In this document: piece by piece, positions 1-38,256 of the stretch | Layout: each line of letters begins with the position of its first letter | Numbering within the stretch: the stretch's first letter is position 1 | From: Deltaproteobacteria bacterium | GTDB lineage: Bacteria > Desulfobacterota > Desulfobacteria > Desulfobacterales > Desulfosalsimonadaceae | Direction: 5' to 3' | DNA: 38,256 nt | NCBI GenBank assembly: GCA_013151835.1 | Contig: JAADHK010000141.1 | Span: 1-38,256, forward strand | Made by a program: the position numbers and the translations under genes | The notes under the pieces: generated by a model | Database searches by the model: none | Told to the model about the DNA's origin: nothing | The model's input: the letters and a program-made list of their open reading frames with translations, nothing else

Positions 1-270
1 ATCGGAAGGATCGTCTTTAACTATTGTCTCGCCAGACCCGGATGCAACAATGTCGCAATATGGCAATATCTCTTTGTGAAGAAGGTAAGTAATCTCCTTT
101 TCAGAGAGTTCAAACTTCGGGTAGGCCAGAACTTTGAGGTATTCATCAATCATTTCTTTTGATGCTTGTGGTTTAACGCGCCCTTTTTGCCATAAAGGGA
201 TTAATCGCCCAGGTGTGCCTCCAAATAATAAAGCGGATATGATAACATTCGTATCAATAACGACTTTCAT
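1..270 (-). CDS. PIN-domain toxin of a toxin-antitoxin pair (partial, runs off the window)
   Basis: The reverse strand from 270 down to 1 is open and begins MKVVIDTNVIISALLFGG, a PIN-domain nuclease start with the first acidic metal ligand (D6) in VIDTNV. Only about 90 residues are inside the window, so the later acidic residues of the active site cannot be seen. PIN toxins of this kind are Mg-dependent RNases neutralised by a cognate antitoxin. Its ATG overlaps the stop of the upstream AbrB-like antitoxin by 4 bases (ATGA), the usual translational coupling of such modules. The 'PIN family putative toxin' group (COG1569-like) fits the N-terminus better than classical VapC, but this is judged by eye. 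Base composition is more AT-rich than the neighbouring operon, which fits an acquired module. Confidence 0.82.
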   Translation of the reverse strand, partial: MKVVIDTNVIISALLFGGTPGRLIPLWQKGRVKPQASKEMIDEYLKVLAYPKFELSEKEITYLLHKEILPYCDIVASGSGETIVKDDPSD

Positions 271-497
271 TTTTTTGACCGGGCCCATTGCATGGCTTCC
301 GCGACACTGTCCTCCTTCAGTCCCAGTTGATCCATCTTCGATCGGATATGCTCAAGGGTCATCTCGTGAAACTTTACGGGATTGAGCGTGATTATCCCAT
401 CATTAAATTCGATGTCGAAGTGTTTTGCATCCGGTATTTTTTCTATGATTTTTTTGGGTATTGTAATCTGATTTTTTGATGTCATTTTCCCGAGCAT
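267..497 (-). CDS. AbrB/SpoVT-like antitoxin
   Basis: A 76-residue protein whose N-terminus, MTSKNQITIPKKIIEKI from residue 5, is a swapped-hairpin AbrB/MazE DNA-binding domain. In such antitoxins this domain binds the module's own promoter. The C-terminal half, rich in charged helix-formers (about residues 45-76), is likely the toxin-binding arm. The ATG at 497 is preferred over the ATG at 485 because AGGAGG lies 7 bases upstream of 497. The stop overlaps the PIN toxin start by 4 bases. The usual antitoxin-first order and a plausible promoter at 539-566 support an autoregulated two-gene operon. Family assignment is secure; the exact subfamily is not. Confidence 0.85.
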   Translation of the reverse strand: MLGKMTSKNQITIPKKIIEKIPDAKHFDIEFNDGIITLNPVKFHEMTLEHIRSKMDQLGLKEDSVAEAMQWARSKK

Positions 498-538
498 TTT
501 CCGCCCTCCTTGTTTCCTTATAAAAAGATTTTATTACA

Positions 539-566
539 ATATTACAGCTCGGCAAGGAAAAGTCAA
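539..566 (-). promoter_or_regulatory. Putative sigma-70 promoter of the toxin-antitoxin pair
   Basis: On the minus strand TTGACT (566-561) and TAATAT (544-539) are separated by 16 bases, about 40 bases upstream of the antitoxin ATG. The match is good and the location is right, but it is a sequence match only. An AbrB-type autorepressor site would be expected to overlap it. Confidence 0.5.
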
Positions 567-591
567 GGGACTTGGCTGGCAGAACGTATCC

Positions 592-1356
592 TCATTCGCA
601 ACTTTTGGTGATCTGCTGCAATACCCGGCCGGCTTTGTTCCGTATCAACACGTGACAACGGTCATCATAGGGCGTTTCGGAAAGATTGATAATCGCTAAA
701 AAAGCGCCGTTTTTCAGGGCTTCATCAGGCATCCGGGAAGCGGGGGAAACCACCAGCGTCGAGCCGATCACGATAAAGACATCAGAGGTGCGGGACAATT
801 CAAAGGCCTGCTCAAGGAGGTTTGGAGGCAGGGACTGGCCGAAGGAGATGGTATCCGGTTTCAGGTAGCCGCCGCACCGGCATTCAGGTGCGGGTTCACC
901 GTCTTTAATTCGTTTGAGGGTCTCGTCCAGTGGATATTCCATGCCGCAGGACATGCACCTGATTCGGCGGGTATTGCCGTGCAGTTCAATTACCTTTTCG
1001 TCCGGAAAGCCTGCCTCCTGGTGCAGTCCATCGATGTTCTGGGTGATCACCGTATCGACATATCCGCTGTCGTGCAACACGGCAAGCAGGCGATGCGCGA
1101 TATTCGGCCGGGCCCCCAAAAGTTCCCGGTACAAGTCGATCTTTCTTCGCCAGTATTCGATCCGTGCATCTTTTGAATGCATGAATTCATCAAAATAGAT
1201 CGGCTTGAACCTGTCCCATATGCCGCCCTTGCTGCGATAATCAGATATGCCGCTCTCCGTTGAAATACCCGCACCGGTGAACACGATATGTCTGCCTGGC
1301 CCGGCCAGTTTACCGGCAATCCGGGCGATGGAGTCTTTTACCGGTTCATCTTTCAT
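592..1356 (-). CDS. NAD-dependent protein deacylase (sirtuin)
   Basis: A 254-residue Sir2-family enzyme that removes acyl groups from lysines using NAD+, in the cytoplasm. Visible motifs are the NAD-binding GAGIS (28-32) followed by ESGISDYRS, TQNIDGLH (105-112), the catalytic histidine in ELHGN (H126), a Cys4 zinc site (C134, C137, C159, C161), and GSTLVVSP (198-205). Length is normal for bacterial CobB/SrtN. The motif PDTISFG replaces the more common PxVVxFGE, so deacetylase versus desuccinylase preference cannot be told. The ATG overlaps the stop of the upstream FlgT-like gene by 4 bases, making this the last gene of a five-gene minus-strand operon. Confidence 0.93.
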   Translation of the reverse strand: MKDEPVKDSIARIAGKLAGPGRHIVFTGAGISTESGISDYRSKGGIWDRFKPIYFDEFMHSKDARIEYWRRKIDLYRELLGARPNIAHRLLAVLHDSGYVDTVITQNIDGLHQEAGFPDEKVIELHGNTRRIRCMSCGMEYPLDETLKRIKDGEPAPECRCGGYLKPDTISFGQSLPPNLLEQAFELSRTSDVFIVIGSTLVVSPASRMPDEALKNGAFLAIINLSETPYDDRCHVLIRNKAGRVLQQITKSCE

Positions 1357-2594
1357 TTTATTTCCAGGGCAACTCCCGCCTCATCCACCCCGTTGATGAG
1401 GATTCCAAATCCCGGGAAGCTCTTCATGAGAAGGGTATCGGCAAGTTCATTTGCAGAGCCGCTGTAATCGACTGAAAGTATGGCCTTATCCGGCGTCATC
1501 TCCGACATCATCAGGGTGCTTACCCCGGAAATCGTCGCGAGCACACCCTTAATAGCTTCCAGGCGCGCCAGGATATCCGTTCCGGTTACGGTGACTGTTA
1601 TGTGCCCGGACACTACCGGCGTAGCCTTCCATTTAGCGAGCAGTCTTTGAACCAGGTCCCGGCCGGCGGCAATCCCGGCGCTTGAAAGTGCATTTTTATT
1701 GCCGGTTATCGGGTCTTCCCCCGTTATTATCGCTGAATCATTGATATTTGCGGTCTGTTCGCCGGTGTCGCATTTCAAGGCCCTGAGGCTGACGCTTCCT
1801 TTGTATGCGCGCAAATGCTCACCCAGTTCGTTGGGCATGACCTCGGCTGTGGCGGTCCCGACAACAACCAGTTCCGCGCCGAGGCGGCGGGCGAACGTGA
1901 TGGCATCGAAATCGGTCGGAGCTGCGGTAAGCTTCAGGCCTTCGCCGGCTGCTGCTGTCTCTTCGGCCGCCATATCCGGTTCAATGACCGTAAACCCGTT
2001 TTCACGAAACACCTGGAGCATGGGCGGTGATGCGGCCCACCCGGAGAACGGGAGGCGGCCCTTGGTCCACCAGAAAGAATATCCGATATCATCCGCCTCT
2101 TTTTCGGCGACCATGAACAGGACGGCCGGCAAGGTTCCGCCCGCCGCAACAAGCCCTGCCGCCGCAAGGTCGCTTTTGACACTATCCATCATGATCGAGG
2201 TCTCAACGAGCACGGAATAGTCATTGTCTGTTTTAAATTCCTTTAAAATTCGGTATGATCCTATGAATTCACGCCGCCGTTCGGACACCACGGCGGAAAA
2301 GGTTTCAAACCCTTCCATCAGGTTTTGTCTGGAAAGAACGGATGCGGCGGCGGTTTGAACTGCTATTTTACGCGCTTCGGCTATGGCCGCAGTCCTTGCG
2401 GCTGTTATGTTATTTTTGTAGATATGGCTGTTGCCTATGGTTATCACCGTTTTGGTATCTGTTTTGCCAGCCTCCCCGGCGGTCGCGGCTTTCGGCATTG
2501 TCAAGCCACCCCATATCATCAATGCCCCTATGATATAGACGAGGTTGCAGAAGAGGAGAGGGGCGGACACTGTTTTTATTTTATCGGTCTTCAT
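1353..2594 (-). CDS. Exported FlgT/LPP20-like protein of unknown function
   Basis: A 413-residue protein with an N-terminal hydrophobic segment (about residues 12-32) ending near KAATA-GE, consistent with a signal peptide. The next region carries the 'aAr.aAiaeArk.Av' helix (near ITAARTAAIAEARKIAVQT), typical of the LPP20/FlgT N-terminal domain. Later regions (FMVAEKEADDIGYSFWW, ELVVVGTATAEV) resemble the central TolB-N-like domain of FlgT, a flagellar H/T-ring protein. No flagellar gene lies nearby, so a flagellar role is only a possibility. The ATG at 2594 is chosen over an in-frame ATG at 2675 because GGGAG lies 7 bases upstream, a signal sequence follows, and it avoids overlap with the polyprenyl synthase gene. 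Likely periplasmic or envelope-associated. Confidence 0.68.
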   Translation of the reverse strand: MKTDKIKTVSAPLLFCNLVYIIGALMIWGGLTMPKAATAGEAGKTDTKTVITIGNSHIYKNNITAARTAAIAEARKIAVQTAAASVLSRQNLMEGFETFSAVVSERRREFIGSYRILKEFKTDNDYSVLVETSIMMDSVKSDLAAAGLVAAGGTLPAVLFMVAEKEADDIGYSFWWTKGRLPFSGWAASPPMLQVFRENGFTVIEPDMAAEETAAAGEGLKLTAAPTDFDAITFARRLGAELVVVGTATAEVMPNELGEHLRAYKGSVSLRALKCDTGEQTANINDSAIITGEDPITGNKNALSSAGIAAGRDLVQRLLAKWKATPVVSGHITVTVTGTDILARLEAIKGVLATISGVSTLMMSEMTPDKAILSVDYSGSANELADTLLMKSFPGFGILINGVDEAGVALEIK

Positions 2595-2614
2595 GGCGAT
2601 CTCCCAATGGGTAA

Positions 2615-3595
2615 TTATTTGTCCCTTTTCAATGCATACTCGGCCACTATCACAAGCAGATCCCTTGCCGGACATGATGGAAGCGGGGACAGGCTTTCTT
2701 GCGCGCGTTTAAGATAGGCATCAGCGGTTTTTTTAGAATAATCAATTCCATTATATTTATTTATCAGTTCAATGAGGCGGATAAAGTCGATTTTGGTAAA
2801 ATCGGGGCGGCATATGATGCCTTCCATTTCAGTCCGGTCCTTTTCTCCCGCGTTTTTAAGGGCGTAAATAACGGGCAGCGTGAGTTTGCCTTCTCTTAAG
2901 TCGGCGCCTACAGCCTTTCCCAGCACTTCGGTGTCGGCGGTATAATCGAGGATGTCGTCCGCAATCTGAAAGACAATCCCCATATTTCGCCCGTATCCGG
3001 CCAACGCATCTTCCCATTTGCGGCGAGCGCCCGCCAGCATGGCGCCGGTTCGGCAGGCCCCCTGGATCAGGACCCCGGTTTTTCTCATTATGACATCAAA
3101 ATACTCGTTTTCCGAAAAGAAAAGGTCTCCTTTTTTCATGAGCTGGTAAATCTCACCCTGGGACATCTGTTCCGTGACCTCGGCCACTACGGAAATGATT
3201 TTCGGGTTCCGGGTTTCGGATGCAATGGACAGGGCGCGGGCCAGGAGGAAATCTCCGGTCAGCACGGCAGTCGGCGCGCCCCAGATGGAATGTGCCACCG
3301 GCTTGCCCCGCCTGATGGAGGCGCCGTCCACGACATCGTCGTGGAGAAGGGTTGCGGTGTGCAGGTATTCGAATATTCCGGCAAACCGGTATACAAACGG
3401 GTCTTCAAACCCGCAGATCCTGGCCGAAAGGACGATTAAAAGCGGGCGGAGCCGTTTGCCGCCGGCAAACATGAGGTGCCCGGCGGTTTGGGCAACAAGG
3501 TCGAAATACGGGGTGAGGTTTGCCTTAAGCTCCTTTTCTATCTTTTCAATGTCCGGCCTGGCGCGGGCCATGAGGTCGTCTTGCAAACGGGTCAT
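2615..3595 (-). CDS. ispB: Long-chain polyprenyl diphosphate synthase (IspB-type)
   Basis: A 326-residue trans-prenyltransferase that condenses isopentenyl diphosphate onto an allylic starter, giving the side chain of menaquinone or ubiquinone. Visible are GGKRLRP (45-51), the first aspartate-rich motif LLHDDVVD (DDxxD at 86-90) and the second, IADDILD (213-217). The fifth residue before the first motif is a small alanine (A81), which in this family allows long products, so octaprenyl-type rather than farnesyl/geranylgeranyl synthase is favoured. Exact chain length cannot be read from sequence. Start and the rimO stop overlap by 4 bases, so translation is coupled. Confidence 0.9.
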   Translation of the reverse strand: MTRLQDDLMARARPDIEKIEKELKANLTPYFDLVAQTAGHLMFAGGKRLRPLLIVLSARICGFEDPFVYRFAGIFEYLHTATLLHDDVVDGASIRRGKPVAHSIWGAPTAVLTGDFLLARALSIASETRNPKIISVVAEVTEQMSQGEIYQLMKKGDLFFSENEYFDVIMRKTGVLIQGACRTGAMLAGARRKWEDALAGYGRNMGIVFQIADDILDYTADTEVLGKAVGADLREGKLTLPVIYALKNAGEKDRTEMEGIICRPDFTKIDFIRLIELINKYNGIDYSKKTADAYLKRAQESLSPLPSCPARDLLVIVAEYALKRDK

Positions 3596-4905
3596 GCCGG
3601 AACTCCTTTAAGATCGTATTCAAACGCGTCGGTTATCCGGACGTCCGCGAATTCGCCGGGGGTTAAATCAACGGCATCGATAAAGGTGAGCCCATCTACC
3701 TCCGGGGCCTGGAACATGGTGCGTCCGCTGTAAAGTCCGGGCTCAAGTGATTCCTCCACAAGGACGGCGTAGGTTTTTCCGATGCGGGCCTCGTTTATTT
3801 TACGTGAAATTTCAGCCTGTTTTTTCATAAGAAGGGCATGCCTTTTTTCAGCGGTTTTAGCGGGCACGTGGTTTTCAAGACCATGGGACGGCAGGTCTTC
3901 CCCGTCCGAGTAAATAAACGCGCCCAGGTTTTCGAATTTTATCTTTTCAGCAAATTCCATCAGCTCTTTAAAATCCCGGTCGGTCTCGCCCGGAAATCCC
4001 ACCATGAAAGTCGTCCGTACTGCGGCCCCGGGCAGGGAAGATCGGATATTTTCAAACAACTCATGGAGTTTTGTGCAGTTTCCCGTCCTTCCCATTTTTT
4101 TTAAGATCCTGTCCGAGGCATGTTGAACCGGAACATCAAGGTATGGGCAGATATTGGCATGATTCGCCATTGTTTGCAACAGGGCCGCGCTGATGCCGTC
4201 GGGATGTCCGTACAGGAATCGCACCCATGCGGGAGAGGCGGCGTCGGCGATTGCGTCAAGGAGATCCGCAAAGTCGCAGGCCTTATCGAGATCACGGCCG
4301 TATGATGTGGTATCCTGTCCGATGATGATGATTTCGGAAAAGCCGGATTCCGCAAGCATCCGGGCCTCGGCAACTACATCTTCTTTTGGCCGGCTTCGCA
4401 GGCGGCCGCGCAGTTTCGGTATGATGCAATAGGTGCAGCGCCTGTTGCAGCCTTCCGTGACCTTTAGATAGGCTGTGGGGCCTTTTTCTATAACGCGGGG
4501 CGAGTGGGCGTTTTGCAGGGGGAGTGCGTCCGGATCGGCAAAGAGGTTATCGGGCATGCATTTTCCGTTAATGGCATCTTCTATCCGGTTGTATGATCCG
4601 GTGCCGAGAAAAACATCGACTTCGGGCATGGCCTCTGCGCTATCCGGCCCGTATCTCTGGGAAAGGCAGCCGGTTACGATGAGCCTTTCGCAGTCTCCCT
4701 CTGATTTGAATTCGGCAAGCGAAAGGATCGTGTCAATGGATTCATCGGCCGCCGAGTCAATAAACCCGCAGGTATTTACAACGATGACCCCGGCGGTTTC
4801 AGGGTCATCGACAATCTCGTGGCCCGCAGCCGCAAGGCGGCCGAGCATGAGCTCGCCGTCCACCCGGTTTCTTACGCAGCCCAGGTTGCTTAAAAAAATT
4901 TTCAT
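3592..4905 (-). CDS. rimO: Ribosomal protein S12 methylthiotransferase RimO
   Basis: A 437-residue radical-SAM methylthiotransferase. It adds a methylthio group to the conserved aspartate of ribosomal protein S12 (D88 in E. coli). The UPF0004 domain carries cysteines C10 (SNLGCVRNRVDGE), C46 and C80 for one Fe-S cluster. The radical-SAM motif EGCNRRCTYC supplies C153, C157 and C160. The last 65 or so residues look like a TRAM domain. LGCVRNRVDGE corresponds to the RimO form LGCxKNxVDSE rather than to MiaB. The substrate gene rpsL is in the same window (37176), with the target aspartate in GGRVKDLPG (D89). The Shine-Dalgarno before 4905 is weak; the start is coupled to the upstream crotonase gene, 13 bases away. 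Confidence 0.94.
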   Translation of the reverse strand: MKIFLSNLGCVRNRVDGELMLGRLAAAGHEIVDDPETAGVIVVNTCGFIDSAADESIDTILSLAEFKSEGDCERLIVTGCLSQRYGPDSAEAMPEVDVFLGTGSYNRIEDAINGKCMPDNLFADPDALPLQNAHSPRVIEKGPTAYLKVTEGCNRRCTYCIIPKLRGRLRSRPKEDVVAEARMLAESGFSEIIIIGQDTTSYGRDLDKACDFADLLDAIADAASPAWVRFLYGHPDGISAALLQTMANHANICPYLDVPVQHASDRILKKMGRTGNCTKLHELFENIRSSLPGAAVRTTFMVGFPGETDRDFKELMEFAEKIKFENLGAFIYSDGEDLPSHGLENHVPAKTAEKRHALLMKKQAEISRKINEARIGKTYAVLVEESLEPGLYSGRTMFQAPEVDGLTFIDAVDLTPGEFADVRITDAFEYDLKGVPA

Positions 4906-4918
4906 GTATGATCTCGCA

Positions 4919-5740
4919 CTATTTTCCCGTAAATTTCGCTTTTCGTTTTTCGGAAAACGCGGTTATGGCTTCCATGAGGTCATCCGATGGAATGATATTC
5001 GTGCTCATGGAGGCAACGTATTTAAGGCCGTCTTCAATGGATTTGCCCACCCCGAATTTAATCACGTCCTTTGATGCCTGCACCGCAAGGGGGGAGTTGT
5101 CCGCGATCTGCATGGCCATGGCCCCGGCCCCGGCCATGAGCGCTTCCTGATTGTCATATACTTCGTTTACCAGAAGGATTTCTTTTGCTCTTGAGGCATT
5201 AAATATTTTGGCCGTGTATGCCAGCTCACGGGCGATCCCCTGGCCCACGATGAGCGGCAGTCGCTGAAGCACCCCCACATCGGCCACAAACGCCACTGCG
5301 GCTTCCTTTAGGCAGAAGCGGGCGTCTGCCGAGCAGAGCCTGATGTCGCACGCGGTGGCAAGGTCGAGCCCCGCGCCGATGCAAAAACCGTGAATTGCCG
5401 CGATAACCGGTTTGCGGCACCATTCCACGCAGCTCATGGTGTCCTGGAGGGCATAAATTTTTTTGATGAGCTGCCGTTTTATCCCGCCCCGCTGCCCGGA
5501 GTCCATGAGTTCCGGAAGGTCGGCCGACATGGCTATCAGGTCAATGCCTGCGGAAAAGCACGGGCCTTTTCCGGAGATTATGACGGCGCGTATATCGTCA
5601 TCCGCATCCAGATCCTCAAAAATCGGGAGAGTCTCTTTCCATGCGGGCGGGTTCATGGCGTTTTTCTTCTCTGGCCGGTTCAGATACACCCATGCCAGCG
5701 GGGGTTTCTTTTCCACGAGATAGAACTGGTAGTCACTCAT
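4919..5740 (-). CDS. Crotonase-family protein, dienoyl-CoA isomerase-like
   Basis: A 273-residue enoyl-CoA hydratase/isomerase fold protein acting on acyl-CoA thioesters. The oxyanion-hole segment FSAGIDL (62-68) and the second segment HGFCIGAGLDLATACD (117-132) are clear. Acidic residues D126, E146 and D154 have the same spacing (20 and 8) as the catalytic D176, E196 and D204 of rat delta3,5-delta2,4-dienoyl-CoA isomerase, and the context KEAAVAFVADVGVLQRLP matches that subfamily. A role in degrading odd-position unsaturated fatty acids is therefore more likely than plain hydration. GGAGG lies 6 bases before the ATG. It is the first gene of the minus-strand operon, upstream of rimO; that pairing has no obvious functional logic. 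Confidence 0.85.
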   Translation of the reverse strand: MSDYQFYLVEKKPPLAWVYLNRPEKKNAMNPPAWKETLPIFEDLDADDDIRAVIISGKGPCFSAGIDLIAMSADLPELMDSGQRGGIKRQLIKKIYALQDTMSCVEWCRKPVIAAIHGFCIGAGLDLATACDIRLCSADARFCLKEAAVAFVADVGVLQRLPLIVGQGIARELAYTAKIFNASRAKEILLVNEVYDNQEALMAGAGAMAMQIADNSPLAVQASKDVIKFGVGKSIEDGLKYVASMSTNIIPSDDLMEAITAFSEKRKAKFTGK

Positions 5741-5870
5741 TTGTGTCCTCCGGAATCGGGTTATTCCTTGATGTCAGCCTCTGTTTCCCATATATATTAT
5801 TGGTTAGTATTGCGGTAAAGGGCGGACGTTCGTCAAGTATTTTATTGCGTGCGTCGTTATTGTGCGAACA

Positions 5871-5933
5871 CGGGGGTTCGCCCCTGCGGGCGTGCCGTGA
5901 ATTTCCCGTAGGGGCGCGCCCCTGTGCGCGCCC
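5871..5933. repeat. GC-rich dispersed intergenic repeat, two half-units
   Basis: Between the divergent crotonase and dus genes lie two related units, ggggttcgcccctg (5873-5886) and ggggcgcgcccctg (5911-5924), in direct order 38 bases apart. Each is itself close to palindromic and each is followed by a gcg/ggg-rich tail. This resembles the abundant short 'gtaggggcg..cccctgtg' repeats scattered in many bacterial genomes. Only one copy is in this window, so its dispersion is inferred. Confidence 0.5.
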
Positions 5934-5958
5934 ATGGTCGATAACGGAGTCAATAAGA

Positions 5959-6978
5959 TTGTTAAACATAGATAAAAGATTAAACACCCCCCTGCGCATA
6001 GGGAACAAAATGATCCAAAACCGGCTGATCATGGCGCCCATGGCCGGTCTGACCCACGTGGCGTTACGCTCGCTTGTGCGGCAATACGGCGGGTGCGGGC
6101 TCTATTTTACCGAAATGTGCATGGCAAGGACACTGCCGGCTGAAAACAGGGCGGTGTCCCCGGTATTTAAGTGGAATGATCCTGAACTTAACACCCTTGT
6201 GTGCCAGGTCGCGGGCGGTGATCCGGACGCCATGGCAGAGGCTGCCCGGCGGATCGAGGCCGAGGGGTTTTTCGGGGTGGACATCAATTTTGGGTGCTCG
6301 GTGGCCGTAATCTGCAAGCAGAACGCCGGGGCCGCTCTTTTAAAAGAGCCGAAGCAGGCCGAAAAAATTGTAAAAGCCGTCCGGGCCGCAGTCTCCATTC
6401 CCGTGCTGGTCAAGTACAGGACCGGGTGGGTCGATAATCCGGCCGGGGCCGTGGACCTGGCAAAGCGGTTTGAGGATGCGGGCGCGGACGCGCTTACCTT
6501 TCATCCCAGGGTTGCCCCGGACCGGCGGTCCAGGCCTCCTAAACAGGCGTATCTCGGCAGAGTCGTCGATGCCGTACAAATCCCGGTATTCGGAAACGGC
6601 GAGGTGTTTGAGGCCGATGATGCGCGGCGGATGTTGGAAACCACCGGATGCATAGGAGTTTCTATCGGGCGCATAGCTGCGGCAAAGCCCTGGGTTTTTG
6701 CACAATGGACAAAGGGCTATGTTCCGGTCCCGGACATTTACCGCAAGTGCGGCCACCAGATGGTTGAACTTCTGTATTTTTATTTTGATCCGATCACGGC
6801 AGGGAAGCGATTTCGTAAATGGGCCCTGTTTTTTTCCGCATCATTTCAGTTCGGCCACGCCTTTTGCCTTTCACTCTGCCGGCGGAAGACGCCCGAGGGT
6901 ATCCATGCCGCCATGGACGTTTTTTTCGACCAGTCACCCCGGGTCAACACAAGGCCCAACATGAACCTGTTTCGATAA
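5959..6978 (+). CDS. tRNA-dihydrouridine synthase, divergent
   Basis: A 339-residue FMN-dependent Dus-family TIM barrel that reduces uridines in tRNA to dihydrouridine. Visible are IGNKMIQNRLIMAPMAGLT (14-32), TEMCMA (51-56), the catalytic cysteine in INFGC (C113), VKYRTGW (151-157), FHPR (181-184) and the phosphate-binding segment GVSIGRIAAAKPW. The expected GCPxxKV context of the catalytic cysteine reads GCSVAVICKQNAG, so the protein is divergent from DusB. The start chosen is TTG at 5959, with GGAG 9 bases upstream, because an internal ATG at 6010 would remove the barrel's first strand; the in-frame region before 5959 runs through the GC-rich repeat and is not coding. Which tRNA position it modifies is unknown. 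Confidence 0.85.
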   Translation: MLNIDKRLNTPLRIGNKMIQNRLIMAPMAGLTHVALRSLVRQYGGCGLYFTEMCMARTLPAENRAVSPVFKWNDPELNTLVCQVAGGDPDAMAEAARRIEAEGFFGVDINFGCSVAVICKQNAGAALLKEPKQAEKIVKAVRAAVSIPVLVKYRTGWVDNPAGAVDLAKRFEDAGADALTFHPRVAPDRRSRPPKQAYLGRVVDAVQIPVFGNGEVFEADDARRMLETTGCIGVSIGRIAAAKPWVFAQWTKGYVPVPDIYRKCGHQMVELLYFYFDPITAGKRFRKWALFFSASFQFGHAFCLSLCRRKTPEGIHAAMDVFFDQSPRVNTRPNMNLFR

Positions 6979-7065
6979 CACGATGGGCTATAACATTTTC
7001 TCCTTTACAAACCAATGGGTATGTGCCTACAAAAATAATTTATTGTATTAAAGTCGGTTGTTAAT

Positions 7066-8127
7066 ATGTCTCTTACTATACGTGAAAAATTTGAAAAAAG
7101 GGAAGACGGGTTTATCTCCTCTTTCGGGGTCCGGGCCTCCTGTTCACAGGGCCGTGTCCGGCCTGAAGAATCCTGCCCGGTGCGGACCGTATTTCAGCAG
7201 GACCGGGACAGGATCGTTTTTTCAAACGCGTTCAGGCGTCTTAAGCACAAGACCCAGGTCTTTTTATCCCCCATGGGCGATCATTACAGGACAAGGCTGA
7301 CCCACACCCTTGAAGTCGCGGAGATAACCCGGACCATAAGCCGGGCCATGCGCCTGAATGAGGACCTCGCCGAGGCCATCGCCATGGGGCATGATCTCGG
7401 GCACACCCCTTTCGGGCACAGTGGCGAGGCGGCCTTAAAAGAGATTTATCCTCCGGGGTTTACCCACAGCGATCAGAGCCTCCGGGTCGTGGACATACTC
7501 GAACGAAACGGGAAGGGACTTAACCTGACCCTGGAGGTTCGAGACGGCATATTAAAACATTCAAAGGGATTCGGAGATATTATTCCCGCTGATCCCGGTG
7601 CAATGTCATTTACGGTCGAGGGCCGGGTCGTGCGGTTTGCCGACGTTATCGCGTATCTGAACCATGACCTTGACGACGCCATCCGCAGCGGCGTGGTCAC
7701 GACGGATCAGATGCCGGAAGACTGCGTGGAAATACTGGGAAAAAATCACCCCCGGCGGGCCACTACCATGATTCGCGATTTGATCTATTCGAGCCGGGTT
7801 GTTGACGGGGAGTTGAATTTCTCGTTTTCAGAGTCCGTTTTTTCGGCCATGTCGAATCTCAGGCGGTTTTTAATCGATAATGTTTACAGGTCCCGGCAGG
7901 TTCATGCCGAGTTTGTAAAGGCAAAGAAAATCATAAGCGAGGTTTACGTTTATTTTCTCGATCATCCCGAAGAATTGAAAATCAGGCTGGCTTCCATGGA
8001 AATGGCGAATGCATTTGCCGATGACGTGCCCGTTGAAAGGGTGGTATGCGATTATATTGCAAGCATGACCGACAGGTATCTTTTAAACCTTTACAATGCG
8101 ATTTTCGTGCCGAAACCGCTGGTGTAG
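7066..8127 (+). CDS. dGTPase-like HD-domain triphosphohydrolase
   Basis: A 353-residue protein of the dGTPase-like family, which splits dNTPs into deoxynucleoside and triphosphate and so influences dNTP pools. The N-terminal segment FQQDRDRIVFSNAFRRLKHK (43-62) is the family signature. The HD metal site is H80 (RLTHTLEV), H109-D110 (GHDLGHTPFGH) and D193 (RFADVIAYLNHD). At about 350 residues it matches the shorter Dgt-like (type 2) group rather than the 505-residue E. coli Dgt, so substrate specificity may be broader than dGTP. The ATG has only a weak Shine-Dalgarno. The next gene begins within 10 bases of the stop. Confidence 0.92.
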   Translation: MSLTIREKFEKREDGFISSFGVRASCSQGRVRPEESCPVRTVFQQDRDRIVFSNAFRRLKHKTQVFLSPMGDHYRTRLTHTLEVAEITRTISRAMRLNEDLAEAIAMGHDLGHTPFGHSGEAALKEIYPPGFTHSDQSLRVVDILERNGKGLNLTLEVRDGILKHSKGFGDIIPADPGAMSFTVEGRVVRFADVIAYLNHDLDDAIRSGVVTTDQMPEDCVEILGKNHPRRATTMIRDLIYSSRVVDGELNFSFSESVFSAMSNLRRFLIDNVYRSRQVHAEFVKAKKIISEVYVYFLDHPEELKIRLASMEMANAFADDVPVERVVCDYIASMTDRYLLNLYNAIFVPKPLV

Positions 8128-8136
8128 GTGGAACGG

Positions 8137-8742
8137 ATGATTGAAAATTTAAACACCCAAAACCTTGCCCCGTTTTTGGATGAGCTTGATGTTGTTTTTA
8201 ACGACATGGACAAAGAGTTTGAAGATGCGGCAAAATATTACGGGTTTTCCTGTGCGGGATGTGACGACAACTGCTGCAAGAGCCTGTTTTATCACTATAC
8301 GGCGGCGGAATATCTCTTTCTTGCCAGGGGGATGGACGGACTGTCCGATGGTGAAAGAACATCGGCATTCGAGCGTGCCGACGCCTATGCGTCCGCCATG
8401 GCCGGGGCGCCCAATGGAGGCAATTCGCCGCAACGGATCATCTGCCCTTTAAACGTTTTCGGCGGGTGTATACTCTACGGGTTTCGGCCGATGATTTGCA
8501 GGCTTTTCGGGCTTCCCCACGAGTTCACCCGGCCGGCCGGGGGCAGGGTGTCCGGACCGGGATGCGACCGGTTTTTAGAGGTATGCAAAGAAAAAGAGTA
8601 CCGCCGGTTTGACCGTACGCCATATTACGCGCGTCTGGCCGGGCTGGAAAAGTCTTTGCGGAATGCGACCGGAATAAACGGAAAGATCAAAATGACGGTG
8701 GCCGATATGCTGGTGTATATGGAAGCGGGAGTGAAAACGTGA
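8137..8742 (+). CDS. YkgJ-family cysteine-cluster protein
   Basis: A 201-residue protein with the YkgJ pattern of cysteines: C39, C42, C46 and C47 (SCAGCDDNCC), then C103, C111 and C121 in CPLNVFGGC and RPMICRLFG, and two more at C143 and C150. This family is thought to bind zinc or an iron-sulfur cluster; its function is unsettled. A GTG at 8128 directly after the dGTPase stop is possible, but the ATG at 8137 has AGGTGG 5 bases upstream and is preferred. The stop overlaps the GTG start of a second YkgJ-like gene, so the two are co-translated paralogues. Confidence 0.78.
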   Translation: MIENLNTQNLAPFLDELDVVFNDMDKEFEDAAKYYGFSCAGCDDNCCKSLFYHYTAAEYLFLARGMDGLSDGERTSAFERADAYASAMAGAPNGGNSPQRIICPLNVFGGCILYGFRPMICRLFGLPHEFTRPAGGRVSGPGCDRFLEVCKEKEYRRFDRTPYYARLAGLEKSLRNATGINGKIKMTVADMLVYMEAGVKT

Positions 8743-9536
8743 AATACATTAAAACCGATGCGCCAGGTAACGTGCGCGAAAACATGCTGAAGCCCGGCGA
8801 GCGGTTTTCTTTCAGGTGTCACCCCGGTATTTCGTGTTTTAACCTCTGCTGCCGCAATTTAAACCTTTATCTTTACCCCTATGATATCATCCGGTTAAAG
8901 CAGAACCTCGGCATAACGTCGGCCGAGTTTATAGATAAATACACGGATGTGGTTCTCCGGAGCGGCCATGCTTTCCCGGACGTCATGCTGAAAATGGCGC
9001 AAAACAATGAAAAGACCTGCTCGTTTTTAACAGGCGGGGGCTGCGCCGTCTATCCCGACCGGCCCCAGACATGCCGGACCTTTCCCCTTGAATACGGCCT
9101 TTTTTTCGATGCTGAAAAAAACAGGTCGGAGCAGGTCGTGTTTTTCCGGCCCCCTGACTTCTGCCAGGGCAGGCACGAGTCAGCCACGTGGACGACGGCT
9201 TCATGGGAGGCCGACCAGAACGCAGCTTACTACAATCGCATGACCGGGCAATGGGCCGAACTTCTCCGCCTTTTTTCAACAGGCGCGGCAAGTGGATTCG
9301 ACCCTGGAAGCGAACAGGGCCGCATGTCCTTTATGGCGGCATATAACATGGATGAATTCAGGGAATTTATTTTGAACAGCTCCTTTCTCAAACGCTATTT
9401 GGTTAAATCCTCTTTGCGCGTAAGGCTCGGCTCGGATGACGCAGCCCTTCTTACGCTGGCCATGGCCTGGATCAGGCTTTTTATATTCAATATCTCATCG
9501 GGTGAAATTTCGGCCCGCAAAAAAGGGGGGCTATGA
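8739..9536 (+). CDS. YkgJ-family cysteine-cluster protein (second paralogue)
   Basis: A 265-residue protein starting at GTG 8739, which overlaps the previous stop by 4 bases and has GGGAG 8 bases upstream. The cysteine cluster is C27, C33, C37, C38 (CHPGISCFNLCC) followed by LNLYLYPYDIIRLKQ, then C94, C102 and C112 in CAVYPDRPQTCRTFP. This is the classical YkgJ/FliB-like arrangement and presumably binds a metal. The C-terminal third (about 170-265) has no recognised motif. The first and second YkgJ proteins align only over the cysteine motifs, so they are not a recent duplication. Substrate or partner unknown. Confidence 0.8.
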   Translation: MKYIKTDAPGNVRENMLKPGERFSFRCHPGISCFNLCCRNLNLYLYPYDIIRLKQNLGITSAEFIDKYTDVVLRSGHAFPDVMLKMAQNNEKTCSFLTGGGCAVYPDRPQTCRTFPLEYGLFFDAEKNRSEQVVFFRPPDFCQGRHESATWTTASWEADQNAAYYNRMTGQWAELLRLFSTGAASGFDPGSEQGRMSFMAAYNMDEFREFILNSSFLKRYLVKSSLRVRLGSDDAALLTLAMAWIRLFIFNISSGEISARKKGGL

Positions 9537-9994
9537 TGTCTGCCGCAAGGTTTACGCCCGCTGTCCCAAGGCCATTGCTTCTTTTCGTTTCCGGACTCAT
9601 GTGGAGTCTCGTGGGTATCATGCTGTGCCGCATGGCGTGGCTCTGGATATTTCCCCTTGAAACGACGCTGTTTTTCGCGCTCCTTTTTGCCGGGTGTGCC
9701 GGGGGTTGGCTTGTTTTTTATTTCGGTTTTTCAAGGATCGCCCAAAAGAATATCGACCGTTTGTGCCTGCTTCCGGCGCGGGCCTGTTTTTTCGCGTTCC
9801 AGGCATGGAAAAGTTATTTTATCATCGTATTTATGATCGCGCTGGGCATTACGCTGCGCCATTCTCCGATCCCCAGATCCCTGCTTGCCGTGGTCTATTT
9901 TATCATTGGAGGCGGCCTTTTTTTATCCAGTTTTCGTTACTATTTACGCATTTACACCATGTCCCGCACCGGGAGCGAAAACCCCGGTGACTAA
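9533..9994 (+). CDS. Small integral membrane protein, unknown
   Basis: A 153-residue hydrophobic protein with about four membrane-spanning segments (roughly residues 14-36, 40-62, 83-103 and 110-130). I do not recognise the family. It begins at ATG 9533 or 9536 (ATGATG) just after a run of six G bases that can act as Shine-Dalgarno, and its start overlaps the stop of the second YkgJ gene, so it belongs to the same transcript. Co-translation suggests a shared process with the cysteine-cluster proteins, but no function can be assigned. Confidence 0.7.
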   Translation: MMSAARFTPAVPRPLLLFVSGLMWSLVGIMLCRMAWLWIFPLETTLFFALLFAGCAGGWLVFYFGFSRIAQKNIDRLCLLPARACFFAFQAWKSYFIIVFMIALGITLRHSPIPRSLLAVVYFIIGGGLFLSSFRYYLRIYTMSRTGSENPGD

Positions 9995-10147
9995 GGTCAA
10001 CTGCGGCCTTCCGGCATATCTGATTTTTCATGTTGAAAATTACAGGATTTCAGATATCATAGATAGATGCCGGTTGGGCATTGTTGTTGCGTGACATGTT
10101 CTTATCATGATTTACCCCGTCATCCTCATCCATGTTCCGAGGGAACG

Positions 10148-13100
10148 ATGAAATACCAGAAGCTTCTCAATTTTCTCCAGAATGTCGGGAAGGACCCGTC
10201 CGTCCTTATCTTTGAAGACGAGCTTACCGGTTTAAACAACCGGCGCTTTCTCTTAAATTACCTGAAAACCGGCGTCAACTGGGAGAACACGGATAAGACC
10301 CCTTTTTCCATCGTGATGATGGATATCGATTATTTTAAGCGGATAAATGATCTTTACGGGCATGATATCGGTGATCAGGCCCTGGTTCACGTGGCGGAGA
10401 TTTTAAAGAAAATTTCCGCAGGCAATGGCATACCCATCCGTTTTGCCGGTGACGAGTTCCTGATATTGCTGCCCGGCAAGAACAAGGCCGAGGCGCTTTC
10501 AATCGGTGCGCGGCTCGTGCAGATTGTTCAAGAGAACCCCTTTTCACCGGGCGCAGGCACCACAGCCATAGAGATTACGGTGAGCGTGGGGGTTGCCACC
10601 GCGCCGGATGACGCCGTGAACGGGAAGATACTTATCACCCAGGCCGATACCGCCATGTATTCGGCCAAGCATTCCGGTAGAAATATCTATGCGGACGCCG
10701 GGGCCGTCAATCGGAACGTTGTGTTTCCCAGGATTGCCGTTCACTACCTGGAGGACGCCGGCATCACGGGTCGCAAGGCCCAGCTCGAGGCCATAAGCCG
10801 TTCGCTGCGTAAGGTTGGCGAAGGGGAGAGCAGGTTCGTAATCGTTGACGGGGCTTCAGGGATGGGCAAGACGAGCCTTTTAGATACGATCTGGCGAAAC
10901 CTGGAAAAGACCAGCCTTTCTCCTATCCGCATTGCCGGTGTGGTGCAGGAAGCCTGCAGGCCGTACTATCTCATGTCATATCTTGCCCTGGCCCTTATGA
11001 ACCAGTGCGAGGACAAGGGGCTTTCCGTTCTTTCGTCCATGGATGAAAAAGAGGTGGGCCACCTTGCCGGTATCCTGCCCCAGTTAAGTGGTTCGGATAT
11101 AATTCTAGGCAAAAGCGGTCCCGAAGACCGGAAGGCCCTTTTCGCCGTATTTGTAAAGTTTCTGGTAAAGCTGGTGGGAAGTCGCCCATTGGTTCTTCTC
11201 ATCGACGACCTTCATTTCGCCGATCCGGCCTCGCTTCACCTCTTGCGCTTTATTTTTCGGGAGCAGGCCATCCTCCTGTTTGTATGCGCTACCGCAGCCA
11301 TGGAGGATGCGTCCGGCGCCGGAACCCTTCCTTTGGAACTTTTCCGCACGGCGTACTCGCAGGAGATGGAAATTGAGACCGTACCGCTTACCCCCCTTTC
11401 AGCGCCGGATATTTCCTCGCACCTGGATGCCATTTTCCCGGGCATTTCGATCCCAAGGGGGCTTATGGACCAGATTATCCGCGTCACCGAAGGGAACCCG
11501 TTTTTCATGGTTCAGCTTATGCGCAAGATGGTGGAGGACGGTAATATTGTGGAGACCGGGAACAAATGGTCCATAAAGAGGGTCAGGCGGTCTTATTTCC
11601 CCGCTTCCATAGACGAAATTATATATCAGCGCGTGGCCAGTCTGGACGACGACAGCCGCCGGTTTTTAAACAGGGCATCCGCCTTTGGTGAGTCTACATC
11701 GCTTTCCATGCTGGTGGGAAGCGGAAGCGAGCAGCCCGGCGAGGCGCATGATTTCTTAAACCATGTTGTGGACAAGGGGATAGTAAGGAGCGATTTCGAA
11801 CAAAACGATGAAAACGTAAGATTTTCCAGTAAGCAGGTCCGTGATGTCGTTTACGACAATATCGGGCCAGAGGATAAAAAACGGCTTCACAATGTCATTG
11901 GAGAGTATCAGGAGAAACTTTATCAACAGGATGTTCTCCATTCCCCCGCGTACCTTGCCTATCATTTCAAACGTTCGCATAATAAGGGGAAAGCCGATAA
12001 CTATGAACAGCTCCAGGATGCCTGGAACAAGGACATATTCAACGAAAGGGAAATCTTCCATTATACGGGCGAAGATGCGGCGGACAAGGATGAGCTCGAA
12101 GAGGAAGAAGGCCTGGGAGATGAAATAGCAGACTCCCCGGTAAGCGAGGACTCAATGAAGCGGATTCCCGGCATGTTGAGGGCGCTGCTCATCGCTATCC
12201 GCAACACCATGCTGTATCCCGCGTCGAGCAAGTCTGTCCAGGATGCCATGTCCCAGTTCATGCGCCGGCTTGAACCCATTTTGGTGAGTGAGGATCGCTT
12301 TTCGATAATTGTGGAAAAAAAAGATATCCTGGTAAATGGGGCAAACGTGGATGTCGTCGAGATCCAGTCTATCTCCGAAAAGATAATAAGTTTGTGGCGG
12401 GGTCTGGAATTAAAGAGCCTGACATTTATCAAGGGCACCACTGAAAAGGAGGTGAAAGCCCTTTTAAACAGGATCAGCACGGTTGAGCGAAAAGCCATAG
12501 CTCCCGGTTTCTGGAAATGTTTTGCCGAGGAAAACAAGCTTGTTACATTGATTCCAAGGCAGGTCAGGTACAGGAAAATAAGGAGTGATGAGGAGAGTTC
12601 GGCATCCGCCCTTCCGGTTGACATTCCCCTGGACCGCACGGAAAATGCCGAAGACGCCACAATAGATAAAACAGAGCTTATCCGCATACAAAGGGTTATT
12701 ACCTCCCTGCTGGGCGCCGTCAGCAAATTAAAGCTATATCCTGCCACCGGCCCCGTGGCCAAAAAGGCCATCAGCCATGTGCTTACTGAATTAAGGGGGA
12801 TATTTGAAGCAAGGCCGGCGCTCTCCATTGCAAGGGTGGATGACGCCCTTTTGTTTGACGGAATAAAGGTCGATATGTCCGGGTTTGAAACCCTTGGAAA
12901 CGGACTTTTAAAATTTCTTGCGGCCGCCCATATTAACAGCTTGACCTTTGTGAAAAACCTTACGTTAGAGGAACTGGTCGATTTTTTGTCGGCTTTTTCC
13001 AACCGTCCGGACGGTGAGATGGCACCCACATTCTGGCGGGATACGGCAAGGGAAAAACAGATTAAGAATATACTTTTTGATTATGGGGTTTACGGCGATA

Positions 13101-14461
13101 TAGGGGCCGTGCCCGGTGCATCGGGACCTGTCGGCGCCAAGCCTGTTTCCGGCGATCATGAGAAAACGGATAATTCGGATCGGGCTGAAAAGGTTGATGA
13201 ACAACAGGCGACTGCCGGCCCATCGCCTGCCGGTCCGGGGCCGGAGCTGGCCATGGAGGGTCAGCCGCTGGAGATGGCCGCTTCTGGGCCGGAGGACAGC
13301 CAGGAAGCCGGATCACTGGAAAAGCGGGTCCGGGACCTTTTTTTGCAGGAAGATAAAAAAGGGGCGCAGGCCCTGGTGGAAGGATTGTTAAACGATTATA
13401 AGAGGGCGGATGCGCGGGAAAAGGCCGGGGTTCTTGAGCATTTTTCAGGACTGCTCAACCCTGAGGAATGGAAACCCGGCGCCGAGTATTTGCGGCTCGT
13501 TACCGATCCTCTTGTACGACTTTTAGAGGCTGAACCAGATGATGTGCTTGCGAAGCGGGCTGCGGCCATGCTGACCGAGGTTGCGGAAAAGTTCATACTT
13601 TTTTCGGATTACCGTTCCGCCACCCGGATTCTGGCAGGTGTAAAAGCAAAAGCGGGGCACGATCAGGTTTTCGAATCCGGGGAGCTTTCTCAAAAGGCGG
13701 CCGAGGCCGTGATGGAAGATTTCAGGGCCGGGGATACGGAAAAACAGCAGGCCGCATACCAGCTTGCAAGCAGCCTGGGGCCTGCAGCCCTTCCCATGCT
13801 CGGGGACATGATCCGCCGTGTGGACAGGCTCCGGGTAAGGCAGCTTGCCGCTGAACTGATCGCAGCCCTGGGGGCAGATGGCGAAAAATTTATCAAATTC
13901 ACGCTCATGGGGGAGAGCAGGCCCGACTACCGGGCACGGATCCTGGATGTTGTCGATGCCGTTACCACCGACCTGCTGACGGAATTGACCTTTTCGTTTT
14001 CCGATACCTCCGATATCGTCTGCCGTTCGGCATACAGGCTTGCCGAACGGATTGCTACCCCGGAAATCGTTGGAATCCTCATGGAGTTTGCAAAGGGCGA
14101 GGATGAAAAAACAGCGGTTTTCGCCATCAGTTCCCTTGGCAAAATCGGGGACAGGTCGGCAATCGACACCCTTATTCATGTGCTTGAGGAATCATTATCT
14201 GCCGATGTCCAGATGGCAGCCTGCCGTGCCATGGACCGGATGTCCGATCCCGCGTTTCTTGCCCCCCTTGTCAGGCTTCTCCTTCCCAAACGCAAAAAAC
14301 TCTTTGGTAAAAAATATGAGCCCCCGGTCCGCGTGGCCGCCGCCTACGCCATTTCAAAAATCCCCGACAGCCGGGCCGACACCATCCTACAGGGCCTTGC
14401 CAACGATTCCGACCCCCGTGTCCGCGAATCCGCACGCCAGATACTTGCCGCTCGGGGATAA
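10148..14461 (+). CDS. GGDEF - STAND ATPase - repeated domain - HEAT fusion protein
   Basis: A 1437-residue soluble multidomain protein. Domains in order: GGDEF diguanylate-cyclase-type domain (about 15-190; DELTGLNNRR start, catalytic loop RFAGDEF at about 98-104, no RxxD inhibitory site seen); AAA/STAND ATPase (about 205-500; Walker A GASGMGKTS near 235, Walker B LVLLIDDLHFADP near 350); acidic linker (640-660); two copies of an unnamed domain of about 110 residues (about 668-775 and 843-955) sharing LYPA, a late SLTFI/VK segment and a following short helix; a Pro/Gly-rich linker (about 985-1035); HEAT-like repeats (about 1200-1437). The ATG at 10148 follows GAGGG; an upstream in-frame ATG at 10067 is in non-coding-looking sequence. 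The AGDEF form can be active in other cyclases, so c-di-GMP synthesis is possible but unproven. It lies upstream of lptF. Confidence 0.85.
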   Translation: MKYQKLLNFLQNVGKDPSVLIFEDELTGLNNRRFLLNYLKTGVNWENTDKTPFSIVMMDIDYFKRINDLYGHDIGDQALVHVAEILKKISAGNGIPIRFAGDEFLILLPGKNKAEALSIGARLVQIVQENPFSPGAGTTAIEITVSVGVATAPDDAVNGKILITQADTAMYSAKHSGRNIYADAGAVNRNVVFPRIAVHYLEDAGITGRKAQLEAISRSLRKVGEGESRFVIVDGASGMGKTSLLDTIWRNLEKTSLSPIRIAGVVQEACRPYYLMSYLALALMNQCEDKGLSVLSSMDEKEVGHLAGILPQLSGSDIILGKSGPEDRKALFAVFVKFLVKLVGSRPLVLLIDDLHFADPASLHLLRFIFREQAILLFVCATAAMEDASGAGTLPLELFRTAYSQEMEIETVPLTPLSAPDISSHLDAIFPGISIPRGLMDQIIRVTEGNPFFMVQLMRKMVEDGNIVETGNKWSIKRVRRSYFPASIDEIIYQRVASLDDDSRRFLNRASAFGESTSLSMLVGSGSEQPGEAHDFLNHVVDKGIVRSDFEQNDENVRFSSKQVRDVVYDNIGPEDKKRLHNVIGEYQEKLYQQDVLHSPAYLAYHFKRSHNKGKADNYEQLQDAWNKDIFNEREIFHYTGEDAADKDELEEEEGLGDEIADSPVSEDSMKRIPGMLRALLIAIRNTMLYPASSKSVQDAMSQFMRRLEPILVSEDRFSIIVEKKDILVNGANVDVVEIQSISEKIISLWRGLELKSLTFIKGTTEKEVKALLNRISTVERKAIAPGFWKCFAEENKLVTLIPRQVRYRKIRSDEESSASALPVDIPLDRTENAEDATIDKTELIRIQRVITSLLGAVSKLKLYPATGPVAKKAISHVLTELRGIFEARPALSIARVDDALLFDGIKVDMSGFETLGNGLLKFLAAAHINSLTFVKNLTLEELVDFLSAFSNRPDGEMAPTFWRDTAREKQIKNILFDYGVYGDIGAVPGASGPVGAKPVSGDHEKTDNSDRAEKVDEQQATAGPSPAGPGPELAMEGQPLEMAASGPEDSQEAGSLEKRVRDLFLQEDKKGAQALVEGLLNDYKRADAREKAGVLEHFSGLLNPEEWKPGAEYLRLVTDPLVRLLEAEPDDVLAKRAAAMLTEVAEKFILFSDYRSATRILAGVKAKAGHDQVFESGELSQKAAEAVMEDFRAGDTEKQQAAYQLASSLGPAALPMLGDMIRRVDRLRVRQLAAELIAALGADGEKFIKFTLMGESRPDYRARILDVVDAVTTDLLTELTFSFSDTSDIVCRSAYRLAERIATPEIVGILMEFAKGEDEKTAVFAISSLGKIGDRSAIDTLIHVLEESLSADVQMAACRAMDRMSDPAFLAPLVRLLLPKRKKLFGKKYEPPVRVAAAYAISKIPDSRADTILQGLANDSDPRVRESARQILAARG

Positions 14462-14501
14462 TGGGTGAATTGTTATTTGGAGGGATCATGGAGGGGCAAA
14501 A

Positions 14502-14585
14502 ATGAAGATTAATACTGAATTCTTCAACAAATCCTTGGAAAGTGTTCCCCGGCCGGCATGTCGACAATCCTTGATGGACTCGTAA
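14502..14585 (+). other. Possible remnant or leader ORF cut by a repeat element
   Basis: A 27-codon frame starting MKINTEFFNKSLESVPRP with a good Shine-Dalgarno (GGAGGGG, 6 bases away). It ends on the TAA supplied by the left arm of the repeat element. It could be the truncated 5' end of a former gene or a chance frame; no homology is recognised. Confidence 0.2.
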
Positions 14586-14747
14586 AAAGGCAGGCAACCC
14601 GGTTACGATGGCTAAGTAGAAAGTTCCATATACAAGGCGTAGTGGTGTCGCGAAAGCGGAGGCATACATATAGTATTCCGAATATAGTATTCCGAGCATT
14701 TCGCGACCCGCTACAACGCAGTAGATGGGACTTTTTACGACGCCATC
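14573..14747 (+). repeat. Palindromic repeat element, copy 1
   Basis: A 175-base non-coding element with inverted ends, gatggactcgtaaaaag (left) against ctttttacgacgccatc (right), and an inner palindrome gtcgcgaaa...tttcgcgac around a short AT core. About 120 bases from gttccatatacaaggcg to the right end match the reverse complement of the element at 32430-32590 almost base for base. A 14-base unit, atatagtattccga, is repeated perfectly in tandem at 14668-14681 and 14682-14695; the copy at 32430 has it once. No coding capacity. Confidence 0.85.
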
Positions 14748-14786
14748 ATCCTTGACCGCGCCACCGAAATACCGTAGAAAAGGGCC

Positions 14787-16004
14787 ATGAAGCCCAACTC
14801 AATCCTTTTTTCATACATTATCCGGGAATTAATCCCCCCGTTTATCATGAGCCTGGCATTTTTCATGTTCGTATTTCTGATGCGCCAGGTTCTTGAAATG
14901 ACTGATTTGATCGTGAATTACAGGGTCGGCTTTTCCCCGTTTCTTTTGATGATTGTCTATTCTCTCCCTTATTTTCTGGTTTTTATCATCCCCATGTCCG
15001 TTATGCTGGGTGTTTTGTTCACTTTTTTAAACATGTCGGACTCAAACGAGATAACCGCGTTAAAAGCGGGTGGCGTAAGCCCATGGTCCCTTCTTTGGCC
15101 GGTCATGACCTTCGCGGGTTTTGCCATGGTGTTCACAAGCGCCCTGGCCGTATTCGGCATGCCGGCGGGTTCGGCGGCCTATAAGAATCTGGCCGTTGAG
15201 GTTGTACGCTCCAATTTCAATATCGGGCTTAAGGAAAACACCTTTAACGACAATTTTGGGAATATGATGTTTTTCGTCAGGGCCATTGACCGGAAATCCG
15301 GAGAACTTGAGGGCGTGTTTATCGAAGATTCCAGGAAAGCCGGGATCAGCAGCACGGTGGTGGCCCCCTCTGGATATTTCCTGCCGGATGCGGGCAAGGA
15401 CTCCTTTGTATTAAGGCTTGAAAACGGCATGATCAGCCAGGTGGAGCTGGATAAAAAGACCACGCACGCCATCGGGTTTCGCACCTGTGACATGCGTATA
15501 GATATTTCAAAGATGATTTCCGGAATGCGAAAAAAGGCCCATGGAATAAAGGAGATGCGACTTTCAGAGCTTGCGGGCGCCGCAAAAAAAGGGGCGGGCA
15601 CAAGGCAGGGGCTGTCCGCGCTCATGGAACTGCACCGAAAATTTTCCATCCCTTTTGCCTGCATGGCCCTTGCCCTGCTGGCCGTACCTCTGGGCATAGA
15701 GTCCGTAACCGCGAGGAAATCCGCCGGGCTCGGCATAGGACTTTCATGTTTCCTTATCTATTATATGTTGATTTCAGGCGGCATGGCTCTGGCCGGGGCC
15801 GGGATCTGCTCTGCGGGTGTCGGTATGTGGGCGCCTGACCTGATCATGGGCGGACTTGGGATATACCTCATGGTCCGGACGGCAAACGACCGCCCTCTGG
15901 ATCTGTCGGGATCACTCGCCCACGGAGTTTCCCGGGCGTTTGCATTCTTTTCCCGGCTCCTTTCCATATCCGGGCCGCCGGATGGGGAGAAAAATTTCCC
16001 ATGA
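14787..16004 (+). CDS. lptF: LPS export permease LptF
   Basis: A 405-residue YjgP/YjgQ-family inner-membrane protein, one of the two permease subunits of LptB2FG, which extracts lipopolysaccharide from the inner membrane. Its first helix starts at about residue 8; three helices in the first 120 residues and three more after about 275 frame a large periplasmic beta-jellyroll (about 125-270). The coupling segment SDSNEITALKAGGVSP (about 85-100) is the family hallmark that contacts the ATPase LptB. Length is slightly above E. coli LptF (366), mostly in the hydrophilic C-terminal tail. The stop overlaps the lptG ATG by 4 bases. Confidence 0.92.
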   Translation: MKPNSILFSYIIRELIPPFIMSLAFFMFVFLMRQVLEMTDLIVNYRVGFSPFLLMIVYSLPYFLVFIIPMSVMLGVLFTFLNMSDSNEITALKAGGVSPWSLLWPVMTFAGFAMVFTSALAVFGMPAGSAAYKNLAVEVVRSNFNIGLKENTFNDNFGNMMFFVRAIDRKSGELEGVFIEDSRKAGISSTVVAPSGYFLPDAGKDSFVLRLENGMISQVELDKKTTHAIGFRTCDMRIDISKMISGMRKKAHGIKEMRLSELAGAAKKGAGTRQGLSALMELHRKFSIPFACMALALLAVPLGIESVTARKSAGLGIGLSCFLIYYMLISGGMALAGAGICSAGVGMWAPDLIMGGLGIYLMVRTANDRPLDLSGSLAHGVSRAFAFFSRLLSISGPPDGEKNFP

Positions 16005-17077
16005 CGGTTATCCATCGTTATATCACGAGGCTTTTTTTCAAATACCTGGCGCTTGTTTTAGTCGCGGTGGTGACTCTTTATCTTTGTGTGGATTTTTTTG
16101 CGCGCATAGACAAGTTCATGGTGCGTGAAATAGATCCCATAAAAATCGTGTTCTATTTTATATACAAGATACCCCTGATCATTTCCCAAATAACGCCTGC
16201 GGGCATCCTGCTCGCGGTTCTTTCAGTATTCGGACTCATGGGGAGAAACAACGAGATCATAGCCCTTAAAAGCGGAGGGGTAAGCCCGTTTTACCTGCTC
16301 AGGCCGGTAATCGTCATCGGGATTGTTTTAACTCTGTTTCTCTTCGTGTTTTCCGAGATCATCGTGCCAGTGACGACCGCCAGGGCCAACCGGATAGCCA
16401 TGGGCGAGAAAAAACAAAAGCGCGCTCTCGAATCCATGCAAAATAATATCTGGATCAGGCAAAAAAACGGCATTGTGCATGTCAAGTATGTGAGCCCGAC
16501 GGACAGGAGCCTGCTCGGAGTGACACTCTATGATTTTGATTCATCGTTTAACCTTGTGCGCCGGGTGGACGCCAGGTCCGCAACCTGGGAGAAAAATGGC
16601 TGGGTCTTTTCCAATGCCCTTGTCCAGAGTTTTGACCATGCCGGCAAAGGAGGGAAAACCGGGTTTTTTGATCAAAAGAGGATATATCTTGATATTTTAC
16701 CCGATGAATTCAAACCTGTGGTAAAAGACACGGACGAGATGAGTTTTGCCTCGCTTCGAAATTACATCCGGCGCATGGAAGCCGATGGGTATGACGCCAC
16801 CCATTACAGGGTCGATCTTGATGCCAAGTTAGCATTCCCCTTTGTCTGTCTTATTATGTGCCTCATGGGCTCCGGCATATCGCTTGCCGGAAAGGCAGTT
16901 GACGGCATGGCCGCAAGCTTCGGGTACGGCATCGTGATGGCCGCGATCTATTGGTCGGCATACAGCTTCTGCCTTTCGCTCGGTTACGGCGGCGTACTCC
17001 CGCCGGTTATCGCGGCGTGGACTGTGAATATTCTCTTTTTCTGCGCCGCAGCAATCCTCATATTGCGCCTTGAATAG
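16001..17077 (+). CDS. lptG: LPS export permease LptG
   Basis: A 358-residue YjgP/YjgQ-family protein, partner of LptF in LPS transport. Four-base overlap with lptF makes equal production likely. The family segment GRNNEIIALKSGGVSP (about 82-97) is present, the N-terminal helices are at about 12-34, 55-78 and 98-122, and three helices follow residue 270. The middle part, WIRQKNGIVHVKYV onward, is the periplasmic domain. Length matches E. coli LptG (360). lptB, lptC and lptA are not in this window. Confidence 0.92.
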   Translation: MTVIHRYITRLFFKYLALVLVAVVTLYLCVDFFARIDKFMVREIDPIKIVFYFIYKIPLIISQITPAGILLAVLSVFGLMGRNNEIIALKSGGVSPFYLLRPVIVIGIVLTLFLFVFSEIIVPVTTARANRIAMGEKKQKRALESMQNNIWIRQKNGIVHVKYVSPTDRSLLGVTLYDFDSSFNLVRRVDARSATWEKNGWVFSNALVQSFDHAGKGGKTGFFDQKRIYLDILPDEFKPVVKDTDEMSFASLRNYIRRMEADGYDATHYRVDLDAKLAFPFVCLIMCLMGSGISLAGKAVDGMAASFGYGIVMAAIYWSAYSFCLSLGYGGVLPPVIAAWTVNILFFCAAAILILRLE

Positions 17078-17084
17078 GTAGCCC

Positions 17085-18263
17085 ATGGGTCTTTTTTATC
17101 AAAATATTGAAAAGATCATGAACGGCCCGTCCGGGCCTGACAGGGGCATGACTGAAAGGGCGCTGTCCCTGATGTCATATATTTACGGGGGACTGATCCG
17201 GCTCAGAAACAACCTCTATGACAGGCGCATGCTCCCGGTAAACAGGCTGTCATGTCCCGTGATCTCGGTGGGCAATATCAGCGCGGGCGGTACCGGCAAG
17301 ACGCCAATGACTGTTTATATTGCGCGAATGTTGCGTAACCGGGGTCTGCGGCCGGTCATCGTGAGCCGTGGCTACGGGGGGGAAGGCGTGAAGCACGGGG
17401 CCGTTGTCAGCGACGGGAACAGGCTGTTATGCGGCCCGGATATCTCGGGGGACGAGCCGTATCTCATGGCGTCCGCTCTTTTTGGAGTTCCGGTGCTGGT
17501 CGGCGCGGACAGGTTCAGGAGCGGGTCTGTTGCAATAACCAGGTTTTCGCCATCCGTGATTATTTTAGATGACGGGTTTCAGCACCGGCGCCTTTTTCGG
17601 GATGTGGATCTCGTCCTGGCGGACGACCGTAAATTTCTCGGAAACATGCGCCTGATTCCCAGGGGTATGCTCAGGGAGCCGGTCTCTTCTTTATCGCGTG
17701 CGGATGCGCTTATCCTTACCCGGACCGGGGATACGCCGGTCTCCATTGTGCGAGCAAAAGCATGTGCGCCCGGGAAATCGGTTTTTGTTTCAACACATGT
17801 CCCGGTATGTTACGGAATATTTAAGGGTAGCGCCCCGCTTTTTGCCGGGATTGAGGAGCGAAACAAGGCACAGCGCCTTGATGTTTTGCGGACAGCCCGG
17901 GTATTCGGATTTTCAGGGATCGCTCAAAATGATGAGTTTTTGCGAACCATCAAGGATGTGTCGGGAAGCCTGGCCGGGTTTGTTACCTTTTCCGACCATC
18001 ATCCATACACGGACGGCGAGCTTTTGCGGATATCGCAAACAGCCCGGGAAAAATCGGCCGATTATATTGTCACGACCCGCAAGGATTACGTGCGGGCCGC
18101 AGGCCGTATCCCAGGGGAAATTCCAGTGGCTGTGATCGACGTGGAAATTTCGTTTCCAGGGGAGTCGGCCATGCGGTTTGCGGAGTTTGTGGCCGAAAAA
18201 ATTTCAGAAGCGTCCTTAATGTTGCCGGGGACGCATTTATCGGAGGCTGGTGACGATGCATAA
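17085..18263 (+). CDS. lpxK: Tetraacyldisaccharide 4'-kinase LpxK
   Basis: A 392-residue lipid A biosynthesis kinase that phosphorylates the 4' position of the tetraacyl disaccharide at the inner-membrane face. The P-loop SVGNISAGGTGKTP is at 61-74, followed by SRGYGG and by LDDGFQHRR (about 165-174), both LpxK hallmarks. An N-terminal hydrophobic/amphipathic helix (about 25-45) anchors it to the membrane. It is somewhat longer than E. coli LpxK (328), with an extended N-terminus and a C-terminal tail. It starts 7 bases after lptG, grouping LPS synthesis and export in one transcript. The last 8 bases overlap the kinase-like gene that follows. Confidence 0.94.
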   Translation: MGLFYQNIEKIMNGPSGPDRGMTERALSLMSYIYGGLIRLRNNLYDRRMLPVNRLSCPVISVGNISAGGTGKTPMTVYIARMLRNRGLRPVIVSRGYGGEGVKHGAVVSDGNRLLCGPDISGDEPYLMASALFGVPVLVGADRFRSGSVAITRFSPSVIILDDGFQHRRLFRDVDLVLADDRKFLGNMRLIPRGMLREPVSSLSRADALILTRTGDTPVSIVRAKACAPGKSVFVSTHVPVCYGIFKGSAPLFAGIEERNKAQRLDVLRTARVFGFSGIAQNDEFLRTIKDVSGSLAGFVTFSDHHPYTDGELLRISQTAREKSADYIVTTRKDYVRAAGRIPGEIPVAVIDVEISFPGESAMRFAEFVAEKISEASLMLPGTHLSEAGDDA

Positions 18264-18927
18264 AAACAGGCCCTTTACACGGGCCGGGATTGTCCGTGGT
18301 CAGACAAAATTTCTGGCCCGGGGAAGATGGGCAAATGCCGACCTCATGTTGTGCCGTGTGGCCGGAAGCCACTGGGTGGTCAAGGATTTTTCCGCCTGCC
18401 CGGACCCGATAAAAAACACCTGGGGCGTATGGATGGTCCGGCGGGAGTTTAATGCTTTTTTGCGACTGGCCGGACTGGACGGGATACCGGCACAACCCTT
18501 TCTGGTTGACCGGTACGCAGTGGCCTACAGGTTCATGCCCGGAAAGACCCTTCGGGATATTTCACCTGATGTCCTGACGCGCGAATTTTTCCTTTCCTTC
18601 GAATCCCTGGTGCTTGAAATGCATGCAAGGGGGCTGGTTCATCTTGACCTGCGCAACCGACGCAATATTCTGTTTATGGACAACGGAAGGCCGGGTATCC
18701 TCGATTTCCAGTCGTATATTAATCTTTGTTTCGTCCCCGGCTTTCTCCACAGGCTTTTAAAGGAAATCGATCTTTCCGGCGTGTACAAGATCTGGAATAA
18801 CAGCCGGCCGGACCTTATGGACAAAGCCCGCATGGACCGGCTTTTCGCCATGAACCGAAAACGGGGGCTCTGGGTCTTGAAGGGGTATCCCATGGGGACT
18901 AAGGGGAGACGCAGGGGTGAAGAATGA
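18256..18927 (+). CDS. Small LPS-kinase-like (WaaP/RIO-type) protein
   Basis: A 223-residue protein with a complete kinase residue set: K43 (VVKDF), E64 (RREFNAF), catalytic D131 and N137 in HLDLRNRRN, and metal-binding D150 in ILDFQS. No glycine-rich loop is obvious before K43. The overall pattern is that of WaaP/KdkA/InaA-type lipopolysaccharide kinases or RIO-like kinases. Position directly after lpxK, with overlapping reading frames, makes phosphorylation of lipid A core or Kdo the best guess. ATG 18256 is preferred over GTG 18250 because GGAGG (18242-18246) sits 9 rather than 3 bases away. The substrate is inferred from neighbourhood only. Confidence 0.7.
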   Translation: MHKNRPFTRAGIVRGQTKFLARGRWANADLMLCRVAGSHWVVKDFSACPDPIKNTWGVWMVRREFNAFLRLAGLDGIPAQPFLVDRYAVAYRFMPGKTLRDISPDVLTREFFLSFESLVLEMHARGLVHLDLRNRRNILFMDNGRPGILDFQSYINLCFVPGFLHRLLKEIDLSGVYKIWNNSRPDLMDKARMDRLFAMNRKRGLWVLKGYPMGTKGRRRGEE

Positions 18928-19067
18928 CGGCTCCGCAAAAATACCGTGCGCGGGATAATCAGCCTTTAACGAAGTTGTCGGTCGTGTTCTTAAACGAGCG
19001 ATTCGTACAGCTTTTGTGTGACAACACGAGGGTGAGGCTGCGTAATTATAGATGTCGACTCTACATC

Positions 19068-19550
19068 CTACGCAAACATCTTTTTAGCCACCGTTGCCAC
19101 CCGTTCGCCCAGTTTTTCCGCATTGGCGACAGCGTCGGTATCGGGCGCGCCCACGCAGGCCGTGCCGTAATGACCGGTGGCTGACATTGGATCACCGACG
19201 ATGATCATGCCGTAAATAAGCATGCAGCATATGATCGACATCATGGTGGTCTCCTTTCCGCCCGTGGGGTCACCGGAAGTGGCAAAGGCGGCGCCGATCT
19301 TTCCCTCCATCTTCTTGCGCGTTCCCACGAAATCGTCGAATACCTTTTTAAGCCCGGCGGCCATGACTCCGAAATACACGGGTGAGCCCGCGATAACGCC
19401 CGAAGCCTCAAGAAAATCATTTTTTGTCACATCCGTGGCGGACCTTAAGATCGGCTCCGCCCCTTCCACCGACAAAACACCCCGGCCTATGGCCTCGGCC
19501 ATTTTTTTGGTATTTCCGCCCTTGGAATAATAAAGAATCAGGATTTTCAT
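19068..19550 (-). CDS. Flavodoxin-fold protein
   Basis: A 160-residue flavodoxin-like FMN-binding protein. The N-terminus LILYYSKGGNTKKMAEAIGRG (3-23) is the phosphate-binding loop, SPVYFG (about 56-61) the isoalloxazine-side loop, and AFATSG (88-93) the second. This pattern is nearer to WrbA / NAD(P)H-quinone oxidoreductase-like flavodoxins than to classical electron-transfer ones. Two adjacent cysteines sit in an unusually hydrophobic insert, SIICCMLIYGMIIVG. GGGAGG precedes the ATG, and the start overlaps the TerC gene stop by 4 bases, so the two are co-expressed. Confidence 0.88.
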   Translation of the reverse strand: MKILILYYSKGGNTKKMAEAIGRGVLSVEGAEPILRSATDVTKNDFLEASGVIAGSPVYFGVMAAGLKKVFDDFVGTRKKMEGKIGAAFATSGDPTGGKETTMMSIICCMLIYGMIIVGDPMSATGHYGTACVGAPDTDAVANAEKLGERVATVAKKMFA

Positions 19551-20266
19551 GATTTGTCCTCCCGTGATGGTTTTTGTATGCGAAGGTTTAACATTTCAAC
19601 ACATAGGGAAAAGGCCATGGCAAAATAGATGTAGCCCCTGTTGATATGGCGGCCGAATCCCTCGGCGATGAGGAATATGCCCACGAGGATCAGAAACGAG
19701 AATGCCAGCATCTGGATCGTGGGATGCTCCATGACAAAACGGCTGACCGCGTTGGTAAACACGAGCATCAGTATAACGGATACGACAATGGCGATGATCA
19801 TGATCCATAGGTGTTGGGCCATGCCAATGGCGGTGATGACGCTGTCTAGTGAAAAGACGATGTCTAATATCATTATCTGGACCACGGCGGAAGTAAATGT
19901 AATTCCGGCAAAGTCGTTTGTCGATTCTTTTTTTGCGCCCTCGACCCTTTCATGAATCTCGGCCGTGGCCTTGCCCAGTAAAAAGAGCCCCCCTCCCACC
20001 AGAACGATATCCTTGCCCGACACTGTGTGCCCTAAAATCGTGAAAAGCGGGACTGTAAGCTTTAATATCCAGGCAAGCACCAGAAGCAGCGCAATCCGGC
20101 TGATCATGGCAAGCCCGATCCCCAGCCTTCGCGCCGATCGCTGCCGCCGTTCTTCCACCCTTGAGGTGACCACTATGATAAACACGATGTTGTCGATGCC
20201 GAGCACAAGCTCAAGGCCGGTCAGGGTAAGCAACGCAGCGATGTTTTCGGGAGTTAGAAGTTCCAT
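19547..20266 (-). CDS. TerC/YkoY-family integral membrane protein
   Basis: A 239-residue membrane protein with about seven helices. Conserved acidic residues lie in membrane segments LGIDNIVF (D25) and ILDIVFSLDSV (D134, D140), the TerC-family signature. Members export manganese or contribute to metal loading of exported enzymes; some are linked to tellurite resistance, but no other ter gene is here, so a tellurite role is not supported. The Shine-Dalgarno is poor. tRNA-Arg lies 13 bases upstream on the same strand, so this gene may be read through from mltD and the tRNA. Confidence 0.88.
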   Translation of the reverse strand: MELLTPENIAALLTLTGLELVLGIDNIVFIIVVTSRVEERRQRSARRLGIGLAMISRIALLLVLAWILKLTVPLFTILGHTVSGKDIVLVGGGLFLLGKATAEIHERVEGAKKESTNDFAGITFTSAVVQIMILDIVFSLDSVITAIGMAQHLWIMIIAIVVSVILMLVFTNAVSRFVMEHPTIQMLAFSFLILVGIFLIAEGFGRHINRGYIYFAMAFSLCVEMLNLRIQKPSREDKS

Positions 20267-20279
20267 AAGTCACTGATAT

Positions 20280-20355
20280 TGGTGCCCCCGGCAGGAATCG
20301 GACCTGCGGCGCATGGATTAGGAATCCATTGCTCTATCCACTGAGCTACGGGGGC
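20280..20355 (-). tRNA. tRNA-Arg (CCT anticodon)
   Basis: A complete 76-base cloverleaf with acceptor GCCCCCG pairing CGGGGGC, D arm AGCTCAGTGGATAGAGC, anticodon loop TTCCTAA (CCT, reads AGG), T arm with GGTCCGATTCC, and encoded CCA. It lies between mltD and the TerC gene on the same strand, 14 bases from the mltD stop. Confidence 0.97.
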
Positions 20356-20369
20356 GATGATAGGTCGCG

Positions 20370-22238
20370 TTATTCCACGAAAAGAGTCTGGCCGGGATAA
20401 ATACGGCTCTTATTGGACAGATGATTGAGTCGGAGCAGGCGGTCTAAATCCATATTATGTTTCTTTGCAATTGTAAACGGGGAATCGCCCTGCTTCACAC
20501 GGTAAATATTGAGGCGTTGGCTGTTGCGGCCCGGTATGAGGAGCTTCTGCCCGATGTGCAGGTTTACGGACTTCAGGTTGTTTAACTTTTTTATCCGCCC
20601 GGTAGTCGTCTGGTAGCGTTTTGCCAGCACCCATAGGGAGTCGCCCCGGCGGACCCGGTATGTACTGATTTTCGGGGGCAGGGCGATTTTGCCTCTTGCC
20701 GCAAAAACACCGGTTTGGGGAATTTTCAATAACTGACCCGCAACAATATAGTTTTTACGGAAAATATTATTGTACCATGCGATTTTGCGCGACGTTGTGT
20801 GATACCGTCGCGCGATGGTCGAAAGGGTTTCGCCGGGCCGGACCCTGTGGTAGACGATGTTGTTGGGGCTCTGATAATATTCTGGTATCTTGTCGATTTT
20901 GGCCAGCACTATAGCCTGTGATTCCGGCGGCAGTTTGAGCATGTATTCATGGTTCGGCAGCACCTTGTACCGCAGCTCGGGGTTTAAGTCGAGCAATTTT
21001 TGTTCATTGATCCCGCAGGTTTTGGCAATGTCCTTGATCGATGCCTGCCGGTCGAGCTTGACCTCGGCAAAAGTTATCGCGGGATCGACTTCTATATCCG
21101 CCATTCCGTATTTGTCAAGATTCTTTACGATCTGGAGCGTGGCCAGAAATTTGGGGACATATCTTGCTGTCTCATAGGGGAGCCGTTGGTAGAGATCCCA
21201 GAAATCATCCAGATAATTGACGTTTTGATTTCGGATGACCCTGAGAACCCGGCCTTCGCCGCAATTATATGCCGCAAGAACGGTTTCCCAATCCCCGAAA
21301 ATCTCATGGAGTTCCTTTAAATATTCGATGGCCGCCTTTGTCGCCTTGTAGGGGTCGAGCCGCTCGTCAACGTACCGGTCCCGCTTGAGACCGTATTTGT
21401 AACCGGTTGATGCAATGAACTGCCAGAGACCGAGGGCGCGTGCGTTGGATAGCGCCCGGATTTTAAATCCGCTTTCGATCAGAGGGAGCCAGGAAAGCTC
21501 CGGCGGCAGGCCTGCCTTTTTCAGTTCTTCTAATATAAAAGGACGGTAGCGGCCGGATCGTTTGTATGAATTGATGAAAAACTTGCGGCTGTTCCCTTCG
21601 GTAAGTGCTTTCAGTTCTTTTTCGACATGGGAGTTTTCCACAAGGGGTATGGCATTATGGTTCCCCTTCACGGTGGTGTAGCGGGATGCGTAAATTTCCA
21701 GTATCCGCTTGGAAATCATGAACCTGAGATCGTCTTTCTGCTGGATGTATTTCGGGTCGTCTGACGTATTCGCATCGGTTATGAGTGCATATGCTTTGTC
21801 AAGGGAATCAAGCGCGTTGTCCATGTCGCCCTTTTGCCAGAAATCCTGTGATGACTGGTAAAACTCCAGGGATTTGTCGAACTTGGACTGTATATACATG
21901 CCGCCTGTGCTTTCCGGAGCGCTTTCAACGGCATCCTCGGCCCGGGTGACGGTCTCCGTGGCGCTTGTATCCGGGGTTCCGGTTTCGGCGGTGGCCTCCT
22001 CCAGGGGGATCAGTGGCAGAAATTCGATCTCTTCAGATGAAGGGGGAAGGGAGACCGGGGCCAACCGGGTATTGGAATCCACGGGTTGGGAAGCACGACT
22101 CTTCATGCCGGGTAAAGGCGCAGTTGCGTCAGGACGGCCGTTTAAGGCCGCACATCCGGAAAAGAGGAACGTCAGGCCGAGCAACAGGCCGAAAAAAACA
22201 ATCGCTGCTCCCTTTATTTCAAGTGAAATTATTTTCAT
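20370..22238 (-). CDS. mltD: MltD-type membrane-bound lytic murein transglycosylase with three LysM domains
   Basis: A 622-residue lipoprotein that cleaves peptidoglycan glycan strands to 1,6-anhydro-muropeptides. The signal peptide ends in the lipobox LFSGC (C29). A low-complexity Pro/Ser/Thr/Glu linker (35-115) precedes a helical region, then the SLT domain (about 235-370) with catalytic E255 in LPLIESGF, ALGLWQFI (269-275) and AYNCGEGRV (323-331). Three LysM peptidoglycan-binding domains occupy about 464-507, 527-569 and 579-621. E. coli MltD has 452 residues and two LysM domains, so this one is larger, mainly in the N-terminal spacer. No Shine-Dalgarno is evident before the ATG. A promoter candidate is at 22305-22333. 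Confidence 0.94.
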   Translation of the reverse strand: MKIISLEIKGAAIVFFGLLLGLTFLFSGCAALNGRPDATAPLPGMKSRASQPVDSNTRLAPVSLPPSSEEIEFLPLIPLEEATAETGTPDTSATETVTRAEDAVESAPESTGGMYIQSKFDKSLEFYQSSQDFWQKGDMDNALDSLDKAYALITDANTSDDPKYIQQKDDLRFMISKRILEIYASRYTTVKGNHNAIPLVENSHVEKELKALTEGNSRKFFINSYKRSGRYRPFILEELKKAGLPPELSWLPLIESGFKIRALSNARALGLWQFIASTGYKYGLKRDRYVDERLDPYKATKAAIEYLKELHEIFGDWETVLAAYNCGEGRVLRVIRNQNVNYLDDFWDLYQRLPYETARYVPKFLATLQIVKNLDKYGMADIEVDPAITFAEVKLDRQASIKDIAKTCGINEQKLLDLNPELRYKVLPNHEYMLKLPPESQAIVLAKIDKIPEYYQSPNNIVYHRVRPGETLSTIARRYHTTSRKIAWYNNIFRKNYIVAGQLLKIPQTGVFAARGKIALPPKISTYRVRRGDSLWVLAKRYQTTTGRIKKLNNLKSVNLHIGQKLLIPGRNSQRLNIYRVKQGDSPFTIAKKHNMDLDRLLRLNHLSNKSRIYPGQTLFVE

Positions 22239-22304
22239 CTATTTTTAGTATAACTACCTGATTTATTGTTAAATAAATTAAAATTCAGCATAAATAATTG
22301 CCTT

Positions 22305-22333
22305 AAAATAGCCTAAGCGCCCATGGGTGTCAA
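22305..22333 (-). promoter_or_regulatory. Putative sigma-70 promoter of mltD
   Basis: On the minus strand a perfect TTGACA (22333-22328) and TATTTT (22310-22305) are separated by 17 bases, about 66 bases before the mltD start. The AT-rich leader that follows contains no gene. Confidence 0.6.
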
Positions 22334-22461
22334 GACTTTCCGGCTGTTTCGCATTGTATCCGGTTTCCGGGGTGTAAGCCCCTCCCTGGCGTGGAGATTC
22401 GTGAGCCGATTCGATTTTTTTCGCTGTAATGGATATATTTTCAAAAAAAATGAAATTTAAC

Positions 22462-22490
22462 TTGAAATACGATTTTTCATTTGTTAATAA
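22462..22490 (+). promoter_or_regulatory. Putative sigma-70 promoter of the tRNA-tuf operon
   Basis: TTGAAA (22462-22467) and TAATAA (22485-22490), spacer 17 bases, in an AT-rich stretch 38 bases before tRNA-Thr(TGT). GGACGAC after the -10 could be part of a stringent-type discriminator. It diverges from the mltD promoter. Confidence 0.6.
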
Positions 22491-22527
22491 GGACGACTTT
22501 ATGGGAACTACTTGGATACACTAAGAG

Positions 22528-22603
22528 GCCAGCGTAGCTCAGCTGGTAGAGCTACTGATTTGTAATCAGTGGGTCGGGGGTTCGAGTCCCTCCGCTGGCT
22601 CCA
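22528..22603 (+). tRNA. tRNA-Thr (TGT anticodon)
   Basis: A complete cloverleaf with acceptor GCCAGCG/CGCTGGC, anticodon stem ACTGA/TCAGT around TTTGTAA (TGT), T arm GGGGGTTCGAGTCCC, and encoded CCA. First of four tRNAs before tuf. Confidence 0.97.
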
Positions 22604-22695
22604 GACCGGATGCTTTAGAAAATATGCTTCAGGGCTTTTCCCATGGGTTTTTAAAGACTCGTGTTTGTATCCATTGCTCTGGCGACATAAAATCT

Positions 22696-22780
22696 GGTGG
22701 GGTTCCCGAGCGGCCAAAGGGAGCAGACTGTAAATCTGCCGGCGAAGCCTTCGGAGGTTCGAATCCTCCCCCCACCACCA
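22696..22780 (+). tRNA. tRNA-Tyr (GTA anticodon)
   Basis: An 85-base class II tRNA with acceptor GGTGGGG/CCCCACC, anticodon loop CTGTAAA (GTA), a long variable arm GCGAAGCCTTCG, T arm GGAGGTTCGAATCCTCC, and encoded CCA. Confidence 0.97.
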
Positions 22781-22944
22781 TCGTAAAACCGGAGGTTTGA
22801 TGTAGGAGATTCCTGCGGGACGGGAATTGCTATAAACTACACGGCTATAAATTCCAAATCCTATAAAATGGTTATATTTGAATCTGCCTGAAGTATAATC
22901 GGCGGTTTTGGATTTTTGCGTGATCAGGCAGGTGGCAGGACCGG

Positions 22945-23020
<76 letters not shown>

Positions 23021-23032
23021 GATATTTTTTGT

Positions 23033-23109
23033 GCCCACGTAGCTCAGCAGGTAGAGCGCTTCCTTGGTAAGGAAGAGGTTCACCGGTTCAATTCCGGTCG
23101 TGGGCTCCA
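23033..23109 (+). tRNA. tRNA-Thr (GGT anticodon)
   Basis: Acceptor GCCCACG/CGTGGGC, anticodon stem CTTCC/GGAAG around TTGGTAA (GGT), T arm ACCGGTTCAATTCCGGT, encoded CCA. It sits 12 bases after tRNA-Gly and 68 bases before tuf. Confidence 0.97.
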
Positions 23110-23177
23110 TTTGTACAATGCAGAAACCGGGTTGATAGAATACAGGATGCTACCAAAACACGGGGAGGACGATTACA

Positions 23178-24368
23178 ATGTCAAAGAAAAAGTTTGAGCG
23201 GACCAAGCCGCATGTAAACGTGGGAACGATCGGGCACATCGATCACGGGAAGACCCTGACGGCAGCGATCACAAAACACTGCGGTCTGAAGGGAATGGCG
23301 GAATTTATTCCGTTCGACAAGATCGACAAGGCTCCCGAGGAAAAGGCCCGTGGAATCACAATCGCCACGGCGCATGTGGAATACGAGACAGCCACCCGTC
23401 ATTACGCCCACGTGGACTGTCCGGGACATGCCGATTATATCAAAAACATGATCACGGGAGCGGCACAGATGGACGGCGCCATCCTCGTGGTGGGCGCCGA
23501 CGACGGTCCCATGCCCCAGACCCGGGAGCATATTCTTCTGGCCCGTCAGGTGGGAGTTCCCCGTATCGTGGTTTTTTTGAACAAATGCGATATGGTGGAC
23601 GACGAAGAGCTGATCGAGCTTGTGGAACTTGAATTGCGCGAGCTTTTGAGCTCCTACGATTTTCCCGGCGACGACACGCCTATTATAAAGGGGAGCGCGC
23701 TCAAGGCCCTTGAGAGCGATGATCCCGACTCTGAAGCGGCCAAGTGTGTTTTCGAGCTTCTGGACGCCGTCGACTCTTATATTCCCGAGCCCAAGCGCGA
23801 TATTGACAAGCCTTTTCTCATGCCCATCGAGGATGTTTTTTCCATCTCGGGTCGTGGAACGGTTGTCACGGGTCGCGTGGACCGCGGTATAATCCACGTG
23901 AACGATAAGGTCGAACTCGTTGGAATCACCCCGACCGCAAATACTGTTTGCACAGGGGTCGAGATGTTCCGCAAACTTCTGGACGAAGGCCGGGCCGGAG
24001 ATAATGTGGGCCTTCTGCTTCGCGGAACAAAGCGTGACGAAGTCGAGCGCGGTCAGGTTGTTGCCGCTCCCGGATCGATCACACCGCATACGAAGTTCAA
24101 GGCCGAGGTTTATGTGCTGAGCAAGGATGAAGGCGGGCGTCACACGCCGTTCTTCTCCGGTTACCGTCCCCAGTTCTATTTCCGGACAACGGACGTTACC
24201 GGTATCGTGACCCTGCCTGAAGGCGTGGAAATGGTCATGCCCGGCGACAATGTTACCGTGGAAGCCAATTTGATCACCCCCATCGCCATGGAGAAGGAAC
24301 TTCGGTTCGCGATCCGCGAAGGCGGCCGTACGGTCGGCGCCGGCGTTGTCAGTGAAATCATAGAGTAA
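23178..24368 (+). CDS. tuf: Elongation factor Tu
   Basis: A 396-residue translational GTPase that carries aminoacyl-tRNA to the ribosome. P-loop GHIDHGKT (19-26), RGITI (59-63), DCPGH (80-84) and NKCD (135-138) are all present, with catalytic H84. The P-loop has isoleucine where most EF-Tu proteins have valine. GGGGAGG lies about 9 bases before the ATG. It follows four tRNA genes in the same order as the E. coli tufB operon. Its first 76 coding bases and 15 bases upstream are identical to the second tuf at the window end (38166-38256), a sign of gene conversion. Confidence 0.98.
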
Positions 24369-24389
24369 ACAAGAGACTGGAGTAGAGAA

Positions 24390-24539
24390 GTGAGAGTAAA
24401 AGTTACCCTTGCGTGCAAGGAATGTAAACGGCGGAACTATTCGACCACGAAGAACAAGCAGACGACGCCGGACCGCCTGGAATTCAAAAAGTACTGCAGA
24501 TTCTGCAGGATACATACCCCGCATCGAGAAATAAAATAG
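24390..24539 (+). CDS. rpmG: 50S ribosomal protein L33
   Basis: A 49-residue protein missed by long-ORF criteria. It starts at GTG 24390 with GGAG 8 bases upstream and reads [20 protein letters not shown] four-cysteine zinc ribbon is formed by CKEC and CRFC, the C+ form of L33. It lies between tuf and tRNA-Trp / secE, its usual position in bacteria. The conserved ends and context make the call firm. Confidence 0.95.
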
Positions 24540-24557
24540 ATGCATTTTTTTTAATAC

Positions 24558-24633
24558 AGGCCAGTAGCTCTAACGGCAGAGCGTCGGACTCCAAATCCGG
24601 GGGTTGGGGGTTCAAATCCCTCCTGGCCTGCCA
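24558..24633 (+). tRNA. tRNA-Trp (CCA anticodon)
   Basis: Acceptor AGGCCAG/CTGGCCT, anticodon loop CTCCAAA (CCA), T arm GGGGGTTCAAATCCC, discriminator G and encoded CCA. The position between rpmG and secE is common. The last bases, ggcctgccacaaaa, recur 18 bases further on. Confidence 0.97.
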
Positions 24634-24747
24634 CAAAATCTGGGCCTGCCACAAAAGTTGGCAGTGGAAAGCTTAAAAATTGCGATTCCGGATTCAATAT
24701 CTTTTCGTTATTGGCAATTTTGAGCGTTCAATACATTAGGAGCCGAA

Positions 24748-25149
24748 ATGGCGCGTTTGCAGAAGAGAAAAACGATTTCCAAAAAGAAGCGAATTGATTC
24801 GGGAAAAACTCGGCTCGGGAATGAGGTCGCAGCGTCGGATGACGCCGAGGCCATTGACGGGAACAAATCCCTGAAAGCCGGACCCATGGGGAAAAAACAG
24901 AAGATTCTTTCCACTGCGGCCCGGGCCGGGGGAGAGCCGTCCGCGCTGATGAAGCTCGTGGAGAGGTATTTCGGCACATGGATTCAGTTTTTACGCGAAG
25001 TCAAAGTCGAACTCCTCAAGGTCACCTGGCCTTCGAAAAAGGAGACGGTTGGCACCACGGTTGTCGTAATCGTGTTTGTTTTTGTGATAGCGGTTTTTCT
25101 CGGCTTTATTGACATCGGGTTGTCAAGTCTGATTCGAATCATTATTTAG
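24748..25149 (+). CDS. secE: Preprotein translocase subunit SecE
   Basis: A 133-residue essential subunit of the SecYEG channel. The conserved SecE segment FLREVKVELLKVTWPSKKET (83-102) is followed by one membrane helix (about 105-128). The N-terminal 75 residues are a basic, low-complexity extension rather than the two extra helices of E. coli SecE; single-helix SecE is normal outside gammaproteobacteria. AGGAG lies 6 bases before the ATG. nusG follows 21 bases after the stop. Confidence 0.95.
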   Translation: MARLQKRKTISKKKRIDSGKTRLGNEVAASDDAEAIDGNKSLKAGPMGKKQKILSTAARAGGEPSALMKLVERYFGTWIQFLREVKVELLKVTWPSKKETVGTTVVVIVFVFVIAVFLGFIDIGLSSLIRIII

Positions 25150-25170
25150 GTCGTAAAGGAGCGATACGAC

Positions 25171-25701
25171 GTGGCGCTGAAATGGTATATCCTCCATGTG
25201 TATTCCGGCTTTGAGAACAAGGTGAAAATAAACCTTGAAGAGCGGATTGAGGCCAGCGGGCATCCGGAGAAATTTGGTAACGTGGTTGTGCCTACGGAAC
25301 AGGTGGTGGAACTGGTCAAGGGGAAGCGTAAGACCTCGAACCGGAAGTTTTATCCCGGGTATATCCTGATTCAGTTGGATTTGGATGAGGAGAGCTGGCA
25401 TCTTGTGAAAAATACGGCCAAGGTGACCGGTTTTCTTGGAGGAAGGGATCGGCCGGTCCCCATAACTGACTCGGAAGCCGAAAAAATATTAATGAGGATG
25501 GAGGCCGGAAAGTCCAAGCCAAAGCCCAAGTTTTTCTTTGATATCGGTGATGATGTTCGTGTTATTGACGGTCCCTTCAACAGCTTTAACGGCACGGTCG
25601 AGGACGTGAATCCCGAAAAAGGGAAACTCAAGGTCCTGGTCAGCATTTTCGGCCGGGCAACGCCGGTGGAGCTTGATTTTGTCCAGGTATCAAAAAATTG
25701 A
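25171..25701 (+). CDS. nusG: Transcription termination/antitermination protein NusG
   Basis: A 176-residue RNA polymerase-associated factor. The NGN domain begins [18 protein letters not shown] and contains [11 protein letters not shown]. The C-terminal KOW domain includes [18 protein letters not shown] (about 126-143), which links RNA polymerase to Rho or ribosomal S10. It starts at GTG 25171 with AAAGGAG about 9 bases upstream. Length matches E. coli NusG (181). Context secE-nusG-rplK is canonical. Confidence 0.97.
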
Positions 25702-25736
25702 TGGTGCCGTAAAAAACATACAGGAGCTATAAGAAT

Positions 25737-26159
25737 ATGGCTAAAAAAGTAATCGCGCTGGTTAAGCTTCAGGTGGCGGCCGGAAAGGCGAATCCCTCAC
25801 CGCCTATCGGACCGGCACTGGGGCAGCACGGCGTAAATATTATGGATTTTTGTAAGGCGTTTAATGCCCGGACCGCGAATGAGGACGGTATGATTATCCC
25901 GGTCGTTATCACCATTTTTAAGGACAAGTCTTTTACGTTCATAACCAAAACGCCGCCCGCAGCGATCCTGCTGAAAAAAGCAGCCGGTATCGCAAAGGGT
26001 TCGGGAAGTCCGAAGGCGGAAAAGGTCGGCAAGGTCACCTGGGCACAGGTCCAGGAGATCGCCAGGCTCAAGGAGCCGGATTTAAATGCCGGGGACATTG
26101 AGAATGCGTCCAGGATTATCGCCGGTACGGCTAGAAGCATGGGGCTTGAAGTAGAGTAA
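25737..26159 (+). CDS. rplK: 50S ribosomal protein L11
   Basis: A 140-residue protein of the ribosomal stalk base and GTPase centre, needed for RelA activation. The N-terminal domain has [21 protein letters not shown], the C-terminal part the 23S-binding fold with [20 protein letters not shown] precedes the ATG. rplA follows after 26 bases. Confidence 0.98.
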
Positions 26160-26185
26160 CGTCAATAAGGAGTAAGGTAAAGACG

Positions 26186-26890
26186 ATGCGGAAGCGAGGC
26201 AAAAAATACACGGATGCGAAATCAAAGGTCGATTCCCGGCAGAAGTATGCGTTTAATCAGGCCGTGCAGGAAGCCGTTGATTCATCTTTTGTAAAATTCG
26301 ATGAAACAGTCGACATCGCGGTCAAGCTGGGTGTTGATCCACGTCATGCCGATCAGATGGTGCGAGGCACTCTCCTTCTCCCGAATGGACTGGGCAAGGA
26401 AGTTCGGGTGCTGGTTTTTGCAAAGGGTGAAAAGGAAACGGAAGCCGCCGATGCGGGAGCTGATTTTGTCGGCAATGATGAACTGATTGAGAAGATAAAG
26501 GGTGGGTGGTTTGATTTTGATAAGGCCGTAGCCACTCCCGATGTCATGGGCCAGGTGGGCAAGATCGGACGCGTTCTCGGTCCCCGCGGACTTATGCCCA
26601 ACGCCAAGACCGGCACCGTTACCTTTGATGTGGCAAGGGCGGTCAATGAGTTAAAGGCCGGTAAGATTGATTTCCGTGTTGACAAGTCCGGAATTCTTCA
26701 CGCTCCCATGGGAAAGGTTTCCTTTGGGCCGGACAAGTTGATGGGTAATGTCAGGGCGTTTATTGACGTGGTTGTCCGTCAGAAACCGGCTTCAAGCAAG
26801 GGCACATATATCAAAAGCATTACGGTTTCAACCACCATGGGGCCGGGATTCAAGGTTGATCCCGCCGATGTCAAGGAAATCCTGAAGTAG
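26186..26890 (+). CDS. rplA: 50S ribosomal protein L1
   Basis: A 234-residue L1-stalk protein and, in E. coli, the translational repressor of its own operon. Recognisable segments are [38 protein letters not shown] and the C-terminal [15 protein letters not shown] precedes the ATG. Length is standard. A 192-base gap holding the L10 leader separates it from rplJ. Confidence 0.98.
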
Positions 26891-26949
26891 AACGTAAATC
26901 GCTGATTTACTCAATTTCAGTTTTGGGCGTAATTGAAGTTTTAAAATAC

Positions 26950-27082
26950 ATCTGTCAAAGACCGCAGGTCCGCCAGGCATTGTATGCAATGTTGCGGATA
27001 ATCGGAGTATTTCCGGCCTGCCGAGGCGGAACATGAGCGTCAGCCCTGGTTTTTACAGGTTATGAAAGGGGGTGTGTGATAC
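26950..27082 (+). ncRNA. Ribosomal protein L10 leader (cis-regulatory RNA)
   Basis: The gap before rplJ carries blocks typical of the L10 leader: ctgtcaaagaccgcaggtc (26959-26977) and, before the start codon, gcctgccgaggcggaacatg (27017-27036). The strands ccgcagg and cctgccgaggcgg can pair across the intervening hairpin to form a kink-turn-like stem. In known cases the L10-(L12)4 complex binds here and represses rplJL translation. Block boundaries were set by eye. Confidence 0.7.
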
Positions 27083-27610
27083 ATGCTTAATCTTGCTCAG
27101 AAAAAGGAAGTCGTTTCCGCACTGCACGATAAATTTACAGAGGCTAAAATAGTCATTATAGTCGATTGTAAAGGATTGAACGTTCCTAAGATTGTTGGTC
27201 TCAGGAGACGGCTTTCGCAAGCCGGAGTGGAATTTAAGGTGGTCAAGAATACGCTGCTTATCCGGGCCGCCAAAGATACTGCCGTAGCTATGGTGGATGA
27301 ATATTTTATCGGACCGAGCGCGGTTGCGATGAGTTACGATGATCCGGTGACGCCGGCAAAGATATTAAGTGATTTTGCCAAGGAAAATGACAAGCTTGGA
27401 ATCAAGGCCGGCGTTATGCCGCCGGGCAGGGTACTGGATATTGATTCAATAAAGAGTCTTGCTGCCCTGCCGTCCCGCGAAGTGCTCCTTTCACAGGTGC
27501 TTTCCACCATGAACGGCGTGCCTACGGCGCTGGTACGCGCTTTGAGCAATGTTCCGGAGCGGCTGCTGTACGCACTTACGGCCATCAGGGATCAAAAGGA
27601 AGCGGCTTGA
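27083..27610 (+). CDS. rplJ: 50S ribosomal protein L10
   Basis: A 175-residue protein that anchors the L7/L12 stalk. The N-terminal part has KKEVVSALHDKF and VKNTLLIRAAKD, and the C-terminal helix (about 135-175) binds L12 dimers. AAAGGGGG lies about 9 bases before the ATG. It follows the L10 leader, so it is probably autoregulated, together with rplL 71 bases downstream. Confidence 0.97.
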   Translation: MLNLAQKKEVVSALHDKFTEAKIVIIVDCKGLNVPKIVGLRRRLSQAGVEFKVVKNTLLIRAAKDTAVAMVDEYFIGPSAVAMSYDDPVTPAKILSDFAKENDKLGIKAGVMPPGRVLDIDSIKSLAALPSREVLLSQVLSTMNGVPTALVRALSNVPERLLYALTAIRDQKEAA

Positions 27611-27681
27611 CGGCCGTGCATTTTTTCCATCAACCGTTACAAAAAAATACCAAAATTTAATATATGCTGGAGGATACAACC

Positions 27682-28071
27682 ATGGCTGATGTTACAAAAG
27701 AAGATGTAATTGAGTTTATCGCAAACATGTCTGTTCTGGAGCTTTCGGAACTCGTAAAGGAGCTCGAGGATAAATTCGGTGTTTCAGCCGCTGCGCCGGT
27801 TGCTATGGCGGGAATGCCCATGGCCGGCGGTGATGCCGGTGCTGCTGCGGCGGAAGAGCAGACTGAGTTCGATGTCGTTCTTATATCGTTCGGGGACAAG
27901 AAGATTCAGGTCATCAAGGAAGTCCGCGCAATTACGGGACTCGGCTTAAAAGAGGCCAAAACCCTTGTGGAGGAATCACCCAAGGCGGTCAAGGAAGGAA
28001 TTGTAAAGGACGAGGCCGAGAAGATCAAGGAAAAGCTTGAGGGTGTTGGAGCAACCGTGGAGATCAAGTAG
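27682..28071 (+). CDS. rplL: 50S ribosomal protein L7/L12
   Basis: A 129-residue acidic stalk protein that recruits translational GTPases. The N-terminal dimer domain (1-33), an Ala/Gly/Met hinge (about 36-60) and the C-terminal domain with [12 protein letters not shown] are all present. The ATG at 27682 (MADVTKED) is chosen over an in-frame ATG at 27664 because GGAGG lies 8 bases before it and family members begin this way. The next gene, rpoB, is 259 bases away, across a repeat element and a hairpin. Confidence 0.98.
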
Positions 28072-28128
28072 TGCTACAGTTCTCTGTGTGTGATTCAGAC
28101 GCCTTTATTGCCCGTACCTCAGAGAGTA

Positions 28129-28253
28129 ACGGCTTCGTAAAAAGTTTTATATGCAAGGCGCGCGAGCCGGGAAAGGCGGAAGCGTACTTTTTGTACGTTG
28201 AGCATTTTCACGGCGAAGCGCAACGCCGCAGACGGACTTTTTAAGAAGTCGTC
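28129..28253 (+). repeat. Palindromic repeat element, copy 3 (diverged), between rplL and rpoB
   Basis: A 125-base relative of the elements at 14573 and 32430. Its ends are acggcttcgtaaaaagt and actttttaagaagtcgtc, and gagcattt plus the cgcaacgccgcaga block line up with gagcattt and the ctacaacgcagtaga block of copy 1. A central hairpin cgtac-ttttt-gtacg is visible. Sequence identity to the other two is only partial, so it is a different subfamily or an older copy. Confidence 0.7.
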
Positions 28254-28260
28254 AATGATG

Positions 28261-28312
28261 AAAAACGGTGCCGGAAGTCCTCCGGCAACCGCTTTTCATT
28301 TTATTTTTCAAG
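28261..28312 (+). terminator. Hairpin with T-rich tail between rplL and rpoB (attenuator-like)
   Basis: The arms tgccgga (28269-28275) and tccggca (28281-28287) close on a 5-base loop and extend with cgg/ccg and aaaa/tttt after single bulges. The downstream strand continues into cattttattttt. This is placed like the partial terminator between rplL and rpoB in E. coli, which lowers rpoBC relative to ribosomal protein synthesis. Confidence 0.6.
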
Positions 28313-28330
28313 TCTTTTTTCGGAGACGCC

Positions 28331-31300
28331 ATGACAGGTAACCCGCCTAAATACAGACGGTTCAGAAAGAGTTTCGGTCGAATCAGATCGATTGTCGGAA
28401 TCCCCGATCTTATGGGAATGCAGCGGGATTCCTACCAGCGATTCCTGCAGATGGGCATACCGCCGCATGATCGGGAAGATAGTGGTTTGCAGTCGGTCTT
28501 CAAGTCGGTATTTCCCATCAAGGATTTCACCGGGACTGCATCGCTGGAGTTTGTTTCCTACCGGTTCGGGGAAGTCAAACACTCCGTCAATGAATGCATA
28601 AACCGCGGAATGACCTATGATATTTCCGTTAAGATCCGTGTCCGCCTTGTTGTATACGATATTGACAAGGATTCAGGGGTCACCAATATCAGGGACATCA
28701 AGGAACAGGAAATTTATTTCGGTACGATTCCCTTAATGACCGAGCGAGGCACCTTCATCGTCAACGGGACGGAGCGGACCGTTGTGAGTCAGCTCCACAG
28801 GTCATCCGGGGTGTTCTTCAACCATGATAAGGGCAAAACCCATTCCAGCGGAAGAGTTATATATACGGCGCGCATCATCCCTGTTCGGGGTTCCTGGATT
28901 GACATGGAAATCGATCCAAAGGATATCGTTCATATCCGCATAGACAGAAGGCGAAAGTTTCCGGTAACATTATTGTTCAAGGTGTTCGGGTATACGGACG
29001 TCGATATACTCTCCTATTTTTACGAAACCGAAAAGATTCAAATACGTTCAGGCTGTTTTTTCAGAGAATTAAATCCGGATTTTCTCAAGGGCCATAAGAC
29101 CGGTGAGGACATCGTCGATCCCGAAACCGGGAAAGTGCTTTTGAAAAAAGGGCGGGCCTATAACAAGAAGGCGATTCGGCAGATTGAATCTGCGGGCATC
29201 CGCTTTGTACCTGTCCAGGAAGAAGATGTGTGTGAAAGGGTGCTGGCGGCCGATGTCCTTGATCCTGAGACCGGAGATATAATAGCGCCTGCAAACAGCG
29301 ATATCGACAAGGATATGGTGGAACAGCTCAGGACCGCAGGTGTCGGGTGCGTGGAAATCCTCGTGATGGGGGGGCAGTTTGCCAGTGATTCCATCCATAA
29401 GACATTGATGCTCGACAAGGTGAGCACCCAGGAAGAAGCCCTTGTGGATATTTACCGCCGGCTGCGTCCCGGTAATCCGGTTACGCCGGAAGTCGCCCTT
29501 GAATTCGTTGATCATCTCTTTTTCCGTTCGGCTTATTACGACCTGTCCGGTGTTGGACGGGTAAAGATTAACCATCGACTTAAGATTAAATCACCCATAT
29601 ATTTAAGGACATTGCGCAAGGAGGATATACTTCTTACCGCAAAGATGCTTGTTGAGCTGCGAGATACACAGGGTGCGGTGGATGATATCGACCATCTTGG
29701 CAATCGGCGGGTACGCGCGGTCGGCGAACTCCTTGAAAACCAGTATCGTATCGGGCTGGTGCGCATGGAGCGCGCCATAAAGGAGAGGATGAGCATGCAG
29801 GAGGTCGATGCCATGATGCCCAACGACCTCGTGAACCCCAAACCCGTATCGGCGGTTGTAAAGGAATTTTTCGGGACTTCCCAGCTCTCGCAGTTTCTGG
29901 ATCAGACCAACCCATTGTCCGAAACCACGCATAAACGAAGGCTTTCCGCTCTGGGCCCCGGTGGGCTCACACGGGACAGGGCCGGATTCGAGGTCCGCGA
30001 TGTACATCCTTCTCATTATGGTCGGATTTGTCCCATTGAAACCCCGGAAGGGCCGAATATCGGTCTCATCGTATCGTTGTGCACCTATGCGCGCGTCAAC
30101 GGCTTCGGTTTTATTGAAACCCCTTACAGGGTGGTTAAAAACGGGATAGTGACCGATGAAATCAACACGCTTTCCGCATTCGAGGAGCAGACGCATCCCA
30201 TTGCACAGGCCAATGCGCCAATGGATAAGAACAACCGGTTTGTGAATCCCCTGGTGACCTCCCGTGTCAATGGCGAGTTCATGATGGTGGAGCATGACAA
30301 GATCGAATACATGGACGTGTCGCCCAATCAATTGGTGAGTATTTCGGCGTCCCTTATTCCGTTTCTTGAAAACGATGATGCCAACCGTGCGCTTATGGGC
30401 TCCAACATGATGAGGCAGGCCGTGCCGCTTCTCCAGCCGGAAGCTCCCCTTGTGGGGACCGGTATCGAGGGCATTGTCGCAAGGGACTCGGGTGTAACCG
30501 TAGTTGCAAAGCGTGATGGTCGCGTGGTGGATGTCGATGCGTCGAGAATCGTTCTGCGCCACGACCCGTCGGATAATTCCCGTGAAAAGGACGTTACCAT
30601 CTATAATCTTTCCAAGTTCGTCCGTTCAAATCAGAATACATGCTTCAACCACCGGCCCATCGTGAAAAAGGGCGAATTGGTGCAAGCCGGAGAAATAATC
30701 GCCGACGGACCCGCCACTGAAAAGGGTGAGCTCGCCCTTGGCAAGAATGTGACAGTGGCCTTCATGCCATGGGGAGGATACAATTTCGAGGATTCGATTC
30801 TTGTAAGCGATCGTCTTGTCAAGGACGGCGTTTTTACCTCTATCCATATAGAAGAGTTTGAAGTTCTGGCAAGGGACACCAAGCTCGGTCGTGAAGAGAT
30901 CACCCGGGATATCCCGAATGTCGGTGACGAGGCGCTCAAGGATCTGGATGAAAGCGGTATAATACGCCTTGGTGCGGAAGTCGTACCCGGGGATATTCTC
31001 GTGGGCAAGGTCACGCCCAAGGGAGAATCACAGCTTTCCCCCGAGGAGAAATTGCTTCAGGCTATTTTCGGTGAAAAGGCGGGTGACGTCAAGGATACCT
31101 CGTTGCGGGTTCCGCCGGGTGTAAGGGGAATAGTCATAGACGCCAAGGTATTCGCCAGGCGGGGAATTGAAAAAGACGATCGGTCCCGTTCCATTGAGGA
31201 CGATGAGATATCGGCGCTTGAAAAGGACCGGGACGACGAACTTGCGATCATAGAGGAGATGGCGAAAAACGAGATTGTCTCGCTTCTTTCCGGAAAAGAG

Positions 31301-32431
31301 TGCGCACAAAGCCTTATGGATGGGAAAAAGATCCTTATCCGCAAGAGTACGCGCATGGACAAAAAGACATTGCCGGCGATTCCCGTGAGTCGGTTTGAGG
31401 GAATCGTCCTTAAGGATACAAAAGCCGAAGAACGGGTGGCCGGAGTCATCGTACGTTTCAAGGAGCAGTCGGAGCATGCCAAAAGCGATTTTGAGACGCA
31501 GGTAAGCGCAATAGAGCGCGGGGATGACCTGCCGCCCGGTGTGATTAAGATGATTAAGGTTTATGTCGCCATGAAACGGACCCTTTCCGTGGGTGACAAG
31601 ATGGCCGGTCGCCACGGAAACAAGGGTGTTGTTTCAAGGGTCCTCCCGGAAGAGGATCTCCCGTACTTTGAGGACGGCCGCACGGTCGATATGGTTTTAA
31701 ATCCCCTGGGCGTGCCGTCACGTATGAACGTAGGCCAGATTCTGGAGATACATCTGGGCCGGGCCGCCAGGTGTCTCGGGGACCAGATAACGGTCATTCT
31801 GGAATCCCTTAAAAAAGACGGCTTAAGAAAGAAATTCAAAAATATATTTGCCGGCCGGGATGAAGAAAAAAAGATTGACGATATGAGCGATGAACAACTC
31901 ATTGATTTTGCACAATTTTATAAAGATGGTGTCGTGATGGCGACCCCGGTATTTGACGGCGCCGAAGAGGAGGAGATAAAATCCCTGCTTTCCGAGGCGG
32001 GTGTCAGCCCCACCGGCCAGGCCACCCTTTTTGACGGTCGCACGGGCCAGCCTTTTGACGGAAAGGTAACTGTCGGCACCATGTATATGCTCAAATTGCA
32101 TCATCTTGTTGCCGACAAGCTCCATGCCCGCTCCATCGGCCCGTATTCACTGGTGACCCAGCAGCCGCTGGGCGGCAAGGCACAGTTTGGCGGCCAGAGA
32201 CTCGGGGAAATGGAAGTATGGGCCATCGAGGCATATGGTGCGGCTTATGCCCTCCAGGAGTTTATAACGGTTAAATCCGACGACATGGCGGGGCGTACCC
32301 GCATGTACGAGAAAATAGTCAAGGGCCAGAATGTGTTTGAGCCCGGCCTGCCGGAATCCTTCAGGGTCCTTACAAAGGAACTGCAGGGTCTGGGGCTTGA
32401 TGTCAACCTGATAGAGAAAGACCAAAAGTGA
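28331..32431 (+). CDS. rpoB: RNA polymerase beta subunit
   Basis: A 1366-residue beta subunit. The ATG at 28331 ([16 protein letters not shown]) has GGAG 6 bases upstream. An in-frame ATG at 28268 is rejected because it lies inside the hairpin. The rifampicin pocket reads [20 protein letters not shown] and then LSALGPGG, with the key Q, D, H, R and S positions in their wild-type form; leucine replaces the usual methionine before DQTNP. Further hallmarks are [41 protein letters not shown] and the C-terminal [19 protein letters not shown]. The stop codon overlaps the first bases of a repeat element, so the gene is followed by 194 bases before rpoC. Confidence 0.98.
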
Positions 32432-32590
32432 TGGCGTCGTGGAAAGTCCCATCTACTGTGTTGTAGCGGGTCGCGAAATGCTCGGAATACTATATGTATA
32501 CCTCCGCTTTTGCGACACCACTACGCCTTGTATATGGAACTTGCAACGATGCCATCCTAACAGGATTGACGGACTTTTTACGAGTCTGTC
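32430..32590 (-). repeat. Palindromic repeat element, copy 2, between rpoB and rpoC
   Basis: A 161-base element, inverted relative to copy 1 at 14573-14747 and nearly identical to it over about 120 bases (reading on the minus strand from gttccatatacaaggcg to acgacgccatc). The outer end gatggcgtcgt begins inside the rpoB stop codon. The other end is tttttacgagtctgtc at 32574-32590, 35 bases from the rpoC start. The central AT core lacks the 14-base tandem duplication of copy 1. Confidence 0.85.
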
Positions 32591-32625
32591 TTATTTGATC
32601 CGCACAAGCGCATAAGGAGAAGATA

Positions 32626-35600
32626 TTGGAAACGATCTACGATTTCTTCACCAAACCGAAGAATCCGAATCGTTATAAAGGGGTTCAGATAGCCCTGGCA
32701 TCGCCGGAGCAGATCCGGAGCTGGTCCCACGGCGTGATAAAGAAACCTGAAACCATAAATTACCGCACATTCAAACCGGAGCGGGATGGGCTGTTCTGCG
32801 CCAAGATATTCGGCCCGATCAAGGACTACGAGTGTAATTGCGGTAAATACAAGAGAATGAAGCACCGCGGGGTTATCTGCGAGAAATGCGGGGTCGAGGT
32901 TATCCAGTCCAAGGTAAGGCGGGAGCGGATGGCCCATATCAACCTCGCGGCCCCGGTCACCCATATCTGGTATTTGCGGAGCCTGCCCAGCAAGATTGGA
33001 AATCTCCTTGATCTCACGTTGAAGGGCCTTGAAAAGGTACTTTATTTCGATAATTATATTGTTATCGATCCAAAGGATACCGGCCTTGAAAAACTTCAGC
33101 TTTTGTCCGAGGAAAAGTACCATGAGGCGCGGGGCATTTACGGGAAAAAATTCGAGGCTGGCATCGGCGCCGAGGCCATCAGGAAACTCCTTGAACAGGT
33201 GGACATAGAGACTTTGTATCAGGAATTGCGGGTTGAAATCCTTGCCACCGGTTCGGACGCCAAGCGCAAGAAGCTGGCAAAGCGGCTGCATGTGGTGGAT
33301 TCATTTCGGAAATCAGGCTTAAACCCCATCTGGATGGTTTTCGACGTTGTCCCGGTATTGCCGCCCGATTTAAGGCCCTTAGTCCCCCTTGAGGGCGGGC
33401 GATTCGCATCCTCTGATTTGAATGATCTTTACCGGCGGGTGATTAACAGGAACAACCGGTTGACCCGTCTTATGGACCTTAATGCACCGGACATCATCGT
33501 CCGTAATGAAAAACGGATGCTCCAGGAGGCTGTAGATGTCCTTATCGACAACGGCCGCCAGGGAAGGGTTGTCACCGGGACCAATAAAAGACCCCTGAAA
33601 TCATTGAGTGAAACCCTGAAAGGGAAACAAGGCCGATTCCGACAAAATCTCCTCGGCAAGCGTGTCGATTATTCCGGCCGAAGCGTTATCACCATAGGGC
33701 CCGATTTGCGGCTCCATCAATGCGGCATCCCCAAGGAAATGGCACTGGAACTTTTTAAGCCATTTATCTTCAACCGGCTCGAGAGAAAAGGAATTGTCTC
33801 CACCGTCAAGAGCGCTAAAAAATGGGTGGAAAAAAGGGGTGAAGACGTCTGGGACACATTGGATGAGGTGGTAAAGGAATACCCGGTGCTCTTAAACCGT
33901 GCGCCTACGCTCCATCGCCTCGGGATTCAGGCTTTCGAGCCCGTACTTATCGAGGGTAAGGCCCTTCAGCTCCATCCCCTGGTTTGCACGGCCTTTAACG
34001 CGGATTTTGACGGTGACCAGATGGCGGTTCATATACCCCTGTCGCTGGAAGCACGCATCGAAGCCCGTATTTTGATGCTTGCGTCCAACAACATCCTTTC
34101 CCCGGCCAACGGAAGCCCCATCATCGTGCCGACTCAGGATATCGTGCTCGGTATTTATTACATGACCCTGGGATTGCCGGGCGTCAGGGGCGACGGTATG
34201 AAGTTTTCGGATCCCGAGGAAGTTCGGGCCGCCTACGATGCCGGAGCGGTTGATATCCATGCCAGAGTGAAGGTCAGGATAAACGGCCGGATAGTCGATA
34301 CGGCCGTGGGTCGCATACTATTGTGGGAGATCATTCCCAAGGGTGACAGTTATATCCTCAGGCATATAATGGTTGAAGAGGAAGCGGACGCCGGACAGGT
34401 TTTAAAAGAACTGGCCAAAGGTAAAGGTTTCAGGGCGCTTGTGGGAACTCATTCAAAAGCCTTTGATAAGATGTATAAAGGAAATATAGGGCTTCTTTCA
34501 AAAGATGAATTCATCGATATTTACCGGGTTGAAGACGCGGTTGCCGACGGGGTCTTTAACCTGCGGGACAAGGAGGTCAGCCCCGTTATAAGTTCCGGGG
34601 GGGCGTATCATTTATTTCAGGTAATTGAACGGCGGCCCGAGATATCCTTTGACATGGTAAACAAAGTCTTAAACAAAAAAGGATTGAGAGAACTCGTCGA
34701 TTACACGTACCGGCACAAGGGACCCAAGGCCACGGTTATTCTCGCGGACCGGCTCAAGGATATCGGATACGCTAATTCAACCGCCGGCGGCCTTTCGATT
34801 TCAATCGATGCCATGATCATTCCGGACGGCAAATGGGATATATTAAATTCTGCGGAAAAGGAAGTCACAGAAATCTACCGGCAGTACACAGAGGGGTTGA
34901 TTACCCAGGGTGAAAAATACAATAAGGTGGTAGATATATGGGCGAAAGCCACCGACCTGGTTGCCGACAAGATGATGGAGGCCATGGAACAGCCCTTTGG
35001 AAACGAAGACACCGTCCGCTCGGCGGACGAGCTTATTGACGATAAAAGGCTCTTTGGACCTGACGGTGTCAAGAGCGGGAGCATCAACCCCATTTTCATG
35101 ATGGCTGATTCAGGGGCAAGGGGGAGCAAGGACCAGATGAGGCAGCTCGCCGGCATGCGCGGACTCATGGCAAAGCCGTCGGGTGAAATCATCGAAACGC
35201 CGATTACAGCCAATTTCCGCGAAGGGCTTTCGGTCCTCCAATACTTTATATCCACACATGGCGCCCGAAAAGGGCTTGCCGACACGGCATTGAAGACGGC
35301 GAATTCCGGTTATCTGACCCGGCGGCTCGCCGACGTGGCTCAGGATTGCACCATCAACGAGCATGACTGTGGAACCGTCATGGGGATAGAGGTACAGGCT
35401 CTGCTTGAGGGTGGAGAGGTGATCGAACCCCTGGAGGAAAGGATACTCGGGCGTATTGCCTTAGAAGATATTCTCGACCCCTTTACCGATGCTGTTCTCG
35501 CCCACGCCGGGGACGAACTGGACGAGGCCGCAGTGGATATTGTCAGCCATTCCGGCGTGACCTCGGTCAAGATACGTTCGGTTCTGACCTGCAGATCTGC

Positions 35601-37050
35601 CCGTGGCGTCTGCGCCATGTGTTACGGTCGGGATCTAGCCCATGGCGGTTTTGTGGAAATAGGTCAGACCGTCGGGATTATCGCGGCGCAGTCCATCGGG
35701 GAGCCCGGCACTCAGCTCACCATGAGAACTTTTCATATCGGTGGAACAGCCAGCCGCCGGGTGGAGCAGGCGGACATCAAGGCCCGGGTGGAAGGAATTG
35801 TTAAATATAACAAGATGGACGTTGCGGTTAATGTGAACGAACGGTGCATCGTAATGAACCGCAGGGGCGGGGAGTTTTCCGTGCTTTCCGATACCGGTCG
35901 TGAGCTTGAGCGATATCCGGTAATTTACGGAGCCCAAATTCTCGTGAAAGACGGACAGCGTATAAAGCCGGGAGAGCTTCTTGCCGCCTGGGATCCCTTT
36001 ACGACCCCGATTATTACGGCGGTGTCCGGGAAGGTCAAGTTCGGCGATCTTTTCATCGGAAAGACGCTACAGGAAAAAGTTGACCCGGTGACCGGAAAAT
36101 CAAGCCTCACGGTTGTCGAGGCCAAGGGGCTGGATGTAAGACCGCGCATTTCAATCAAGGATGAGAGCGGCAAGACCGCAGCCGTCCCGGGTAGCAGTCC
36201 TGCCAGGTATGCCCTTCCGGTCAACACCATCCTCATGGTGGAAGAAGGCGATTATATTCGCGCCGGGGACATCATTGGAAAGATTCCGCGGGAAACAACC
36301 AAAACCAAGGATATTACCGGTGGTCTTCCACGCGTAGCCGAACTTTTTGAGATCAGGAAACCGAAAGAGGCCTCGGTGTTAACCGAGATAAACGGGTTTG
36401 TTTCCATTTCAAAGAGTACAAAGAAGGGGAAGCAGAAGGTCACTGTAACCCCGGTCGACGCCGGTGATGCAAAGGAATACCTGATACCGAGGGGGCGGCA
36501 TATCAGCGTCTATGACGGTGATTATGTCAAGGCGGGTGAGCTTTTGACGGCCGGAAGTCCGAATCCTCAAGATATTTTAAATGTCAAGGGGGAGGTCGAA
36601 CTTGCCAAGTATCTCTTAAACGGTGTGCAGGAGGTCTACCGGCTCCAGGGCGTGCGCATTAACGACAAACATATTGAGGTGATTATCCGCCAGATGATGC
36701 GCAGGATCAAGATCAAGTCCGTGGGGGACACCGATTTTATTCCCGAAGAACATGTGGATAAGAATCGTTTTGAAACAGTCAACCGCGAGGCGGTTGAAAA
36801 AGGCGGCAGCCCGGCGGTTGGCGAACCCCTGATCCTGGGGATCACAAAGGCATCGCTTTCGACGGAGAGCTTCATCTCTGCGGCGTCTTTCCAGGAGACG
36901 ACAAAGGTTTTAACAAATGCAAGTATTGCCGGGGCGCGTGACGACCTGATGGGCTTAAAAGAGAACGTAATCATGGGGCGTTTGATTCCTGCGGGAACCG
37001 GACGGCAGGAGTACAATCGACCGGACATAGAGGTTGGTGCTGACGGCTGA
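32626..37050 (+). CDS. rpoC: RNA polymerase beta' subunit
   Basis: A 1474-residue beta' subunit starting at TTG 32626, with AAGGAGA about 6 bases upstream; no alternative ATG fits, because residues 1-60 ([14 protein letters not shown]) are family-conserved. The first zinc site is C70, C72, C85 and C88. The catalytic Mg loop NADFDGD places D460, D462 and D464 at the same numbers as in E. coli. The second zinc site comes from [10 protein letters not shown] and [11 protein letters not shown]. The trigger-loop region includes [19 protein letters not shown]. About 70 residues longer than E. coli beta' (1407), mostly near the C-terminus. Confidence 0.98.
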
Positions 37051-37080
37051 AAAAAAACTATGCCGGAATGTATAAAAAAC

Positions 37081-37109
37081 TTGACACGTAAGGGTCATGC
37101 GCGTATAAA
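37081..37109 (+). promoter_or_regulatory. Sigma-70 promoter of the rpsL operon
   Basis: A perfect -35 TTGACA (37081-37086), a 17-base spacer and a -10 TATAAA (37104-37109), 66 bases before rpsL and just after rpoC. Spacing and match are near ideal, so the str-type genes have their own start in addition to readthrough from rpoC. Confidence 0.75.
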
Positions 37110-37175
37110 TTTTTAATTTGTGCTTGGCCTGATTTTTTTAATACGTTTATTTACGATCAAGGATGTGGAAAAACT

Positions 37176-37547
37176 ATGCCGACGATAAATCAACTCGTTC
37201 GAAAAGGCAGAAAACGGATCAAGAAGAAGACCGGTGCACCGGCCCTTAAAGGTTCGCCTCAGAAAAGGGGTGTCTGTGTACGGGTATATACTGCTACACC
37301 AAAGAAACCGAACTCGGCGTTGCGTAAGGTGGCAAGGGTTCGTCTCACGACGGGGATCGAGATTTCAGCCTATATTCCCGGGATCGGACACAACCTTCAG
37401 GAGCATTCCGTGGTCCTGGTTCGCGGAGGCCGCGTAAAAGACCTTCCAGGCGTTCGTTATCATATCGTCCGCGGGACCCTCGATACACTTGGTGTTTCGG
37501 ATCGGAAGCAGGCAAGGTCCAAATATGGGGTAAAACGACCTAAATAA
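37176..37547 (+). CDS. rpsL: 30S ribosomal protein S12
   Basis: A 123-residue decoding-centre protein. [11 protein letters not shown] (41-51) and [12 protein letters not shown] (84-95) are the universally conserved loops. K43 and K88 are unchanged, so no streptomycin-resistance substitution is visible. D89 is the expected methylthiolation target of RimO, whose gene is at 3592-4905. AAGGATG precedes the ATG by about 9 bases. rpsG follows after 28 bases. Confidence 0.98.
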
Positions 37548-37575
37548 CATTATTTTTTTGATGAAGGTGCGATAA

Positions 37576-38046
37576 ATGCCGAGAAGAAGAGAAGTCCCCG
37601 TAAGAAAAATTATACCTGATTTCAAATATGACAGCCCTTTGCTGTCCCGCTTTGTCAACAGCGTGATGAAGGACGGCAAAAAGAGTACGGCCCAAGCCAT
37701 TGTCTATGAAGCGCTGGCTATCATAGACAAAAGGATGGATGAGCCCCCGATCAAGGTTTTCGAACAGGCCATTAATAACGTCAAGCCTCAGGTTGAGGTG
37801 AAATCAAGGCGTGTGGGTGGGTCGACCTATCAGGTGCCTACGGAAGTCCGGATAGGACGGAGGCTTGCCCTGGCAATTCGCTGGATTATTACTTATGCAA
37901 GGATGCGCCCTGAAAAGGGGATGGCGGCAAAGCTTGCCGGTGAGTTCATGGACGCCTCCCAGCAGAGGGGAGCAGCCATCAAGAAACGTGAAGATACCTA
38001 CCGTATGGCCGAAGCCAACAAGGCATTTGCCCATTACCGATGGTAA
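37576..38046 (+). CDS. rpsG: 30S ribosomal protein S7
   Basis: A 156-residue assembly-initiating 16S rRNA-binding protein. [34 protein letters not shown] and [14 protein letters not shown] are typical. GAAGGTG lies 6 bases before the ATG. Unlike in most bacteria, the next gene is tuf, not fusA. Confidence 0.98.
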
Positions 38047-38078
38047 CCTTTTTTATTTTTTGCGGATAATTGACTCTA

Positions 38079-38114
38079 AATTGCCCATTCCGTGGATGTT
38101 TCGGATGGGCAAAA
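38079..38114 (+). promoter_or_regulatory. Hairpin in the rpsG-tuf gap
   Basis: ttgcccattccg (38081-38092) can pair with cggatgggcaa (38102-38112) across a 9-base loop with one bulged base. No T-run follows, so this is a structured leader or processing site rather than a clear terminator. No strong promoter for the second tuf was seen. Confidence 0.45.
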
Positions 38115-38165
38115 TATATTGATGATAACCGGATGCCTTATATGGAACCCCTTTTTTTCGCCTAA

Positions 38166-38256
<91 letters not shown>

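Follow-up and report, generated by a model that had tools for sequence, protein, structure and literature searches.

A GGDEF domain joined to a STAND ATPase, a duplicated LYP domain and HEAT repeats: a putative ATP-driven diguanylate cyclase

In the window, that is, the whole stretch of 38,256 nucleotides analysed here, from a bacterium of the sulfate-reducer type, positions 10148–14461 (+) translate to 1437 residues and a stop, giving one polypeptide with the architecture GGDEF - STAND ATPase - LYP - LYP - HEAT, where LYP is our own label for a domain without Pfam match. Our proposal, with a probability of roughly one half, is a diguanylate cyclase that is driven by ATP and gated by proteins, with the LYP-HEAT half as the docking site for partners. 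The original prediction had read a GGDEF domain, an NTPase, a duplicated domain and HEAT repeats in the protein, and all four are confirmed by translation, Pfam and the alignment of relatives. It had also called the protein the nearest thing in the window to an undescribed system; no paper on this architecture was found in the full text of the openly licensed literature, and it does not occur in the passages available from PMC7159879, PMC8195603, PMC7824862, PMC1592074 and PMC10154355.

The gene and its domains

The features of the gene are listed in Table 1. Starting from another in-frame ATG, at 10067, would lengthen the protein by 27 residues (1464-aa reading); the start at 10148 was kept because the comparison with the 18 aligned relatives begins at the same MK.QK start and AGGGA precedes this ATG. 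With the 1464-aa reading, the Pfam search gives GGDEF (1.6e-42), AAA_16 (2.9e-21) and HEAT_2 (9.9e-17), each above its cut-off; the GGDEF and NTPase assignments thus survived the domain search that had been named as a refuting check. It should be noted that long ORFs also lie on the antisense strand inside the gene. The plus frame is nevertheless taken as coding, because an identity of 35–47% over the alignment with the 18 relatives is unexpected of a non-coding frame. In the region searched for promoters, eight sigma-70-like consensus matches were found versus 4.1 expected by chance. Of 11 segments compared over 19 rows, residues 1–22 are the most conserved, at a mean pairwise identity of 0.73, and HEAT_2 scores 74.0 bits on residues 1069–1437 against a cut-off of 27.7.

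Table 1. Positions of the gene, its upstream signals and the parts of its product in the window.
Feature	Position	Strand	Basis
Sigma-70-like promoter match, 10/12, upstream of gene	10033..10060	+	Consensus match only
AGGGA, possible ribosome-binding site, before ATG 10148	10140..10144	+	Read from sequence
Whole gene, 1437 aa	10148..14461	+	Translation, Pfam, alignment of relatives
N-terminal stretch with helix (residues 1-22)	10148..10213	+	Alignment and predicted model
GGDEF domain (residues 23-180)	10214..10687	+	Pfam; predicted fold
D59, Asp of MDID motif, putative metal-binding	10322..10324	+	Alignment; N or G in 6/39 distinct rows
AGDEF motif (residues 100-104)	10445..10459	+	Alignment
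STAND ATPase module (residues 202-631)	10751..12040	+	Predicted fold
Walker A GASGMGKTS (residues 235-243)	10850..10876	+	GxxGxGK[ST] in 40/40 rows
Walker B LLIDD (residues 350-354)	11195..11209	+	DD in 40/40 rows
GxP-type motif GNPFF (residues 449-453)	11492..11506	+	G.P.F in 40/40 rows
LYP domain, copy 1 (residues 669-815)	12152..12592	+	Alignment, profile
LYP domain, copy 2 (residues 846-990)	12683..13117	+	Alignment, profile
Poorly conserved linker (residues 991-1060), mean pairwise identity 0.19	13118..13327	+	Alignment
HEAT-repeat region (residues 1061-1437), Pfam repeats inside	13328..14458	+	Pfam

An ATP switch fused to a putative cyclase

The GGDEF domain scores 145.5 bits against a Pfam cut-off of 23.8, and its predicted fold matches PleD (chain 9g86_B) with Z 25.4 and rmsd 1.6 over 165 residues. 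In the alignment, the window protein keeps D59, N67, D76, D102, E103 and F104. Among them, we take D59 to be the metal-binding Asp, D59, D102 and E103 to be the catalytic residues, with roles as in PleD, and N67 and D76 to be the guanine contacts, by equivalence with PleD. The fold and the catalytic residues are shared with cyclases of the PleD/WspR type; however, the window protein has Ala (A100) for the first Gly of GG[DE]EF, lacks the RxxD site and any N-terminal receiver or sensor, and carries a STAND ATPase after the GGDEF domain. The AGDEF, Walker A and Walker B motifs are as originally described, and RxxD five residues upstream of the motif occurs in none of the 40 aligned rows, the window protein included, so that one would not expect the product to bind at the usual I-site. 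Note that the 40-row counts include the window and locus L111, which is the same gene as L141 and was dropped from the counts over 39 distinct rows.

Since Ala is found at the first motif position in 32 of the 39 distinct rows, as well as in both single-LYP members examined (L237 and L238), the substitution looks old rather than decayed as far as the alignment goes. The same AGDEF motif occurs in VCA0965 of Vibrio cholerae, which, according to the passages available, makes c-di-GMP in vitro, and whose effects on motility and biofilm depend on the intact motif, as tested with AGDAF (PMC3974145). Unlike the window protein, VCA0965 has a membrane N-terminus and an RxxD site, and those passages name no ATPase. 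Given that D59, D102 and E103 are kept and that VCA0965 is active with the same AGDEF motif, the window protein is probably a working diguanylate cyclase. D76 is kept in 36 of the 39 distinct rows, which would favour ordinary GTP specificity; the 3'3'-cGAMP (Hypr-type) specificity is disfavoured.

The ATPase had been placed in the STAND class, and both its motifs and its predicted fold bear this out. The module is complete: Walker A, Walker B with DD and a GxP motif in the following part, which we take as the motif list of the class, are all present, and the predicted model of residues 202–631 has the nucleotide-binding, helical and winged-helix fold of a STAND NTPase. The model aligns with 6mfv, which has TPR (Z 22.9, rmsd 4.5, 330 residues), with chain 8bob_C of a maltose-system entry, presumably MalT (Z 22.8, rmsd 4.7, 358 residues), and with Apaf-1 (3sfz; Z 22.2, rmsd 4.1, 354 residues). 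The output of MalT is DNA binding and Apaf-1 carries CARD and WD40, whereas the window protein has GGDEF as its output and LYP-LYP-HEAT as its C-terminal half. In the whole protein, AAA_16 is the ATPase Pfam model above cut-off, and the curated STAND-type models (NB-ARC, NACHT, nSTAND) give weak matches below cut-off. The structure of residues 1–1000 was predicted as a monomer (pTM 0.56); the window protein would be expected to oligomerise in an ATP-dependent manner.

The soluble adenylyl cyclase ADCY10 and the TOMM system kinase/cyclase fusion TIGR03903 likewise combine a signalling domain with an NTPase of this kind; residues 205–619 match TIGR03903 at 2.1e-29, with 102 bits against a whole-protein cut-off of 705.75. 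TIGR03903 has a kinase and a class III cyclase, in contrast to the GGDEF, LYP and HEAT parts here. To our knowledge, fusions of a cyclase with such an NTPase have mainly been described for cAMP, and the present gene provides a full-length, lineage-conserved case for c-di-GMP, whose gating logic is testable in one protein. A switch that feeds a second-messenger domain, as first suggested, is the natural reading of this arrangement.

Repeated changes in the catalytic residues

Then, is c-di-GMP synthesis what the family is kept for? Among the 39 distinct aligned proteins, 13 lack one of the GGDEF catalytic residues (D59, D102 or E103), while the remaining 26, the window protein among them, retain all three; none of the 40 rows has lost Walker A, Walker B or GxP. 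In a quick tree of the 39 rows, with SH-aLRT only, the catalytic state changes five times, and four of the changes are forced by starred branches, that is, at least four occurred; most simply, they would be separate losses. The clade of the window protein comprises 27 tree rows, and the other 12 rows all retain the three residues. E103 is replaced variously by N (AGDNF, for example in L124 and L139), S, K, I and A, N67 and D76 are retained in 12 of the 13 rows with a lost catalytic residue, and the frames of these genes are full length, about 1400–1480 aa. In addition, L136 and L141 pass the test for D59, D102 and E103 but are changed elsewhere, with L and D for F63 and K64 and T for D76, and the motif of L141, the homologue in the cultured Desulfatibacillum alkenivorans, is GADEF. 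The mean pairwise identity over 19 rows is 0.520 for the GGDEF domain versus 0.524 and 0.536 for the ATPase. By these alignments, the constant part of the family is the ATP switch, not the cyclase, and the 13 rows indicate that the family as a whole is not maintained for c-di-GMP synthesis. Consequently, the original interpretation is partly supported: the name of second-messenger enzyme probably suits the window protein, which keeps the catalytic residues, and does not extend to the family, of whose distinct rows 13/39 lack one.

Such losses could be understood if the protein were a nucleotide-reading switch, in which the GGDEF domain binds GTP or c-di-GMP, makes little product and sets the state of STAND-LYP-HEAT, the scaffold being the real output. 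The constancy of the ATPase motifs, the apparently separate losses with many different E103 replacements and the full length of the affected genes speak for it, and nucleotide binding may survive through N67 and D76. However, the three residues are kept in the window protein, in 25 other distinct rows and in all 12 rows outside the clade, and without RxxD the I-site would not read the product; this explanation is possible, though doubtful. It is improbable that the protein is an ordinary cyclase with ATPase, LYP and HEAT as decorative fusions, a mere tether to a cell location. HEAT repeats and LYP are indeed recurring parts and the three linkers measured are poorly conserved (0.17–0.32), but the ATPase motifs persist even where GGDEF catalysis is lost, so nucleotide switching seems more important than tethering. 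These recurrent losses of catalysis, with the ATPase retained, constitute a natural experiment on the role of a non-producing GGDEF domain.

The LYP domain and a possible mechanism

The two LYP copies of the window protein are 25% identical to each other, LYP and W are invariant in a 14-row alignment (two copies each from seven proteins), and a profile of the copies, own rows included, recovers both. The duplication noted at the outset thus stands, and the copies are, judged by these sequences, diverged homologues. A Pfam search up to E 1 gave no match for residues 652–1068. The model of the two copies together has no clear counterpart among known folds: the best Foldseek match has E 0.16 and prob 0.07, phytochrome or GAF entries make up many of the 50 rows listed, none of them significant, and the top VIA match (Z 7.3) covers 50 residues of helix. 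Searching solved chains with a profile yielded a single match, at E 0.53.

LYP also occurs on HD-GYP phosphodiesterases, on HEAT-cNMP-PilZ proteins and on HEAT proteins encoded beside these. The LYP-HEAT / LYP-HD-GYP gene pairs and the LYP-HEAT-cNMP-PilZ proteins have LYP in common with the window protein, mostly alongside HEAT, and belong to the turnover or reading of c-di-GMP; however, they show no GGDEF or AAA_16 match and have one LYP copy near the N-terminus. A c-di-GMP domain was found in 27 of the 51 LYP proteins scanned with Pfam, which were hand-picked among the top matches rather than at random, so that class counts are not frequencies. Three of the Pfam calls are just under the curated cut-offs (PilZ in L092, HEAT in L230 and AAA_16 in L237), and loci L226 and L242, with no LYP frame in ORF picking, were left out of the set. 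The LYP profile matches 115 of the 297 genomes sampled across the phylum, and the domain therefore offers a handle on many unannotated proteins.

The occurrence of LYP on c-di-GMP proteins makes protein docking a likelier role than the binding of a private ligand, and no known ligand-binding domain was found in the window protein; the LYP/HEAT half would serve as the docking part. Since only 22 residues precede the GGDEF domain, the input would come via the C-terminal half. For the ATP-driven, protein-gated cyclase, the following course may be envisaged. At rest, the LYP-LYP-HEAT half would keep the ATPase in a closed state and the GGDEF domains, at the N-terminus, separated from one another, an autoinhibition that the docking of a partner on the LYP/HEAT half would relieve by opening the switch. 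The ATP-bound ATPase modules would then assemble and the GGDEF domains meet, and their pairs would produce c-di-GMP. Because the RxxD site is missing, there would be no usual product brake, and shut-off would rest on ATP hydrolysis and the partner.

A wider and rather unlikely extension is that LYP is an undescribed docking domain, via which a synthase (GGDEF-STAND-LYP-LYP-HEAT), a hydrolase (LYP-HD-GYP), a receptor (LYP-HEAT-cNMP-PilZ) and a scaffold (LYP-HEAT) meet in Thermodesulfobacteriota. The STAND module would make the assembly of the synthase ATP-driven, apoptosome-like with a second-messenger output, and lineages with a dead GGDEF domain would have a pure assembly switch.

Taxonomic spread and gene neighbourhoods

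The gene is present in at least 33 of the 36 genomes of the family Desulfosalsimonadaceae, own included (a lower bound, with at most nine candidates scored per genome), and also in other families of the phylum; the same gene, whose domain order it had been suggested to look for in other genomes, is thus not confined to this one. A profile of residues 1–1000 matches at least 10 of the 297 genomes (own included; one match is a 140-aa fragment), again a lower bound, with two candidates scored per genome. One search for relatives covered the best 80 matches, with patterns from the window's own family. Above cut-off, GGDEF matches 12 times in the source genome, counting this gene, PilZ 10 times and HD_5 8 times, with two of the HD_5 matches apparently in one gene. 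Therefore, a c-di-GMP network exists in this genome.

Could the protein serve in defence or cell death, as a STAND protein whose effector is of the cyclic-dinucleotide kind? STAND NTPases occur in vWA-MoxR conflict systems, which rarely have GGDEF for the cNMP cyclase, and the passages available give no GGDEF-STAND fusion (PMC7159879). However, the gene is found in nearly the whole family with changing neighbourhoods, rows sharing one family code cluster in the tree (f57, f67, f71), and PADLOC returned only HEAT-ARM_XIII, at 17.7 bits and 1.1e-4, over 66 residues rather than most of the length. Such a role is very improbable, and a defence island is likewise unsupported by PADLOC and the neighbourhoods.

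No partner-naming neighbour common to the window and most relatives was found among 18 loci, several of which have a short flank on one side. When 19 window proteins were compared with these loci, the GGDEF gene itself was recovered and, beyond it, a single match at 33% (the 4919–5740 protein, in L036); operon logic is unsupported. At 8 of the 18 loci, each from genus g5 or g9, a gene encoding about 276 aa adjoins or lies near the GGDEF gene in convergent orientation; the window gene has no such neighbour, and the two examples scanned with Pfam are cpYpsA/SLOG.

Domain order and predicted fold

The gene reported from the window's sequence proved real and of the claimed length on translation, and the GGDEF, NTPase and HEAT domains read by eye in its product match the Pfam models GGDEF, AAA_16 and HEAT far over the cut-off. 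A stretch following the ATPase gave no Pfam match; it contains the duplicated domain that the original prediction could not name, a single domain in two diverged copies. When both copies of seven proteins are aligned (14 rows), L-Y-P and a W never vary and an N, an S and a Y hardly do, and the domain is termed LYP here, a name of our own taken from that motif. The previous reading frame lies 153 bp before the gene, and the next, lptF, 325 bp after it.

Coordinates of the features in the window, in the 1437-residue protein and in the same genome
Feature	Location	Remark
GGDEF-STAND gene	10148-14461 (+)	GGDEF-STAND-LYP-LYP-HEAT
Promoter-like sequence	10033	before the gene; consensus match only
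Part compared with PleD	residues 17-184	predicted model
Part compared with STAND proteins	residues 202-631	predicted model
Stretch without Pfam match	residues 652-1068	
LYP, two copies	residues about 669-815 and 846-990	
Cysteine-motif protein pair	8128-9536	
Protein after lpxK	18250-18927	225 residues
LYP-HEAT and cNMP-PilZ genes	L256:1934-5199 (contig C17)	747 and 336 residues; LYP-HEAT first, 11 bp apart
Second cNMP-PilZ gene	L257:2681-3709 (contig C143)	342 residues

Models were built from the window and related-locus sequences. That of residues 1-1000 has a mean pLDDT of 80.2 and a pTM of 0.56. Its N-terminal part resembles PleD (Z 25.4, rmsd 1.6, 165 residues), while the predicted ATPase part resembles 6mfv, a STAND protein with TPR (Z 22.9, rmsd 4.5, 330 residues), 8bob chain C, a maltose-system entry which we take to be MalT (Z 22.8, rmsd 4.7, 358 residues), and Apaf-1 (Z 22.2, rmsd 4.1, 354 residues); Foldseek gave 2.1e-8 for Apaf-1 and 7.1e-8 for 6mfv. 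In the model of both LYP copies (mean pLDDT 85.7), each copy is predicted to form two long helices followed by a b-b-a-b-a-a-b-b series of strands and helices.

Every part except LYP is known already. In the sections of PMC7159879 on conflict systems, the place of the cNMP cyclase is rarely taken by GGDEF, and STAND NTPases are present, but the two are not shown there fused in one protein. Neither this architecture nor LYP was found described in full-text searches of open-licence literature.

Distribution

The gene was matched in 33 of the 36 genomes of the window's family, its own included (E <= 1e-40, contig-cut genes counted), and in 0 of 24 genomes of other families in the same search. With the LYP profile and a wider sample of the order, ORFs of about 1400 residues with two LYP copies appeared in further families, and for five of these families (coded f8, f57, f66, f67 and f71) the alignment gave proteins with an identical domain order, the contig of the f8 protein ending before HEAT. 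A profile of residues 1-1000 added at least four families across the phylum (f83, f92, f106 and f132); the f83 and f132 proteins (loci L244 and L239) contain GGDEF, AAA_16 and HEAT by Pfam. A tandem pair of such genes was seen in two of the genomes examined (L108, L239). Since a form with a single LYP copy exists (L237 and L238; 1180 and 1191 residues), the second copy may have been gained later.

Among the 79 loci listed from named records, 26 have a reading frame with similarity to the full-length profile and to at least one LYP copy, some of these frames being cut at contig ends. By their record titles, these 26 come from Desulfobacterales-type MAGs, from an isolate, Desulfatibacillum alkenivorans DSM 16219 (L141), and from MAGs labelled 'Deltaproteobacteria' (L117) and 'Gemmatimonadetes' (L138). 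The L138 protein, GGDEF-ATPase-LYP, stops at a contig end, and its presence in a MAG so labelled would reflect either transfer or mis-binning. A further locus, L140, has GGDEF and ATPase before its contig stops. The remaining 52 loci listed (L143-L194) are similar in the ATPase only, and a profile built from the window protein's family detected no GGDEF in the frame that carries the ATPase.

LYP in the c-di-GMP network

A wider LYP profile (27 rows) matched 115 of 297 phylum genomes at E <= 1e-5. Pfam scanning (E <= 0.001) of 51 LYP proteins, picked by hand and not at random, gave 7 GGDEF-AAA_16-HEAT, 11 HD_5 (an HD-GYP-type model), 9 HEAT-cNMP-PilZ, 1 HEAT-cNMP, 22 HEAT only and 1 without match, so that GGDEF, HD_5 or PilZ is present in 27 of this chosen set. 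On the sequences of these chosen proteins, we place LYP in the c-di-GMP network. A LYP-HEAT gene adjoins a LYP-HD gene in ten loci (L100, L225, L227-L232, L241, L243), with ends that touch or overlap in most by our ORF ends; all ten pairs have HEAT and HD_5 by Pfam, HEAT in L230 slightly under the cut-off. Among 11 LYP-HD proteins, GYP is kept in ten and HD[IV]GK in only eight, and some may therefore be degenerate.

The adjacent LYP-HEAT and cNMP-PilZ genes of the window's own genome are separate halves of one protein that is fused in other genomes. When this genome was searched for LYP, no such gene turned up on the contig of the second cNMP-PilZ gene.

A constant ATPase and a variable enzyme

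Walker A, the DD of Walker B and G.P.F occur in all 40 aligned rows (39 distinct, the window protein among them), and the GGDEF catalytic residues D59, D102 or E103 are substituted in 13 of the 39 distinct rows: E103 by N (5), S (2), K, I or A, D59 by N (3) or G (3), and D102 by G (2) or Y. This argues that the ATPase, rather than catalysis, is the part every member retains. In a quick tree on residues 195-1000, with GGDEF excluded and SH-aLRT support only, the catalytic-residue labels require five changes, of which the starred branches force four; all 13 residue-losing rows sit in the 27-row clade with the window protein and none in the other, 12-row clade. The three-residue test is coarse, as L136 and L141 pass despite other changed active-site positions. 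These Desulfatibacillum homologues have a GADEF or GGDEF motif, with LD replacing FK and T replacing D76. The chief rival to a switched enzyme is a nucleotide-reading scaffold, which probably describes the members without the catalytic residues and may hold for the window protein too.

The window protein, with AGDEF, keeps all three residues, and A occupies the first motif position in 32 of the 39 distinct rows. According to the sections of PMC3974145 on this motif, AG[DE]EF makes up 1.56% of GGDEF proteins, A at that position permits c-di-GMP synthesis by VCA0965, and the motility and biofilm effects of VCA0965 depended on an intact motif, as tested with AGDAF. The motif of the relative L123 is AGDAF. 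As it keeps the three residues and VCA0965 makes its product with A in the motif, the window protein is probably competent for synthesis.

With only 22 residues ahead of GGDEF, a signal would have to arrive by way of the ATPase, LYP or HEAT. As established for Apaf-1 and MalT, STAND proteins are closed at rest and assemble on activation with ATP, and GGDEF domains act as dimers; assembly of the STAND modules would thus turn synthesis on. In view of the domains found together with LYP, protein docking inside the c-di-GMP network would be a first guess at the trigger.

Neighbourhood

None of the gene's neighbours in the window is common to the relatives' loci, save one distant match. A cpYpsA/SLOG-type gene lies beside or near the GGDEF-STAND gene and convergent with it in 8 of 18 relatives' loci from two genera (L035, L038-L041, L047, L048, L050; Pfam assignment from the two genes scanned). 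Co-transcription does not occur between convergent genes, so the association looks like local synteny. In the window itself, the protein encoded after lpxK has weak kinase-type matches under the cut-off. The two adjoining cysteine-motif proteins, the second of which exceeds the Pfam CxxCxxCC cut-off, are flanked by a dGTPase gene and a 153-residue gene without Pfam match.
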